NCBI GenBank assembly: GCA_019192455.1
Contig: JAHCML010000003.1
Location: 54,004-118,003, forward strand
DNA from: Alphaproteobacteria bacterium SS10
GTDB taxonomy: Bacteria > Pseudomonadota > Alphaproteobacteria > TMED2
Direction of reading: 5' to 3'
DNA: 64,000 bases
Under the pieces are notes generated by a model. It made no database searches. It was given only the letters and a program-made list of their open reading frames with translations, and had not been told where the DNA came from. This document shows positions 1 through 64,000 of the stretch, piece by piece. Position 1 is the first letter of the stretch. Each line of letters starts with the position of its first letter. A program made the translations under genes and the position numbers.

Positions 1-20
1 ATTCTCTTTCTTGGGCCGGC

Positions 21-1505
21 TCAGCTGGCCATATCATCTATGCCACCATAGCGTTTGCTGATCAGGCTGAAGGCGGCGCGCATGGCTTGTGCCTCCCCAC
101 CATCCGGCTGGCCTGGGCGACCGGATGGCGTCCAGGCAAAGACATCGAAATGGGCCCAGGATTTGGACTTCTTCACGAACTTCTTCAGAAACAGGCCAGC
201 GGTAATCGTGCCAGCGAATGGCGCGCTGCTGATGTTGTTGGTGTCGGCAACTTTGCTATCCAACCACGGGGTGTACGGCTTCCATAGTGGTAGGCGCCAA
301 ACCGGATCACCCACCGCCATGCCAGCCTGGTAGAGGCCGTCAGCCAGCTCATCATCATCGGTCATCATGGCCGGAAGATCGGGGCCCAGCGCGACCCGCG
401 CGGCCCCTGTCAGGGTCGCGAAGTCGATCATCAGGTCGGGTTCCTCGGCATCGGCAAGGGTGAGGGCGTCGGCCAGAACCAAACGACCCTCGGCATCAGT
501 GTTGCCGACCTCAACCGTCATCCCAGCGCGGGTGCGGATTACATCGCGGGGACGGAAGGCATTTCCAGATACGGCATTCTCAACCGCCGGGATCAGCACG
601 CGCAGCCGAACCGGCAGATTGCGCGCCATAATCAGGTGGGCAAGCCCCAGCACCTGGGCTGAGCCACCCATATCCTTCTTCATGTTGAGCATGCCGTTGG
701 ATGGCTTGAGGTCCAGGCCACCGGTATCAAAGCAGACGCCCTTGCCAACCAGCGTCACCTTCGGTGCCCGTTTCTTACCCCAGCTGAAATCGATCAATCG
801 CGGGGCACGGTCACTGGCTTTACCAACGGCGTAGATGGCCGGGTACTCCCGATCCAACTCCTCCTGATCATCGATTACAGAGAATTTCGCCTTGTGATGC
901 TTTGCTAGTGCCTTAGCAGCGGCAGCAAGTTCGGCCGGGCCCATATGGTTTGAGGGTAGGTTGACCAAGTCGCGGGTCAGCCAGGTGGCTCGGATGTGGT
1001 GGGATAGGGCATCCAAATCCACCTCGTCACCAGTGACCAACAGCGTTGGCTCTGATGTCGCCTCTTTGCTCTTCATCATGGCAAAGCGATAGCTAGCGAG
1101 GCCCCAGGCGACGGTGATCTTGATTAGGTCATCCTTGGCCGGTTTGCTGCCATCGATGCTGGCGATCCGGTATGCACCCGCCGGTAGCTGGGGGGCCAGA
1201 TAGGCCGTCTGGTACAGCGGCCGATCACCCATGGCGGTGCCTAGAATCTGGATCGAACCATCACGGTTCGGCAGGGCCACCCAACGGTTAGCACTGGCTG
1301 AGAAGTCGATGTTCTCAAGATACACCTGATGGGATTTGTTCGCCTTGCCGCTCCAGGCGGTCAGGGCCGCCGCATCGCGAACGAGATGAATATCGGTCAC
1401 CGGTCCATCATGGGTAGCGGCGATAGGCAGGTCGCAGGTGAGGGCGGCGGTCGAATTATGCGGCTTGGTCATGGTTTGGATAACGGGCCCGAAATCAAAG
1501 GACAT
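21..1505 (-). CDS. M17 family leucyl aminopeptidase
   Basis: This is a cytosolic metallo-exopeptidase that removes N-terminal residues from peptides, 494 aa, close to the usual M17 length. The C-terminal half carries the family signature: a GKGVCFDTGG stretch with metal/catalytic Lys and Asp, a KKDMGG stretch, and the NTDAEGRLVLADAL block that supplies further metal ligands. The N-terminal domain is divergent, as is typical for the family. I chose the ATG at 1505 because an AAGGA ribosome site lies about 6 bases upstream; a TTG at 1538 in the same frame lacks one. The gene is complete at its 3' end, with TGA at 21-23. The family call is firm; the exact peptide substrate cannot be read from sequence. 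Confidence 0.93.
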   Translation of the reverse strand: MSFDFGPVIQTMTKPHNSTAALTCDLPIAATHDGPVTDIHLVRDAAALTAWSGKANKSHQVYLENIDFSASANRWVALPNRDGSIQILGTAMGDRPLYQTAYLAPQLPAGAYRIASIDGSKPAKDDLIKITVAWGLASYRFAMMKSKEATSEPTLLVTGDEVDLDALSHHIRATWLTRDLVNLPSNHMGPAELAAAAKALAKHHKAKFSVIDDQEELDREYPAIYAVGKASDRAPRLIDFSWGKKRAPKVTLVGKGVCFDTGGLDLKPSNGMLNMKKDMGGSAQVLGLAHLIMARNLPVRLRVLIPAVENAVSGNAFRPRDVIRTRAGMTVEVGNTDAEGRLVLADALTLADAEEPDLMIDFATLTGAARVALGPDLPAMMTDDDELADGLYQAGMAVGDPVWRLPLWKPYTPWLDSKVADTNNISSAPFAGTITAGLFLKKFVKKSKSWAHFDVFAWTPSGRPGQPDGGEAQAMRAAFSLISKRYGGIDDMAS

Positions 1506-1621
1506 CGTTATCCTTCCGCTACCGAAATGATGCGGCAAGGCCGGTTGTGGGATTGGCCTAGAAAAGCCGTCGGGGCGTCAGGAGCGCTGCGCCGGTGACA
1601 CAATCAGCGGCAGCCTGGCGG

Positions 1622-2998
1622 TCAAGTTGCCTCTGGCTGTTGAACCATGGTGTTGCCGAGGACGCTAGCCTCACCGCAATACTCAATCGATTCGAGACCG
1701 GCAGCACTGGCCGTCAGATAGGCCTCACCCGCCTCACCCATATCCAGAGTGAGCTGGTCTTCCTCGGCGCGGGGGTCAAACTCAAACGCGACGGTGGAGG
1801 TTGGACGAATGGCCTGGAACTGGCCCTTCTCCTCATCATCAACCGTGTCACGGACCGTGCTTCGATAGGTGCCAAACGCGGCCATGCCGCCACCAATAAC
1901 CAGCACGAATAGGAAGATGCCGGGGCCGATGCCGGTGATCAGCAGTAGCTGACCCGCAATGGCGGGGCCGATGACCGTGCCGATGCCGTAGATCATAAGC
2001 AGGCCAGCACTGGCCGCCACCATGTTCCAGTTATCGACAAAGTCCGTGGTGTGGGCGACGCCGATTGAGTAGAGCGCCGGGATCAGGGCGCCACTCATCG
2101 CGATCAGGACCAGCGCCATCACCTTGCCGTCGATACCAATCATCAGGCCGATCAGCCCGGTCACGCCGGTGGCGGCACCGCAGGCGATCAGGACAATACG
2201 CCGGTCAAACATGTCCGAGAGACGGCCAAGCGGTACCTGAAAGACGATGCCGCTCAAGATGAAGGCCAGCATCAGCTGCGCAATCCAGGCATTGTCAGGG
2301 TCAATGGTCCGGCCCAGCACGGGCACGAAGTTGGCGAGGACAGAGTTCAAGACCCCCGCTGCCATCACGGCCAAGCAGCCCAGGGGCGAGACCTTGAACA
2401 ATTGCCTTAAGGCAAAGCGTTCAGTCTCAATCGGTGTTGGCGCCTGGATCGTCACCAGCATCAGCGGCAAGACCGAGGCGCAGACCAGGAAAGCGGTGAG
2501 TAGGAACATAAAGCTCTGCGCCGGGTCGACGACGGCTATAAGGCCCTGGCCCAGGCTGATGCCGAAATAGTTCACGACCGTATAGGCGGCCAGAACCTGG
2601 CCACGCACGGTGTTGGGCGTGGATTCATTAATCCAGCCCTCAACCAGGGTGAAGATACCGGCGATCGAGAAACCGGCGACCAGGCGCAGCAGGGCCCAGA
2701 GCCAGGTGTCGACATACAGGCTTTGGGCCAAGGCACTGATCACGAACAGGCTGGCAAAGGCGGCAAACACCCGGATATGGCCGACCTGCCCAATGAATTT
2801 CGGCACGATCAGGGTGCCGATCATGAATCCAATGGCATAGGTCGTGCCGACGATCCCGATGGCATCGGATGAGAAACCTTCAAGGTCGAGACGGATCGCC
2901 GTCCCGGTTCCAATCAGCCCATGCCCCATCACAAAGAAGGTGAAGGTCAGCAGTAAGGGCCCCAAGGACAAGATGACGGCTCGGACATCGCTGCTCAT
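1622..2998 (-). CDS. MFS transporter, YcaD-like
   Basis: This is a twelve-helix major facilitator superfamily carrier of the inner membrane, about 458 aa. Helices run through residues 1-400 with an MFS-type GRLSDMFDRR loop between helices 8 and 9. The C-terminal tail of about 60 residues is hydrophilic and acidic, probably cytoplasmic. The nearest family I recognise is the YcaD-like group of uncharacterised carriers. I placed the start at 2998 because the protein then opens directly into helix 1. An upstream ATG at 3043 adds 15 residues; neither start has a clear ribosome site. Substrate unknown. Confidence 0.85.
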   Translation of the reverse strand: MSSDVRAVILSLGPLLLTFTFFVMGHGLIGTGTAIRLDLEGFSSDAIGIVGTTYAIGFMIGTLIVPKFIGQVGHIRVFAAFASLFVISALAQSLYVDTWLWALLRLVAGFSIAGIFTLVEGWINESTPNTVRGQVLAAYTVVNYFGISLGQGLIAVVDPAQSFMFLLTAFLVCASVLPLMLVTIQAPTPIETERFALRQLFKVSPLGCLAVMAAGVLNSVLANFVPVLGRTIDPDNAWIAQLMLAFILSGIVFQVPLGRLSDMFDRRIVLIACGAATGVTGLIGLMIGIDGKVMALVLIAMSGALIPALYSIGVAHTTDFVDNWNMVAASAGLLMIYGIGTVIGPAIAGQLLLITGIGPGIFLFVLVIGGGMAAFGTYRSTVRDTVDDEEKGQFQAIRPTSTVAFEFDPRAEEDQLTLDMGEAGEAYLTASAAGLESIEYCGEASVLGNTMVQQPEAT

Positions 2999-3184
2999 AT
3001 CGGCGGTGATCCAGGCGGTTAAGATCGCAACTTTGCCAAGCATGCGATCGGTGTTTTGAACGAAGGTGCGGGTGGCCTTGGCCGGGTCAGCGTCGTTCGC
3101 TGTGCCCTTAGTACGACCGGGAAGTCTGAACTAGAAGCGTTACCTAGAATTGCACACTAGAACGGCAAGTCAGCCCTGGCTCAT

Positions 3185-4609
3185 TTAGCCGCCATTGGCA
3201 AAGCTGGCATTGGCATCGAGCACGCGCTGCTCCGCATTCTGGCGCAGCCCGTAAACACAAGGCACGTCTGCCACATGACGCCACTTGATGTCTAGCACCG
3301 CATCCCAGTCATAAACGTCAGGTCTGAATTGCACGGTGCCATCATGGTCAACCCAGGCGGTCCGATAGATCAGATGCACGGGCATTGGATCATCCAGGGT
3401 CACGCTGCGGGTCTTATAGCTCTCAACCACGCCTTGCACCCGATCCACATCCCATTTGTCATGGGCTGAGGCCAGATAGGCCGAGATATCGAGCGCCCCA
3501 TCGACACGTACACAGCCAGAGCTAAACGTACGGGTCGCTTGTTCAAACAGCTCCTCATTCGAGGTGCCATGCAGATAGACGGAGTGGTTGTTGTTGAAGT
3601 TGAACCGCACCGGGCCAAGCACATTCCAAGGGCCGGGGTCCTGGCGGAACTTGTAGGGCAGGTTGTCGATACCGTCATAGGAGAACCAGTCGATCTCCTC
3701 CGGCGGGATCTCCTCGGCACCGTTGCTAAAACTGGTCAGCACCCGAATACCGTTATTGAAGAAGTAGTCGGGGTCGGTTTGGATCGCGGGCAGTAGATCG
3801 CGACGGGCGATGCTGTCCGGGCAATACCAGAACGGGTTGAAGTCGAGGCGCGTAATCTTGGAATGGATAATCGGCGTGGTCCGATCAATCCGGCCGACGA
3901 TTACACGGGTGTCGAAAACAGTGTTGCCACCCTCAATCAGATGCAGACGACCGGCGGCGATGTTCACGGCGATAAAGCGGTCGCCATAATCCTTCGCCCA
4001 TTGCCGGGCCCGCTCCACATTGATGACCAGGGTCGCCAGCCGCACATTGGCCGGGACGTTCAGTTCAGCCAGCGTTGCCGGGCCCACGGCACCATCCGCC
4101 TCAAGCCCATGGCGAGATTGGAAGGCTTTAACCGCATTCTCAAGGCTGACATCAAAGGTGTCGCTGGTCTGATCGGCCACACCCGGCAGATCGCCACTTA
4201 GGCGCAACCGGCGCCGCAGAAGGCCAACCGCACGGTCGGTAACATCACGCTCTAACACCAGGCCAGGATCAGGAATTACTGGCCAGCCGCCAGCCTCGAC
4301 CACGGCGCGGTAGTGTTGGACAGCACCGCATAGCCCACTGGTCAGACCATCGGGGGTCAGCTGCACCCGTTGCGGCGGTACGCCACCGGCGACCGCCTCA
4401 ACAATTGGGTCATTAAGCCAGGGATGGAAGTAGCCACGCGCTGATGGGGTGATACCGGCTGCAAGGTTTTGCGCCACGGCGGGATGCTTGGCCAAACCAG
4501 CCAAACCACCGGCCAGGCCAGCGGCAAAGCCCGCGCGCAAACAGTCGCGGCGCGAGATATGGCTGCTGCGGTTTCCGGTCCGCCCTGGTTCAGAATCCCC
4601 ACGGCTCAT
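3185..4609 (-). CDS. L,D-transpeptidase, YcbB-like, Tat-exported
   Basis: This is a predicted periplasmic peptidoglycan cross-linking enzyme (3-3 cross-links or attachment to peptidoglycan), 474 aa. The N terminus has a twin-arginine signal (SRRDCLRAG followed by an Ala/Gly/Leu-rich segment ending near AVAQ). A peptidoglycan-binding type-1 domain (AVKAFQSRHGLEADGAVG, about residues 158-176) precedes a YkuD catalytic domain whose active-site block reads HGTSNEEL...FSSGCVRVD, with the catalytic Cys in SSGCVR. This order matches the YcbB/LdtD class. It stands alone, divergent from the ABC permease downstream. Family call is firm; in vivo cross-link type is inference. Confidence 0.92.
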   Translation of the reverse strand: MSRGDSEPGRTGNRSSHISRRDCLRAGFAAGLAGGLAGLAKHPAVAQNLAAGITPSARGYFHPWLNDPIVEAVAGGVPPQRVQLTPDGLTSGLCGAVQHYRAVVEAGGWPVIPDPGLVLERDVTDRAVGLLRRRLRLSGDLPGVADQTSDTFDVSLENAVKAFQSRHGLEADGAVGPATLAELNVPANVRLATLVINVERARQWAKDYGDRFIAVNIAAGRLHLIEGGNTVFDTRVIVGRIDRTTPIIHSKITRLDFNPFWYCPDSIARRDLLPAIQTDPDYFFNNGIRVLTSFSNGAEEIPPEEIDWFSYDGIDNLPYKFRQDPGPWNVLGPVRFNFNNNHSVYLHGTSNEELFEQATRTFSSGCVRVDGALDISAYLASAHDKWDVDRVQGVVESYKTRSVTLDDPMPVHLIYRTAWVDHDGTVQFRPDVYDWDAVLDIKWRHVADVPCVYGLRQNAEQRVLDANASFANGG

Positions 4610-4875
4610 GGTGTCTTATCCTTTAGCCCGTGTCATTAAGCCGGAATCCTGACCCGAATTGCATCAACTGACAAACGAAACCGCCGCGGCAGTTTTCAAA
4701 AATTCGTGCCTGCGCAACCTGCGCCACACCTTGGCTTTAGCGGTGGTGACCGTCATGTCACCCGGGCTACAGGGCCGGCTGCATGGCAGTCGCGCCCAAC
4801 AAGAGCTTTGAATTCAGGCCGGTTGGGCAATATTCAAAGACAACAAGATCGCCCGAAGAACGATAAAGAACCGGT

Positions 4876-5754
4876 ATGACCCCCGACGAGACCGCCCCAA
4901 AGACTGACACTGGCACCGCCGATCTGGCCGCTAGCAATGCCGCGAGCTTGGCCATGCCTGATGGTGATTTGGGGCCCCGTGTCCATGGCCGGGTTAACTG
5001 GATCGGGTTTTGGACGCTCTATGCCAAAGAGGTGAAGCGTTTCATCAAGGTCTATCTCCAGACCATTTTGGCGCCGGTGATCACCACGTTACTGTTCTAC
5101 ACCGTGTTTGCGCTGGCGCTTGATGCTGGGAACCGAAGCGTGGCCGGTGTGCCGTTTTTGGAGTTTCTGGCGCCCGGCTTGATCATGATGGGCATTACAC
5201 AGAATGCCTTTGCCAACACCTCCTCCACCGTCATTATCGCCAAGGTTCAGGGTAATATCGTTGATGTGCTTCTGCCGCCCTTAAGCTCGCTTGAGCTGGC
5301 CATGGGGTGGATTTTGGGCGGTGTTACCAGAGGCATCGTGGTCGGGCTATTTATCTATATCTCGCTCGTCATCTTTGTCGGTATTCCGATCCACAATCCC
5401 GGATTGATCCTGTTCCACGCGATTAGCGGATCGCTGTTGCTCTCCACCCTGGGTGTGATCGGCGGTATTTGGTCGGATAAGTTTGATCACATCGCTGCCG
5501 TGACCAACTTCATCGTTACGCCGCTGACCTTCTTGTCGGGCACGTTCTATTCAATCGAACGCCTGCCGAGTGAGTGGCAGTTCATGGCCCACCTAAACCC
5601 GGTTTTCTACATGATCGATGGGTTCCGCGCGGGCTTCATCGGCCATGCGGATGGTGACTTAACCACCGGCATCATCGTTGGCGTTGTGACCAATGCGGTT
5701 CTGCTTGTCCTGGCACTACGTATGCTGCAGAGCGGCTATAAGTTGCGACCATGA
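4876..5754 (+). CDS. ABC-2 type transporter permease
   Basis: This is an inner-membrane permease subunit of an ABC-2 exporter, 292 aa. About 45 hydrophilic residues precede six predicted helices. The conserved LAPGLIMMG and the block LTFLSGTFYSIERLP, followed by HLNPVFYMIDGFRAGF, are typical of the NodJ/YadH permease group. No ATP-binding subunit lies next to it: upstream is an intergenic gap and then an L,D-transpeptidase on the other strand. The gene overlaps the next one by 4 bases (ATGA), suggesting translational coupling. Substrate unknown; the ATPase partner must be encoded elsewhere. Confidence 0.92.
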   Translation: MTPDETAPKTDTGTADLAASNAASLAMPDGDLGPRVHGRVNWIGFWTLYAKEVKRFIKVYLQTILAPVITTLLFYTVFALALDAGNRSVAGVPFLEFLAPGLIMMGITQNAFANTSSTVIIAKVQGNIVDVLLPPLSSLELAMGWILGGVTRGIVVGLFIYISLVIFVGIPIHNPGLILFHAISGSLLLSTLGVIGGIWSDKFDHIAAVTNFIVTPLTFLSGTFYSIERLPSEWQFMAHLNPVFYMIDGFRAGFIGHADGDLTTGIIVGVVTNAVLLVLALRMLQSGYKLRP

Positions 5755-6722
5755 GTGATCAGGGGCGTTCGGTTGATAACGCCAAACCCGCCTTTAGTTT
5801 GAGCCCGGTCGGTTTTGCGCGCTGGGCCTATGGCACAGCACCGTTGCTGCTGTTCTGCACCATGATGTTTTGGGCAGGAAATGGGGTCGTCGGCAAATGG
5901 ATTGCCTTTGATGGCGACCTACCACCGGTCGCCGCTGCGTTCTGGCGCTGGAACCTGGCTCTCTTGCTGGTTTTGCCGCTCGCCTAGCGCCATCTGCCGG
6001 GCGATTTGCCCGCCATGCGGGCCAAGATTTGGCCGCTGATCCTATTGGCCGTGTTCGGGATTACCGCCTTTAACACCCTGGTCTATTGGAGCCAGTACAA
6101 AACAACGGCCGTGAACCTGTTCCTGTTGAACGCCACTGTGCCCCTGCTGATCCCGGCCTTCTCGTTTCTGCTGTTTCGCGACCGGGTTAATCGCTGGCAG
6201 GGGCTAGGCATCGCGCTTGCGATGGTGGGGGCGGTGACCATTATCCTGCAGGGGAATTTGGCGACCCTGTTAGACCTCACCGTTAATCAAGGGGATGCGG
6301 TAATCCTGTTAGCGATGGTTCTCTACGCTATCTACTCAACCTGTCTGCGGTTGAAGCCAAGCATTCACCCGATGTCGATGCTGGTGGCTCTGTTTGCCCT
6401 CGGCAACCTATTCATCCTGCCATTCTTTATCTGGGAGCATCTGTTCGTTGCGCAGATTGAGTTCACGCCAAAGACCATCATTGCTCTGATTTACATCGGC
6501 ATCTTCCCGTCCTTCCTCGCCTACCTCTTCTTCAATCGTGGGGTTGAGCTGATCGGTGCAAATCGCGCCTCGCTCTATTTCCACCTGATGCCGATTATGG
6601 GTACGGCCTTCTCTGTCATGCTCTTTGGTGAGCCATTTGCCGGGTATCATTTTGCCGGCACCGCCCTGATTGTTGTGGGTCTGATCCTTGGCACCCGTCG
6701 CCCAAAAGCATCGGCTGATTGA
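5751..6722 (+). pseudogene. EamA/DMT transporter with internal TAG stop
   Basis: This gene would encode a ten-helix drug/metabolite transporter of about 323 aa, but codon 79 (5985-5987) is TAG. The frame is open on both sides of the stop: residues 1-78 cover helices 1-2, and the rest runs to 6722 with helices 3-10 and normal EamA features. One base change from TGG (Trp) or CAG (Gln) would create it; Trp would suit the helix-2 exit. TAG is used as an ordinary stop by neighbours (for example at 22573 and 34222), so recoding is unlikely. An ATG at 6015 or a nearby GTG/ATG could restart a truncated protein. It may be a recent nonsense mutation, a sequencing error, or suppressed. Confidence 0.8.
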
Positions 6723-6872
6723 GTTTTCGACCACCGAGATGGCGGCTTAGGCTTCGCATCGGCTCCAATCCGGGTTAGGTTGCCCGGGTTGGGAATGCGG
6801 CAAAAACATGGCGGGTTGGTCCTTGACGCTAGAGGGCCGGGCTAAAAACACCCGCAAATAAGGGAAGGCAGC

Positions 6873-7853
6873 ATGTCGGATCTATCGGCCAAGCCACCAT
6901 CCAAGACGCCCGATGGGCGCATCATGAGCCAACAGAAGTTTCGTCTGATCACGCGAAGTGATTTTGACGGGCTGGTCTGCGCGGTTTTGTTCCGGGAAAT
7001 GGATATGATCGATGAGATCTTATTCGTGCACCCAAAGGATATGCAGGACGGCAAAATTCCGGTTAGCCGGCGGGATATCACCTGTAACTTGCCCTATCAG
7101 AATGGCGTCCATCTCTGCTTTGATCACCATGTGAGTGAGTTCTATCGCAACGAAGATAAGAACAACCATATCCTCGACCCCCATGCCGAAAGCGCGGCCC
7201 GGGTGGTTTACGAATATTACGGCGGCCGGACCCGGTTCCCTAATGTCTCCAACGACATGATGATGGCGGTCGACAAAGCCGACAGCGCAAATTTCACTGA
7301 GGAAGAGATCCTCGACCCGCAAGGTTGGGTGCTGCTGAGCTTCCTGATGGATGCCCGCACCGGCCTCGGTAGGTTCCGGAACTTCACCGTTTCGAACTAC
7401 CAGCTGATGCTGAAGCTCGTGGATATCTGCCGCGAATATAAGGATGTGGACGATATCCTCGCCCTGCCTGATGTTGCTGAGCGTGTGGACCTCTATGAGG
7501 AGCATGTCGAGAACTACATCAACCAGGTTCATGCCTGCTCTGAGAAGTATGACAACCTGATTGCTCTCGACCTGCGAGAGGAGGAAGTCCTCTACGCTGG
7601 TAACCGCTTCATCATTTATGCGCTCTTCCCGGAATGCGATGTGTCTATGCACATCATGTGGGGGCGGCAGAAGCAGAACACCGTCTTCGCGGTTGGTAAG
7701 TCGATTGTTAATAGGGACAACAAGTCGAATATCGGCAAACTGATGCTCGAATATGGCGGTGGCGGCCATGAGGCGGCTGGCACCTGTCAGATTGATAATG
7801 ACAAGGCCAACGAAACTATGGTCGAATTAATCGACCGCCTGACATCAGGCTGA
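6873..7853 (+). CDS. DHH family phosphoesterase
   Basis: This is a DHH/DHHA1 superfamily phosphoesterase, 326 aa, cytosolic. The N-terminal domain shows the metal-binding motifs RSDFDGLVCAV and CFDHHVSE (DHH), and the C terminus has the DHHA1-type GGGGHEAAGTC loop. Relatives act on oligonucleotides, cyclic dinucleotide products or polyphosphate; I cannot decide between these from sequence. The start at 6873 has GGAAGG about 7 bases upstream; an internal ATG at 6924 is less likely. It lies only 21 bases before the arginine-rich leader peptide, so a promoter for that leader may lie inside the end of this gene. Confidence 0.88.
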   Translation: MSDLSAKPPSKTPDGRIMSQQKFRLITRSDFDGLVCAVLFREMDMIDEILFVHPKDMQDGKIPVSRRDITCNLPYQNGVHLCFDHHVSEFYRNEDKNNHILDPHAESAARVVYEYYGGRTRFPNVSNDMMMAVDKADSANFTEEEILDPQGWVLLSFLMDARTGLGRFRNFTVSNYQLMLKLVDICREYKDVDDILALPDVAERVDLYEEHVENYINQVHACSEKYDNLIALDLREEEVLYAGNRFIIYALFPECDVSMHIMWGRQKQNTVFAVGKSIVNRDNKSNIGKLMLEYGGGGHEAAGTCQIDNDKANETMVELIDRLTSG

Positions 7854-7874
7854 TTTCGAGATTTTGAGACGAAC

Positions 7875-7967
7875 ATGTTGAGCGCAACAAACAGCACCAA
7901 CCGACGCCGTCGCCGCCGTATGGCCGCGACCGCTTTGGTGCTGCCTGGGTTCCGACGACGACGATAA
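7875..7967 (+). CDS. Arginine-rich leader peptide upstream of argD
   Basis: This is a 30-codon open frame, ATG at 7875 to TAA at 7965-7967. Ten of its 30 residues are Arg: a run of six (residues 10-15, 7902-7919, NRRRRRRM) and a run of four just before the stop (residues 27-30, 7953-7964, FRRRR). The last four are all CGA, a codon that is scarce in argD itself. A weak GAG-type ribosome site precedes the ATG. The position, between a stop codon and a strong hairpin that precedes the ornithine/arginine genes, fits a regulatory leader peptide whose translation senses charged tRNA-Arg. No homologue was searched; the function is inferred from layout. Confidence 0.75.
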   Translation: MLSATNSTNRRRRRRMAATALVLPGFRRRR

Positions 7968-8006
7968 CGTCATCCCAGTGTTTGTTTTTACCAATGGCCG
8001 GTCCGC
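7928..8006 (+). promoter_or_regulatory. Candidate antiterminator region of arg leader
   Basis: Short complementary segments found by eye could form a structure that competes with the terminator: CTGGG (7945-7949) with CCCAG (7974-7978), TTGGT (7935-7939) with ACCAA (7990-7994), and GACC (7928-7931) with GGTC (8000-8003). They are nested in the right order, and the last overlaps the 5' arm of the terminator. A ribosome stalled at the first Arg run would leave most of these free, while one reaching the stop codon would cover the CTGGG segment. This is inference without energy calculation. Confidence 0.45.
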
Positions 8007-8036
8007 ATCAATCCAGCGACCGGCCATTTTCTTTTT
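7993..8036 (+). terminator. Intrinsic terminator/attenuator before argD
   Basis: A perfect 11-bp stem AATGGCCGGTC (7993-8003) pairs with GACCGGCCATT (8018-8028) around a 14-nt loop and is followed by a U-rich run TTTTCTTTTT (through 8036). It lies 25 bases after the Arg-rich leader frame and 60 bases before the argD start. A strong terminator placed in front of a gene that must be expressed implies conditional readthrough. Confidence 0.85.
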
Positions 8037-8096
8037 CCACACCCGGTTCTTTTTCGAGCGCCGCAGTGCTATCGAACCCAATCAAGGACATAACCA

Positions 8097-9344
8097 ATGT
8101 CAGCCATTACAAAACCATCCGCCATGGCGACCAATACAGCGAACCAATCAGCAGGCAGTGAGCAGACCGATTTCCCACCGGTTATGCCAACCTATAACCG
8201 TACCCCATTGGCTTTTGAACGTGGGGACGGCGCCTACCTTTTCGCCACCGATGGCGAGAAGTACCTGGATTTCGCCGCTGGTATTGCCGTTAACGCCCTC
8301 GGCCATAATCACCCGCATCTGGTCGCAACCCTTAAGGATCAGGGTGAGAAGCTGTGGCACGTCTCAAACCTCTACCGCATTCCGGAGGCTGAGCGGCTGG
8401 CCGCCCGGCTAACCGCCGCGACCTTCGCCGATACGATGTTCTTTACCAATTCCGGGGCCGAGGCTTGGGAGTGCGGGGTGAAGGTCATCCGGAAATACTT
8501 CCACCATAAGGGACAGCCTGATCGGTATCGGATCATCTGTTTGGATGGTGCGTTCCATGGCCGGACCCTGGCTGGTATCTCCGCCACCCGCCAGGCCAAG
8601 ATGATTGAGGGCTTTGCCCCTCTCGTTGATGGCTTTGATGTGGTGCCATTCGGTGATCTGGCTGCGATTGAGGATGCAATTGGCCCCAACACGGCGGCAA
8701 TCCATTTGGAGCCTGTGCAGGGTGAGGGCGGTATTCGCCCGCTAGATCCCGAGTTCCTCAAAGCCGTCCGTGGCCTATGTGACCAACATGATCTGCTGCT
8801 CTATCTTGATGAGGTACAGTGTGGGATGGGCCGAACTGGCCGCCTGTTTGCCCATGAATGGGCTGGCATCACCCCCGATGTGATGTGTGCCGCAAAAGGT
8901 ATTGGCGGCGGCTTTCCGCTGGGGGCCTGCCTAACCACGGCCGAGGCTGCATCCGGCATGGTTGCCGGTACCCATGGCTCAACCTATGGCGGCAATCCGC
9001 TGGCAACCGCCATTGGCAATGCGGTGCTCGATGTGATGCTTGAGCCTGGCTTCCTTGATCAAGTGGTGGCCAAGGGTAAAGCGCTTCAAGAGGCGTTGAC
9101 CGGCCTGCACAACCAATTCCCGGTGATTGAAACCGTGCGCGGTAAGGGGCTGATGCTGGGCATCAAGCTTAAGGATGAGTTGCCCGCCGGTGACCTGGTC
9201 CAGGCACTGCGTGATCAGCATCTACTGACCGTGCCCGCAAGTGACAACACGGTGCGGATATTGCCGCCACTCACCATCGAACAAACCCATATTGATGAGG
9301 CGGTCGCCGCGATCGCTAAAGCGCTGGGAGCGCTGAGCCAATGA
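8097..9344 (+). CDS. argD: Acetylornithine aminotransferase
   Basis: This is a class III PLP aminotransferase that converts N-acetylglutamate semialdehyde to N-acetylornithine in arginine synthesis, 415 aa, cytosolic. Visible landmarks are the N-terminal [17 protein letters not shown] block, the GAFHGRT block, the PLP region [14 protein letters not shown] and the lysine-bearing [13 protein letters not shown]. The ATG at 8097 has AAGGA about 8 bases upstream; it carries about 20 more N-terminal residues than most homologues, so the ATG at 8124 is an alternative. It overlaps argF by 4 bases. Expression is probably controlled by the attenuator upstream. Dual use as succinyldiaminopimelate aminotransferase is possible, as in other ArgD enzymes. 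Confidence 0.95.
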
Positions 9345-10309
9345 CCATGATCCAACCTGGCCTGAAAGGGCGGCACTTCCTGGAAATCCGGGACCTGACG
9401 AGCGAACAACTTCGGCACCTGGTCGATTTGGGCGCGAGCTATAAAAAGGCGCTGAAAGCGGGGAAGGAAACCCCAACCCTTAAGGGTAAGAGCTTGGCGC
9501 TGATCTTTGAGAAATCATCGACCCGGACCCGTGTCTCATTCGATGTCGGCATGTTCCAGATGGGCGGCCACACGGTGAACCTGCTGCCCAACGACATGCA
9601 GCTGGGCCGTGGTGAAACTGTGCCGGACACGGCGCGGGTGCTCTCCCGTTATGTTGATGCCGTCATGCTGCGCACCGATATGCCGCGTAAGATGACCGAA
9701 CTGGCCGCACATGCCACGATCCCGGTGATCAACGGCCTGACCGATGACACCCACCCCTGCCAGATCATCGCCGACATCATGACGTTTGAAGAGCATCGCG
9801 GCCCGATCACCGGCAAGGTGGTTGCATGGACCGGCGACGGCAACAATGTGGCCGCCAGCTGGGCTGAGGCAGCGGTTAGACTCGGCTTTGAGTTTAGGCT
9901 TGCCTGTCCCGCCGAACTAGCGCCGCCCGCGTGGCTCACCGACTGGGTTGAGGGTGAGAAGGTGGCCGGTGCCACCGGCACGGTCACGGTCATGCATGAC
10001 CCCAAAGCGGCGGCGGAAGGCGCGGATTGCGTGGTTACCGATGCCTGGACTTCCATGCACCAGGAAGGAGATGGCATTCCCCGCAATCAACTCTTGGCAC
10101 CATTCCAGGTGGACGAGGCGTTGATGGCACTGGCGAAAGATGATGCACTATTCATGCATTGCCTGCCGGCACACCGGGGTGAAGAGGTCACCGACGCCGT
10201 TATTGAAGGCCCGCACTCCGTGGTCTTTGATGAAGCGGAGAACCGCCTACACTCGCAAAAGGGTATCTTGCACTGGTGCCTGCTGGGTGATGCGCCACTG
10301 GCGGTATGA
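9341..10309 (+). CDS. argF: Ornithine carbamoyltransferase
   Basis: This enzyme joins carbamoyl phosphate and ornithine to give citrulline, 322 aa, cytosolic trimer. The carbamoyl-phosphate loop [11 protein letters not shown] is intact, as are the HPCQIIAD segment and the C-terminal ornithine-site block [12 protein letters not shown]. The start codon overlaps the argD stop (ATGA), so the two are translationally coupled and likely share one mRNA. The argD-argF-hslO order recurs in alphaproteobacteria. Confidence 0.97.
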
Positions 10310-10373
10310 TCGCTGGCGGTCTAAAGCTACTGGTTAAAGCACTCTAGTTACTGAGACGAGATCACTAATCCCA

Positions 10374-11438
10374 ATGGACGATCAGACACCACAATCCGAC
10401 CGCCCAGAATCAGCTCGATTAGAGGCCTCGTTTAAGCAAGACACCGATATCATTCAGCCATTTCAGCTCGAGGCGACCAATCTGCGCGGTCGTCTCGTTC
10501 GCTTGGATGAGGTGCTGGACGATATCTTGGGTCGCCATGACTACCCCTTGGTGATCAGCGATCTGCTCGCTGAGGCGCTGACGGTCACCGTGGTCTTGTC
10601 TTCCGCCCTTAAGTATCAGGGTATCTTCACCCTACAGACCCGGGGCGATGGTGCCGTGCCCATGCTGGTTACCGATGTGACCAGCGACGGTAAGCTACGC
10701 GGCTATGCCAAGTTCGATGAAGAGAAGCTGGCCGAGCTGCTGAAAGATGTGGAGCTAGACGGCGAGCGGCCTTCCCATGCAATCGGCTTGAACAAGCTTC
10801 TGGGTAAGGGGTATCTCGCCTTCACCGTAGATCAGGGTGATCATACTGAACGGTATCAGGGCATCACCGAGCTGACCGGCGACAGCATCGCCGATTGCAC
10901 AGTGAACTACTTCAAGCAGTCAGAGCAGTTGGATACCGGCGTCTCAGTTAAGGTGCAGCACCATCACGGCCATTGGCGCGCCGGTGGCCTAATGCTGCAG
11001 CGTATGCCCGACGACCAGGAGGCGATTGTTCAGCGCCGCCTCGGTAATGATGAAGAAGATGGCTGGCGCCGGGCGATGGTGATGCTGGGATCGCTTACCA
11101 CCGATGAGATGGTGGACGCGGGCTTACCGGCCAATGACCTGCTGTATCGCTTGTTTAATGAGGATGGCGTCCGTGTTTTTGAGCGGTCGGCAGTTGAGCG
11201 CGAGTGCCGCTGCAATGAGGTGAAGATCCGTCGCATGCTGAAGGGGCTACCACCCGATGCGCTGAAGGATATGGCCCTGCCGGTTGAGGGTGAGGACGGT
11301 GCGGATAATCCGGACACCGTTGATGGTAAGGCACTTGAGGTCACCTGTGAGTTCTGCAGCACGCTCTACGCCGTCCCTCTCGGCGATATCCTGCGGGACG
11401 ACATGACGATTAAGGATTTCAAAGATGACGATGGCTAA
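10374..11438 (+). CDS. hslO: Hsp33 redox-regulated chaperone
   Basis: This is a cytosolic holdase chaperone switched on by oxidation, 354 aa. The C-terminal zinc motif is present as CRC and CEFC, but 44 residues separate the two pairs, against roughly 27-32 in most Hsp33 proteins. The extra segment is acidic (VEGEDGADNPDTVDG). It follows argF after 64 bases without a visible terminator, so may be cotranscribed. Its stop overlaps the start of the lipoprotein gene by 14 bases. The family call is firm; the insertion could alter redox set-point. Confidence 0.94.
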   Translation: MDDQTPQSDRPESARLEASFKQDTDIIQPFQLEATNLRGRLVRLDEVLDDILGRHDYPLVISDLLAEALTVTVVLSSALKYQGIFTLQTRGDGAVPMLVTDVTSDGKLRGYAKFDEEKLAELLKDVELDGERPSHAIGLNKLLGKGYLAFTVDQGDHTERYQGITELTGDSIADCTVNYFKQSEQLDTGVSVKVQHHHGHWRAGGLMLQRMPDDQEAIVQRRLGNDEEDGWRRAMVMLGSLTTDEMVDAGLPANDLLYRLFNEDGVRVFERSAVERECRCNEVKIRRMLKGLPPDALKDMALPVEGEDGADNPDTVDGKALEVTCEFCSTLYAVPLGDILRDDMTIKDFKDDDG

Positions 11439-12063
11439 CCCTGGCCAGAAGGCTGATCGGCAACTGGTGATCAATCGTCGCCGCCTCATTCAGGGTGGCC
11501 TGGCCAGTGTTACCGTGACGGTTGCGGGTTGTGCCTCACCACCGCCAACCGCCGACCTGCCACGTCTGACCTTTGAGCAGCTGCGCCCCATCCGCTTCGA
11601 TGTGGCCCAGCTTGAAGTGCGCAATAACTACCAACCTAAATTCTTCCCACCCCATGTTGAGCATAAGCTGGTCCAGCCGCCCTATGAGGCGATGGATCTA
11701 TGGGCTAAGCGGCGCATTCAGCCAGTGGCAAACAATGGTGAGGCCTTGCTGGTCATCCATGATGCCAGCATGACCGAGCAGCAGGTTGCAGGTGGCAAGC
11801 GCCTTGGGCCCATCACCGTCAGCCAACCGGTTTATGAGTATTTCGCGAATTTCGCTGTTCGGATGGATGCGGTCTCACCCTTCTGGGATTTGAGTGGTTT
11901 TGCCGAGGCGCGGGCCGAGGGGCGGTTACGCCTTGATGACCAAAGTACGCTTGATCAACGCGAGCGCGCGCTCATCGATCTGATGGATCTGACGATTGCG
12001 GATCTGGATCGGGCCTTCGTTGCCCAGCTTCAGCGCAATCTGGGTGCCCTTATCGCAGCGTAA
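11425..12063 (+). CDS. Predicted Tat-type lipoprotein of unknown function
   Basis: This is a 212-aa conserved-looking protein. The N terminus reads NRRRLIQGG followed by a hydrophobic stretch and a lipobox-like VAGC, so it is probably exported (perhaps by Tat) and lipid-anchored. The mature part has no domain I recognise. The start has AAGGA 8 bases upstream, inside the end of hslO, and the genes overlap by 14 bases, indicating coupling. The gene ends 9 bases before the convergent trkH stop. Confidence 0.82.
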   Translation: MTMANPGQKADRQLVINRRRLIQGGLASVTVTVAGCASPPPTADLPRLTFEQLRPIRFDVAQLEVRNNYQPKFFPPHVEHKLVQPPYEAMDLWAKRRIQPVANNGEALLVIHDASMTEQQVAGGKRLGPITVSQPVYEYFANFAVRMDAVSPFWDLSGFAEARAEGRLRLDDQSTLDQRERALIDLMDLTIADLDRAFVAQLQRNLGALIAA

Positions 12064-12072
12064 ATCTGGTGC

Positions 12073-13527
12073 TTAGCGGCGCCAGAAATGCGGTAGGAAC
12101 AGCACCAGCACGGTGAACAACTCCAACCGACCGAGCAACATGCCAAAGGCGAGTAGCCATTTGGCGGTATCTGGCAGCAGCTGGAAGGTGCCCGCCGGGC
12201 CGATATTTGCACCCAAACCAGGCCCAACATTGGAAATGGCGGTCGCCGCACCCGAAATGGCGGTCAGGAAGTCCAAGCCCAAAATGCCCAGAGCCACTGC
12301 CAATAGGCCGAAGGCTAGGCCGAACATGGCGAAGAAGCTCATCACCGCGAGCGGGACATCATCGGGGATCGGGCGCCCGTTATAGTAAGCTATGAAGACA
12401 CCATGGGGCTGCAACAGCTTCAGCAGCTGGGCCTTTGCGACGGCGTATAGCACCTGAAACCGGAAGATCTTCACCCCGCAGGTGGTCGATCCAGCGCAGC
12501 CGCCGATAAACATCAGGAAGAAGAAGGCCATCAGCGGGAACGCGCCCCAGCCATCATAGCTGTCGGTTGCATAGCCAGTGCCGGTCATCACCGACACCAC
12601 GTTGAAGGCGGAGAGACGTAAGGCCTGGCCTGGGTTATCGGCGATTTCCCGACCGGTGGTGTAGAGGGTCATGACGATGATTGCGACGGCCAGGATCGCC
12701 AGGAACCAGTGGACCTGGCGGTCATAGACAAATTGCTGCCAATTCCCGCGCAACGCCATGATCATCAGGATAAAGGGCAGGCCACCGGTGATCATGAAGG
12801 TGATCGCGATGGTATCGATGGCCACACTATCGAAATGACCAATTGAGCCATCCCGGGTCGAAAACCCACCTGTTGAGATCGTGGTCATGGCGTGGGCCAC
12901 GGCATCAAATGACCCCATGCCGGCAAGCCCGTAGCAGATCGCGCAAAGCAAGGTTAGGGCGGTGTAGAAAAGGCCGATTGCTGAGGCCAACTGCGCGGTG
13001 CGCGGTAGCGCCTTCTCAGACGTCTCGGAAGATTCCAGCTGGAATAGCTGCATGCCGCCGATGGACAGCATGGGCAGAATTGAGATCGCCATTACAATGA
13101 TACCGATCCCACCTAGCCACTGTAGAACAGCCCGCCAGAGCAAAATGCCCGGTGGCGCCTCCTCAAGCCCAGTAATAACCGTGGCACCGGTGGTCGTGAT
13201 ACCGGACACCGCCTCAAAGAAGGCGTCGGTGACGCTCAGCTCAAGCTCTGACAGGGCCAGTGGTACGGCGGCGAAGATCGATAGGGAGAGCCAGGCCACA
13301 TTGGTCATCAACACGGCTTCCCGTGCCCGCATCGTGCCCTTGGTAGAGCTGCGATTGGTCAGCATCAGCAAGCCGCCGAGGAAGATGGTAATGGCAGAGG
13401 AGGTGGCGAAGACCTTCCAATCCGGGTTGCCCAAGACCAGATCGACCGCCGCCGGCACCAACATGGTGGCGCCGAGCGTGGTGACCAGAATGCCGGTCAC
13501 AAAGAAGATGAGGCGGAAATTGATCAT
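12073..13527 (-). CDS. trkH: TrkH-type potassium uptake protein
   Basis: This is the membrane subunit of a Trk potassium transporter, 484 aa, with the four-fold M1-P-M2 architecture. The filter segments SGITTTGAT, TISTGGFST and GCAGSTTCG and a fourth near ISNVGPG are visible. It works with a cytosolic TrkA subunit not encoded here. The ATG at 13527 gives MINFRLIFFVTG, the normal TrkH opening; 36 more open codons upstream lack a start with a ribosome site. A hairpin of GGGTGAC/GTCACCC lies immediately upstream and may affect translation. Confidence 0.94.
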   Translation of the reverse strand: MINFRLIFFVTGILVTTLGATMLVPAAVDLVLGNPDWKVFATSSAITIFLGGLLMLTNRSSTKGTMRAREAVLMTNVAWLSLSIFAAVPLALSELELSVTDAFFEAVSGITTTGATVITGLEEAPPGILLWRAVLQWLGGIGIIVMAISILPMLSIGGMQLFQLESSETSEKALPRTAQLASAIGLFYTALTLLCAICYGLAGMGSFDAVAHAMTTISTGGFSTRDGSIGHFDSVAIDTIAITFMITGGLPFILMIMALRGNWQQFVYDRQVHWFLAILAVAIIVMTLYTTGREIADNPGQALRLSAFNVVSVMTGTGYATDSYDGWGAFPLMAFFFLMFIGGCAGSTTCGVKIFRFQVLYAVAKAQLLKLLQPHGVFIAYYNGRPIPDDVPLAVMSFFAMFGLAFGLLAVALGILGLDFLTAISGAATAISNVGPGLGANIGPAGTFQLLPDTAKWLLAFGMLLGRLELFTVLVLFLPHFWRR

Positions 13528-13528
13528 T

Positions 13529-13556
13529 GGGTGACACGGGGTGACATTGGTCACCC
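13529..13556 (-). repeat. Hairpin and repeat directly before trkH start
   Basis: GGGTGAC occurs at 13529-13535 and 13539-13545, and GTCACCC at 13550-13556 pairs with the second copy around a 4-nt loop. The structure ends 2 bases from the trkH ATG on the minus strand, where a ribosome site would be expected and none is obvious. It may be an operator or a translational control hairpin. Confidence 0.45.
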
Positions 13557-13705
13557 TAAGGACCCTGGTTTGGGCAAAACACGCGGCCGCGAGCGCCAAA
13601 CAGCACAAACAGGCGACCTTACGACTGTCGAGCAAACGGCAAAGCGCCTGCCCTGTCCAGCCCAGACACAGCTATCCGCGATAATTTAAAGAGTTGTTGG
13701 CCCTG

Positions 13706-14353
13706 TTAGTCCCGGCCACGATCAATCATCGCGTAGAACTCACGACGGGTTTCTGGGTCATCACGGAAAGCGCCGATCATACGGCTGGTCTTCATGATCC
13801 CACCCTGCTTCTTCACACCACGCATAGTCATGCATTGGTGGGTCGCTTCAACGACCACGGCGACACCGCGCGGTTGCAGCGCTTCCTGAATAGTGTCGGC
13901 GATTTGCGCGGTCAGGCGCTCCTGAATCTGCAGGCGCTTGGCGAATACATCAACCAGGCGGGCCAGTTTTGATAGGCCCAGAACCTTCTGGTTTGGCAGG
14001 TAAGCAACGTGCACCTGGCCGGTGATTGGCAGGATATGGTGCTCACAATGCGAGTTAATCTGGATGTTGGTCAGCGCGATGATCTCGTCATAGCCACCAG
14101 CCTCATCAAAGGTGGTGTTGAGGATATCCATCGGGTCTTGGGTATAGCCGACAAACAGTTCCTCATAGGCGCGAATGACCCGTGATGGCGTATCGATCAG
14201 CCCCTCACGCTCCGGATTGTCGCCAATCCAACGGATAAGGGTCGCGACTGCTGCTTCCGCCTCTTCACGGCTAGGGGCCGTTTCCTTTGGCGCATCAGCG
14301 GTGGTGACCTGACCGGTTTCGGCCGTGGGTTTGGTTTTAGAGAACTCGTTCAT
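13706..14353 (-). CDS. folE: GTP cyclohydrolase I
   Basis: This enzyme converts GTP to dihydroneopterin triphosphate, the first step of folate/pterin synthesis, about 215 aa, cytosolic decamer. The zinc-site block [18 protein letters not shown] and the later [11 protein letters not shown] (second zinc Cys) are intact. The ATG at 14353 has GGAAGG upstream; a GTG at 14386 would add 11 residues. The first 30 residues are Thr/Ala/Glu-rich and probably disordered. It is transcribed alone or downstream of apaG. Confidence 0.96.
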
Positions 14354-14468
14354 CTGCTTTTCTGCCTTCCCAGCAGGTTGCGGCACAACTGCCAGCCATT
14401 AGAGATAGTACGCCAGCTTAGCTTCGCACTAATCAAGCGCCACTTTTCCATATCTGCGGTCAATACGG

Positions 14469-14491
14469 CGCAAAAAACGTTCATTTTTGCG
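14469..14491 (-). repeat. A/T-rich inverted repeat between apaG and folE
   Basis: CGCAAAAA (14469-14476) and TTTTTGCG (14484-14491) form an 8-bp stem with a 7-nt loop. On the minus strand it follows the apaG stop and precedes folE. It could be a weak terminator or an operator; the low G/C content argues against strong termination. Confidence 0.35.
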
Positions 14492-14531
14492 TTATTGCTG
14501 CGTGTGACCGTTTCGGGGGTCTAAGTCCCTG

Positions 14532-14930
14532 TTAATTCAGTCGAACAGCCTGGTGTGGGCTGTCGAGCGAGAAAGCGGGCACATCGATATCGAACTGATC
14601 GCCGCTCTCATCCTCCATCGAGTAGCTGCCCGTCATAATCCCACTGGGCGTGGTGAGCGGGGCGCCGGAGCTGTACTCAAAGCTGCTGCCCGGTTCCAGC
14701 CATGGCTCTTCCCCCACAACGCCGGGGCCACGCACCTCTTGCACATGGCCATTGGCATCGGTGATACGCCAGTAGCGGCTGCGCAGTTGCACGCGTCGCT
14801 CACTCTGGTTCTCAATCCGCACATGATAGGCCCAGACATAGTGGTTCTCTGTTGGCGATGAGCGCTCATTGAGAAACTCAGGCTCAACCTCAACCTGTAT
14901 GTCGAAGGTGGTGGCGGTATAGCTGCTCAT
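14532..14930 (-). CDS. apaG: ApaG domain protein
   Basis: This is a small ApaG (DUF525) protein of 132 aa with a fibronectin-type beta fold. The landmarks [22 protein letters not shown] and the glycine-rich GPGVVGEEP...FEYSSGAPL are typical. The ATG at 14930 gives MSSYTATT and the standard length; the frame is open for 29 more codons without support. E. coli ApaG is linked to the apaH region and divalent-ion phenotypes, but the molecular role is not settled. Confidence 0.93.
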
Positions 14931-15052
14931 TAACTGGGTCCTGGTGGCCTTGCGGCCCAACGTAACCTTGGTTCCTGCGCTCAGATATAGGTCAGTCTGC
15001 GCGCATACAACACCCAAAAGCCCAGCCTTGTATGGCGCCTGGGCAAAGAAAA

Positions 15053-15078
15053 GGGCCGGTATCGGGTGATACCGGCCC
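15053..15078 (-). terminator. Intrinsic terminator of the OmpA-like gene
   Basis: GGGCCGGTATC (15053-15063) and GATACCGGCCC (15068-15078) form a perfect 11-bp stem with a 4-nt loop. Read on the minus strand it is followed by TTTTCTTT, 36 bases after the stop of the OmpA-like gene. Confidence 0.85.
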
Positions 15079-15114
15079 CTCTTATTCGTTTAGCTAACCG
15101 ATCTTGGATCGGTC

Positions 15115-15966
15115 TTAGCGCAGGATGATTTCAGCGCGACGGTTGGATGGCTCACGGGTGCCGTCTGGGGTTTCCACCAGCAGGGCACGCTCACCACGAC
15201 CAGAGGTGGTCATGGAGCCAACATCAATACCGCGTGAGGACAGAGCGGATTGAACCGCAGCTGCGCGACGCTCAGACAGGGCCTGGTTGTAAGCAGCAGC
15301 ACCGGAGGTGTCAGCGTGGCCAACGATGTCGACAACTGCGCCGTCGCTGTCGCCGATCACCCGGGCAGCGTTCGCCAGGATGCTGGCAGCGCTAGCTGGG
15401 ATCTCAACGCTGTCAAAGCCGAAGAAGACGATGAAGCGGTCAGGTGAAGCAGCAGCAACAGCTGGGCCAGCATTCAGCTTGTCTTCGATCGCAGCCAGTG
15501 CAGCGCGGAACTCTTCACGGCAAGCGCGGATGTGGTCGAGCTGGAAGCCTTCTTCCAGCTGCTCGAGCCAGCAATCAAAGCGGGTTTGTGCAACCGCAGC
15601 TTCGTTCGGGAACAGGTTGCGGGCATCGCGGTTGAACACTGACATCAGGCGACCGCGAGCAGCGGAAAGCTCACCAGCGTCAGCGGCTTCGATGTAACGC
15701 TCGCTCAGCTCGGATGGCAGAACAACTTCACCGGAAGCAGCAGCCAGGCCTTTAGCGGCGTGGTAGCGGGCATCGCGGTAATCGAACATTTCGAATTGCT
15801 CGAAGTTAGCCAGCTCACGGTACTCGCTAGCGAGTGCGCGGGTGAACTCGCTACCAACAGCAGCGGTGTCGTTGAGCTTCTCAACGTCGTTGATGCTGGT
15901 TGCAGCAGCACAACCGGCAAGCAAGGTGATGCCAGCGAAGGCACCGATCAAATTCTTGAATTTCAT
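15115..15966 (-). CDS. OmpA-like peptidoglycan-associated lipoprotein
   Basis: This is a 283-aa outer-membrane lipoprotein. MKFKNLIGAFAGITLLAGCAA is a standard signal with lipobox LAGC. A helical, acidic middle of about 130 residues precedes a C-terminal OmpA domain (about residues 165-283) with FFGFDSVEIP, VDIVGHADTSG and the terminal SNRRAEIIL; this domain binds peptidoglycan non-covalently. GGGGAAG precedes the ATG. It has its own promoter candidate and a strong terminator, as expected for an abundant envelope protein. It resembles alphaproteobacterial OmpA lipoproteins rather than Pal, which is shorter. Confidence 0.92.
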   Translation of the reverse strand: MKFKNLIGAFAGITLLAGCAAATSINDVEKLNDTAAVGSEFTRALASEYRELANFEQFEMFDYRDARYHAAKGLAAASGEVVLPSELSERYIEAADAGELSAARGRLMSVFNRDARNLFPNEAAVAQTRFDCWLEQLEEGFQLDHIRACREEFRAALAAIEDKLNAGPAVAAASPDRFIVFFGFDSVEIPASAASILANAARVIGDSDGAVVDIVGHADTSGAAAYNQALSERRAAAVQSALSSRGIDVGSMTTSGRGERALLVETPDGTREPSNRRAEIILR

Positions 15967-16070
15967 GATCTTCCCCAATGGTGATGACGTCGAAACAGTT
16001 TCTACGCCTGATAAAGCTGCGCCCGACGTTTTTGGGCGGTGAGAACCACCGCGCCAGAGATAACGCCGAG

Positions 16071-16100
16071 ATACTAGCGGAACTTCCGACAGCGCGCCAA
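16071..16100 (-). promoter_or_regulatory. Sigma-70 promoter candidate for the OmpA-like gene
   Basis: On the minus strand, TTGGCG (16095-16100) lies 18 bases from TAGTAT (16071-16076). Both are fair matches to sigma-70 boxes. Transcription would start near 16064, giving a leader of about 100 bases. Confidence 0.5.
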
Positions 16101-16349
16101 CGTCACAAATTATCGAAACGTTCGTGCAGCCGACGGCCCTGATTTTTGGCCGGTGTCCGCTCGCAAAAGGTGGTGGACGACATAAGCCATGCCGATTCAC
16201 CGCTATCAGCTCTCTGACACCACCATAAACCTTTATTTTTAAGGCTTTCCGGGCAGGGTGTTGCAGGATTACCATGGTTGTTGTGCCGCTGCCACGGTGG
16301 CGATTGGCTGCCAAGCACGGAACGGGGCTGACAGTCGGCTTATCAGCCG

Positions 16350-16370
16350 GTACTCATGATTATTGAGTAC
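16350..16370. promoter_or_regulatory. Palindrome before the GNAT gene
   Basis: GTACTCA (16350-16356), seven bases, then TGAGTAC (16364-16370) form a perfect inverted repeat that ends 8 bases before the ATG at 16379. This is a plausible repressor operator; the cognate regulator is unknown. Confidence 0.45.
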
Positions 16371-16378
16371 TGGGGCCG

Positions 16379-16951
16379 ATGATCGGCCGGGATGACGGCG
16401 AGACGTCGATGATCAAATTGCTGGATGTGGTGGCTGAGCGGCCTAGCCATGGCGCCGCAATTGAACGGCTGAATGACCGTGCCTTTGGCCCCAATCGCCT
16501 TACCAAGACGGCTTATAGGTTTCGCGATGGCATCCCGCCAATTGCGCCGCTTGGCTTTGTCATTGAGCCACCGGATGCGCCCGGCTCGGGCGAGGTGGCG
16601 GCCAGCATTCGATTTTGGCCAGCAGTTTTACCGGATGGTTCGGTTTCCGCGCTACTAGGCCCAATTGCGGTGCAAAGTGACCTGCGTGGTACGGGCTATG
16701 GCAGCCGATTGATCCACCATGGCCTGATGCGCGCCCGGGCCCTGGGTTACCCCGCCGTGGTTCTGGTTGGGGATCGGCCCTATTACGTCCAATTTGGCTT
16801 TAGTGCTGAGTTAATGGATGGGTTGCGGCTACCGGGTCCGGTTGATCGCTCCCGGCTGTTGGGTCTCGAATTCACCGCTGGCGTGCTGGACCACCAGGCT
16901 GGTTTGATCCGCCCTATGGCCGCCGATAACAGTCAGGCCTCACGGGTTTGA
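16379..16951 (+). CDS. GNAT N-acetyltransferase, YhbS-like
   Basis: This is a predicted acetyl-CoA-dependent N-acetyltransferase of 190 aa. The acetyl-CoA loop is DLRGTGYGSRLIHHGL, preceded by the beta4 segment LLGPIAVQ and followed by the VLVGDRPYYVQFGF block typical of YhbS-like members. The start at 16379 has a GGGG element; an ATG at 16409 (MIKLLDV) is a good alternative. Its 3' end overlaps the convergent hydrolase gene by 12 bases. Substrate unknown. Confidence 0.9.
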   Translation: MIGRDDGETSMIKLLDVVAERPSHGAAIERLNDRAFGPNRLTKTAYRFRDGIPPIAPLGFVIEPPDAPGSGEVAASIRFWPAVLPDGSVSALLGPIAVQSDLRGTGYGSRLIHHGLMRARALGYPAVVLVGDRPYYVQFGFSAELMDGLRLPGPVDRSRLLGLEFTAGVLDHQAGLIRPMAADNSQASRV

Positions 16952-17845
16952 GCTGGTTAGGAACTGCTTCAAGCTGAGCAGGGTATCGGTCGGCGCTTCC
17001 TCTGGCAGGAAGTGACCGCAGTTGAGAGCCTGCCCCCGTAAATCAGTGGCATAGCGCTGCCAAAGTGGCATCACCTCAAAACGCTTACCGATGAAGCCTT
17101 GCCCCCAAAGCACCAGGGCGGGGCAGGTGACGAGGTTCTGGCCGAAATCAGCGGCGTCATGCTCAAGGTCACTGGTTGCCCCGGCGCGGTAATCCTCACA
17201 ACTGGCGTGAATGGCGGCCGGGTCAGCAAAACACCGCTCATACTCCGCCACGGCGGCGGGGTCGAAGCTGTCGAAACTTTCAGCCCAGGCCGCAAGCTTG
17301 GCCCGCAGCCACCAAGCTGGATCACGGCCGATCATGGTCTCTGGCAGGGGGCTCGGCTGGATTAGGAAGAACCAGTGATAGAAGCCAGTGGCGATGGCCT
17401 GATCCGTGCCGGTGAAGATCGCATGTGTGGGGACAATGTCGAGAAAGGCCACGCGCCTGACCCGATCGGTATGATCGAGGCATAGCCGGTGCGCGACCCG
17501 CGCGCCCCGGTCATGACCCACCAGGTCAAATCGCCCGATGTCCAACGCATCCATAAGGCCGACGATATCGGCGGCCATCTGTCGTTTGGCGTAAAAGAGG
17601 TGGGAAGGATCGCCGTTCTTTGGACCACCCGCAGGCTTGTCACTATCCCCATAGCCCCGCAGGTCAGGCAGGATGACGGTGAAATCCTCGGCCAGGATCG
17701 GGGCAATCTTGTGCCACATCACATGGGTTTCGGGATATCCATGCAGCAGCACCAGGGGTGGGCCGGACCCGGCCCGCCGATAATGGAGGGTTACATCCCC
17801 CACCTGTTGAAACGCGCTTTCAAAACCCTCGAAAAGCGACGCCAT
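16940..17845 (-). CDS. Alpha/beta hydrolase, fluoroacetate dehalogenase-like
   Basis: This is a 301-aa alpha/beta hydrolase. It carries the residues that define haloacetate/fluoroacetate dehalogenases: nucleophile D112 in GHDRGARVAHR with R113 and R116 for the carboxylate, acid D136 (FLDIVPT), the halide pocket H157-W158 (FYHWFF) and Y219 (CEDYRAGA), and base H278 (GHFLPEEAP). Spacing agrees with the well-studied Rhodopseudomonas enzyme as I recall it. The oxyanion HGYPET segment is normal. Such enzymes hydrolyse 2-haloacetates to glycolate. An epoxide hydrolase role is less likely because the lid tyrosines are replaced by the H-W pair. It stands between a GNAT gene and a redoxin gene. Confidence 0.88.
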   Translation of the reverse strand: MASLFEGFESAFQQVGDVTLHYRRAGSGPPLVLLHGYPETHVMWHKIAPILAEDFTVILPDLRGYGDSDKPAGGPKNGDPSHLFYAKRQMAADIVGLMDALDIGRFDLVGHDRGARVAHRLCLDHTDRVRRVAFLDIVPTHAIFTGTDQAIATGFYHWFFLIQPSPLPETMIGRDPAWWLRAKLAAWAESFDSFDPAAVAEYERCFADPAAIHASCEDYRAGATSDLEHDAADFGQNLVTCPALVLWGQGFIGKRFEVMPLWQRYATDLRGQALNCGHFLPEEAPTDTLLSLKQFLTSSNP

Positions 17846-17992
17846 ACATGCTCCCGGCTCAACGCAGCGCTAGATCACTGCCCAATAGTCATATGAATAA
17901 CCTGGGGTTTTCAACGACATACGCAAGTCGCTTTAGCAGTCTCGCATATACGCGTTGCGCATTGTGACCGGATGAAGACGTCGTTGGCTGGC

Positions 17993-18550
17993 TTAGCTAA
18001 TCCGCCATTTGATAGAGCAGCCCATGGAGGGCATCTGTGCCTCTGGTGGGTTCTCGCCTTTGCCTAAGGCCAGCATGGCATCGCGCAGCTCAAGCTGCCC
18101 ACGGTCGCTTTCATTTGGGTTGCGGCGGCTATCCAGGCGGCCGCGATAGGCCAGCTGTCCATTCCCGTCCAAACCAAAGAAATCGGGTGTGCAAACCGCG
18201 TCATAGGCCCGGGCGACCGACTGATCCTCATCAAGCAGGTAGGGAAAGGTGAAGCCGTGTTGCTTGGCGAAGGCCGCCATCTTATCCGGCGCATCATCAG
18301 GGTAGGATCGGAAGTCATTCGGCATGATGGCAACCACGCCGATACCAGCCTCCTGAAGTTCCTTCGCGTCACTCACCAGACCATCGATGATCGCCTTCAC
18401 ATAGGGGCAGTGATTGCAGATAAAGGCCACGACGAGCCCGTGCTCGCCCATCACACCATCCCGGGTGACGGTGTCCCCTTGAAGATCCGGCAGGGCAAAA
18501 TCAGGGCCGATCAAGCCGTTTTCAGCGGCGGGTGAGTGAAGAAGGGCCAT
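17993..18550 (-). CDS. Thioredoxin-fold redoxin (AhpC/TSA family)
   Basis: This is a 185-aa cytosolic redoxin. The active site is CNHCPYVK near residue 45, a CxxC variant in the thioredoxin-like AhpC/TSA group, with the cis-Pro region VCTPDFFGLD and the C-terminal SMGCSIKW. No signal peptide is present. Such proteins are annotated only as thioredoxin family; the partner and substrate are unknown. It sits 147 bases upstream of the dehalogenase-like gene on the same strand. Confidence 0.88.
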   Translation of the reverse strand: MALLHSPAAENGLIGPDFALPDLQGDTVTRDGVMGEHGLVVAFICNHCPYVKAIIDGLVSDAKELQEAGIGVVAIMPNDFRSYPDDAPDKMAAFAKQHGFTFPYLLDEDQSVARAYDAVCTPDFFGLDGNGQLAYRGRLDSRRNPNESDRGQLELRDAMLALGKGENPPEAQMPSMGCSIKWRIS

Positions 18551-18632
18551 GGCAATCGGTCTCTCGAGCGTTGGGACTTACGTTAAGCCCAACGTGGAGA
18601 GCGATGATGGATCAATCAAGTCCCCGTTGGCA

Positions 18633-20471
18633 TCAGGTGCGGAGGCCGGTTGCGGCGAACTTCTGTTTGAATGCTTTTCTGGCGGCCTCTGCCCGGATCG
18701 GGTCAGAGATATCGACGGTTAGCTTCTTATCGAAATCCGGATGGCGAACTTGCTTTAGAAGTCGATCACGTAAGTGATTGAGGGCCGATCCCTCGGGCAG
18801 GATATCGGCACTGCAGAGCTCTGCCAGCTTGAAGATCTGGTCTCTTGCCGTGGCCGGGTCATGGCTCGGCTTGGCCGTAATGCCGCTTTCTTCAATGTAA
18901 AGCCACATGGCCTCATCCACGAGGCTCAGCGTGCTGCGCCGCCACTCTGGTGAGGCTGGCATCCGGGCGATTGAATCAAAGGCAGCGCGCATGCGGGCAA
19001 GGCGGGCGCGGTGGCTCATCTTTGCGGGTAGCAGCATGTTTAGATCAATGCTGTGCTCCAGCACCTCACGAATATGGCCCATCAGATAGCGGCGCAAATC
19101 AGGGTCTTCGAAGAGCTTATAGAGTGTGGCCTGATAAAGGATGGTGAGGCCCGGTTGCTCTAGGATGTTGGAGACATGGCGGGCAGCGGCGACCCGGTCA
19201 TTACACTCAATCTCGCTATGGCGGTGGAAGCGGCTGGTGATTGCCTCAACGAAGTCGGGTTCCTCCAACAGGTGATAGAACCGGGCCGCCGTCTCGAGCA
19301 CCATTCGGTAAAGCTGATCATCGGTATTCTCATCCCGCGCTTCGAGGGCGTTGCCGCTGGTCAGAACTGAGTTCACCTGATCAATCAGATGGTGGCGCAG
19401 CGAGGGGAGGCGGCCACGCTTCAAGGCGACGCGCAGCCTAGCGATGGCGATGTTGAGCTCTTGATCCTTGGTCGGTCGCTTACCGTCTTCGGTTAGCTCA
19501 GCGCCCTCAGCCAGGCGCATAAGGCGGATCAGCCGCTCGCCCAGATTGCTGCTGAGGCCGGTGATGGTTTCGGACAGTTCACTCGCATGGACCAGATCAG
19601 ACAGCAGCAGGTCCACGGCTTCGTCCAGCATGGGATCATGATAGAGATCAATCAGGCTGAGAGCGTAGATGAACTGGTCAGTCGTTGAGCCCTCACGTTT
19701 CACCCGCATCAGTAATGCGTGGGATAGTAAACGCCGTTGATTGGCTAGTTCCTCAGGCGGCAGGTCGCGCAGGTCCGGCAGGAACTGCAACCGCTCTGCC
19801 AGCATGGCATCGGCATCGGCGGGCGGCCGTGGCATCGCCTGGGTCACTTGGCGCATGGCTTGGACGATATCCATGATCGTCTGGCGCCTGCGCCTGCGCA
19901 GGTTCTTGGTCTTGGCCTGCGCTTGTGCCGTCAGGTTGATCGCCTGACCGATCAGGGAGGAGTGCTGCAGTAATCGGTCGAGCAACCGCTTGTCATATAG
20001 GATGTCTGAAACCAGCAGGCCATGCTCATCACAATAGCCAGCGAACAGACGGTTCAGGGTTAGCCTGGCACCTGCTTCATACAAGTCATGTGGGTCACGG
20101 CAGAGCGGCGGATTGGCAGGCGGCTTACCCAGCTGGCCTGGCTTTCGTGTGTTCTCAATGACCGTCTCCCTTGTGTAGACCACACGGGATTTCAGGTTCA
20201 GATCAGGATCATTTGGCCAGGTCTTCAGAACCCGGACATGGGCGTGACGTTCGGCGATGATGTCTGTTTGGGCGGCGCCAATGGCATCCGGCTCATCATT
20301 GAAGACCTGTTGGATCTGCCAACGCCCATCAACACGCGCCTGATATTCATAGACAGCAGCGGGTGCCGCCTGACGTGAGGCGCTGGCGCCATCCGTCGTC
20401 ATGACATTGCGTTGCCGGGGCGTATCCTGCTGGAACGCAGAGGTGTTGGGTCTGGAAGCGGGCTGGCTCAT
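18633..20471 (-). CDS. Large helical protein of unknown function
   Basis: I do not recognise this 612-aa protein. The first 40 residues are low-complexity. Residues 41-110 look like a small alpha/beta unit (VYEYQARVDGRW, HVRVLKTWPND). The rest is almost entirely amphipathic helix rich in Leu, Arg, Asp and Glu, with a basic patch (LRRRRRQT near residue 195). No signal peptide, membrane segment or enzymatic motif is visible. The length and intact frame, plus normal codon use, argue for a real gene. It lies between the redoxin and the flippase-like gene, all on the minus strand. A scaffold or signalling adaptor is conceivable, but not supported. Confidence 0.8.
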   Translation of the reverse strand: MSQPASRPNTSAFQQDTPRQRNVMTTDGASASRQAAPAAVYEYQARVDGRWQIQQVFNDEPDAIGAAQTDIIAERHAHVRVLKTWPNDPDLNLKSRVVYTRETVIENTRKPGQLGKPPANPPLCRDPHDLYEAGARLTLNRLFAGYCDEHGLLVSDILYDKRLLDRLLQHSSLIGQAINLTAQAQAKTKNLRRRRRQTIMDIVQAMRQVTQAMPRPPADADAMLAERLQFLPDLRDLPPEELANQRRLLSHALLMRVKREGSTTDQFIYALSLIDLYHDPMLDEAVDLLLSDLVHASELSETITGLSSNLGERLIRLMRLAEGAELTEDGKRPTKDQELNIAIARLRVALKRGRLPSLRHHLIDQVNSVLTSGNALEARDENTDDQLYRMVLETAARFYHLLEEPDFVEAITSRFHRHSEIECNDRVAAARHVSNILEQPGLTILYQATLYKLFEDPDLRRYLMGHIREVLEHSIDLNMLLPAKMSHRARLARMRAAFDSIARMPASPEWRRSTLSLVDEAMWLYIEESGITAKPSHDPATARDQIFKLAELCSADILPEGSALNHLRDRLLKQVRHPDFDKKLTVDISDPIRAEAARKAFKQKFAATGLRT

Positions 20472-20536
20472 GCCCGCATCGTGACCTGCTCAAGCTACTG
20501 AAAACTTAATGCGCGGATCGTTAAGGTGTTGGTCAA

Positions 20537-21556
20537 TCAGCCCTTAACCGGTCGTCGCCATTGCCAAAGCAAGGCGCCCGGCAGTGAGATCAGTAGAAGT
20601 AGCATGCCGAAGGTGAGGGATAGCGAGAGGGCAGCGGCAGAATTGACGCCAAGGCCCGCAAGCGCAGTCACCATCACCCCTTCGCGGACACCCCACCCGG
20701 CGAAGGATAGCGGGATGACCGTCGCAAACAGGGCCAATGGGGCCACCAATAGTGCGCTGGTAGGATCAATCCCAACCGGCAAGGCCATGGCGATAAGAAC
20801 TATCGCGATGATTGGCGGTGCCTGACCGATCACCGATAGCATCAACAACACAATGGCCCGGCCAGGTTGAAGCGTTGAAACCCGCCATTGCTCAAGCAGT
20901 TTGAGGATCAGCGGTCGCTGTAACCGCGCCTCCAACCGTCGGCAGCCCCAGAGAAAAATGTAGAAGGTTGCAACCAATCCCAGTCCAGCCAACAGCGTTA
21001 GCAGTGCAGCGCTCGTCCACGGGCTCTGGCCGCTGGGCAGTTGGTTTGGCATCAGAAGGGGCAGGGTGGGCAAGATCATCAAGGTGACCACGATCAGGCC
21101 CCAGGTCCGCTCAATCAGAATGCTGAGGGCGGCGGTTGGCAAGCTGCACCCATAGCGCCTCGCCGCCACCGTGCGAACCGCATCGCCACCAACCGGCGGC
21201 GGCAGGACCTGATTGAAGAACAGCCCAATGGTGATCAGGTGGCTTAAGGTAGCGAGTGAAGGTGATTGGTTGCCCGGGGGCCAAACGTAACGCCAACGCC
21301 AGGCATTGGCCGGGATATGCAACGGTAGTACGGCTGCTGCCGCGATCATGAACCAGGGGTTCAAACCGGCGATCGCGTTGCCAAGGCTGGCGATATCCAC
21401 GTCGCTTAGCACCCAGGCCAGCAAGCCAATTGATACGGCAATCTGTACAATCAGGATAAGTGCGTTGCGTAAGCGTTGGGGCCGCTCAGACACGCTGGGT
21501 GTGGCTACCGCATCGTCCTCATCCTTGCCTTCTAGAATGGCATCAGTGTTACTCAA
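20537..21556 (-). CDS. Flippase-like membrane protein (LPG synthase TM family)
   Basis: This is a polytopic inner-membrane protein of 339 aa in the UPF0104/lysylphosphatidylglycerol synthase transmembrane family. About eight helices are visible, with the family block FFNQVLPPPVGGDAVRT and the later FAGWGVREGVMV. The catalytic MprF domain is absent, so it is not a lysyl-transferase; members often act near lipid-linked sugar or hopanoid pathways. The first 30 residues are soluble. Substrate unknown. Confidence 0.88.
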   Translation of the reverse strand: MSNTDAILEGKDEDDAVATPSVSERPQRLRNALILIVQIAVSIGLLAWVLSDVDIASLGNAIAGLNPWFMIAAAAVLPLHIPANAWRWRYVWPPGNQSPSLATLSHLITIGLFFNQVLPPPVGGDAVRTVAARRYGCSLPTAALSILIERTWGLIVVTLMILPTLPLLMPNQLPSGQSPWTSAALLTLLAGLGLVATFYIFLWGCRRLEARLQRPLILKLLEQWRVSTLQPGRAIVLLMLSVIGQAPPIIAIVLIAMALPVGIDPTSALLVAPLALFATVIPLSFAGWGVREGVMVTALAGLGVNSAAALSLSLTFGMLLLLISLPGALLWQWRRPVKG

Positions 21557-21667
21557 CGCAGTTGTACCTATCTCTTACTTTGGGCAGCGGTCGCTGGCCC
21601 TTATCTCGTCTAGCTATCATCAAGCCTATCGCCCCACCAGGATGGTGTGGGCGCTGGAGATATCGAC

Positions 21668-22573
21668 ATGGCAGATCCACATGACATTGCTACGTTGGTT
21701 GCCCAAGCTTTGGATGGCCAGTTCGGTGAGCCCCTTGGCGATGGTCTGTGGGGCCAGGTCTATGACCTACCCGGTGGTAAGGTTCTAAAGTTGTCGCGGA
21801 CCGAGGGCGGCATCGGCGATGGCCGTGACCTGATCCGGCGTGAAGCTGCGGCGCTAACTTTTTTTGAAGGCTACCGAGGCGATGTACTTGCCCTGCCGGC
21901 CTATCACGGACATGGCGAATTTGATGCACTGCGCGGCGGCTTCTCCTGCTGGTTGCTGATGGATCAACTGCCCGGTGAGCGGATGTATGAGGCCCGATAC
22001 AAGGCCATGTCATCGGCTGAAAAGCAGGCGCTAAGCATGGCGTTGGGTGCTGGGTTGGCCACCTATCATGGTTTAAGCCTATCGCGTCCCGATGCCCGAC
22101 CGTCCACGGAGGAGCTGGTGGCGACCAGCCGCCGGGACTGGCTGTTCGATGAGATGATGCATGAACTGTCAGCGGAGGATCAGGTGATCGCCAAACGGTT
22201 GCGTGCCCGCTATCGCCAGTTGCTTGAAGCCTGTGAAACCCCGGTGCTGGCCCATGGTGATGTGAACCCGACCAATATGCTGTTTGCCGGTGGAACCGGC
22301 ATTGGGCTCGTCGATTTCGCTGAGAGTGGGTGGGACTTGCCGGCTGTCGACTTTGCCCATTGGGTCACCCTTGGCTGGTTGGATCAGCAGGTTTTGGACA
22401 GCTATTGGGCGGCTGGCGGCCCGGCCTTTAACGACGACGCCCTGGGTGTGGTCGGTGCCATCAATGCCATGATTGGCCTGGTCCTAGATCGTCGCCTTGG
22501 TGATACAGCCGCCGTCAAACGTGGCGAGGGCAGCCTGCTTACCTGTCTTGAGCGGGCGGGGCTGGCGGGTTAG
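21668..22573 (+). CDS. Aminoglycoside phosphotransferase-like kinase
   Basis: This is a small-molecule kinase fold of the APH/choline kinase superfamily, about 301 aa. The Brenner motif is LAHGDVNPTNMLF (catalytic Asp and metal Asn) and the DFG-equivalent is GLVDFAES. An ATP-binding Lys is likely in VYDLPGGKVLKLS. The ATG at 21668 has GGAG 8 bases upstream. It overlaps the convergent rhomboid gene by 35 bases at the 3' end. Real substrates of this broad family range from antibiotics to amino sugars; none is indicated here. Confidence 0.88.
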   Translation: MADPHDIATLVAQALDGQFGEPLGDGLWGQVYDLPGGKVLKLSRTEGGIGDGRDLIRREAAALTFFEGYRGDVLALPAYHGHGEFDALRGGFSCWLLMDQLPGERMYEARYKAMSSAEKQALSMALGAGLATYHGLSLSRPDARPSTEELVATSRRDWLFDEMMHELSAEDQVIAKRLRARYRQLLEACETPVLAHGDVNPTNMLFAGGTGIGLVDFAESGWDLPAVDFAHWVTLGWLDQQVLDSYWAAGGPAFNDDALGVVGAINAMIGLVLDRRLGDTAAVKRGEGSLLTCLERAGLAG

Positions 22574-24164
22574 GTGGGCCGGATGGTGCCTCACCCGAAG
22601 GTGGTGGCGGCGCTGGTTCCAAACTATCGCGCGGTGCAATCAGCATGGTGATGACGAAACCGCTGATCAGGCCGGACAGGTGTAGCGGCGAAGAGCCTTC
22701 GAGATAGGTCCAGTCGAACACCGTCTGAATGGCGACAATCATTAGGATCGCGGTCACATCTTGGCGTGCCTGGAACAGTTTGGTCCGGCGGTAGGTCAGG
22801 ATCGCCATGGCCAAAACCGCGCCTAAGATGCCGAAGATTGATCCCGACGCCCCCATGGCCAGTAGGGGCTCAGTTGCCTCAGACATCTCATAATTGATGA
22901 CGGCGGCCACCATGGAGCCGATGCCGCTCAACAGATAGATGGTGATAAACCGTCCATGGCCGATCCGCTTCTCAACGGCGAAGCCAAACAGCGCCAGGGC
23001 CAGCATATTAAAGCCGACATGCAGATAATTCAGGTGCAGGAATGTGGCGGTTAGCAACCGGTACCACTCACCCGTTTCGGCGATGTAGGGGTAAACGAAG
23101 ATGGCGTCTTGCAGCACGCCACTCTCGATATTGATCTCACCACCAAAGCTCGTGGTTAAGAGAAATATCAGGACATTGAGGCCCATAAAGGCCAAAGCTG
23201 CGAGCGGCTTGCTAACCCGGGTTTGGTAGTAGGCGCGGGCGTTAACCTGCTCTTGCCTTAGGGCCTGCAGCTTCTCCCGATCCTCATCACTGACCGTTTG
23301 GCGCGGCTGTGAGCCGCCGGCCAACCACTGCTCAATTCGTGGCGTCATTGCGCCGCCGATATTGGGTCGCAGCCGTTCCATGGTCGCGTTGAAGACAGTC
23401 CAATCGCCATCGGCGAAATAGGCAGCACGTGCAGCGATCAGCTGCCGCTCCGCATCGGGCAGGATGCGCAACACACCGTTCAAATACTGTTCAGCTGCTT
23501 CCACATCACCAGCATGGGTGAATAGGTTCAGCTTGGTCATCGCCTGATCCATCGGCGTTGTGAATGCCTGGAAGCGGTTGGCCTCAAGGCGGTAAGCCTC
23601 AATCGCGTCGCTTAATCGGCCAATTTCGGCGAGCCCCCGAATACCCATAAGGCGAACTGACGGGTCTGCCTGGCCGGCGGGGCCAGCCGCAATCTCAACC
23701 AACTGCTCATACTCGCCTTTGATCAGGTGCAGCTGTGCGGCGGCGCTGGCGGCATCCTTGCCGGTGCCATTGGCAATCTGCTCAAGTGCATCTAGCCCTG
23801 CCTCAACCTGGTTGGTTTGGATCAGGCCATAGGCCTGCATCAGGCGGCGCTGCCGGGCGAGGGAGGGGACCGGCATGACTAGGCGAAGCCAACGCTCGCT
23901 CTTAAACGCTTTATCGAAGTCACGGCGTAGCAGGGCGCCAAAAGTCACCGCGTAAAGCCGCGGCACCACAAAGGCGTATAAGATCCAGAGAATGACCGAG
24001 ACAGTGACGGCTTGGGGTAACTCAAGTAAGTGCCAGCCCAGCACCACGAGCATTAGGGCCCCATACCAGGCAGCCATCTGCCAGGCGCGCACCCGCATGT
24101 AGCGGGCGGCGAAAATGCCGAAGGTGATCAACGGCACCCAAAGGAAAATGATGTCAGGGGTCAT
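22539..24164 (-). CDS. Rhomboid protease with TPR-like N-terminal region
   Basis: This is a 541-aa intramembrane serine protease. Residues 1-78 hold about three hydrophobic segments, 100-310 are soluble and look like helical TPR-type repeats, and 315-510 form the rhomboid core: YLHVGFNMLALALFG, the nucleophile S440 in GASGSIFG, and H495 in LHLSGLISG. The last 25 residues are Pro-rich. Gram-positive GluP-type rhomboids also carry TPRs, but after the core. The soluble part may select partners on the cytosolic face. It follows mscS on the same strand, separated by a terminator. Confidence 0.9.
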   Translation of the reverse strand: MTPDIIFLWVPLITFGIFAARYMRVRAWQMAAWYGALMLVVLGWHLLELPQAVTVSVILWILYAFVVPRLYAVTFGALLRRDFDKAFKSERWLRLVMPVPSLARQRRLMQAYGLIQTNQVEAGLDALEQIANGTGKDAASAAAQLHLIKGEYEQLVEIAAGPAGQADPSVRLMGIRGLAEIGRLSDAIEAYRLEANRFQAFTTPMDQAMTKLNLFTHAGDVEAAEQYLNGVLRILPDAERQLIAARAAYFADGDWTVFNATMERLRPNIGGAMTPRIEQWLAGGSQPRQTVSDEDREKLQALRQEQVNARAYYQTRVSKPLAALAFMGLNVLIFLLTTSFGGEINIESGVLQDAIFVYPYIAETGEWYRLLTATFLHLNYLHVGFNMLALALFGFAVEKRIGHGRFITIYLLSGIGSMVAAVINYEMSEATEPLLAMGASGSIFGILGAVLAMAILTYRRTKLFQARQDVTAILMIVAIQTVFDWTYLEGSSPLHLSGLISGFVITMLIAPRDSLEPAPPPPSGEAPSGPPNPPAPPAQDR

Positions 24165-24197
24165 ATCGGTTCAAGATAGTGGGACCCCCAACAAAAG

Positions 24198-24227
24198 ATG
24201 GCAAGCCGTGATGCCACGGCTTGCCAT
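24198..24227 (-). terminator. Intrinsic terminator after mscS-type gene
   Basis: ATGGCAAGCCGTG (24198-24210) and CACGGCTTGCCAT (24215-24227) form a perfect 13-bp stem with a 4-nt loop. On the minus strand CTTTTGTT follows. It lies 19 bases after the channel gene stop and before the rhomboid gene, so the two are probably separate units. Confidence 0.85.
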
Positions 24228-24246
24228 ACGCTTGAGGTCGCAGGTC

Positions 24247-25083
24247 TTAGCTGGCGACCTGATGCATGTAGACGTCTTGCTGTGGGAACGGGATGGAGAC
24301 GCCGTTCTTGTCGAAAGACTCCTTCACCGCCTTTGGCAGGCTGAAGGTCACTGGCCAGAAATTGTCGGCATCGCACCAGACGCGCACGGTGATATCGACC
24401 GAGCTTGCGCCGAGGTTTGAGACAGCGACGAATGGCTCCGGATCAGCGTGGATACGGTCATCAGCCTTAATCACGTCGTGCAGCAGGCCCATCGCCTTAT
24501 CCATGTCATCGCCATAGCCAATGCCAACAATCAGTTGAACGCGGCGGGTTTCATGGTGGGAGAAGTTTTTGATCGCCGCACCCCAGATATCGCCGTTTGG
24601 CACCACGATCTGAACATTGTCAGGGGTGGTCAGTTCGGTGGTGAACAGGGTGACATCGGCAACCGTACCGGCGAGGCCAGCAGCTTCAACATAATCGCCA
24701 TTTTTGAACGGGCGGAAGAGAAGCAGCATCACGCCGGCGGCGACGTTCGACAGGGTGCCTTGCAAGGCCAAGCCAATGGCAAGACCGGCGGCACCGATCA
24801 GGGCGACAAAGCTGGTCGTTTCAACGCCAAACCGCTCGAGGACCGCGATGACGGTGATGGCGATGACGCCATATTTGGCGAGGCTGGCGAAGAAGCCGCG
24901 CAGCATGCTGTCGACCCGCTTAACGCGGCTGAGGGCAGTGCGGACGGCCTTGCTGACCCAACCGGCGGCGATAAGGCCAAAGATAAGGATGACAAAGGCG
25001 CCAACGACGTCGAGGCCATACTGGGTCACCAGCTGGACGGCCTGGTCGGTTGCGGCTTGAAGCTGCGTGGTCGCTTCTTCCAT
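24247..25083 (-). CDS. mscS: Small-conductance mechanosensitive channel
   Basis: This is a 278-aa MscS channel, the short E. coli-like form with three membrane helices. The pore helix is rich in Gly/Ala (GAAGLAIGLALQGTLSNVAAGVML), followed by the beta domain LFRPFKNGDYVE and the VPNGDIWG block. It would gate under membrane tension during osmotic downshock. The C terminus (SLPKAVKESFDKNGVSIPFPQ) is standard. The gene has its own terminator downstream. Confidence 0.95.
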   Translation of the reverse strand: MEEATTQLQAATDQAVQLVTQYGLDVVGAFVILIFGLIAAGWVSKAVRTALSRVKRVDSMLRGFFASLAKYGVIAITVIAVLERFGVETTSFVALIGAAGLAIGLALQGTLSNVAAGVMLLLFRPFKNGDYVEAAGLAGTVADVTLFTTELTTPDNVQIVVPNGDIWGAAIKNFSHHETRRVQLIVGIGYGDDMDKAMGLLHDVIKADDRIHADPEPFVAVSNLGASSVDITVRVWCDADNFWPVTFSLPKAVKESFDKNGVSIPFPQQDVYMHQVAS

Positions 25084-25224
25084 GGTTCCAATTCCTTAAG
25101 CTGAAATATGATTGCGCTTGTTCTGTGTCTTGTTCTGAGGGGGACGAACAGGTGATACCTGCGACAGGCCGCCTCAGCCGGGCGGTTGTCTAGCAAGCCT
25201 TGACCGCAGTTTCGAGAAAAATTC

Positions 25225-25902
25225 TTAAGCGACCGGCTGGTCCGCCTCGGCTGGCATTAGCCCTTTAAGCAGGTCGGCAGTGGGTTTTTGGTTCCAAAAC
25301 CGCTCTATCCAGGCGCCACCATCTTGGCCGATGGCGGAAATGGCGCCGGTCGCCGTCTTCAAGGTTTCATCGCGGGCACGGAGGGCGAAAGCGCCCGGCA
25401 CCATATCCAGGAAGAACCGTAAAATACCGTTTGAGGAGATGATCAGAACCGTCTCATCCGGCCCCATCGAACCGCTGATATCATTGACCAGCAACTTCAG
25501 ATCACGGCGCAGATCACTTAAATCGGGCTGCCAATCACCGCGCTCTGGCCATTGGCCACGGGCATTCCAGGCTTGGACTGAACTCTCACCATGTTTGGCG
25601 ATGATGTCCTCGGTGGTTTTGCCGCCCCAGCTGCCATAGTCGATCTCACGAAGCCGTGGATCGATCTCAACTGATGGGCCCTCAATGAGGGTTGAGATGA
25701 TTTCCCCATACTCGACCGTTCGCTTGAGCGGGCCAGCGACAATGCGGGTTGGCACCAGTTTGGCTTCCGCCAACGCCTTGCCAAGCGTTTCAGCCTGGGC
25801 CTTGCCGGTTTCAACTAGGGGCAAATCCTGGTCGGCACCAACCCAGACGGGTGTATCGCCGGGACCAAAGGTGTTGCCGTGACGGGCGAGTAGCAGGTTC
25901 AT
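25225..25902 (-). CDS. Histidine phosphatase family protein, atypical
   Basis: This is a 225-aa branch-1 histidine phosphatase (phosphoglycerate mutase fold). The phosphoacceptor motif LARHGNT (H8), the Arg in GPLKRTVEY and the acidic LREIDYGSW (E86) are present. The second catalytic His, normally in a VSHGG segment, is replaced: the aligned stretch is ISSNGILR, with Ser157 in the His position. It may be a specialised phosphatase or a weakly active relative. It lies immediately downstream of kdsB in transcription order, 40 bases away, so they may share an mRNA. Confidence 0.85.
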   Translation of the reverse strand: MNLLLARHGNTFGPGDTPVWVGADQDLPLVETGKAQAETLGKALAEAKLVPTRIVAGPLKRTVEYGEIISTLIEGPSVEIDPRLREIDYGSWGGKTTEDIIAKHGESSVQAWNARGQWPERGDWQPDLSDLRRDLKLLVNDISGSMGPDETVLIISSNGILRFFLDMVPGAFALRARDETLKTATGAISAIGQDGGAWIERFWNQKPTADLLKGLMPAEADQPVA

Positions 25903-25942
25903 AACGGGCTTCCTATTTTCAGCGCCAGGCGGTTCTGAATGG

Positions 25943-26746
25943 TCAGGTGAGGTCGACCAGCTCGCCTTCCTCGGCGATTAGCTCTTCAACCTTCACCACA
26001 TCCTCTGGGGCATCGACCGACCAATGGGTTCGACCTCGGTAATCAACTTCAACTACCTGGATACCAATGCCGTTTTCGAGGGCGCGCAGTTGTTCCAATT
26101 GCTCTGCCTGCTCAAGCGGTCCTGGCTCCAGGCCGCACAGCGTTTCCAGCACATCCCGGCGATAGGCATATAAGCCAATGTGGCGGTAGATCGGCGGTGC
26201 ATCTGATCGCCCACGGACATAGGGGATTACCCGTTTGGAGAAGTAGAGGGCGCGGTATTTGCTGTCGAAGGTGACGGTGGTGCCACTAACTTGGCCGTCA
26301 GCTTTCGCGGCGACCAAATCTGCCACTTGTTTTGCCGTCATTCGTACCGCCGGGGTTGCCATCGTGAGGCCGACATCATCCTGCATCGCATCAACCAGCG
26401 CCTGCAAAATCCAGGGTGGGGTTAGGACCGCATCGCCCTGAAGGTTCAAGACGATATCTGGCTGTACGTCGATTTCTGCCAGGGTCGCCAGTGATCGCTC
26501 CGTCCCGTTCCGGCAAGTGGTCGGGGTCATCACCGCCTCACCGCCGAAATCGGTGACTAGCTTGGCAATTCGGTCGTCATCAGTGGCGACATAAACCGCA
26601 TCCACCCGCTCTACCGCCTTAGCGATGCGCCAGACCCGCTCCAGCATGGCGGTGCCAGCAATCTTTGCCATTGGCTTGCCCGGAAAACGGGATGAGCCAT
26701 AGCGGGCAGGTATGATGATCGCGGTTTGTTGATGGGCGCTGGCCAT
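25943..26746 (-). CDS. kdsB: 3-deoxy-manno-octulosonate cytidylyltransferase
   Basis: This enzyme activates Kdo as CMP-Kdo for lipopolysaccharide core synthesis, 267 aa, cytosolic. The N-terminal nucleotide motif IIPARYGSSRFPGKPMAKI, the VYVATDDDRI block, the NLQGDAVL segment and the CRNGTER segment are typical. The alternative QGDE form of the metal-binding motif is changed to QGDA here, which is worth noting. The start at 26746 (MASAHQQT) fits. It implies a Gram-negative LPS with Kdo. Confidence 0.93.
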   Translation of the reverse strand: MASAHQQTAIIIPARYGSSRFPGKPMAKIAGTAMLERVWRIAKAVERVDAVYVATDDDRIAKLVTDFGGEAVMTPTTCRNGTERSLATLAEIDVQPDIVLNLQGDAVLTPPWILQALVDAMQDDVGLTMATPAVRMTAKQVADLVAAKADGQVSGTTVTFDSKYRALYFSKRVIPYVRGRSDAPPIYRHIGLYAYRRDVLETLCGLEPGPLEQAEQLEQLRALENGIGIQVVEVDYRGRTHWSVDAPEDVVKVEELIAEEGELVDLT

Positions 26747-27082
26747 GAGAACGGGTCGGGTTTGATTTGTTGCTTGATGGGTGGGCCTTGCCCGGTTTTG
26801 CGCCCTTTTGTCAACCTGGCTACCACGCGCTCACATTCATAGGTGTTGGCGCCATGCCATCATTGATGAACGGGTTTGCGCTTCCATGCCGTAAGGGATT
26901 GAATAAGGTTGATCTGTTGGCGCAGTCTTCCCAAGACTGACAATCTTCCAAAGGGTTCTCAGAACCCACAAGCATGCAAAGGACGGGTGGACACGTCTTT
27001 ATCGCCGTGGATGTTTGAGTGATGCGCGCATTGCCATCGCAGGAAACATCACCGTCGACCGATATGACCAATCCGAGATCGC
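26747..27082. other. Divergent intergenic region, kdsB / chemoreceptor
   Basis: This 336-bp region lies between divergent genes. It contains two compact perfect hairpins (26923-26939 and 26953-26967). I find no convincing open frame, tRNA or sigma-70 promoter pair, though both flanking genes need promoters here. Confidence 0.5.
26923..26967. repeat. Two tandem compact hairpins
   Basis: CAGTCTT-CCC-AAGACTG (26923-26939) and GGGTTC-TCA-GAACCC (26953-26967) are both perfect inverted repeats with 3-nt loops, 13 bases apart. Neither has a U-tract. They may be part of a small RNA, an mRNA leader or operator sites for the chemoreceptor gene. Confidence 0.5.
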
Positions 27083-29230
27083 ATGGATAACAACCAGGCC
27101 AACCCGGCATCGAATGATGCAACAGATGCGTCGCCCGAAGAGGCGATGCCTGTTGTTGTGCCAACGGGTAAGGGGATCGACCCGGCCGGTTCCAGTGATG
27201 AAGCGAAGAAACTCCGTCAGCAAATCTATCGTAAGCGTGCGGTCGATTACTTACTGATCCGCAACTGGCCGTTCTGGATTAAGTTTTCCGTCGCTCCCTT
27301 GGTCGCGATGGCCTTCCTGGCCATTATTGCCGCCTTCGGTAGCTTGGCGCTGCAGCGTCAGCAGCAAAGCCTGAATGAGGTTGTCACCAACAACCTGAAC
27401 AGCGGTCTGGAGATTTCCCAGATCAATAAAGAACTGTTCGTCCTCAACGCGGCGGTCTATCGCGCGATCAGCCTTTATATCGGGCAGCAGGATCAATCAG
27501 CGGCGGTCACCGATATTGATCCGGGTCTGGGTGCCCTGATTGCCCCATCGCCGCCAGTGGTCGATCCAAACGCGTTCGGCGGTAATAGCCTGGAGCGCGA
27601 GCTACAAGGCCTGATTAGTCCTGTGCCGGAGGCAGAACCGGATCTGGGCGGCGGCCTGATCGTCCCCTCGCCCAGCGGTGACGATAGTCTGATTGTTCCA
27701 TCAACAGGGGATGGCGACATCGGTGGCAGCAATCTCTTTGTTGGCCAAGACGAGGTCGGGCTGGCCGCTGAGTTCAGCAAGCTAACCCCGAGCATTGAAG
27801 CGCTGTCGCAGCGTATCCAGACCTACAATCAACGGTTTCCTGGCAACGACCAGTTTGCCCAGTTGGAAGAGTTGGTCGAGCTAATCGACAACCTGCTGTT
27901 TGAGCTGCCAGCCCTGGCAGTCGCGATTGAGACCGAGGGTACGGCAGGCAATAATTTTGGCACTGAGCTGCTGATCTCGTTTGATGAGAACCTTGCTGAG
28001 GTCAGTGCCGCGCTTGAAGAGAGTGTCGGCACCATCGAAACCGCGGGTGAGCGGCAGGTTCGGATCGCTGAGCAAGCAAGCGATTACACCCGACTGGTCT
28101 TTGTGGCTGGCGCAGGTATCGCGGTGCTGATCGTTTCGATTGCAGCCTTCATCCTGGGTACGGCCACCGTTAGCTCAATTCGCCAGATCGCCGGTGCCAC
28201 CCGCGAGTTGGCCGAAGGCAACCGCCACGTTGATATCGACAAGCTGCGCCGGATGGATGAGCTGCGCGCGATCGTGACGTCGTTGCGCCGGTTCCGTGAC
28301 TACATCATCCAGGCCGATGAGGCGGATAAAGAGAAAGAGCGGACGCGGAGCGAGGCGGATGCCGTCCGACGTCAGGCCTTAACTGAGATGGCCGAGAGCA
28401 TCGACCGCGAGACCGAGAAGGTCGTCGGACTGGTTGGTGCTAAGGCTGGTGAGATGCAATCCGCTGCCATTGATATGGATGCCACCTCCGGCCGGATGGC
28501 CGAAGAGGCAACCGAGGCAGCTGGCGTTGCCCAAGATGCCTTGGACACGGCGCAAACCGTTGCTGCTGCGGCGGGTGAGCTGTCTGATGCGATCGACACC
28601 ATCGCTATGGAAGTGAACCAGGCCCACTCAAAGACCGAAGTTGCGGTTGCTGAGACGGCTGATGTGCAGGACGTCGTGAAGGGTCTTGCCCGCACCGCCG
28701 CGCAGATTGGGTCGGTGGTTGAGATCATTTCCGGTATTGCCGATCAGACCAATATGCTGGCGCTCAACGCGACGATTGAGGCGGCGCGCGCTGGTGAGGC
28801 TGGCCGTGGCTTCGCGGTCGTTGCCTCTGAGGTGAAGGGGTTGGCCCAACAGACGGCAGATGCGACCAATGAAATCGCTGGGCAGGTGGATGCGATCCAG
28901 CGCAGCAGCCATAAGGCCGCGACCACCTTCTCAACGATTACCAAGACCATTCAGGATCTGGGTCACATCTCAAACACCATTGCGGCCAGCATCAATGAGC
29001 AGATGGCCTCAACCCAAGAGATTGCCTCGGCCATCCGGCATTCGGCTGATGTGTCCCATGACGTGGCGGATCGCATGCAGCGCCTGCTGTCAGAGGTGGG
29101 TGAAACCAGTCGCCTTGCCCAGTTTGTGAAAAGCAGTGCCGATGAGCTCAGTAATGAGACGGGCCAGCTTGGTCGGACCCTGACCACCATCGTTCGCAAG
29201 GCGACCGAGGCTCAAGAGCGTAGCTCTTAA
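27083..29230 (+). CDS. Methyl-accepting chemotaxis protein
   Basis: This is a 715-aa chemoreceptor. A 60-residue cytoplasmic N terminus precedes TM1 (65-90), a periplasmic sensor (91-335), TM2 (337-361), a HAMP domain (about 362-415) and the signalling domain with the conserved tip [20 protein letters not shown] near 550. Within the sensor, residues 145-222 form a Pro/Gly/Asp-rich insert with degenerate LIxPS repeats. The ligand is unknown. It lies alone between kdsB and the ene-reductase; no che genes are in the window. The start codon has only a weak ribosome site. Confidence 0.94.
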
Positions 29231-29431
29231 GGCAACCAAAGCGCCGCCGATCGACCGATAGAGCTCAGCTCGCGGTAACATTTTGTTGTCGCAAGCAATG
29301 GCAATCTCCTCTTGTATCCAGGGGCGTGGCGCAACATCTCCAGCAATGACCGAAACCTTCAGGCCGCCGCCGCTTCTGGCGTCTTGGCCTCCTCGTTTCA
29401 GCTTGAAAAGCAATGGAATTGTTAGGATCGA

Positions 29432-30541
29432 ATGATGACCAATACGAACCATGCCGCCCTGTTTGAGCCGCTAAAGCTCGGCGGGATTGATGTGCTAAAC
29501 CGGGTCTTAATGGCCCCCTTAACCCGTAACCGAGCCCACCCTGACGGCACCCCCGCTGAGATGGCGATTGAGTATTATCGCCAGCGTGCTGGTGCCGGCC
29601 TGATCTTTACTGAGGCGACCCAGGTTAGTGCCATGGGTAAGGGCTATATCAACACCCCTGGTATCTACACCGACGGCCATGCCGCTGCATGGAAGAAGAT
29701 TACGGATGCCGTGCATGAGGCTGGCGGCAAGATTGCCATCCAGCTTTGGCATGTTGGCCGGATCAGCCATAGCTCGCTGCTCCCTAACAATGCCAAGCCC
29801 TATGCCCCATCGGCGATAGCCGCCAAGTCCCAGACCTTTATTGAGACGGGGATGGTTGATGTGTCAGAGCCGCAGGCGATCACCGTTGAGGAGATCAAGG
29901 CGACTGTTGCCGAGTACCGGCATGCCGCCGAACTGGCCAAACAGGCAGGTTTTGATGCAATCGAGATCCACTCCGCCAATGGCTATCTAATCGACCAGTT
30001 CATCAGGGATGGCAGTAATAAGCGGACCGATGAGTATGGCGGCCCGATTGAAAACCGGATCCGGTTCTTGAAAGAGGTGACCGAGGCCGTGCTTGAGGTC
30101 TGGCCTGCCGATAAGGTGGGTTTCCGCCTATCACCAACCGGTGGTTTCAACGACATGTCGGATAGCGATCCGGCGGCCACCTTCTCTGCGGTGGCAAAGG
30201 CGATGAATGCCTATGGTCTCGCCTTCCTGCACATGGTTGAGGAATTCCCAGGCGAGGAAAGCAGTGCCGAGGATCAGGCGGTGAATAAAGCGGTGCGCGA
30301 GGCTTGGACCGGGGCGTATATCGCCAATGGCGGGTTTGATGCCGCAAAGGCTGATGCCGCTGTCGCCTCAGGCGCTGCCGATGCGGTTGCCTTTGGCCGT
30401 CCCTTCATCTCAAACCCTGATCTGCCTAAGCGGATTGCAAAGGGTGCAAGCCTAACTGAGCCAGACCAAACCACCTTCTATGGTGGTGATGGCAAGTGCT
30501 ACACCGACTATCCAACCTTGGAGCAAGAGGCCGCAGCCTAA
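29432..30541 (+). CDS. Old Yellow Enzyme family ene-reductase
   Basis: This is an FMN-dependent NAD(P)H oxidoreductase of the NemA/OYE class, 369 aa, cytosolic. Landmarks are PLTRNRAHPDGTP, IQLWHVGRISH (FMN site), the active-site GFDAIEIHSANGYLIDQFIRDGSNKRTDEYGG and the C-terminal GRPFISNPDLP. Members reduce activated alkenes, nitrate esters and nitro compounds, often after electrophile stress. Two adjacent ATGs are possible starts (29432 or 29435). No regulator gene is adjacent. Confidence 0.94.
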   Translation: MMTNTNHAALFEPLKLGGIDVLNRVLMAPLTRNRAHPDGTPAEMAIEYYRQRAGAGLIFTEATQVSAMGKGYINTPGIYTDGHAAAWKKITDAVHEAGGKIAIQLWHVGRISHSSLLPNNAKPYAPSAIAAKSQTFIETGMVDVSEPQAITVEEIKATVAEYRHAAELAKQAGFDAIEIHSANGYLIDQFIRDGSNKRTDEYGGPIENRIRFLKEVTEAVLEVWPADKVGFRLSPTGGFNDMSDSDPAATFSAVAKAMNAYGLAFLHMVEEFPGEESSAEDQAVNKAVREAWTGAYIANGGFDAAKADAAVASGAADAVAFGRPFISNPDLPKRIAKGASLTEPDQTTFYGGDGKCYTDYPTLEQEAAA

Positions 30542-30582
30542 GCTCTAGTACTTGTTAGGCGCCGGGCTTATGGTCCGGCGCC

Positions 30583-32505
30583 ATGACAACCAACCCACCA
30601 AAAGCCGAGCATGATGATGGCCCGCTGGCGACTTGGCGTGACGATGGCACGCTGATCTCTGGCCGGTTTAATGATGTCTATTTCTCGGTTGAGGGCGGGC
30701 TCGCCGAAACCCAGCATGTGTTTTTGCAAGGCTGCGACCTGCCGCAGCGTTGGCAAGACCGTCGCGTCTTTACGATTGGTGAGACAGGCTTTGGCACCGG
30801 CCTCAACTTTCTGACGACCTGGCAGGCGTTCCGGGAAGCACCAGGCAGTTGTAAGCGACTTCATTTCATCTCGGTTGAAGGGTATCCGCTGGCCGTTGAT
30901 GACTTGGCCAAGGCACTTAAGCCATGGCCGGAGCTGGCCGGGTTAGCCGATGCCTTGCTGGCGCAATACGGGCCAGCCGAACCAGGCCTCTATCGCTATA
31001 GCTTTGATGATGATCGTGTCCTGCTGACCCTTGTGGTTGGTGAGGCGGCAGAGGCTTTTGGTAAGCTTGAGGCTAAGGTCGACGCCTGGTTTCTCGATGG
31101 GTTTTCGCCCGCTCGCAATCCAGAAATGTGGCGCGATGAGGTGATGGACCAAGTTGCGCGGTTGAGTGCGCCCGATGCGGTTGCCGCAAGTTTCACCGTC
31201 GCCCGTGCGGTACGTGATCGCCTCGAGGCCAGAGGCTTCACGGTCGAGAAGGCAGCTGGCTTTGGCCGGAAGCGAGATTGTTTGAAGGCGTTCCGGTCAG
31301 GCCAACGGCCATCGCTGCGCCACCCTAATGGTAAGGTCACGGTCATCGGTGCCGGTATTGCGGGCGCCTGTCTGGCCCAGGTGCTTGCCCAACGTGGTCT
31401 GACCGTTTCAGTCTATGACCCGCACCCGGACGGTGCGCAATCGGCATCCTATAATCCCGTTGGCATTGTTATGCCGCGCCTGCATCTGGGTGAGGATCCG
31501 GTAGCTGAGTTCAACCGGGCAGCCTGGCGCTATGCCACGGACTGGTATGGCCGACTGAATAGCACTGGTGACTGGCTCGACCGCTGCGGTGTTCTGCAAT
31601 TGGCGCGTAGTGCAGAAGAAGCGGAGCGCCAACAGCGCCTCGCCGCCGCAAGCAATGTCGTTGGTCGATATGGTGTCTGGGTCGACGCCGCCGCCGCGGC
31701 TGAGAAGGTTGGCGAGCCGGTCGCTTTCGGCGGGCTTTGGTTACCTGAGGCGGGGTGGGTTTCCCCAGCCGCATTATGCCCGCATCTCTTGGGTCATCCC
31801 TCGATCACGGTTCATCAGCAGGCGATTGGCTCGCTCATCCAATCAGGCGATGGTTGGCAGCTTCTGGATAATAGCGGCGAGGTTGTTGGCGAGGCGCAGA
31901 CGGTTGTCGTCGCCAATGGCCTAAACAGCCGGGTGTTTGATCAACTGTCCTGGCAGCCGCTAAGGCCGAAGCGGGGTCAGCTTAGTTTGGTTGAACAGAC
32001 CGACCCAACACAGGGGCCTGATTGTGTCGTTACTTTCGGAAGCTATTTGGGGCCGGTGATCAATGGCCGTCGTGCCTTGGGCGCCACCTATGACAAATGG
32101 GATGACGAACGTCCGATTGCTTGGCCAGTGCCGCTGGGTGAAAGTGACGATAAGAACTTGAGTGCCTTGGGTGAAGCATTGCCGGTCTTGGCGGCCCAGG
32201 TGTCCTTAGGTGGCAAGGCACGCGCATCGCTTCGGGCAACAACGCCTGACCACCTGCCATTAGCCGGGGCGGCGCCCAATGCCGCGTCGCTGTCGGACGA
32301 TCTGCCGGGCCTGTTCATGCTCACTGGGTTGGGCTCTACCGGTTTGGTTACAGCCCCGCTTTGCGCAGCCCATATCGCGTCGGCCCTGTTGGGTGAACCG
32401 TCGCCGCTTACCATGGCAACGAGCGCTGCGGTTGAACCTCGGCGTTTTCTAACTCGCGCTGCCAAGCGTGGCACCCTCGACAACCTTGTCAGTGGTGGTG
32501 AGTGA
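30583..32505 (+). CDS. mnmC: tRNA mnm5s2U bifunctional enzyme MnmC
   Basis: This enzyme finishes the 5-methylaminomethyl modification of the wobble uridine in tRNA, 640 aa. The N-terminal half is the SAM methyltransferase MnmC(m), with GETGFGTGLNFL and DGFSPARNPEMW. The C-terminal half is the FAD oxidoreductase MnmC(o), beginning at the dinucleotide loop VIGAGIAGACLAQVL near residue 250. The fusion is complete and in frame. It acts after MnmE/MnmG, which are not in the window. Upstream, 41 bases separate it from the ene-reductase gene. Confidence 0.95.
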   Translation: MTTNPPKAEHDDGPLATWRDDGTLISGRFNDVYFSVEGGLAETQHVFLQGCDLPQRWQDRRVFTIGETGFGTGLNFLTTWQAFREAPGSCKRLHFISVEGYPLAVDDLAKALKPWPELAGLADALLAQYGPAEPGLYRYSFDDDRVLLTLVVGEAAEAFGKLEAKVDAWFLDGFSPARNPEMWRDEVMDQVARLSAPDAVAASFTVARAVRDRLEARGFTVEKAAGFGRKRDCLKAFRSGQRPSLRHPNGKVTVIGAGIAGACLAQVLAQRGLTVSVYDPHPDGAQSASYNPVGIVMPRLHLGEDPVAEFNRAAWRYATDWYGRLNSTGDWLDRCGVLQLARSAEEAERQQRLAAASNVVGRYGVWVDAAAAAEKVGEPVAFGGLWLPEAGWVSPAALCPHLLGHPSITVHQQAIGSLIQSGDGWQLLDNSGEVVGEAQTVVVANGLNSRVFDQLSWQPLRPKRGQLSLVEQTDPTQGPDCVVTFGSYLGPVINGRRALGATYDKWDDERPIAWPVPLGESDDKNLSALGEALPVLAAQVSLGGKARASLRATTPDHLPLAGAAPNAASLSDDLPGLFMLTGLGSTGLVTAPLCAAHIASALLGEPSPLTMATSAAVEPRRFLTRAAKRGTLDNLVSGGE

Positions 32506-32562
32506 CACTCTCATCAAAGCGCTGTGCCGGTACCTGGTGGAGGGTTAGCGTTGGTGTGTAAG

Positions 32563-32576
32563 TGAGTGCTCACTCA
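32563..32576. promoter_or_regulatory. TetR-like palindrome before the YnbA-like gene
   Basis: TGAGTG-CT-CACTCA (32563-32576) is a perfect 6-2-6 inverted repeat in the 99-bp gap before the ATG at 32605. It lies where a weak -35 candidate (TTGGTG at 32551) and a -10 would sit. Palindromes of this form are common operators for TetR-type repressors; the regulator is not encoded nearby. Confidence 0.5.
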
Positions 32577-32604
32577 TTCAATCGTTCATCTGATAGGGCG
32601 AGCC

Positions 32605-33213
32605 ATGCCAAGCCTTTACGATATCAAGCCAGCTTTTCAGCGCTTCTTGCAGCCAGTGCTTGATGCCTGCATTGCCTGGCGGATCAGTGCAAATGCGCTA
32701 ACGGCGCTGGCGCTTGGCCTGTCTATCGCTGGTGGCGCCATGCTCTGGGTTAGCGGTGGTGCCGCTTGGGCCCTGCTTTGTTACCTGCCGCTTTTATTCC
32801 TTCGCATGGCGTTGAACGCTCTGGATGGGCTGGTGGCCCGTCAAACCGGGACCAGTAGCCGTGCCGGGATGATCTTTAATGAGGTGGCGGACATCACCAG
32901 CGATGTCGCCATGTATGTGCCATTTCTCGCCGTGATCGGCGTTGACTACGTGGCTCTGCTGGCGGCGGTGTTAACCGGTGTTGTGGTTGAGCTGTCGGGC
33001 ATCTGGCGCCTCAAGGGTGATGGCTATCGTGCCTATCATGGGCCGCTTGGTAAGAGTGACCGGGCCTTTGCCTTTGGTCTGCTGGCGGTGCTGCTGTTGG
33101 TTAGCCTACCGATGCTGCTTGTCACGGTTTATCTGGTGACGCTGACCGCGATGCATCTTCTCACCATTCGAAACCGTCTTGTTCGGCCAGTTGGGCCGCC
33201 GCCAGGTAATTGA
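32605..33213 (+). CDS. CDP-alcohol phosphatidyltransferase, YnbA-like
   Basis: This is a polytopic membrane enzyme of 202 aa in the CDP-alcohol phosphatidyltransferase family, which links an alcohol to a CDP-activated lipid. The motif is NALDGLVAR...GMIFNEVAD. In the classical motif positions 1 and 3 are Asp; here they are Asn (N71 and N92), while D74 and D96 remain. The neighbouring CdsA paralogue makes the pair resemble E. coli ynbA-ynbB. I chose the ATG at 32605; a GTG at 32566 would place the palindrome inside the coding region. The product lipid is unknown. Confidence 0.85.
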   Translation: MPSLYDIKPAFQRFLQPVLDACIAWRISANALTALALGLSIAGGAMLWVSGGAAWALLCYLPLLFLRMALNALDGLVARQTGTSSRAGMIFNEVADITSDVAMYVPFLAVIGVDYVALLAAVLTGVVVELSGIWRLKGDGYRAYHGPLGKSDRAFAFGLLAVLLLVSLPMLLVTVYLVTLTAMHLLTIRNRLVRPVGPPPGN

Positions 33214-33226
33214 GGAGGCCTAGCCC

Positions 33227-34222
33227 TTGGAAGCCGTTATCGAACCAGTAGTGACCACACTGACCAGCCTTGGGGTGGTGCTGCCAGCCATTGGGATTAT
33301 GAAGGTCATTTTTGGCGCTGTGTTGGTGCTTGCCCTGGCCACCGGGTTGACCCTGGTGCTGCAGAAGCGGCGCGGTAAGGCCAAGACGGCAGAACTGACC
33401 GCCCGCATTCTGGGCTGGTGGATTATCTTCGGCTTCCTAACGCCTGTCTTGTTTGGTCCGCCGGTGGTTGGGGTGATCGTACTGGCCCTGATCGCCTTCC
33501 TGGCTTTGCGTGAATATGCCTCGATCATGCCGCTCCGCCCCGCTGATCGCTGGGCCTTGGCTTTGGCCTATTTAGCGGTGCCGGTCCAAACCTTCTTCAT
33601 CGTCACTATGGAGTACGGGTTCTTCATTATCCTGGTGCCCGTCTACCTCTTTATGATCTTGCCGGTTGCCCTTGTCCTAATGGGCGAGACCCAGCGGTTC
33701 ATCGTCTCCCTCGGCACGTTGCATTGGGGGGTGATGATGGCCGTCTACGCCCTCGGTCATGCTGCATTCCTCCTCATGTTGCCTGAGATGCATAACGGCC
33801 CCGCCGCGGTGGGTGAGGGGCTTGGCCTGCTATTGCTGCTGTTCATCATCACGGGCGGCAATGATGTGGCGCAGTATTGCTGGGGTAAGCTTCTCGGGAA
33901 GCGCAAGATCGTGCCCCAGGTCAGCCCAAACAAAACCTGGGAAGGGTTTGTCGGTGGGGTGGTGACCAGCGCCTTGGTCGCCGTGCTAATTGCCCCCATC
34001 CTCTCACCAATTGAGGGTTGGATGGCCGCCGCTCTGGGGGCTGGTTTGGCCGCCGCGGGTTTCCTTGGTGATGTCACGGTATCGGCGGTGAAGCGCGATC
34101 TGGGCGTGAAGGACACGGGCACGGCGCTGCCCGGCCATGGTGGCTTGCTAGATCGCTTGGACAGCACGGTGTTCACCGCACCGCTTATGTTCCATGTGTG
34201 CCGCTACTTCTTCTATAGCTAG
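33227..34222 (+). CDS. Phosphatidate cytidylyltransferase-like, YnbB-like
   Basis: This is a 331-aa polytopic CdsA-family enzyme that would make a CDP-lipid from phosphatidate and CTP. The C-terminal signature is SPNKTWEGFVGG followed by LGDVTVSAVKRDLGVKDTG and PGHGGLLDRLDS. The start is TTG at 33227, with GAGGAGG 8 bases upstream. It follows the phosphatidyltransferase gene by 13 bases and probably supplies its substrate. Length is greater than that of housekeeping CdsA (about 270-285 aa), matching the YnbB type. It ends 10 bases from the convergent TraX-like gene. Confidence 0.9.
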   Translation: MEAVIEPVVTTLTSLGVVLPAIGIMKVIFGAVLVLALATGLTLVLQKRRGKAKTAELTARILGWWIIFGFLTPVLFGPPVVGVIVLALIAFLALREYASIMPLRPADRWALALAYLAVPVQTFFIVTMEYGFFIILVPVYLFMILPVALVLMGETQRFIVSLGTLHWGVMMAVYALGHAAFLLMLPEMHNGPAAVGEGLGLLLLLFIITGGNDVAQYCWGKLLGKRKIVPQVSPNKTWEGFVGGVVTSALVAVLIAPILSPIEGWMAAALGAGLAAAGFLGDVTVSAVKRDLGVKDTGTALPGHGGLLDRLDSTVFTAPLMFHVCRYFFYS

Positions 34223-34232
34223 GAACTCGAGC

Positions 34233-35048
34233 TTATTGCTGGGTGAGTGCTTGGAGGCCGAACCAAAAGCCCAGGAACCCAAACGCCGTCAGGTGAATGA
34301 TGTAAATCTCCAGCGTGTACCGACCCATAAGGCGGAACAGTGGTGAGATCACCGGGATAGATCCGGTATTTGGGAAGATCACTAGCTTGGTCTTGGACAG
34401 GATGAAGATTACCGCCGCGGTGCCAATCCCCGCCGTAATTGCCTGGGGCACCGCGAACTCAAACACGATCACCTGGACGTACATAAAGGCGATGAAGATG
34501 TAGACGAAGAACAGCTGGTACCAAGGCCCGTTCTGATTGTTCCGAACGAAATAGCCCATCAGGCCGAACAGGAAGGCCAGCGTTCCATACTCAAACAGGT
34601 CATAGGTAAACAAGATCAGGAACGACCAGATGAAGATCTGGAGGATGATCATGTCGTTCGCTCGGGCAGCCGGGAAGTCCATGATCCTCAACGTAATCCG
34701 CATCAAGATAATGGTGACCAGGGCATTTACGGGCAGAAGGTCATAGCCGGTCAGCCCATCAACTAGGACTAACAGTATGGCGCCGCCGATCAGCCGCATC
34801 GGCAGGTCCCGCCCGCGGGCATAGCCAATCAAAAAGAACCAGATTGGAAAGCCAACCCGACCAACCGCCCGCCACCACATGTCATCGACGAAGAAAAATG
34901 ATCCGATGTGGTCGATCACCATGATCGGCACGGCGAAGCATTTCAGCAGGTCGAGTGAGGTCAACTCCGGCCCGTGCTGTCTTGCAAACCAGTGCTTCTT
35001 GGTCTTCTGCTCTTCTGGTTGAGCGGGCGGTTCTGCTATTTCAGACAC
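34233..35048 (-). CDS. TraX-like membrane protein
   Basis: This is a polytopic membrane protein of 271 aa with about eight helices and a 30-residue charged N terminus. The opening SLDLLKCFAVPIMVIDHIG is the TraX family signature. F-plasmid TraX acetylates pilin, but chromosomal relatives are uncharacterised and resemble acyltransferase-3 proteins. There are no conjugation genes nearby. It may modify an envelope component. Confidence 0.82.
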   Translation of the reverse strand: MSEIAEPPAQPEEQKTKKHWFARQHGPELTSLDLLKCFAVPIMVIDHIGSFFFVDDMWWRAVGRVGFPIWFFLIGYARGRDLPMRLIGGAILLVLVDGLTGYDLLPVNALVTIILMRITLRIMDFPAARANDMIILQIFIWSFLILFTYDLFEYGTLAFLFGLMGYFVRNNQNGPWYQLFFVYIFIAFMYVQVIVFEFAVPQAITAGIGTAAVIFILSKTKLVIFPNTGSIPVISPLFRLMGRYTLEIYIIHLTAFGFLGFWFGLQALTQQ

Positions 35049-35442
35049 CGTTAGGGCCCCAGATCTCTTTGATGATCAGCGTTGTTTAGCAAGGTCTAAA
35101 CTAGCCCGGTCGCGACAATACGACCATGAAAACGGACGCGGCTCGGATATCAGGCGTCAGATGTGTTTTTCTGCCTGTTTTCAGGCTGGTTTTCTTCGCC
35201 GTGACGGTTTTGCGCAAACTCTGTGACGGCATGCGACAAAAACATAGCATTTCGGGGCCCTCGCCATGTTGCATGGCGTCAAACCCTATGCTAATCACCG
35301 CCCCAAGTTTGGGATGGGCGGTCCAGCCGCGCGCAAATTCAACGTTTGTGCCCTGTCGACCCGGCCGAGACGCAACGAATAAACGGTTCACCAGTTCAAG
35401 GTGGGCCGCCTTTTGACGAAACATCTTGACCGAGGGCTACCC
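35049..35442. other. Intergenic region before the ATP synthase operon
   Basis: This 394-bp region precedes atpH and must hold its promoter. Visible elements are a GCCTG-TTTT-CAGGC hairpin (35173-35186) and two GTGACGG direct repeats flanking a TTTGCGCAAA palindrome (35201-35229). I see no gene that I can support and no convincing sigma-70 pair. Confidence 0.5.
35201..35229. repeat. GTGACGG direct repeats around a palindrome
   Basis: GTGACGG occurs at 35201-35207 and 35223-35229, 22 bases apart (two helical turns), with the palindrome TTTGCGCAAA (35209-35218) between them. The arrangement could be a protein-binding site for the atp operon promoter. No known regulator motif is assigned. Confidence 0.4.
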
Positions 35443-36003
35443 ATGGCCAGCCAAAGCCGGGGTTTTTCCGAAATCGCTGAGCGGTATTCAGCCGCGTTGT
35501 TCGAGCTAGCCGATGAGGCCAAGCAGGTTGATGCCGTTGAGGCTGATCTGCGTGGTTTGAAATCGCTGCTGGGCGAAAGTGACGACCTCCGTCGCTTGAC
35601 CCACAGCCCGGTTATCAGCCGAGAGCAACAGTCCAAGGCTGTCGCTGCTATTTTGGAGGCCGGTAAGGCCAACCCAATCACCACGAAATTCTTAGGGGTT
35701 ATCGCCGCCAATCGTCGGCTGTTTGCCCTGAACCCAATCATCGACCGCTTCCTCGCCGACCTGGCTGAGCGCCGCGGCGAGCTGACCGCCGATGTTACCT
35801 CGGCGGTTAAGCTGTCTGATGAGCAATTGAGCGCGTTGACCGACACTCTGAAGAAGACGTTCGGCGCGAAGGTCTCAATCAACCCAACCGTGGATCCAGC
35901 GATCCTGGGCGGGCTGATTGTCAAAGTAGGTTCAAAGCTGGTGGATGACAGCATCCGCAGCAAGCTGCAAAGGCTGCAACTGGCCATGAAAGGGGTTGGC
36001 TGA
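35443..36003 (+). CDS. atpH: ATP synthase F1 delta subunit
   Basis: This is the stator subunit that links the F1 head to the peripheral stalk, 186 aa, cytosolic face of the membrane. The N terminus [18 protein letters not shown] and the C-terminal [22 protein letters not shown] are typical. I chose the ATG at 35443 (MASQSRG); a longer frame from 35401 is unsupported. The stop overlaps the atpA start (TGATG). It is the first gene of atpHAGDC; the F0 genes are elsewhere, as is usual in alphaproteobacteria. Confidence 0.96.
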
Positions 36004-37535
36004 TGGAAATCCGCGCCGCTGAGATTTCTTCTATCCTTAAGCAACAGATTGAGAACTTCGGTGCTGAAGCCGATGTCGCTGAGGTGGGCACCGTGCTCTC
36101 CGTTGGTGACGGTGTTGCCCGTGTCCACGGGTTGGACAACGTTCAGGCCGGTGAGATGGTCGAATTCCCGGGTGCAATCCGCGGGATGGCGCTGAACCTC
36201 GAGAGCGACAATGTTGGTGTCGTGATCTTCGGTGAAGACCGGACGATTAAAGAGGGTGACCAGGTCAAGCGGACCGGCGCCATCGTGGAAGTGCCAGTTG
36301 GTAAGGGTCTGCTGGGTCGCGTTGTCGACCCGCTGGGTAACCCAATCGACGGTAAAGGCCCGATCGAAGACGCTGAAATGAAGCGTGTGGAAGTTAAGGC
36401 CCCCGGCATTATCCCACGTAAGTCGGTCCATGAGCCGATGCAGACCGGCCTCAAAGCAATTGATGCCCTGGTGCCAATTGGTCGTGGCCAGCGCGAGCTG
36501 ATCATTGGTGACCGTCAGACCGGTAAAACCGCGGTCGCGATTGACTCGATCCTGAACCAAAAATCGATCAACCAAGGCGATGACGAGAGCAAGAAGCTCT
36601 ACTGCGTCTATGTCGCGATTGGTCAGAAGCGTTCCACGGTCGCCCAGATTGTTAAGACGCTCGAAGAAAACGGCGCGATGGAATACTCTGTTGTCGTCGC
36701 TGCGACCGCGTCTGAAGCGGCACCGCTGCAGTTCCTGGCGCCATATGCCGGTTGCGCGATGTCCGAGTACTTCCGCGACAACGGCATGCACAGCCTGATC
36801 ATTTATGATGATCTGTCCAAGCAGGCGGTTGCCTATCGTCAGATGTCCCTGCTGCTTCGTCGCCCACCGGGCCGTGAAGCGTATCCTGGTGACGTCTTCT
36901 ACATTCACTCCCGTCTGCTCGAGCGTGCGGCGAAGATGAATGAAGACTACGGCGCTGGCTCACAAACCGCCCTGCCAATCATTGAAACTCAAGCGGGTGA
37001 CGTCTCGGCCTATATCCCGACCAACGTGATTTCGATTACCGACGGTCAGATCTTCCTCGAGACCGGCCTGTTCTATAAGGGTGTTCGCCCTGCGATTAAC
37101 GTCGGTATCTCGGTGAGCCGGGTTGGTTCCGCCGCACAGATTAAGGCGATGAAGCAGGTTGCTGGCTCGATTAAGCTTGAGCTTGCCCAGTATCGTGAGA
37201 TGGAAGCGTTCGCACAGTTCGCCTCCGACCTTGATGCCTCAACCCAGCGCCTTCTGGCCCGTGGTGCCCGCCTGACCGAGCTTCTGAAGCAAGGCCAGTA
37301 CAGCCCGCAAAAGGTTGAAGAGCAGGTTGCTGTGATCTTCGCCGGTGTGAACGGCTTCCTCGACGATATCGAGGTGAAGCAGGTCGTTGCCTATGAAGAA
37401 GGTCTGCTGCAAGAGCTGCGTGCCGGTGGCAAGGGCATCCTTGACAAGATCGCCGCTGAGCAGAAGCTCACCGATGAAATCGAAGCTGAGCTGAAAACCT
37501 TCATCGGCAACTACACCGAGAGCTTCGCCGCCTAA
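36003..37535 (+). CDS. atpA: ATP synthase F1 alpha subunit
   Basis: This is the non-catalytic nucleotide-binding subunit of F1, 510 aa. The P-loop is [11 protein letters not shown] and the alpha-subunit block [23 protein letters not shown] with the arginine finger in [13 protein letters not shown] is intact. It forms the hexamer with AtpD. Coupled to atpH by a one-base overlap and followed by atpG after 36 bases. Confidence 0.98.
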
Positions 37536-37571
37536 TTGGTGGCTGGGTGAACCAGGAGCAACGGATCGGAC

Positions 37572-38492
37572 ATGCCGAGCCTTAAGGACCTACGGAACCG
37601 GATCGACAGCGTGAAATCCACGCGGAAGATCACCTCGGCCATGAAAATGGTCGCGGCGTCCAAGCTACGCCGTGCCCAAGAGCAGGCCGAGGCAGGTAAG
37701 CCCTATGCTGACCGGATGGCGACCATTCTGGGCTCGCTCTCGGGTCGTGTGTCATTCGATGGCGCCACGCCTAAGCTGCTGGCTGGCTCCGGCGCGGAAG
37801 ATACCTACCTGCTGGTGGTGATCACCGCTGACCGTGGCCTCTGCGGTGGTTTTAACACCCAGGCTGTTCGCCTTGCCCGTAAGCGGGTGGCCGAGCTTCA
37901 GGCTGATGGTAAGACCGTGAAAATGCTGCTGCTGGGCCGCAAGGCACGCCAACAGCTGCGCCGCACCGCGAATGTTGAGCAGTTGGAGCCGCCGAAGGAT
38001 CTGACCACCTCAAACATCGCGTTTGAAGAGGCGAAAGACGTTACCGACATCGTCCTGTCTCAGTTTGAAGCGGGCAATTTCGATGTCGCTGAGCTGATCT
38101 ATAACGAGTTCAAATCCGTTATCAGCCAAGAGCCATCGGTTAAGCAGATTGCGCCTGTCGCACTCGATGACGAAACCGATGCCGAGAACGATAATGATGC
38201 ACCGGCTGCCAAGTCTGACGACGCTGGCGGTGTTGAAAAGCAGTATGAGTTCGAGCCGGATGAAGAAGCCATCCTGACCGAGCTGCTGCCACGGAATTTG
38301 GCTGTGCAGGTTTACACAGCACTGTTGTCCAGCGCTGCCGGTGAGCAGGCAGCACGGATGACCGCCATGGATAACGCTACCCGGAACGCTGGCGATATGA
38401 TCGACCGGCTGACCCTCGACTACAACCGCAGCCGTCAGGCTCAGATCACCAAAGAGCTGATTGAGATCATCTCCGGTGCTGAAGCTGTCTAA
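37572..38492 (+). CDS. atpG: ATP synthase F1 gamma subunit
   Basis: This is the rotor subunit, 306 aa. The conserved ends are present: [22 protein letters not shown] at the N terminus and [16 protein letters not shown] near the C terminus. Residues 199-221 form an acidic, Asn/Asp/Ala-rich insert in the globular part that makes the protein longer than the 287-aa E. coli subunit. A ribosome site AGGAG lies upstream. The insert faces outward in known structures, so assembly should be unaffected; a regulatory role is unproven. Confidence 0.97.
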
Positions 38493-38552
38493 CGGCTACT
38501 ACTGACTAACAGACACACCTCGTATTAGAGACGACGATCCATAGGGGATTAA

Positions 38553-39986
<1,434 letters not shown>

Positions 39987-40025
39987 TTGCAGCATCGCAT
40001 CTGTAGAGTTTGAGGGCCTAGAGGC

Positions 40026-40451
40026 ATGGCAGAAGAGAAAATTCGCCTAGAGCTGGTTTCACCAGAGAAGCTCTTGCTGACCGAAGAGGTTGGCATGGTG
40101 ATTCTGCCTGGCTCCGACGGTCAGTTTGGTGTGCTGGCAAAGCATATCCCACTGGTCTCAACCCTCGATCCTGGTGCGATTGATGTCTATCAGGACGGCA
40201 AAGTCGATCAGCGTATCTTCGTCTCCGGCGGTTTCGTCGAAGTTGATGGCGAGCGCTGCATCGTGCTGGCTGAAGATGCCATGCCATTGGACAGCTTAGA
40301 GGCTGATGATGTCCGCCAAGAGTGCCGCAACCTCAAAGAGGATCTGGACGGCGCCGATGGTGAGGCCGCCACGATCCTCGCGCGACGTAAGCTTGACGTT
40401 GCAGAGGCAAAGCTGGCCGCGGTTACCGGCGAAAGCGTCGCAACCTACTAG
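40026..40451 (+). CDS. atpC: ATP synthase F1 epsilon subunit
   Basis: This is the small rotor subunit that also inhibits hydrolysis, 141 aa. The beta-sandwich block VSPEKLLLTEEVGMVILPGSDG and the helical C terminus are present. A GAGG element precedes the ATG. TAG is followed at once by TAA. A strong terminator 32 bases after the stop closes the operon. Confidence 0.96.
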   Translation: MAEEKIRLELVSPEKLLLTEEVGMVILPGSDGQFGVLAKHIPLVSTLDPGAIDVYQDGKVDQRIFVSGGFVEVDGERCIVLAEDAMPLDSLEADDVRQECRNLKEDLDGADGEAATILARRKLDVAEAKLAAVTGESVATY

Positions 40452-40482
40452 TAAATAAAGTCTTTCATCGATATCGATGCGG

Positions 40483-40508
40483 ATGGGGCCAAACTTGGCC
40501 CCATTTTA
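40483..40508 (+). terminator. Intrinsic terminator of the atp operon
   Basis: ATGGGGCCAA (40483-40492) pairs with TTGGCCCCAT (40495-40504), leaving a loop of about 4 nt, and is followed by TTTTAG. It sits just after atpC. Confidence 0.88.
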
Positions 40509-40549
40509 GTCAGTCGGGTAACAACCTCGCATCCAGCGCCCTGGATACA

Positions 40550-40578
40550 TTGTATGCCCGGCAGATCAGCAGTATGAT
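40550..40578 (+). promoter_or_regulatory. Promoter candidate for the EAL gene
   Basis: TTGTAT (40550-40555), 17 bases, then TATGAT (40573-40578). The -10 match is good and the -35 weak. Transcription would start near 40585, 50 bases before the GTG start, and lies after the atp terminator. Confidence 0.4.
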
Positions 40579-40634
40579 GCAATATTAGCGCGTGTTCATC
40601 ACCGCACGTCTTTGGGGTAGCCGGCACGGGGCCT

Positions 40635-42371
40635 GTGACCGAGAATAACTTTCGCAATGATAGAGATCGGTTTCTGGCATTTGCTTTTGCCACCGCCGAT
40701 TTGTTGATCGAGGTATCACCTGACGGCGAACACATGCGGTTCGTTGCTGGCGCGTGCCAATCGATCCTCAACTATAAGCCGAAAGAACTAGTCGACCGTC
40801 GTTTGGTCGATGTGATTGCCGTATCTGATCGCCCCCGCGTGCATTCCGCGCTTCGTTCCATTCGGGCTGGCCGCCGTATGCAGCCGCTGCGCCTGCAGTT
40901 CTTGAACCGGGACGGTAACTCAATCGACGCCGTGCTAGCGGGCTTCCGGATGCCGGATGGGGATGAGGGTACCTCCTCGATCCATATCTCGGCCAACTTC
41001 CCGCGTGGCGCTCAGATTTCGTTTGTTGGCGCGCTCGGCGATGACCGCAGCAACGAATTCGTCAGCATGGACGATATGATTGCGCTGGCGACCGGTGAGA
41101 CCACGGCGTCTGAGGGGTTATCACTTACCTTGCTCGACCTTGATGGGCTCTCGGATATTGAGAACCCAGAGGTGTCCGCTGAAGTCACTGATAACCTCTT
41201 GAACCTCCTCCAATCGAGTGAGGTGTCGTCCAAGGCGATTGGTAAGCTTGGCGAGGATCGGTTTGGCGTCCTCCACCCTGAATGGATTAATGCCGACGAC
41301 CTCAAGTCCAAGGTCACGCAGACAGTTCAGGCAACGCACCCGGACGCCGCCAAGATTGCCGCGACGACTAAGGCAATCGATCTTGAGCAGGAGAACCTCT
41401 CAAAATCCGATGCGCAGCGCGCCCTGCAATATGCGATGGAGCAGTTTGCCCAGGCCGACAGCGCAGATGAGTTCGATATCGATAGCCTCTATGAGAGTGT
41501 CACCGAACTCACGAAATCCACGACACAGCGGATGGCAGAGCTGCGCTCTGTCATCAACTCCAACGGCTTTAAGCTGGTCTATCAGCCGATTGTCGATTTG
41601 AAGACCAAGCGCGTCACCCATGTGGAAGCGCTTAGCCGCCTGGCCGATGGATCCTCAGCCCATGAGGCGCTGACCCTGGCTGAAAGTACTGGCGTGATTG
41701 AAGATTTCGATCTTGCCGTTTTGAAACAGGCCGTTGAATGCGTCCATGACGCCAATAAGGGCGGCATTCGTCCCCTGATTGCGGTCAACATCTCCGGCCG
41801 GTCACTGCAGAGTAATATCTTCGTTGAGGCCGTCTCCGACCTGCTCGACGCCAATGCTAGTGTTCGTGAGCAGCTGATCCTAGAGGTGACAGAAACCTCT
41901 GAAATTAAGGACCTCGCCGCAGTGAATGAGATCCTGCAAGGGTTCCGCGAGAAGAAGAACAAAGTCTGTATCGATGATTTCGGTTCCGGTGCTGCCGCGT
42001 TCCAATATCTCCGCACCCTTGATGTGGATGTGGTGAAGATCGACGGCTCTTACATCGATCGCATTCTCTGGGCCGATCGTGATCGGGCGCTTGTCCTCGC
42101 GATCCAGCGCCTCTGCTCTGAGCTGGGCATTCAAACGGTCGCTGAGAAGGTTGAGATGCCTGATCAGGCACAGGTTCTGCGTACCATCGGTATCGATAAA
42201 GGCCAGGGCTGGCTGTTCGGCAAGCCCGACGAGAACATCGAACAGTTCTTCCGCCGCAAGCGCGACACCATCAGCAAGAAAGAACTGCTGGACGAGGATA
42301 AGGCCAATCTCGACGCCGAACCGCCTGATGAGGCGGAGGCCGAGGCGAACCAGGCTGCGGCCACCTCATAG
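40635..42371 (+). CDS. PAS-EAL cyclic-di-GMP phosphodiesterase
   Basis: This is a 578-aa cytosolic signalling protein starting at GTG. A PAS-like domain lies at about 10-120, a degenerate GGDEF-like region at about 145-230 (LTLLDLDGLSDI, GKLGEDRFGVL; no GGDEF motif) and an EAL domain at about 305-560. EAL catalytic residues look complete: EALSRL, NISGRSLQ, LEVTE, DDFGSG, VVKIDG, AEKVE and KGQGWLFGKP. It should hydrolyse c-di-GMP, with the PAS giving sensory input. The acidic C terminus (about 30 residues) is unusual. It follows the atp operon but behind a terminator. Confidence 0.92.
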   Translation: MTENNFRNDRDRFLAFAFATADLLIEVSPDGEHMRFVAGACQSILNYKPKELVDRRLVDVIAVSDRPRVHSALRSIRAGRRMQPLRLQFLNRDGNSIDAVLAGFRMPDGDEGTSSIHISANFPRGAQISFVGALGDDRSNEFVSMDDMIALATGETTASEGLSLTLLDLDGLSDIENPEVSAEVTDNLLNLLQSSEVSSKAIGKLGEDRFGVLHPEWINADDLKSKVTQTVQATHPDAAKIAATTKAIDLEQENLSKSDAQRALQYAMEQFAQADSADEFDIDSLYESVTELTKSTTQRMAELRSVINSNGFKLVYQPIVDLKTKRVTHVEALSRLADGSSAHEALTLAESTGVIEDFDLAVLKQAVECVHDANKGGIRPLIAVNISGRSLQSNIFVEAVSDLLDANASVREQLILEVTETSEIKDLAAVNEILQGFREKKNKVCIDDFGSGAAAFQYLRTLDVDVVKIDGSYIDRILWADRDRALVLAIQRLCSELGIQTVAEKVEMPDQAQVLRTIGIDKGQGWLFGKPDENIEQFFRRKRDTISKKELLDEDKANLDAEPPDEAEAEANQAAATS

Positions 42372-42387
42372 GTTAAGCTTAGATGGC

Positions 42388-42846
42388 TTAATCCCTCGGC
42401 TTAGGGAACCAGCCTTTCGGCGCCATTTCAAATCCTGAGAATTCAAAGGCCGGGCTAACCGTGCACCCAACTAGGGTCCAGGTGCCTAGGCTCTCAGCGG
42501 TCTGCCAATAGTTGGGCGGTACAATCGCCTGTGGCTTCTGGCCCAAATCTAGCTGTGCACCCAGATGGATCGCTTCAGCATCGTGGCCGTTGGAAGACAA
42601 GGTTAGCGCCAGCGGCCCACCCGCATACCAATGCCAAATCTCGGCGGCATCAACGCGGTGCCAGGCTGATAGCTCACCAGCCGCCAGCAGGTAATAGATA
42701 GCTGTGCCATGACCCCGGCCACCATCGGCCGGCTGGTCACGCCAGGTTTCGCGAAAATGCCCGCCCTCTGGATGGGGCTGCAGGTCGAGATGCTCAATGA
42801 CCTTCTTCGCATCCCAGCTGCTGATATCGCCGGTGCCGGGAAGCAT
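42388..42846 (-). CDS. Cupin family protein (DUF985)
   Basis: This is a 152-aa single-domain cupin_5/DUF985 protein. It shows the characteristic HPEGGHFRETWR, the AIYYLLAAGELSAWHRVDAAEIWHW metal-type block and VGCTVSPAFEFSGFEM near the end. The function of the family is unsettled; some members are linked to sugar or small-molecule metabolism. It overlaps the upstream GST gene by one base (TAATG), so they are translationally coupled. Confidence 0.92.
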   Translation of the reverse strand: MLPGTGDISSWDAKKVIEHLDLQPHPEGGHFRETWRDQPADGGRGHGTAIYYLLAAGELSAWHRVDAAEIWHWYAGGPLALTLSSNGHDAEAIHLGAQLDLGQKPQAIVPPNYWQTAESLGTWTLVGCTVSPAFEFSGFEMAPKGWFPKPRD

Positions 42847-43457
42847 TAGGCACCTGCCGGTGGTTCGGTTTGCAGATAGCTATCCCGCTTGGCGAACTTC
42901 TCATGCCAGGCGGCAGTCTTAGGTGCACGGGCGCGCCACTCATCACCGGGGTGGCGGAGGTCGAGATAACCCAACGCGCAGGCCAGGGAGATTGTGCCAA
43001 TCGTTGGTGTTGGGCTTAGATCGCCAGCATAGCTCTCAATATCGTCAAGGGTTCGGTCGATTGCATCCTTCTGACGGGTAACCCAATCGGCTGAGCGCAG
43101 GCTCTCTTCTCGCTTGCCCTCAAGCACGCGCAAAACCGCTGAGTCCATAATGCCATCGGCCTGGGCCTGCAGGCGCAGTGAGCGCCAGCGATCGCGGCCA
43201 ATTGGTGGGAATAGAACCGGCGAGTTGCTTAAGGTCTCGAGGTACTCACAGATAACCGGGCTGTCGAACAGGGTCAGGCCGTCATCCAGCACTAAGCAGG
43301 GAACCTTTGAGAGCGGGTTGTTCTTTAGCAGCTTATCGCCAGACTCCCACGGATTGGTCGGAACCTTATCAAGGCGGTCGTCAATGCCCTTTTCAATTGC
43401 AACCATGACAACCTTGCGGACGTAAGGGGAGGTTGGGCTGTAGAAGAGCGTAAGCAT
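42846..43457 (-). CDS. Glutathione S-transferase family protein
   Basis: This is a 203-aa GST. The thioredoxin-like N-terminal domain starts with LFYSPTSPYVRKVVMVA (catalytic Ser region) and has VPCLVLDDGLTLFDSPVICEYLE for glutathione contact; the rest is helical. Relatives detoxify electrophiles or isomerise substrates. It precedes the cupin gene in one transcription unit. Confidence 0.93.
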   Translation of the reverse strand: MLTLFYSPTSPYVRKVVMVAIEKGIDDRLDKVPTNPWESGDKLLKNNPLSKVPCLVLDDGLTLFDSPVICEYLETLSNSPVLFPPIGRDRWRSLRLQAQADGIMDSAVLRVLEGKREESLRSADWVTRQKDAIDRTLDDIESYAGDLSPTPTIGTISLACALGYLDLRHPGDEWRARAPKTAAWHEKFAKRDSYLQTEPPAGA

Positions 43458-43564
43458 CGTTATGACCTTGCCATTAAATGGGGAATAGCCGGTGATCGGC
43501 GTCTTTGCGCTAGGCTTAGCCGATTAACTGGCCCTTTGCCAAGGAAGGGCGGATATGCGCGGCC

Positions 43565-44560
43565 CTAATCCTTTTTCTCGGCTTTCTGCCGGACAGTGTG
43601 AATGCTGGGCAGTGACAGATACTGCATCCGTTTAGCCTCCCGCCGACCATAGGAAACGGTGTCGAGGATCAGGCCACAAGCCAGGCTTAAGAAGCCAAGA
43701 ACCATCAGGCCGGTTGCCAGGATTGCCGTAGGCAACCGAGGAACTAGCCCGGTTTCCAAGAACGTTGGCAACAACGGGAGCGCCAAAATCACAGCGGCCA
43801 GAGCAAACAAACCAGCCACTAATCCGAAGAGCGGCAGCGGCCGCTCCTGACGCAGCAGATTGACAATCGTGAACAGGATGCGGGTGCCGTCACTATAGGT
43901 GCGCAGCTTGCTGGCCGATCCGGCCGCGCGATCACGGAAATCCGTCTTCACCTCAGTAACCGGCATCTCCAAGGACAGGGCATGGATGGTCAGTTCGGTC
44001 TCAATCTCAAAGCCACGAGACATGACCGGGAAGGATTTTACAAAGCGGCGGGAAAACACCCGATAACCGGAGAACAGGTCGCTAAAACCCTTACCGAAAA
44101 GGGAGCGGACAATGCCGGTTAGCACCTTGTTGCCCGCGGCATGGCCAGGGCGGAAGGCCTCATCGATCACGGCCTCGCGGGCGCCATTCACCATGTCCAG
44201 GCCATCATCCACTAGCCGATCAATCAGGGTCGGTGCGGCGTCAATGTCATAGGTACCATCACCATCGACCATGACATACACATCGGCCTCAATATCCGCG
44301 AACATCCGCCGGACGACGAAGCCCTTACCCTGCCGGGTTTCTTGCCGAACAATGGCGCCGGCGGCGCTCGCCACCTCGGCCGTCTTGTCGGTTGAGTTGT
44401 TGTCATAGACATAGATGTCAGCTGTCGGCAGCAGCTGCTTTAGCCGCGATACCATATCCCCAATCGCCGCTTCCTCATCCATACAGGGGATTAGAACCGC
44501 CACTTGATGATCCAAATGGGCAGCTTGGTTCTCAGGTTGGTCGGTGGCAACGGCGGTCAT
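43565..44560 (-). CDS. Family 2 glycosyltransferase, DPM-like
   Basis: This is a membrane-associated glycosyltransferase of 331 aa. The GT2 domain (about 25-245) has VLIPCMDEEAAIG, the DNNSTDKT segment and the metal motif VMVDGDGTYD. Two helices follow (about 250-310). This architecture matches enzymes that put a sugar on a polyprenyl phosphate, which then feeds a GT-C transferase. The preceding gene is such a GT-C protein and ends 2 bases before this start. Confidence 0.92.
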   Translation of the reverse strand: MTAVATDQPENQAAHLDHQVAVLIPCMDEEAAIGDMVSRLKQLLPTADIYVYDNNSTDKTAEVASAAGAIVRQETRQGKGFVVRRMFADIEADVYVMVDGDGTYDIDAAPTLIDRLVDDGLDMVNGAREAVIDEAFRPGHAAGNKVLTGIVRSLFGKGFSDLFSGYRVFSRRFVKSFPVMSRGFEIETELTIHALSLEMPVTEVKTDFRDRAAGSASKLRTYSDGTRILFTIVNLLRQERPLPLFGLVAGLFALAAVILALPLLPTFLETGLVPRLPTAILATGLMVLGFLSLACGLILDTVSYGRREAKRMQYLSLPSIHTVRQKAEKKD

Positions 44561-44562
44561 TT

Positions 44563-46623
44563 TTATTCTTGGTTTGCTTCGGGAGCGGCTGGCGAGTTTG
44601 AGTAGCCTGCTTCTTCGGTGTTAGCGTCTTCTAGATCGCGTTCATCGACAAAGAACACAGGGGCCCAGTCGCCAAGAAGGCTGCGCCGCGCGAGAATGAC
44701 CCAGCGACCGGGAATGATCAATGCTGGTGCGTAATCCTCATCACCACCGGCGAGGGCCCAGCTGTAAACGCCCGGTCGTTCTAGGTCCGGTTGATCAATC
44801 ACTGGCTTGACGCAGACGCCAACCAGATCAATCGAGCGGTTTTCCAGAATCATCTGCGGCACGCCTTCTATCTCATAGGCGCTGTAGAAGCTTTGGCTGG
44901 CGAGAAGGCCATCCTCATTCCGGTGATAGGGTGCGGCGACCACCCGAATGCCCGCCGTATAGACAAGAGCTGGGCCAGGGTTCTGCGGGAACATGCCGTT
45001 CAACTTTTGGTCCGACCCGCTCGCCACGCTGAGTTGTGGCACAATTTCGGCCAGCTGGTGCACCATGGGGAAGCTGTCGCAGGCCGCCTGGCCACCGGGA
45101 AAGGTAGCCGGACTGTTCGGGCGGCCGCCGATCTCTTGCTCATAGTGCTGCTCAAGTTCGCCATTGGCAGCCAGGGCCAATTCGACCGCACTGCGTCCAA
45201 ACAGGTTGTATGTTGGCTCCCGCTCTTCACTCACCGCCTTGTTGATCGCAACCGTGACCAAGGGCAAGGCGAGCATGAGGGCCACTGTCTTGTCGGGCTG
45301 AAGCCATTCATGGCCATATTCAGCTAGCCGTTTTGGCAAGTGGAAGATGAACGGTGCTACTGCCGCGACGGCGTAATAGCTGAAGCGATAATGAATGATG
45401 CCAACCAGAGTAAGGCCAGCACAGCAGCCGATTACCCCAAGCAGAAGCAGCTTTTGGACACTGATCCCTTCCTCCTGATCTTCAAGCAAAAGGGCGAGCG
45501 CAATCAGGCCAAAAATCGGGCCGGTGTAGTTGATCAATATATCGGTGATCTTAGTTGCAGGTTGCATCTCCTGGATCGCACTGATCCAGGGTTCCATCGC
45601 TGGTGAAACATGATTAAGGGCGCCAGCAGGGGATTCTGGGAACGCGAATAGGAACAGGCCAACAACCGATAGCCCAAGTATGCCGGTTGCCAGGACGCGC
45701 TGAATGAAGCGTTTGCCGGGCAACGAAGGGTTTATTGCTTGGGCAAGCGGGGACCTCGCGACCAGCAACATCCCGGTGCAGCAGACAAAGGCCAGGTGAA
45801 CAATCGAAATGCGATCATAAGCTGGCGCCCATTGCCCCTCAAAAGGCGGGTCTATAAGGACCGCTGCGGTGGTGCCCAACAACCAGGTCACTGCCAAGAT
45901 GCCATCATTAATCAATCGGTCTGTCGGTGCCGACACCACCACCTTCTCTAGGTTTTGGCAGAGCCGGTACCAGATCTGAAGTGCGATCCCACCGACCAGG
46001 CCGGGCATGGTTTCTGGGGTTGTCCAAAGCGCCAGGGCGGCAACTAAGCCCGCGGCGATGCTGGCAAGGCGTCGCCTTTCGCCAAGCTCCATCCCAGCAA
46101 GCGCGACCCAGAACCAAACCACCGTTGCGAGGGCCAGCATGTGGTGATCGGGCCGCCCCAACTGACCGTAGTTAAATATCGGCTGACAGCTAATCGCCAC
46201 CACGGTGCCAATGGCCGCCCATCCCGGTGTCGTTAGGTACCGAGTGAGCCGATAAAGCCCAAAGGCGACGGCAATCAAGCAAAGGAATGATGAGAAGGAG
46301 CCAGCTATGGCTACCGCATCACCCCAGGGAAGAATAAGTGCAAACGGTGCTGCCAGGGCTGTGATCAAGGCCGGAAACGGAAACGTCCAGTGCAGAACCG
46401 TACCGAAGGGGGTGTTGTAGGCCGCAAACTGCCCGCGGTCGGACCACCATTCGGCCTCCGTCACCCGGATCATGTAGGTAAAGGTGTCGGTGTAGATGCT
46501 CTCAACCAGAGAGCCTGGCCACGCTTCGCCAAACACCAAGTTCCAGCCGAGCGCGAACACAACAATGGCGAACAGATAGAGCGTATCGCCCTGCCAGATG
46601 GTAGGTTTAGCTGTCGGCGTCAT
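44563..46623 (-). CDS. GT-C membrane glycosyltransferase, STT3-like
   Basis: This is a 686-aa integral membrane protein with about 12 helices and a C-terminal periplasmic part of about 200 residues. The first loop has SIYTDTFTYMIRVTEAEWW, comparable to the acidic metal site of GT-C enzymes, and GRPDHHMLALA resembles the DHH segment of STT3/AglB-type transferases. No WWDYG acceptor motif is seen, so I do not call it an oligosaccharyltransferase. Its partner GT2 gene is immediately downstream. It overlaps the isomerase gene upstream by 17 bases. Confidence 0.78.
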   Translation of the reverse strand: MTPTAKPTIWQGDTLYLFAIVVFALGWNLVFGEAWPGSLVESIYTDTFTYMIRVTEAEWWSDRGQFAAYNTPFGTVLHWTFPFPALITALAAPFALILPWGDAVAIAGSFSSFLCLIAVAFGLYRLTRYLTTPGWAAIGTVVAISCQPIFNYGQLGRPDHHMLALATVVWFWVALAGMELGERRRLASIAAGLVAALALWTTPETMPGLVGGIALQIWYRLCQNLEKVVVSAPTDRLINDGILAVTWLLGTTAAVLIDPPFEGQWAPAYDRISIVHLAFVCCTGMLLVARSPLAQAINPSLPGKRFIQRVLATGILGLSVVGLFLFAFPESPAGALNHVSPAMEPWISAIQEMQPATKITDILINYTGPIFGLIALALLLEDQEEGISVQKLLLLGVIGCCAGLTLVGIIHYRFSYYAVAAVAPFIFHLPKRLAEYGHEWLQPDKTVALMLALPLVTVAINKAVSEEREPTYNLFGRSAVELALAANGELEQHYEQEIGGRPNSPATFPGGQAACDSFPMVHQLAEIVPQLSVASGSDQKLNGMFPQNPGPALVYTAGIRVVAAPYHRNEDGLLASQSFYSAYEIEGVPQMILENRSIDLVGVCVKPVIDQPDLERPGVYSWALAGGDEDYAPALIIPGRWVILARRSLLGDWAPVFFVDERDLEDANTEEAGYSNSPAAPEANQE

Positions 46624-47227
46624 CCTGGAATACCCGGTCGAGATGCCAGCTTAGAAGGTCAAGGCGGTCCTGGCCCCAGAACGGTTCCCCCCGGAACACG
46701 TAGCAGGGGGCACCGATAACGCCTGCCTCGATCGCTTGCTTGCTCTCACGGGTGATGCGGTCGGCGGCCTCTTCGTCTTCTGCCGCTTCCTCGACCCAGT
46801 TCGGATCATCGCCCAATTCAACCAGAATGGCGCGCAGCACCTCTGGATCATCGATGTTCTTGTCTTCCAGCCAAACGGCGCGGCCAATGGCACGCACTAA
46901 CGGCGCCACCTCTGCCATCTGATCTTCGGCATAGTTGATCAGTTGATTGGCGCGTTGGTCATCGACGGGAAAGTGGGTGGGCTCCAAATTGATCTGGATG
47001 TCGTGATAGTCGCGCCAGCGCTTCAACTCATGCATCCGATAGTCTTTTCGGGCTTGGGCCCGTTTTGGCAGGGGCACGCCACCGGTTTCGGCGAAGACAT
47101 CGGCGAGGCGAATGGGATGATAGGCCACGGCCAGCTTATGCTTTGCCACCAGTGCCATGAACTGATCATGGCCAAGCATGGTCCAGGGCGATGAGGCCGA
47201 GAAATAGTAGGAAATCGTGCGTGGCAT
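46607..47227 (-). CDS. 2-hydroxychromene-2-carboxylate isomerase-like protein
   Basis: This is a 206-aa DsbA-fold, glutathione-dependent isomerase of the kappa-GST type. The N-terminal YYFSASSPWTMLG holds the catalytic Ser, and the C terminus has GVIGAPCYVFRGEPFWGQDRLD, typical of the family. Known members act in naphthalene breakdown, but most chromosomal copies have unknown substrates. It lies between gloB and the GT-C gene, overlapping the latter by 17 bases. Confidence 0.92.
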   Translation of the reverse strand: MPRTISYYFSASSPWTMLGHDQFMALVAKHKLAVAYHPIRLADVFAETGGVPLPKRAQARKDYRMHELKRWRDYHDIQINLEPTHFPVDDQRANQLINYAEDQMAEVAPLVRAIGRAVWLEDKNIDDPEVLRAILVELGDDPNWVEEAAEDEEAADRITRESKQAIEAGVIGAPCYVFRGEPFWGQDRLDLLSWHLDRVFQDDADS

Positions 47228-47284
47228 TGGGCTCTCTTAACGAAGACTGGTTGGCATAGAATGGCGGGTGCCAAAGGGCTGGGA

Positions 47285-48052
47285 TCAGGCCGCGTCTTTC
47301 CGGCGACGGATCTCTGCGAAGACGGCGTTTGGGTCGGCGCCTTGCATGTCCAGATGTGCCTGGATGTCGGCATCACCGGCCCGCAAGAACGGGTTGGTGG
47401 CCAATTCTTCTGCCATGGTGGTGGGAACGGTGGCAAGGCCACGGGACCGCAACCCCTCAACCATCCGCAGGCGGTCGGATAAGGCATCGTTGGTGGGGTC
47501 AACAGAGCGGGCAAACCGGGCATTGGCCACGGTGTACTCATGCCCACAATAAAGCTGCGTGTCGGCAGGCATGGCCATCAGCTTGGTCAGGCTGTCCCAC
47601 ATCTGGTCGGCATTGCCTTCAAGCAGGCGCCCGCAGCCCATGACGAACAGGGTATCGCCGACAAAGGCGATCTTCTCTTCCTCAAACCAGAAGATGATAT
47701 GGCCGCTGGTATGGCCGGGCGTCTCAATCACCTTGGCCGTATGTGGGCCGAAGCTAACCGTCTCCCCCTCGCGCACCATCTCATCCAGTTCGGGAATGCG
47801 GCCGGTCTCGCTGGCTGGGCCGATGACCGTTGCATCAAACCGCTGTTTTAGGGCGTGGTTACCGGCGGTGTGGTCACCATGGTGATGGGTGTTGAAGATA
47901 TGGGTGGGTTTCAGACCAGCATGGTCCACGGCCTTGATCACCGGTCCGGCATCGCCGGGATCAACAACGCCCACATGCTCGCCATCCTCGGCGATCAGCA
48001 GATAGATGTAGTTATCGTTTAAGGCCGGGATGACCTGGACCTGTAGGCTCAT
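47285..48052 (-). CDS. gloB: Hydroxyacylglutathione hydrolase (glyoxalase II)
   Basis: This enzyme hydrolyses S-lactoylglutathione to lactate and glutathione, the second step of methylglyoxal detoxification, 255 aa. The metallo-beta-lactamase motif is THHHGDHTAG, with later metal ligands in TPGHTSGH, FVGDTLFVMGCGR and CGHEYTVANARFA, the last two being glyoxalase II hallmarks. It lies 57 bases upstream of the isomerase gene. Confidence 0.96.
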   Translation of the reverse strand: MSLQVQVIPALNDNYIYLLIAEDGEHVGVVDPGDAGPVIKAVDHAGLKPTHIFNTHHHGDHTAGNHALKQRFDATVIGPASETGRIPELDEMVREGETVSFGPHTAKVIETPGHTSGHIIFWFEEEKIAFVGDTLFVMGCGRLLEGNADQMWDSLTKLMAMPADTQLYCGHEYTVANARFARSVDPTNDALSDRLRMVEGLRSRGLATVPTTMAEELATNPFLRAGDADIQAHLDMQGADPNAVFAEIRRRKDAA

Positions 48053-48095
48053 TGCCGCCTGCCCTTATCTCGCGTGACGGCGTCATCGGCCGTCC

Positions 48096-49097
48096 TTAGT
48101 CGGGCCCAGACTGCCGGGTTTGTTGGGATGGCGCAACCGGATCATCAACCGCCTGCTCGGTAACCCCTAATGCCGTGGCCAGCCTGGTCGTGGCAGAGCC
48201 GGGGCGGAGTGGCTGGGGTTGTGAGGCATCGGGCCGCCAACCAGCCATAAAGATGAGGTCAAAGCTGACCGGCACCCGGCCATCATCGCCCCCATAATGC
48301 CGGCGATAAAGCTCCAACGCCCGGAACAGAACGTCCCGGCGAAGTGGGGATCTAGCGCGGTCGGTTCGAATGTTTGCCTCCCCCATGGCACGAAGCTCGG
48401 CCAAAAGGGTCAGCGGTTCGGCATAGCGGACGGTAATTCGCTCATGATCTGCCACCGGTAGGGCAAAGCCAGCGCGTTGGAGTAGGCCCGCCATCTGCCT
48501 AAGGTCGGCCATGGGTGAGAGGCGAGGGTGTACACCGCCGGTAATCTCACTCTCAGCCGCCGTCAGGCTAGCACGAAGCTCTTGCAGCGTATTGCCGCCC
48601 AACATGACCCCCTGGAAGAAGCCGTCCGGTTTAAGCGTTTGGGTAATCTGCCAGAGTGTGCCAGGCAGGTCGTTAACGTGATGAAGGCTCAAATTGGCCA
48701 GGACCAGATCAACGCTGCTGGGCGCGAGGGGCAGCTGTTCCTCATCCGCGGCCACTACTTGATAGGGTGCCGCCAACCGACTGGCGAGGGTCGGCGACAG
48801 CTCGGTTGCTAGGAACAATTCCCCATGCCGTTCGGCGGGGAGATGTTTAGCTAGCGCGCCATGACGGGCGCCAAGCTCCAACACAGTTGGGAATGTGCGG
48901 CGAACATCTTCAAGCCGCTCGACCAAGCGCTTTGCCGCCTCTTCGAATAAGAAGTCGGTCGCTGGCATCACCCCTGTTTCCAAGCTTCTGGCCAGACGCT
49001 CACGCCGTGCCCGCATCAGTCGCCGGTCAAATGGTTCCACCAATTGATCGGGTTCTGACGCTGTCGGTGCAGCAGGGGATGGTGTGTTGGTCGCCAT
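48096..49097 (-). CDS. BioC/NDUFAF5-like SAM-dependent methyltransferase
   Basis: This is a 333-aa class I methyltransferase. The SAM loop is VLELGARHGALAKHLP, with acidic ATELSPTLA and the VDLVLANLSLHHVNDLPG block that is typical of the BioC/NDUFAF5 (arginine hydroxylase assembly factor) group. The ATG at 49097 starts MATNTPSP; upstream codons are in the comF promoter region. In alphaproteobacteria the gene is often found divergent from comF, as here, with only 19 bases between them. Confidence 0.9.
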   Translation of the reverse strand: MATNTPSPAAPTASEPDQLVEPFDRRLMRARRERLARSLETGVMPATDFLFEEAAKRLVERLEDVRRTFPTVLELGARHGALAKHLPAERHGELFLATELSPTLASRLAAPYQVVAADEEQLPLAPSSVDLVLANLSLHHVNDLPGTLWQITQTLKPDGFFQGVMLGGNTLQELRASLTAAESEITGGVHPRLSPMADLRQMAGLLQRAGFALPVADHERITVRYAEPLTLLAELRAMGEANIRTDRARSPLRRDVLFRALELYRRHYGGDDGRVPVSFDLIFMAGWRPDASQPQPLRPGSATTRLATALGVTEQAVDDPVAPSQQTRQSGPD

Positions 49098-49116
49098 GGG
49101 GGCAATATAGCGGGCT

Positions 49117-49956
49117 ATGAGCGCATCGCCAGACATCGCAGCCGAGAAAAAACCGTCTAGCCAGGCTTTGCTGACTGTTCGCGCTGGTGTCCGGCGGGTG
49201 CAGGGTGGAGTGATGCGGATTGTTGATGCGATCCTGCCGCCGCGTTGCCCATCCTGCGGTGAGGAGGTTGAGGCAACGGGCCTCATCTGCGGCAAGTGCT
49301 GGCCCGACCTCCGGATTATGGAGCCACCCTGGTGCCAATGCTGCGGTGTTGCCTTTGATTTTGAAGGGCATAAGGATGATCGATGCCTCGATTGCCTAAG
49401 CCAACCGCCCGCCTTTGATCACGCCCGTGCTGCCTTTGCCTATGAGGGGGTGGCGCGTCAGCTGGTATTGGGCCTTAAACATGCCGATAAGCTGTTCTTA
49501 GCGCCGTTTCTGGCCCCTTGGTTGGGCCGCGCTGTTGCTGCCATTCCTGAGCTTCCTGCCGGGTCCATTCAAGTGGTGCCGGTGCCCTTGCATTGGCGCC
49601 GGATGATTTCCCGCAAGCATAATCAATCGGCGGAACTCGCCCGTAACCTGGTTCGCTGGCACGGGCGGCAGGGGGCGGCCACGGATAGGCCAGTGCTGCA
49701 CTATGAGCCCCTCTTGGTTCGCCGTCGCCGGGCGACACCACCGCAAGGCTCGCCCAAGGCCCCATCACGCCGTATGAACATCCGGGGCGCTTTTGAGGTA
49801 ACCAGGCCCGCTAAGGTTGCCAATGCTCATATCCTGATCGTTGATGATGTGATGACCACTGGCGCCACGGTGAATGAGCTCGCGAAGACCTTAAAGCGCG
49901 CTGGCGCCGCCCGGGTCGATGTGGTCACGGTCACCCGCGTTGGATTGAATGACTGA
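49117..49956 (+). CDS. comF: ComF family phosphoribosyltransferase-like protein
   Basis: This is a 279-aa ComF-like protein. An N-terminal zinc-finger region has three cysteine pairs (PPRCPSCGEE, CGKCW, CQCCG and CLDCL), followed by a type I phosphoribosyltransferase domain with the PRPP loop ILIVDDVMTTGATVNE. Homologues take part in DNA uptake in competent bacteria, but most genomes carry it without known competence. It diverges from the methyltransferase gene. Confidence 0.93.
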   Translation: MSASPDIAAEKKPSSQALLTVRAGVRRVQGGVMRIVDAILPPRCPSCGEEVEATGLICGKCWPDLRIMEPPWCQCCGVAFDFEGHKDDRCLDCLSQPPAFDHARAAFAYEGVARQLVLGLKHADKLFLAPFLAPWLGRAVAAIPELPAGSIQVVPVPLHWRRMISRKHNQSAELARNLVRWHGRQGAATDRPVLHYEPLLVRRRRATPPQGSPKAPSRRMNIRGAFEVTRPAKVANAHILIVDDVMTTGATVNELAKTLKRAGAARVDVVTVTRVGLND

Positions 49957-50051
49957 TCACGCGAAAATGCACGCCTCGCGCCTTGCAAAACTACCCGCAA
50001 ACCGCAATTTAATCGGTAAGCGTTCAACTTATACGAGCGAGGGTTAGTGAC

Positions 50052-50321
50052 ATGACCGCCCAGGTCGAAATGTACGTAAAAATGACGTGCCCGTTCTGTC
50101 ATCGGGCCAAGGCACTCCTGGATAAGAAGGGGGTGGACGTCAAAATGACTGAGATCTCTTTCAAACCGAAGCTGAAGGCTGAGATGGTCCAGCGATCCGG
50201 CGGCGGGATGACCGTGCCCCAAATCTTCATCAATGGTGAGGCGATTGGCGGCTGCGATGATCTTTACGCGCTTGAGGATGCGGGCAAGCTGGACGCTAAG
50301 CTAGCGTCTGCATCAGCTTGA
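50052..50321 (+). CDS. grxC: Glutaredoxin 3
   Basis: This is an 89-aa dithiol glutaredoxin with active site CPFC and the glutathione-binding segments GMTVPQIFING and GGCDDLYALE. It reduces disulfides and mixed disulfides in the cytosol using glutathione. Its stop overlaps the TTG start of the next gene (TTGA), giving translational coupling. Confidence 0.97.
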   Translation: MTAQVEMYVKMTCPFCHRAKALLDKKGVDVKMTEISFKPKLKAEMVQRSGGGMTVPQIFINGEAIGGCDDLYALEDAGKLDAKLASASA

Positions 50322-51145
50322 GCACGCTCCATACGGCCTGCCTGCAACTCACCACCGGGCCGGATCTCACAGACAATATCCAAGATAGCTCTGCGCTGAT
50401 TGACCAGTCTGCCGACGTGTTGCCTGACGGCGACCGGCTGATTGCCACACCGGAAATGACCTCTGGCCTGCTCAAGGGGCGCGACCGCCAGATTGAGCGG
50501 GCCTTGCCTATGGATGATCACCCGATGATTGGTGCGTTGGCCGAGAAGGCGCGGGCGCATCAAAGCTGGGTGTTAATCGGTTCCGTCGCGATCAAGCTTG
50601 AGGATGAAAAGCGACTGGCCAACCGCTCGGTCTTGTTGAACCCCGCTGGGGAAATCGCCGTCACCTATGACAAACAGCACATGTTTGATGTTGAGGTTGA
50701 GGATGGCCAAACCTACCGAGAAAGCAGCACCTACCGTCCCGGTGATAGAACCGCATTGGCCGATATTGGAACTGCTAAGCTCGGCCTGACCATCTGCTAC
50801 GATGTGCGCTTTCCGGCGCTGTACCGTTACTTGGCCCAGGCGGGTGCGACGGTCCTCGCTGTGCCCTCGGCCTTTACCGTGCCGACCGGCCAGGCGCATT
50901 GGTCAACGCTGCTACGGGCGAGGGCGATAGAGAATGGTGCCTTTGTCATCGCGCCAGCCCAGACCGGTGAGCACGAGGGCGGGCGCCAGACCTATGGCCA
51001 TTCAATGATTATCGACCCCTGGGGTGCGGTGCTGGCGGAAGCTGATGATCAGCCCGGCTTCATCACCGCCAGCCTTGATCTTGAGGCGGTTACCAAGGCG
51101 CGCCGGACCATCCCATCGCTTCAGCATGATCGGCCAATTGGCTAG
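50318..51145 (+). CDS. Carbon-nitrogen hydrolase (nitrilase superfamily)
   Basis: This is a 275-aa nitrilase-superfamily amidase starting at TTG. The Glu-Lys-Cys triad is visible: ATPEMTSG, VTYDKQHMFD and LTICYDVRFP, with HWSTLLRARAIENGAFVIAPAQ afterwards. It resembles Nit1/Nit2-type enzymes, which repair deaminated glutathione or hydrolyse omega-amides. The glutaredoxin gene upstream makes a deaminated-glutathione amidase role attractive, but that is inference. Confidence 0.94.
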   Translation: MSTLHTACLQLTTGPDLTDNIQDSSALIDQSADVLPDGDRLIATPEMTSGLLKGRDRQIERALPMDDHPMIGALAEKARAHQSWVLIGSVAIKLEDEKRLANRSVLLNPAGEIAVTYDKQHMFDVEVEDGQTYRESSTYRPGDRTALADIGTAKLGLTICYDVRFPALYRYLAQAGATVLAVPSAFTVPTGQAHWSTLLRARAIENGAFVIAPAQTGEHEGGRQTYGHSMIIDPWGAVLAEADDQPGFITASLDLEAVTKARRTIPSLQHDRPIG

Positions 51146-51147
51146 AC

Positions 51148-51471
51148 CTATCGACGGTCTATCGTCTTCGCGTTCTCGCCATCGGCGGTGACGGGGATTT
51201 GCAGCCAAGTGATCTCAGGCTCCGCACCGTAATTGGCGGCTAATCGCTCGAGCCACATGCCTTGGTGGAAAGCTCGGGCTTTGGCTTCGTCATCCCAGAA
51301 GTACAGGCCGCCACATAGGCCGGTGGTCGGATCATAGTGATAGTCCTTGCGCATCAGCCCATCGACATCGTGGTAGAGCGGTGCCGTATCAACGAACTTG
51401 GCAAACAGCTTCTCCTCATCCCAATCGCTTGGTTTGGGGAAACGGACATAGGCGATAACCGGGATAGCCAT
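51148..51471 (-). CDS. YdhR-like monooxygenase-family protein
   Basis: This is a 107-aa protein with a ferredoxin-like ABM/YdhR fold: VIAYVRFPKP, DVDGLMRKDYHYDPTTGLCGGLYFWDDEAKARAFH. These small dimeric barrels include cofactor-free monooxygenases, but many are uncharacterised. It lies 3 bases before the acyltransferase stop on the same strand, so they form one unit with it. Confidence 0.85.
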   Translation of the reverse strand: MAIPVIAYVRFPKPSDWDEEKLFAKFVDTAPLYHDVDGLMRKDYHYDPTTGLCGGLYFWDDEAKARAFHQGMWLERLAANYGAEPEITWLQIPVTADGENAKTIDRR

Positions 51472-51474
51472 GGG

Positions 51475-52161
51475 TCACTCCTTAGCGTTGGTCTTGGGCG
51501 CGTATTCGGGATCGTAATCATAGGCGGGCGGTAGGTCCCGGCTGACCAGTGCCGATAGCCGCAGCAAACGTGCCTCGGCCTGCTCGATATAGCTGTCGAC
51601 AGCACCGGTCCACTTCATCGGCCTGCCAACCCAGCCACGGCAGGCGAGCGGCACCGGTACCGGCGCACCGCGGGGCCAGGAACGCCCCAGATTGGTTAGC
51701 CAGACCGGCGTCACGGCTGTGTCCGGCATGGCGGCGATCAGGTAGCCGAGCCCCTTCTTCACCTCGCCAAACTGCTCTGGCTCGCCGCGTGTGCCTTCGG
51801 GGAAGAAGATCAGGATCGAGCCTTTATTGAGCGCGTCCTTCGCTGGTGCCAGTGGGTCGTCATCGGGCCCCTTCCGCTGGCGCGCGATGGGCACGCCGCC
51901 CAAGATGCCGAGAACCAGAATGCGGCCCCATAGGGTGGTGGCGAAATAGTCCCCGGCCACGATCGGACGGGCGCGAAGGATGCCACGCCAGGGCAGGGCG
52001 GCCATCAGGACCAGGGCGTCGAGGTGGCTATTGTGGTTGGCGATCACAATGCCAGGGCCGTTTGAGGGCAGGCGATGGCGGCCGCGAATGCCGCTGCCGG
52101 TAACCAGAAACAGGGCCGGGCGCAAAATCAGCAAGATGATGGTCAGGCGCAGCCAGCGCAT
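51475..52161 (-). CDS. 1-acyl-sn-glycerol-3-phosphate acyltransferase (PlsC-like)
   Basis: This enzyme acylates lysophosphatidic acid at the sn-2 position, about 228 aa, inner membrane. The HX4D motif is in IANHNSHLDALVL, with the second block LIFFPEGTRGEP. One N-terminal helix (LTIILLILRPALFLV) anchors it. I chose the ATG at 52161 because the frame opened by a TTG at 52251 would overlap the deamidase-like gene by 65 bases. It may be one of several PlsC paralogues. Confidence 0.9.
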   Translation of the reverse strand: MRWLRLTIILLILRPALFLVTGSGIRGRHRLPSNGPGIVIANHNSHLDALVLMAALPWRGILRARPIVAGDYFATTLWGRILVLGILGGVPIARQRKGPDDDPLAPAKDALNKGSILIFFPEGTRGEPEQFGEVKKGLGYLIAAMPDTAVTPVWLTNLGRSWPRGAPVPVPLACRGWVGRPMKWTGAVDSYIEQAEARLLRLSALVSRDLPPAYDYDPEYAPKTNAKE

Positions 52162-52186
52162 GGCGGTCCCAATAGCTTGGTTAAGC

Positions 52187-52900
52187 TTAAGGGCTCGGCA
52201 ATGGCCTTGGCGCGAGCCCAACATGGCCAGCCATATCACGGAGGCGGCCAATCAAGCCATGGCGGGTTGCAGGGGCTTCGGTTTTTGGTGCTGGCGTCTG
52301 AACCAGTACTGAACCATCGCTTGGCTTTGCAGGCTCTGCGGGCAGGGGGTCGCCAGGCATCGGGGCTTTACCGGCCAGCTCTCGCTGGGCCTGCCGCAGG
52401 TTCTCTTGAACCTTGCGCTGCATCTGGCGGCCGCGATTACCTTCGCCGAAATATTCAAACGGGTACCAATCATCCCGCTGATGAGGCGGCCGATCCTTGG
52501 GTTTGAACGTACCGAACTTAAAGTACTCGGTCTCCAGCGGTGACTTCAGGCGGTCTTGCATCTGCTGCAGGCCAATCGGCCCGCCCTCGAATAGGGATGG
52601 GTCGATAAAGAAGCGTCGCGGGCTGCCGTCGATCATGACCTCGGGCGTGGCGATGACCACATGGGCGGTCCAGGGCACTTGGCCATCAACTTGCATGCCC
52701 TCATCACTGGCGGGCAGGAAGTAAGCCATCTCAAAGTCTAGACCCGCCCGCTCTGCCAGGGTGGCCATGGCATAGGCGCGGTCATGGCAGTAGGAGCCAT
52801 TATTGGCGTAGGGAATGCCCGGCTGGTTCACCAACTCATATAGGCGTTCCGCATGCTGCCTGAGATCTTCAAGAGCTTGATTGCGCATGAGGTACAACAT
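52187..52900 (-). CDS. Protein-glutaminase-like papain-fold protein
   Basis: This is a 237-aa predicted deamidase/peptidase fold. A candidate triad is C38 (NGSYCHDRAYAM), H80 (WTAHVVIA) and D100 (FFIDPSLF), with order and local context that resemble the protein-glutamine glutaminase family. The last 70 residues are Pro/Ala-rich and probably disordered. There is no signal peptide, so it may act in the cytosol. It is followed by the PlsC gene after 25 bases. The family assignment rests on motif recognition only. Confidence 0.65.
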   Translation of the reverse strand: MLYLMRNQALEDLRQHAERLYELVNQPGIPYANNGSYCHDRAYAMATLAERAGLDFEMAYFLPASDEGMQVDGQVPWTAHVVIATPEVMIDGSPRRFFIDPSLFEGGPIGLQQMQDRLKSPLETEYFKFGTFKPKDRPPHQRDDWYPFEYFGEGNRGRQMQRKVQENLRQAQRELAGKAPMPGDPLPAEPAKPSDGSVLVQTPAPKTEAPATRHGLIGRLRDMAGHVGLAPRPLPSP

Positions 52901-52915
52901 GCGCTGTATACAAGA

Positions 52916-52944
52916 AAGGCGCCAATCATTGCTGATGGCGCCTT
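52916..52944 (-). terminator. Terminator after the HSD10-like gene
   Basis: AAGGCGCCA (52916-52924) and TGGCGCCTT (52936-52944) form a 9-bp stem with an 11-nt loop. On the minus strand TTTCTTG follows, with the run partly inside the stem. It separates the dehydrogenase gene from the deamidase-like gene. Confidence 0.7.
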
Positions 52945-52973
52945 CATTGTTTCTTATTGTGAGCCAATAAGGC

Positions 52974-53738
52974 TTACTTCGGTGCCAGGCGGACCGAGCC
53001 GTCGAGGCGGATGGTTTCGCCGTTCAGCATGCTGTTCTCACAGATGTGCAGGGCTAGTTCCGCATACTCTTCTGGCTTGCCCAGACGCTTCGGGAACAGG
53101 GTTGTGGCAACCAGACTCTCATAAACCTGTGGCGGCATGCCGGACATCATCGGCGTTTCCATCAGGCCGGGCGCCACGGTGTTCACCCGAATGCCAAATT
53201 TGGACAGCTCACGCGCGGCCGGCAGGGTCATGCCAGCGACAGCGGCTTTCGAGCTGCTATAGGCGGCCTGACCAACCTGGCCATCAAAGGCAGCGACGGA
53301 GGCAGTATTGATGATCACGCCACGCTCGCCGTCATCGGTAACCGGCTCTTCCTTCGCCATGGCATTGGCGGCGTAGTTCATGACCGAGAAGGTGCCCATC
53401 AGGTTGATCTCAACCGTCTTACGGAAGCGGCCAATATCATAAGGCGCTTCACGACCAACGATCCGCTCACCGGTGGCAACACCGGCGCAGTTGACCACGA
53501 TACGGGCAACGCCATGGGCGGCATTGGCCTGATCAACCGCAGCCTTCACCGCGTCGTCATCGGTCACATCGCATTTGATCGCGAGGCCGCCAATCTCCTT
53601 GGCAACCGCGTCCATGCCTTCCTGATTGACGTCGAGCAACGCAACCTTGGCGCCTTTGGAGGCCAAGAGCTTGGCCGTCGCGGCACCCAATCCCGATCCA
53701 CCGCCAGTTACAATCGCGGCTAAACCCTGCACATCCAT
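52974..53738 (-). CDS. SDR dehydrogenase, 3-hydroxyacyl-CoA type II-like
   Basis: This is a 254-aa short-chain dehydrogenase similar to HSD10 (3-hydroxy-2-methylbutyryl-CoA / 3-hydroxyacyl-CoA dehydrogenase). The NAD loop is TGGGSGLGAA, with D for NAD preference in LLDVNQ, NCAGVA, and the catalytic Ser and YSSSK block (AAYSSSKAAVAG). The C-terminal DGSVRLAPK is the HSD10 ending. It would act in branched-chain amino acid or fatty acid breakdown. Confidence 0.93.
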   Translation of the reverse strand: MDVQGLAAIVTGGGSGLGAATAKLLASKGAKVALLDVNQEGMDAVAKEIGGLAIKCDVTDDDAVKAAVDQANAAHGVARIVVNCAGVATGERIVGREAPYDIGRFRKTVEINLMGTFSVMNYAANAMAKEEPVTDDGERGVIINTASVAAFDGQVGQAAYSSSKAAVAGMTLPAARELSKFGIRVNTVAPGLMETPMMSGMPPQVYESLVATTLFPKRLGKPEEYAELALHICENSMLNGETIRLDGSVRLAPK

Positions 53739-53850
53739 GTCGGACCCTCATTTATCTATTTGCTGATAGACATGCGGGAGGTTCCCGCACGCTCAGGTGA
53801 GGGCGATGGTGTAGCAGAGGCGGGGCCAGCGGGCCAAGCGATATGGCGCC

Positions 53851-54702
53851 CTAGCCGACCCGGATTACTGGCTCTGCGTCCCGGTCAGAGACGAGGGCCA
53901 CCATCAGGTTGCCAATCAGCGTCGCCTTGCGGTCATCATCCAGGTTCACGGTGCCGGAATCACCGAAGTGGCCAAGCACGTCATCAACCATGCCAACCGC
54001 ATTCTCAACGATGAAGCGGCGGGCGGCGATCACGGCCTCGGCCTGCTGACGGCGCAGCATGGCGGCGGCGATTTCGGGGGCGTAGGCCAGGTGCGACAGG
54101 CGGGTTTCTTCCAGCACCACACCGGCGATTTCCAACCGGCCCTGAAGCTGCTCAATCAGGTCGGCGGCCACCTCATCACTCGATCCGCGCAGGGTGGTTT
54201 CATCATCGCTGCCATCATAGGGGTACTTGGCAGCAACGTTGCGGAGTGCGGTTTCTGACTGGGTGTGCACGAATTCGGTGTAGTCATCGACGTTGAATAC
54301 GGCCTTGGCGCTATCAACCACGCGCCAAACCACGATGGCACCAATCTCAACCGGGTTACCGCGCACATCATTCACCTTCAGCTTCTCACTATCGAAGTTG
54401 ATCAGGCGCATCGAAACGCGTTGGCGGGCCGATAGCGGCCAGGTCCATTGGAAGCCGGGGGTGCGGATTGAACCCTTATACTTGCCGAAGAAGACAATCG
54501 CCTTTGCCTCATTTGGCTGCACAACGGTGAAGCCGGTCATGATGAGAAAGGCGATGATACCCAGCATGATGCCGGAGAACGGACGAACGGTCATGCCGAG
54601 GGCGGCAAGCCCGGCAATGGCGATAAACACCGCCAGCATGAAGAAGCCATTGATGCCAAAGGCCTTGAATTCCTGGACGTCGTCGATGCTCTGCTTAGTC
54701 AT
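53851..54702 (-). CDS. SPFH (band 7) domain membrane protein
   Basis: This is a 283-aa protein with two N-terminal helices (about 15-60) followed by a band 7/SPFH domain: TVVQPNEAKAIVFFGKYKGSIRTPGFQWTWPL and later GVVLEETRLSHLAYAPEIAAAML. Such proteins form large oligomeric assemblies in membranes and scaffold proteases or lipids. The start at 54702 (MTKQSID) is preferred over 54726. It is divergent from the YkvA-like gene, with 132 bases between. Confidence 0.9.
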   Translation of the reverse strand: MTKQSIDDVQEFKAFGINGFFMLAVFIAIAGLAALGMTVRPFSGIMLGIIAFLIMTGFTVVQPNEAKAIVFFGKYKGSIRTPGFQWTWPLSARQRVSMRLINFDSEKLKVNDVRGNPVEIGAIVVWRVVDSAKAVFNVDDYTEFVHTQSETALRNVAAKYPYDGSDDETTLRGSSDEVAADLIEQLQGRLEIAGVVLEETRLSHLAYAPEIAAAMLRRQQAEAVIAARRFIVENAVGMVDDVLGHFGDSGTVNLDDDRKATLIGNLMVALVSDRDAEPVIRVG

Positions 54703-54834
54703 TTGATGGTCCCTTATGAACTGCACACGCTTAAGTTGTTGACGCGCCGCAGCGTATTTTTCTTGGGTTTTCTTGGGCTTGCGGGTGCGGTAATCGCTTG
54801 TTGGCGACCTGCACTACCCGCATAATCCGGCGCC

Positions 54835-55320
54835 ATGATGGGACGGAAAAAGACCAAAGCGCAAGCCGAGGACGCTGATCAGAATGACAGCGCCGATGAT
54901 GCATCGCTCTACATTATTGAGCTGGTGCGTCAGGGGGATGAGTATGTCGATGCCCAGGTTTTGAGCGAGCAAGAGCGGTTTGTGGCCGATGGCTTCTGGC
55001 CCAAGGTCGTGCGCTACATGGCGCAGATCCCGTTTACCGGTGACCTAACCGCCGCCTACTACGCGGCCACGGATCCTGAGACGCCAGCCTTTGTGCGGGC
55101 TTGGCTTTTGGCAGCGTTGGGTTATTTCATCATCCCGACCGACGCGATGCCGGATTTCCTGTTCGGCATTGGCTTCACCGATGATGCGGCGGTGCTCGCC
55201 ACCACCATGCAGATGATTTTCACCCACATAACTCCAGAGCATCAGCAGCGTGCTGCTGCGGCACTGGCTGAAGTTAGGGCAGGGGAGAGGCAAGACCCGT
55301 TTCAGGAGCCCCCCAAATGA
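54835..55320 (+). CDS. YkvA family protein (DUF1232)
   Basis: This is a 161-aa protein with the DUF1232 block FVRAWLLAALGYFIIPTDAMPDFLFGIGFTDDAAVLATTM, a short membrane-associated helix pair. The N-terminal 30 residues are charged. Function unknown for the family. It overlaps the next gene by 4 bases (ATGA). Confidence 0.92.
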   Translation: MMGRKKTKAQAEDADQNDSADDASLYIIELVRQGDEYVDAQVLSEQERFVADGFWPKVVRYMAQIPFTGDLTAAYYAATDPETPAFVRAWLLAALGYFIIPTDAMPDFLFGIGFTDDAAVLATTMQMIFTHITPEHQQRAAAALAEVRAGERQDPFQEPPK

Positions 55321-55895
55321 GTATGTCTGGAACAGAAGCAACCACGCCAATCGTCGAACCAACGCGCCAAGTGCCGGGTGATCAAATCCCACTGCCGGCG
55401 GCGGTGCTTGGCTACGGTGGCCTAACACCCTTTGTCTTGTCGGCACTCGGCATCTGGCTGCTGCCGGTTTCAATCGCCACCTTTGTGGTTAGCGCGCAGA
55501 TTTTCTATGCCGCTATTATCATTGGGTTCTTAGGCGCAGTTCATTGGGGTTGGGCGATCATGAAGGATTTCGATGCCCCGACTACCAGCTGGGAACCCTA
55601 TGCCTGGGGCGTCACCCCGGCGATCCTGGCCTGGGTGATTGTGGTGCTGTCGGCCTGGCCCACCAGTACCGCACCCGGTGATACGATGCTGGCGTTGGAC
55701 CAGACCGTGTCCCTGATGATGGCGTTACTGCTGCTGACGCTGCTGATTGATCTGAAGCATAGCCGGACACCAGACGCCGGTGCACCGCCGCGTTGGCCCG
55801 CCTGGTTTCGGCGCCTACGCTGGCACCTGACCATTGGCGCCGTGGCCAGCCTGGCGATCTCCCTGATCCGAATTCTGAGCTATGACGCGCCCTAG
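55317..55895 (+). CDS. DUF3429 membrane protein
   Basis: This is a 192-aa protein with about five helices and the DUF3429 features GYGGLTPFVLSALG and FLGAVHWGWAIMK. The function is unknown; relatives are scattered across alpha- and gammaproteobacteria. It is coupled to the YkvA gene by the ATGA overlap, and its 3' end overlaps the convergent transporter gene by 4 bases. Confidence 0.88.
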   Translation: MSMSGTEATTPIVEPTRQVPGDQIPLPAAVLGYGGLTPFVLSALGIWLLPVSIATFVVSAQIFYAAIIIGFLGAVHWGWAIMKDFDAPTTSWEPYAWGVTPAILAWVIVVLSAWPTSTAPGDTMLALDQTVSLMMALLLLTLLIDLKHSRTPDAGAPPRWPAWFRRLRWHLTIGAVASLAISLIRILSYDAP

Positions 55896-56857
55896 CTGGG
55901 GGAGCAGCCTGGCGTTTTCGTTTGCGCCTTACTGCTGTCAGCCTTGGCCAACTTGGCTTCCCGTCGTGCGATGTAGACGGTGGAGGCGGCAATGACGGCG
56001 GCGCCGACCCAGGTCCAGATATCCGTCACCTCACCAAACACGATCCACCCGGCAAGCGCGGTCAGGGGCAATTTGGCGTAGTCGAAGGGGGCTAGAAAAC
56101 TCGCATCGGCATAGTGGAAGGCTTGCGCCAGGCACCCCTGAACACCCGTTGCCACCGCCCCGATTACCACGAGGAAGCCCAGGACTTCCCAACTCGGCGT
56201 GGTCCAAACGAACAGTGCCGGTATTAGCGAAAGCGGGGTCATCCAGAACATGGTGTAGAACAGCATTGTCGCTGTGCTCTCAGTCCGCGCGAGCGATTTG
56301 ATAAACATCATGGTGATGCCCAGGCATAGGGCGGAGCCGAGGACGATAAACGCCCCCTCATCAATGATCGCAACACCGGGGCGGAGGACGATAAGCACCC
56401 CACAGAACCCAATAATCGTGGCCGTCCAGCGCCGTGCCCGCACCGTCTCACCGAGGAAGATGGCGGCCAAAATGGTGGCGAAGAGCGGGGTCGTAAAGCT
56501 CAGCGTTACCGCCTCGGCCAACGGCATGATGGTGACGGAGTAGAACCAGGTACACATGGCCGTCAGACCAACAGCGGAGCGAAGCGCATGCATCACCGGG
56601 CGCTTGGTCTGCAGCGTCTCCCGCGGCATCTTGATCATCCACGGCACCATCAAGAGCAGCGAGAAGAGGTTGCGGAAGAACGCAATCTCTAGCGCGTGCA
56701 CCTCTTCGCGGATGTATCTGATCAGGGTGATGATGATGGTCATGCAGACGCCGCCAGCCAGCATCCACAGCATGCCCTTGGTCGGGTTCGACAAGGCCAA
56801 CCCCTGCTTTGTCAGCAGGTCACGTATGGATGACAGTGGGTTGGTGTTAGCAGCCAT
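55892..56857 (-). CDS. EamA/DMT family transporter
   Basis: This is a ten-helix drug/metabolite transporter of 321 aa, with two EamA repeats. The first repeat carries IRYIREEVHALEIAFFRNLFSLL and the second ALFVWTTPSWEVLGFLVVIGAVATG. Its sequence is intact, unlike the interrupted DMT gene at 5751. A soluble N terminus (25 residues) and C terminus frame the helices. Substrate unknown. Confidence 0.93.
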   Translation of the reverse strand: MAANTNPLSSIRDLLTKQGLALSNPTKGMLWMLAGGVCMTIIITLIRYIREEVHALEIAFFRNLFSLLLMVPWMIKMPRETLQTKRPVMHALRSAVGLTAMCTWFYSVTIMPLAEAVTLSFTTPLFATILAAIFLGETVRARRWTATIIGFCGVLIVLRPGVAIIDEGAFIVLGSALCLGITMMFIKSLARTESTATMLFYTMFWMTPLSLIPALFVWTTPSWEVLGFLVVIGAVATGVQGCLAQAFHYADASFLAPFDYAKLPLTALAGWIVFGEVTDIWTWVGAAVIAASTVYIARREAKLAKADSSKAQTKTPGCSPS

Positions 56858-56940
56858 AGAAAATAGTTAAGCATGGCTGACCTATTTACACAGCCCGTCA
56901 ACGCGGTTGGCAGGTATGCGCCCGGCGCTATTACCGCGTA

Positions 56941-57648
56941 TCAGCCATATAAAAACAGCGTACGACCATGGCGGCGCAGCCAGGTCTTAGCCTCGGCCAT
57001 GGTCCCATCGGCGAGGCGGGCATTCAGAGACCAGAAAGCCTCGCTGTGATCCATATGGGTGAGGTGCGCAACCTCATGGGCGACCACGTAATCGAGGACC
57101 GAAGGTGGCGCCAAGATCAACCGCCAGGAAAAGGAGAGGCAGCCATCATGGGTGCAGGAACCCCAGCGGCTGGTGGTGTCCCGCACGGTAACCCGGCGCA
57201 CAGCACGGCCCGATTGTTCTGCCTTACGCTCAGCTAATGGCACGATCCGGTCTTTAGCCATGCTGCGGCAGAACCGGGTGATGCGGGCGGCAAGGCGGTC
57301 CGGCTCACCCGGCACATGCAAATGGGTGTCGGTTAGTTCGGGCAGGCCACGCAGGCTGCCGGTGGGGGCAATGACCCTTGGAATGCCTTCAATCGGTATC
57401 TCAGTGCCGGGTTCCAGGGCGATGCGCTCGCCCTTATCCGCCAGCTGTGCCTCTACCCAATCCCGGTTCTCATCGATGAACCGTTGCACCTCGCGCGCCG
57501 GGATACCCGGTGGGGTCGTCACCCGCAAACCCTGGCCGCGTGGGTCCAACCGCGCGGTGAGACGCTGCGAGCGACCATGGTGGCGCCACTGAACCGGCAG
57601 GTCCCGGCCATCACTCAATTGTAGGGATAGGGTCTGGTCTGGTGCCAT
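56941..57648 (-). CDS. YgjP-type metallopeptidase (DUF45)
   Basis: This is a 235-aa predicted zinc peptidase. The HEVAH motif (VVAHEVAHLTHMDHSEAFW) with the downstream His/Glu, and the RWGSCTHDGCLSFSWRLILAP block, are the DUF45/YgjP signature. The start at 57648 (MAPDQTLS) is likely; the frame opens further up inside the MFS gene. It overlaps that upstream gene by 38 bases, suggesting coupled expression. Substrate unknown. Confidence 0.92.
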   Translation of the reverse strand: MAPDQTLSLQLSDGRDLPVQWRHHGRSQRLTARLDPRGQGLRVTTPPGIPAREVQRFIDENRDWVEAQLADKGERIALEPGTEIPIEGIPRVIAPTGSLRGLPELTDTHLHVPGEPDRLAARITRFCRSMAKDRIVPLAERKAEQSGRAVRRVTVRDTTSRWGSCTHDGCLSFSWRLILAPPSVLDYVVAHEVAHLTHMDHSEAFWSLNARLADGTMAEAKTWLRRHGRTLFLYG

Positions 57649-58894
57649 CGTTGGGGCTGTTGGGTGCCGGTGGTCCCGGTGTGGCTCGATTGAAAACAAC
57701 ACCCCAAAGATAGAAGGCGATGCCGATGCTCACCAGGGTGGTGGTGAGAATTCCGAAGGTGAGGGGTAGGAAACCGCCAATCTTGGCAATGGCAAAGGAC
57801 ATGCCTGCCCCCGCGCCGATTTGAATCCCACCAACCAGGGCGGAGGCTGAGCCAGCGATTCGTGGGAACGGTTGGATCGCTCCAGTTGCCCCATTCGGGA
57901 GCACTAAGCCTGCGCTAAAGGCCCAAAGGATACAGGGCGCCATGAACAAAAGCGGCGTCAGGGTGATAAGGCCGCCGCTGGTGGTCAGGCCCAGGCTCAA
58001 CATTGAAATGCCAGAAACCAGGCCAATGCTAAGGCCGATTTTGATCAGCACGTCATGATGCACTTCACCGGCCACACGGTTGCTGATGAAGGAGCCAATG
58101 AAATAGCCGCTGACACTCAGCACGGTATAGAAGCCATAAAGCGTCGGCGGCACGCCAAGCTCATCAATCAGGACAAAGGGGCCAACGCTATGGAATGAGA
58201 AGATACCGCCCAGCGCCGCCCCAACCGGCCCGACATAGCCTAGGAAACACCGGTTTCGGATTAGGGTCTGATAGGCGCTTAAGAACGGCTCTCGCGTTCG
58301 GTCGAGATTGGTTTCGGGCAGTACCTTGGCAACAAGGATCAGTAGGCTGACACCAACTGCCGCGAGGACGAGGAAGTTTGCTTCCCAACCCAGCCGCGTT
58401 TCCAACTGACCACCGAGCAGCGGGCCGATGGCAGGGGCCGCCGCCAAGGCCATGCCGATGAAGGACAGCATCTTGGCGATGTCGCCCTTCTCATAAAGAT
58501 CACGGATGATGGCCCGGGACATTACGGCCCCAGCGGAGGCGCCAAGGCCCTGAAACGCGCGGGCGACCAATAACTGCTCAATCGTCGTCGCCATGGCGCA
58601 GGCCAGGGAGGCGAGCACATAGATTGAGAAGCCAACGAACAAAACCAACCGACGACCGTGGCGGTCTGATATCGGGCCATAGATCAGCTGACCGATCGCC
58701 ACCATGGTGAGGAAGATGCCAATTGTTGCCTGCACCAACCCCTCACTGGTCGCCAACGCTTCGGTGATGGCTGGCATGGATGGGGTATAGAGCGACATCG
58801 TCAATGGGCCGAGCGCGATCAAGCTGGCCAGCAGGTATCGGATCGGATGCCGTGTGGTGTAGCGGGGTGGGGTGGTTTGCTGTGCGATTTCCAT
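57611..58894 (-). CDS. Bcr/CflA family multidrug MFS transporter
   Basis: This is a twelve-helix drug/proton antiporter of the Bcr/CflA family, 427 aa. The loop GPISDRHGRRLVLFVG and motif C region (PAIGPLLGGQLE) of drug exporters are visible. It may export bicyclomycin-like compounds, chloramphenicol or sulfonamides; the actual substrate is not visible. The stop overlaps the YgjP-type gene. Confidence 0.93.
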   Translation of the reverse strand: MEIAQQTTPPRYTTRHPIRYLLASLIALGPLTMSLYTPSMPAITEALATSEGLVQATIGIFLTMVAIGQLIYGPISDRHGRRLVLFVGFSIYVLASLACAMATTIEQLLVARAFQGLGASAGAVMSRAIIRDLYEKGDIAKMLSFIGMALAAAPAIGPLLGGQLETRLGWEANFLVLAAVGVSLLILVAKVLPETNLDRTREPFLSAYQTLIRNRCFLGYVGPVGAALGGIFSFHSVGPFVLIDELGVPPTLYGFYTVLSVSGYFIGSFISNRVAGEVHHDVLIKIGLSIGLVSGISMLSLGLTTSGGLITLTPLLFMAPCILWAFSAGLVLPNGATGAIQPFPRIAGSASALVGGIQIGAGAGMSFAIAKIGGFLPLTFGILTTTLVSIGIAFYLWGVVFNRATPGPPAPNSPNDGTRPDPIPTIE

Positions 58895-58965
58895 AGCTGT
58901 CTTCAGATATGGCGGCAGGCTGCGCTAAAGGCTAGCCGCGCCGATCCCTTGCATGGCAGCCGCGC

Positions 58966-59808
58966 GTGTCGCAGAACAAATCCATGGAGTTAGAGAGCTT
59001 TCCACCATTCCCGATTGAGGCGGGCGATTTCCGCCTTGCCATGGGCCTCCGCCCGGTTCAGCCCAGCGACTGGTTGTTTAAGGGGCCTGACCACGACCAG
59101 CAGATGGCGGAGCGGCATCGCCTATTCGATCAGCAGCCCCAGGATGTGGTGGCCTGTGAACCCAGCGCCGAGGCAGCCGCGTGCGTCCTGCACCGTCTGG
59201 TGACCGGTGAGGCGGCACCCGGCACGGGCTTGGAAGCTTTAGAGGCAATTGGCCGAACGGTGCAGGAGGATATGTGCATCCTGCAGAGTGATGGTGATGA
59301 TCAGCCCTATCACCTGATGGGCGGTGTTCTTTGCTTTCCAAATCGATGGTGCCTGGCGGACAAGCTTGGCAAACCATTGATGGCGATCCATGACCCGGTG
59401 CCAGATTACGATCGCAAACTGGGCCCGGCGGTGGATCGCTTCTTCGCCCGGTTAAAGCCCGACCACATCACCATGCGGATGAATTGGAGCCTGCATCCAG
59501 ATGCGGTGTTGTTCCATCCCGTAGCACCTCAAGAGCAGCCATCAATTGAGGCTGATGATGTCTCAACCCAAGTATTCCTGCGGGCTGAGCGTCAAACAAT
59601 CAGGCGCATTGAGGATGTTGGGCCCGCAACGGTCCTATTCACCATCCGCACGATGGTTGCACCGCTGGGTGCTGTCCTGACCGATCTGGATCGTGTTCAT
59701 CGCTTAGATCATGCCCTGGCCACCATGCCTGCGGCCCTTTTGGCCTACAAATCAATGGATACGCTGGTGGCCCCGGTCCGCGCTTGGCTTGCTGAGCAGC
59801 GACCGTAA
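58966..59808 (+). CDS. Heme-dependent oxidative N-demethylase family protein
   Basis: This is a 280-aa DUF3445 protein, the family that includes heme-dependent oxidative N-demethylase (HODM) subunits. The DEQ-like core is visible as HLMGGVLCFPNRWCLADKLGKPLMAIHDPVP, followed by MRMNWSLHPD and FLRAERQTIRRI. Known members bind heme with a PAS-like domain and act on dimethylamine-type substrates. The start is GTG at 58966 or ATG at 58984. No other demethylase subunit is nearby. Confidence 0.88.
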   Translation: MSQNKSMELESFPPFPIEAGDFRLAMGLRPVQPSDWLFKGPDHDQQMAERHRLFDQQPQDVVACEPSAEAAACVLHRLVTGEAAPGTGLEALEAIGRTVQEDMCILQSDGDDQPYHLMGGVLCFPNRWCLADKLGKPLMAIHDPVPDYDRKLGPAVDRFFARLKPDHITMRMNWSLHPDAVLFHPVAPQEQPSIEADDVSTQVFLRAERQTIRRIEDVGPATVLFTIRTMVAPLGAVLTDLDRVHRLDHALATMPAALLAYKSMDTLVAPVRAWLAEQRP

Positions 59809-59839
59809 TACTGGCCATCAATAAGGGGGGAACCGGATT

Positions 59840-61012
59840 ATGGCGGCAAAATACACCGAGGTTGTGAGCTCCACCGGCTGGGGTGGCAATGTCAAACGCC
59901 GTGGGAAGGGCGCCATCATTGGCATCCTGCTCTTCATCCTCGCGTTTCCCCTGCTCTGGTGGAATAAGGGGCAGCTTAAAGAACAGCATGAGGGGCTGGA
60001 TTGGCTGAAAACCAATACGGTCAGCATCGACCCGCGTGAAGCGGCGGCCGATACTGATGGCCAATCCGTCCATATGATCGGCACCCCGCAAACCGACGAG
60101 ACAATCAGTGATCAACGCTTTGGCTTAGCGCTGAATAGCCTGCTGCGCCTTAAGCGTGAGGTGGAGATGTTCCAATGGAAGAAAACGGAGACCACCCGCA
60201 CTGAGGATACCGCCGGCGGCGGCTCGCGTACGGTGAAGGAATACACTTACGACCGGGTGTGGTCAGAGCAGTTCTATGACAGCAGTGGCTTCCGCTACGC
60301 CGATAAGCATCCGAACCCGCCAACGATGGAGTATCAAAGCCGCTGGCATAACGCCCAAAACGCCAGTTTCGGTGTTTTTCGGTTAGAGCAGAATGTCATC
60401 GGCCAGCTTGATGAGACGCGCGACCTGCCCCTGGGCGGCTACTCAATCACCCCACCTGAGGGGTTCCAGCTGGCGAGTGAGACATACCTGTTTCGTGGCG
60501 CCGGTAGTCTGAACAGCCCACAGATCGGCGATTACCGCACCGTGTTTCGGTATGTCGCCCTCGACCCGATCAGCATGATTGCCCGTCAGAGTGGCAATCG
60601 CCTTCAATCTGTCCGCACCGCGAACAACCTGGAATACCTATTGGTTGGGCAGGGCCAGTTCACGGCTGAGGATTTGATTGAAAAGCGTCGCGGTGAGGAA
60701 GAGCTGAAGGCTTGGATTATTCGCGCCGTTGGGATGATCATGATGGCGATTGGCGTGCAGTCGGTTTTCGCCCTGCTTGGCTCCCTGCTTGGCTTCATTC
60801 CATTTGTTCGCGGTCTGGCCGGCGGCATTGGGTTCATTGCCGGTGTGATGGTGGCCATCACCCTCGGCTCCCTTACCATCGCCATGGCTTGGCTTGCCGC
60901 ACGTCCGGTTTTTGCCATGGGATTGCTTGCGGTGGCCGCGACGACATTGATCGCTGGTGGTTTCTTCGGTAGGCGGAAGGTCAAGCAGAACAACAGCCTG
61001 GCCAAGGCCTAG
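59840..61012 (+). CDS. TMEM43 family membrane protein
   Basis: This is a 390-aa protein of the TMEM43 (LUMA) family, better known from the inner nuclear membrane of animals but found in bacteria. An N-terminal helix (about 26-42, LLFILAFPLLWWNKGQ) precedes a large soluble region (FPLLWWNEGRAV-like opening, about 45-285) and a C-terminal bundle of three or four helices (about 290-375). The bacterial function is unknown. It follows the HODM-type gene by 31 bases on the same strand. Confidence 0.88.
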   Translation: MAAKYTEVVSSTGWGGNVKRRGKGAIIGILLFILAFPLLWWNKGQLKEQHEGLDWLKTNTVSIDPREAAADTDGQSVHMIGTPQTDETISDQRFGLALNSLLRLKREVEMFQWKKTETTRTEDTAGGGSRTVKEYTYDRVWSEQFYDSSGFRYADKHPNPPTMEYQSRWHNAQNASFGVFRLEQNVIGQLDETRDLPLGGYSITPPEGFQLASETYLFRGAGSLNSPQIGDYRTVFRYVALDPISMIARQSGNRLQSVRTANNLEYLLVGQGQFTAEDLIEKRRGEEELKAWIIRAVGMIMMAIGVQSVFALLGSLLGFIPFVRGLAGGIGFIAGVMVAITLGSLTIAMAWLAARPVFAMGLLAVAATTLIAGGFFGRRKVKQNNSLAKA

Positions 61013-61033
61013 CGAGATTGAAGGATCGACGTG

Positions 61034-61471
61034 ATGAGCACACCGCAATTGGACACCCGTTTTCACCTGGCCTTCCCAGTGAATGACATCCCGGCCACCC
61101 GGCAATTCTATGTCGATATCCTTGGCTGTCGTGAGGGGCGCTCAGCGGAGCGGTGGATCGATTTCGACTTCTACGGCCATCAGATTTCCGCCCATCTGGT
61201 CGATGAGATGGATAGTGCCGCCACCAACGCGGTGGATGGCGATGCGGTGCCAACCCGTCACTTCGGCTGCATCTTGCCTTGGGATAAATGGGAGAGCCTG
61301 TCAGAGCGGCTGCAGACTGCCGTGGCCGATGGGATCACCCGCTTTATCATCGAGCCAAAGATCCGATTTAAGGGTGAGTCAGGTGAGCAGGCGACCATGT
61401 TTGTCACCGATCCAAGCGGCAATGCCTTGGAATTCAAATCCTTCCGGGATGATGCCCAAGTTTTTGCGTGA
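61034..61471 (+). CDS. VOC family protein (glyoxalase/bleomycin resistance fold)
   Basis: This is a 145-aa vicinal-oxygen-chelate protein. [23 protein letters not shown] and [16 protein letters not shown] are the typical betaalphabetabetabeta ends, with metal ligands His and Glu visible. The ATG at 61034 has AAGG about 9 bases upstream. Family members include dioxygenases, isomerases and antibiotic-binding proteins; no more specific function is visible. Confidence 0.92.
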
Positions 61472-61547
61472 AACCGGCCTGGACATCACCGGCCAATAGG
61501 TGCAGTTAGGGCCGCATCACACCATCCCACAGCCGGTGATCCGTCCC

Positions 61548-62423
61548 ATGTTTTTCGGTAAGAAACGCCAAGCTGCTGCGCCTGCGGCACCCGTTGAGCC
61601 AGCACCTGCTGAACCTGAAGCTGAGCCAGCCGCGCCAGCCCCGGCGGCGGCCACGGCCGATCTGCCCAATCAGTTCTATCTGGTTGACCCACCGCACCAT
61701 CAGCATGGCTTCGATCTGTTCAAGGGCGAGTGGTCGTCTGATGTGCCGGGCTATGACACCGGCCATGCGACCCTGTTCGATGATGCGCGGCTGAACTGGA
61801 TTGCCAAGCGCTGCGGCGGCTATGCCGATAAGACGATTTTGGAGCTGGGCCCGCTGGAAGCTGGCCACACCTACATCATCGCCAAAGAGAAGCCGAAGCG
61901 GCTGCTATCGCTTGAGGCGAACACACGTGCCTTCTTGAAGTGCCTGGTCGCAGCCAATGCGCTTCGCATCGATGCGGAGTTCATGCTCGGCGATTTTGTG
62001 CCTTACCTGGGCGAGACCGAGGATCGCTTTGACCTGCTGGTCGCGTCTGGTGTGCTCTATCACATGAAAGAGCCGTTCAAGGTAATTGAGGGGATGGCCC
62101 GGGTCGCCGACCGGATTGGTATTTGGACCCATTACTACGACCCGAATGTCGCGACGACCAACCAGACGCTGGCGCAGCACATCTCAACCGAGCCACAGGA
62201 GGTTGAGTTCCACGGCCAGACACTGCATCAGCATCGCTATGATTATGAGGGCACGCTGGGTTGGGCTGGCTTCTGCGGTGGTACCGCACCCTTTGCCAAT
62301 TGGGTGCCACAGGCCGATATCGTCAAAGCCTTCGATCTACTCGGCTTTGATACGGATATTGGTAATGATCAGCCGGATCACGCCCATGGTGCCTGCATGA
62401 TGCTCTACGCCCAGCGACGCTAG
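61548..62423 (+). CDS. Class I SAM-dependent methyltransferase
   Basis: This is a 291-aa methyltransferase. The SAM-binding motif is ILELGPLEAGHTYIIA, followed by EANTRAFLK and a LLVASGVLYHMKEP segment. The first 45 residues are Ala/Pro-rich and probably a flexible linker. The substrate is unknown; the family is often found near surface-polysaccharide genes. The start is the ATG at 61548, with an alternative at 61500. A strong bidirectional terminator follows. Confidence 0.88.
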   Translation: MFFGKKRQAAAPAAPVEPAPAEPEAEPAAPAPAAATADLPNQFYLVDPPHHQHGFDLFKGEWSSDVPGYDTGHATLFDDARLNWIAKRCGGYADKTILELGPLEAGHTYIIAKEKPKRLLSLEANTRAFLKCLVAANALRIDAEFMLGDFVPYLGETEDRFDLLVASGVLYHMKEPFKVIEGMARVADRIGIWTHYYDPNVATTNQTLAQHISTEPQEVEFHGQTLHQHRYDYEGTLGWAGFCGGTAPFANWVPQADIVKAFDLLGFDTDIGNDQPDHAHGACMMLYAQRR

Positions 62424-62446
62424 GCGCTGCCGGATCTCGGAATAAG

Positions 62447-62480
62447 AAAAAGGCGCTGTCCGATGGGACAGCGCCTTTTT
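62447..62480. terminator. Bidirectional intrinsic terminator
   Basis: AAAAAGGCGCTGTCC (62447-62461) and GGACAGCGCCTTTTT (62466-62480) form a perfect 15-bp stem with a 4-nt loop and U-runs on both strands. It lies between the convergent methyltransferase and phaZ genes and should serve both. Confidence 0.92.
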
Positions 62481-62502
62481 GCTTAATTGTCTTAAGCAGC
62501 GA

Positions 62503-63798
62503 TCAGCTTGCGTTCTTAAGCTTGATCACCTTGCCGTCTTCCGATGCCTTTGGCTCAACACGTGGTGCGGCGCTGCGCTTTTTATCGTTATCCCGGATGA
62601 AGTCACGAACCCGTGGCATGATCTGCTCCCGCCAACGGCGGCCGTTGAAGATGCCGTAATGGCCAACCGACTTCTGCAGGTGATGGCGCTTCATATCTTC
62701 TGGCAGGTTACGGCAGAGGCGATGGGCCGCTGCGGTTTGACCAACCGCCGAGATATCATCCAGCTCACCCTCAACGGTCATCAGTGCCGTCTTACGGATT
62801 GCCGCCGGATCAACCGGATCGCCGCGGTGGCGCATCGCACCGCGCGGCAGTGAATGCTCCTTAAACACCTTCTGAACGGTGTCGAGGTAGAACTCAGCTG
62901 GCAGATCCATGACCGAGAGATACTCGTCATAGAACTTGCGGTGTGCGGCGGCACTCTCACCATCACCCTTAACCAGGTGCTGGAACATCTTCAGATGCGC
63001 GCCGATATGCCGGTCCATATTCATGGACATGAAGCCGGATAGCTGCAGGAAGCCGGGATAAACCGCGCGGCCAGCACCCTTGTAATAGGGCGGGACCACG
63101 GCAATCACGTTCCGCTCAAACCAGCTCATTGGCCGTTGTTCGGCGAATTTGGTGACGGCGGTCTCTGCCTCACGCGTATCAATCGGCCCACCCATCAGGG
63201 TCATTGAGCGCGGTTGATGCGGCATGTCGTTGGACGCCATGACCGAGATTGCGGCCAGCACTGGCACGGCAGGTTGGCAAACCGCCATGACATGGGCATC
63301 GGGGCCAATCGTGGATAGGAAATCGATCACGTAATCGATGTAGCTATCCAGGTTGAACACCCCATCGATCAGCGGCACATGCCGGGCATCGATCCAATCG
63401 GTGATGTAAACATCATGATGCGGTAGCAGCGCTTCAACCGTGCCACGTAGCAAGGTTGCGTGGTGACCAGAGATTGGTGCCACGATCAGCAGCTTTGGGT
63501 CGTTCCGCTTAGTGTCCCGGGCAAACCGGATCAGGCGGCAAAACGGCTTCTCAACGACCACCTGTTCGGTGACCGCCACTTCTCTGCCGTCAATCTCAGT
63601 TGTCGCAAGCTCGAAATCCGGCTTCGCGAAGCGGCGTGTAGTACGCTCGAACATTTCGGCGCCGGCCGCAACTGTCCTGCCCAATTGGGTGTAGGACAGC
63701 GGAAACATAGGGTGTTGAAAAGCGGCTTGAGTAACTTCGGCGGCAAGGCGCATGGGCGCCAATGCGGCCTGATTCATATCGTATAGATGATAAAGCAA
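62503..63798 (-). CDS. phaZ: Intracellular poly(3-hydroxyalkanoate) depolymerase
   Basis: This enzyme breaks down stored PHB granules, 431 aa, cytosolic. The catalytic Cys is in VCQPAVPVLAA (C174 by my start), and the His lies in SVGHYGIFNGRRWRE, near the C terminus. I prefer the TTG at 63798: the product then starts LYHLYDMNQ, the N terminus usual for this family, and GAGG lies 9 bases upstream. It indicates that the organism stores polyhydroxyalkanoate. The synthase genes are not in the window. Confidence 0.94.
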   Translation of the reverse strand: MLYHLYDMNQAALAPMRLAAEVTQAAFQHPMFPLSYTQLGRTVAAGAEMFERTTRRFAKPDFELATTEIDGREVAVTEQVVVEKPFCRLIRFARDTKRNDPKLLIVAPISGHHATLLRGTVEALLPHHDVYITDWIDARHVPLIDGVFNLDSYIDYVIDFLSTIGPDAHVMAVCQPAVPVLAAISVMASNDMPHQPRSMTLMGGPIDTREAETAVTKFAEQRPMSWFERNVIAVVPPYYKGAGRAVYPGFLQLSGFMSMNMDRHIGAHLKMFQHLVKGDGESAAAHRKFYDEYLSVMDLPAEFYLDTVQKVFKEHSLPRGAMRHRGDPVDPAAIRKTALMTVEGELDDISAVGQTAAAHRLCRNLPEDMKRHHLQKSVGHYGIFNGRRWREQIMPRVRDFIRDNDKKRSAAPRVEPKASEDGKVIKLKNAS

Positions 63799-64000
63799 GT
63801 GTTGGGACCTCAATGTTGTTCCTGCCCCGACCATCGCCTTGCGCCTTGTTTTGGCACTGCCGTCTTTGCGGTCTCAATACGATGCAATCGACATATTCCC
63901 ATTACGTTAATATGGCCGCAAACAATCGCCGCCAGCTAATGGGAATACGGTTTGATGCGGTTTTCGCCTGGGGGCGTGGTTATCGCTTGATTTGCCAAAA
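63799..64000. other. Region upstream of phaZ to the window end
   Basis: This 202-bp stretch should contain the phaZ promoter. Its clearest element is the 11-bp inverted repeat at 63894-63947. No further gene starts are visible before the window ends. Confidence 0.5.
63894..63947. repeat. 11-bp inverted repeat upstream of phaZ
   Basis: TATTCCCATTA (63894-63904) and TAATGGGAATA (63937-63947) are perfect inverted copies with 32 bases between; the half-site centres are 43 bases apart, about four helical turns. The first copy is part of an ATTA-CGT-TAAT palindrome (63901-63911). It could be a pair of operator sites for phaZ or for a divergent gene beyond the window. Confidence 0.55.

Follow-up and report, generated by a model that had tools for sequence, protein, structure and literature searches.

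A short open reading frame (ORF) with two runs of consecutive arginine codons, followed by an intrinsic terminator, lies upstream of the argD-argF operon in the window (the whole 64-kb stretch of DNA that was analysed). This element is interpreted here, with a probability of about 0.8, as an arginine-sensing transcription attenuator of the ribosome-mediated trp type. The sequence-only reading had proposed attenuation through charged tRNA-Arg, and this was the reading best supported by sequence, given the R4-containing leaders of Rhodobacteraceae, the leader of the metagenome-assembled genome (MAG) AP_23 (locus L013) and a switch whose pairing segments can be named. It is also fairly probable that argD-argF stand under arginine-specific leader-peptide attenuators in several alphaproteobacterial lineages without ArgR, with leaderless leader ORFs in Rhodobacteraceae.

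Leader, terminator and predicted RNA switch in the window

All window features described below are on the forward (+) strand. The leader ORF (7875–7967) has 30 codons (MLSATNSTNRRRRRRMAATALVLPGFRRRR) and the stop codon TAA. Its first Arg run (7902–7919, codons 10–15, CGA CGC CGT CGC CGC CGT) provides the sensing codons of the model, and the second (7953–7964, codons 27–30, CGA four times) is outside the model's account. The 30-codon frame with six and four consecutive Arg codons described previously was confirmed base by base. In dinucleotide shuffles of 7854–8096, an ATG-initiated ORF of ≤40 codons with R6 was found in 0/5000, with R4 in 12/5000 and with ≥10 Arg in 1/5000. On both strands of the window, the leader was the only short ATG ORF in which five or more Arg codons were consecutive, and the 3.19-Mb genome contained (CGN)6 at 8 distinct places, the leader among them. 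Since R6 did not appear in any of the 5000 shuffles and (CGN)6 is rare in the genome, a chance origin of the Arg-rich leader ORF is excluded. The rare codon CGA represented 5 of the 10 Arg codons of the leader versus 6/86 in five window genes near it (P = 3e-4).

Neither a clear promoter nor a clear Shine-Dalgarno site was found for the leader ORF, and the built-in promoter scan gave no matches. A weak candidate −35 element, CTGACA (7839–7844), accompanied by no good −10, would occupy the same position as in the leaders of Rhodobacteraceae. We infer that the leader is transcribed and translated and that it responds to arginine.

The intrinsic terminator (7993–8036) is separated from the leader by a 25-base spacer (7968–7992) and consists of an 11-bp stem, in which 7993–8003 (AATGGCCGGTC) pairs with 8018–8028 (GACCGGCCATT), a loop of 14 nt and a U-rich tail that reaches about 8036; the perfect hairpin with U-rich tail claimed at this distance was therefore present as claimed. 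The 7993–8028 hairpin was missed by the built-in terminator scan because the scan takes only loops of ≤8. The leader region, for which folding had been suggested as a check, was more stable than its shuffles (z = −5.1).

The genes downstream are argD (8097–9344), coding for acetylornithine transaminase (NF002325, TIGR00707), and argF (9341–10309), coding for ornithine carbamoyltransferase (TIGR00658), which overlap by 4 bases; the profile matches, above the curated NCBIfam cut-offs, bore out both identities given by the sequence-only reading. No Arg-rich short ORF was detected within 500 nt upstream of argG, argC and argH of the window genome. An EamA-family transporter gene at window positions 5751–6722 was interrupted by an in-frame TAG at 5985–5987; this split gene represents a pseudogene, a sequencing error or a recent mutation.

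Competing structures of the leader RNA were predicted by masked folding, in which the bases under the ribosome (15 upstream and 15 downstream of the first P-site base) were kept single-stranded. For a ribosome placed at Arg codon 10 or 12 on RNA extending to 8010, segment 2 (7928–7943) was predicted to pair through 7928–7939 with segment 3 (7990–8003), which includes the terminator 5′ arm (7993–8003), most pairs having p 0.8–1.0; the alternative structure that had previously been only postulated can thus be named, as a prediction. When the ribosome was placed at the stop codon, the predicted structures were the terminator and a 1:2 hairpin between segment 1 (7892–7900) and the 7935–7943 part of segment 2. 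Of 500 synonymous leader variants generated with local codon usage, 0.4% switched equally strongly and none (0/500) also equalled the strength of the 1:2 region, a null that was devised after the structure had been seen and is supportive, not pre-planned. In the full-length RNA the terminator beat the antiterminator in all ribosome states, the stalled ones included, and therefore the switch must be kinetic, with the antiterminator forming first. Masked folding with the ribosome stalled at codon 15 or within the second Arg run gave no antiterminator. Of the earlier claim of stalling in the Arg runs, the part on the first run fits the switch and the part on the second does not, as a stall there would block segment 2. 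A second, weaker terminator-like hairpin with a U-rich tract is predicted at 7945–7990; the hairpin itself (7945–7979) takes in the second Arg run as well as the stop codon, is followed by TGTTTGTTTTT and was predicted by masked folding to form in the stalled state.

In the proposed mechanism, a ribosome would follow RNA polymerase and translate the 30-codon leader. With ample charged tRNA-Arg the ribosome would reach the stop codon, segments 1 and 2 would pair behind it (7892–7900 with 7935–7943), the terminator 5′ arm would be left free and the 7993–8028 hairpin would form, stopping transcription before argD. With scarce charged tRNA-Arg the ribosome would stall in the first Arg run, at codons 10–12, and cover segment 1; 7928–7939 would then pair with 7990–8003, the terminator would be blocked and argD-argF would be transcribed.

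ArgR and arginine leaders in other Alphaproteobacteria

ArgR (PF01316) was found in 0/56 genomes of the class, namely the window genome and 55 others, while the control genomes were positive, and it has been reported to be absent outside gammaproteobacteria (PMC5343134). Both results contradict the earlier expectation that repressor control would be usual here; with no ArgR encoded in the window genome, its argD-argF operon does not belong to an ArgR regulon.

Conservation of the Arg-rich frame in relatives, which had been proposed as a check, was supported: an ATG ORF of ≤40 codons with at least four Arg codons in a row (R4) was located upstream of argD in 50/90 Rhodobacteraceae genera, where 50 shuffle sets gave an expectation over the 90 genera of 0.72 (mean) with a maximum of 3, and in 0/28 genomes from other families of the class. 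A separate set of 57 other genomes, all from different families of the class, contained no relative in the order of the window genome. A leader with an Arg run of ≥3 had been detected in a first scan at 33 named loci, mostly Rhodobacterales by name, minus-strand loci among L083–L108 having been taken in the wrong orientation in that scan. The argD leader of Thalassovita litoralis (MIKRTHITVIRRRRFSA) is an example.

The ATG of the Rhodobacteraceae leaders sits exactly at the predicted +1 of a promoter just upstream (TA at −12/−11, TTG or TTT near −36 to −34, and C at −1 in 85%). These ORFs look leaderless, because the ATG coincides with the predicted transcription start. CGA accounted for 38% of the Arg codons in these leaders versus 5% in their argD genes.

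In the Rhodobacteraceae leader RNA, the first codons form a duplex with a segment located past the stop codon, and the Arg codons form one that spans the stop. RNAalifold returned no structure on the sequence alignments because the pairings drift in position, and covariation was tested instead by matched-versus-mismatched duplexes. With species kinship kept in, mismatched segments equalled the matched ones in 0/20000 permutations for the pairing of the first codons with the post-stop segment, and likewise in 0/20000 for the argD-proximal hairpin; the pairing of Arg codons across the stop, matched versus mismatched, gave z = −3.7, also with kinship kept in. A covariance model of the Rhodobacteraceae argD leader RNA (R1), built from 14 loci, matched at the right place with E ≤ 0.01 in 34/90 loci, one of them in the training set. 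Searched against 61 whole genomes, it gave 17 matches, all (17/17) directly upstream of argD. The structure also beat shuffles and slid versions in the model-fitted alignment, a comparison that is biased, the alignment having been fitted to the structure. The terminator 5′ arm covaried with no upstream segment and the stall effect was marginal (0.306 vs 0.250, p = 0.048); therefore, the final step of the mechanism is only putative in Rhodobacteraceae, and no antiterminator is claimed for them.

The last 70 nt before argD in Rhodobacteraceae (for example L041, L063 and L080) contain a conserved TTGAC, 17–18 nt and GCACC. This motif overlaps the covarying argD-proximal hairpin and could serve as a second promoter, belong to the terminator, or do both.

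The alphaproteobacterial MAG AP_23 (L013) has an ATG ORF (MTYPTNKRRRSVRPRARLR) before argD, and 27 nt past its stop codon a terminator with a perfect 7-bp stem and TTTTTGTTTT, followed by argD; the Arg leader, the terminator and a predicted antiterminator extend from −236 to −120 relative to the start of the ArgD match. In masked folding, placing the ribosome at Arg codon 9 gave a terminator probability of 0.00 and placing it at the stop codon one of 1.00; 1.6% of synonymous recodings did as well. On these predictions, L013 would be a textbook version of an Arg leader attenuator, in a MAG unrelated to the window genome. Of the 13 best ArgD matches from 385 genomes, 10 (all but L211, L218 and L221) were inspected upstream, and none had a leader of the L013 type. 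Model R1 matched neither the window leader nor G000 nor L013; the window leader is alike in plan to the Rhodobacteraceae argD leader RNA and is not a member of it. The window, Rhodobacteraceae and L013 leaders are thus alike in plan, and convergence and deep divergence are both possible.

Among 61 argD loci that do not belong to the Rhodobacterales leader set and that include the window, 25 had a hairpin followed by a T-run upstream (6 expected). Such elements are common before alphaproteobacterial argD, and therefore the window hairpin alone is not independent evidence for a leader; the window terminator may be descended from one of them. A hairpin directly after a TTGAC promoter, with no Arg leader, was found in 15/59 argD loci (0.1 expected in shuffles). 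The combination of TTGAC, a strong hairpin and a U-rich tail was observed in L005, L065, L071, L086, L092, L093, L103, L109 and others, about 40–110 nt upstream of the start of the ArgD match.

Alternative explanations

The Arg leader might act on argD through Rho, through RNA decay or by changing how accessible the argD start is, and not through the 7993–8028 terminator. An Arg-rich leader would be conserved whatever its output, and speF orf34 is reported to sense arginine through its Arg codons, with outputs via Rho and RNase G (PMC6386406); the absent antiterminator covariation in Rhodobacteraceae and the terminator winning in full-length folds also agree with another output. Both the window and L013, however, have intrinsic terminators right after the leader with predicted competing pairings, which makes this explanation unlikely. 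It was also considered that the hairpin is the common, promoter-proximal hairpin-U element of argD, perhaps with a role in mRNA stability or translation, and that the Arg ORF encodes a small peptide, or arose by chance, and has no regulatory function. The frequency of such hairpins at alphaproteobacterial argD loci, including those directly after a TTGAC promoter where no Arg leader exists, agrees with this view, but the Arg run of the window is beyond chance, Arg leaders recur before argD in Rhodobacteraceae and in L013, and the R1 matches are restricted to argD; it is accordingly regarded as quite improbable.

The abundance of CGA, both in the window leader and in the Rhodobacteraceae leaders with respect to their argD genes, would be expected if the poly-Arg nascent chain or the CGA codons themselves stalled the ribosome, so that the general state of translation were sensed more than arginine. 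This is very improbable, given that the target operon makes arginine and that Arg runs at argD in at least three unlike leaders fit arginine sensing better. Finally, the leader shares the reading frame of the upstream DHH-family gene and begins 21 bases past its stop codon, as if the Arg-rich stretch were the C-terminal tail of that protein severed by a wrong stop codon. The DHHA1-like domain of the protein, a match below the Pfam cut-off, already extends to residue 323/326 and covers 99/102 positions of the profile, and the gene appears to end naturally; a severed tail would, moreover, leave the Arg leaders before argD elsewhere unexplained, and it is hardly credible. Ribosome-mediated attenuation in response to arginine is thus the preferred reading of the window element.

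Relation to known attenuators and biological meaning

The attenuators of the trp, his, leu, ilv, phe and thr operons of proteobacteria are ribosome-mediated. The window element shares with them a short leader ORF containing consecutive codons for the amino acid that the operon makes, a predicted intrinsic terminator between the leader and the first gene of a biosynthetic operon, and regulated genes (argD, argF) that make the sensed amino acid. It also shares exclusive 1:2, 2:3 and 3:4 pairings, here predicted, the exclusive antiterminator on stalling being obtained in silico only, for nascent RNA to 8010 and codons 10–12. It differs from them in its amino acid, arginine, which to our knowledge is not among the specificities of amino-acid leader attenuators. 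The window region had no match in Rfam up to E = 1 and 13 related loci had no relevant match, so that the window leader is not one of the known Rfam amino-acid leaders, and no precedent for an arginine biosynthetic leader was found in the open-access literature. The sequence-only reading, to which no such leader in alphaproteobacteria was known, agrees with both searches. The novelty concerns the amino-acid specificity and the target operon; the class of mechanism itself is old.

The closest published systems each differ in some respect. In Sinorhizobium meliloti, trpL/rnTrpL is a leader-peptide attenuator, reported to start on a leaderless ORF, that senses Trp (PMC10117765). It is alphaproteobacterial and the Arg leaders of Rhodobacteraceae are also predicted to be leaderless; in contrast, Arg and not Trp is concerned here. 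The leader uORFC-8-2 of cysS in Rhodobacterales, an order that also has Arg leaders, is likewise a predicted ribosome-mediated attenuator, with tandem sensing Cys codons and a terminator; it differs in the amino acid and in preceding an aminoacyl-tRNA synthetase gene, and argD is absent from the main text of that study (PMC8632094). The orf34 leader of Salmonella speF also uses consecutive Arg codons as an arginine sensor, but it has two Arg codons, precedes a polyamine gene and lacks an intrinsic-terminator switch (PMC6386406). In Pseudomonas aeruginosa, according to work cited in PMC4997734, carAB also has a leader peptide ahead of a gene required for arginine; unlike in the window model, its attenuation is attributed there to pyrimidines, and control by arginine is described as transcriptional. 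Arginine does not appear in the main text of a survey of premature terminators (PMC2965389).

No description of how Alphaproteobacteria without ArgR tune arginine synthesis was found in open-access papers. A leader switch before argD would explain this tuning in the lineage of the window, and a related leader would do so in many Rhodobacteraceae. If this is true, arginine joins the amino acids whose biosynthesis is sensed by ribosome-mediated attenuation.
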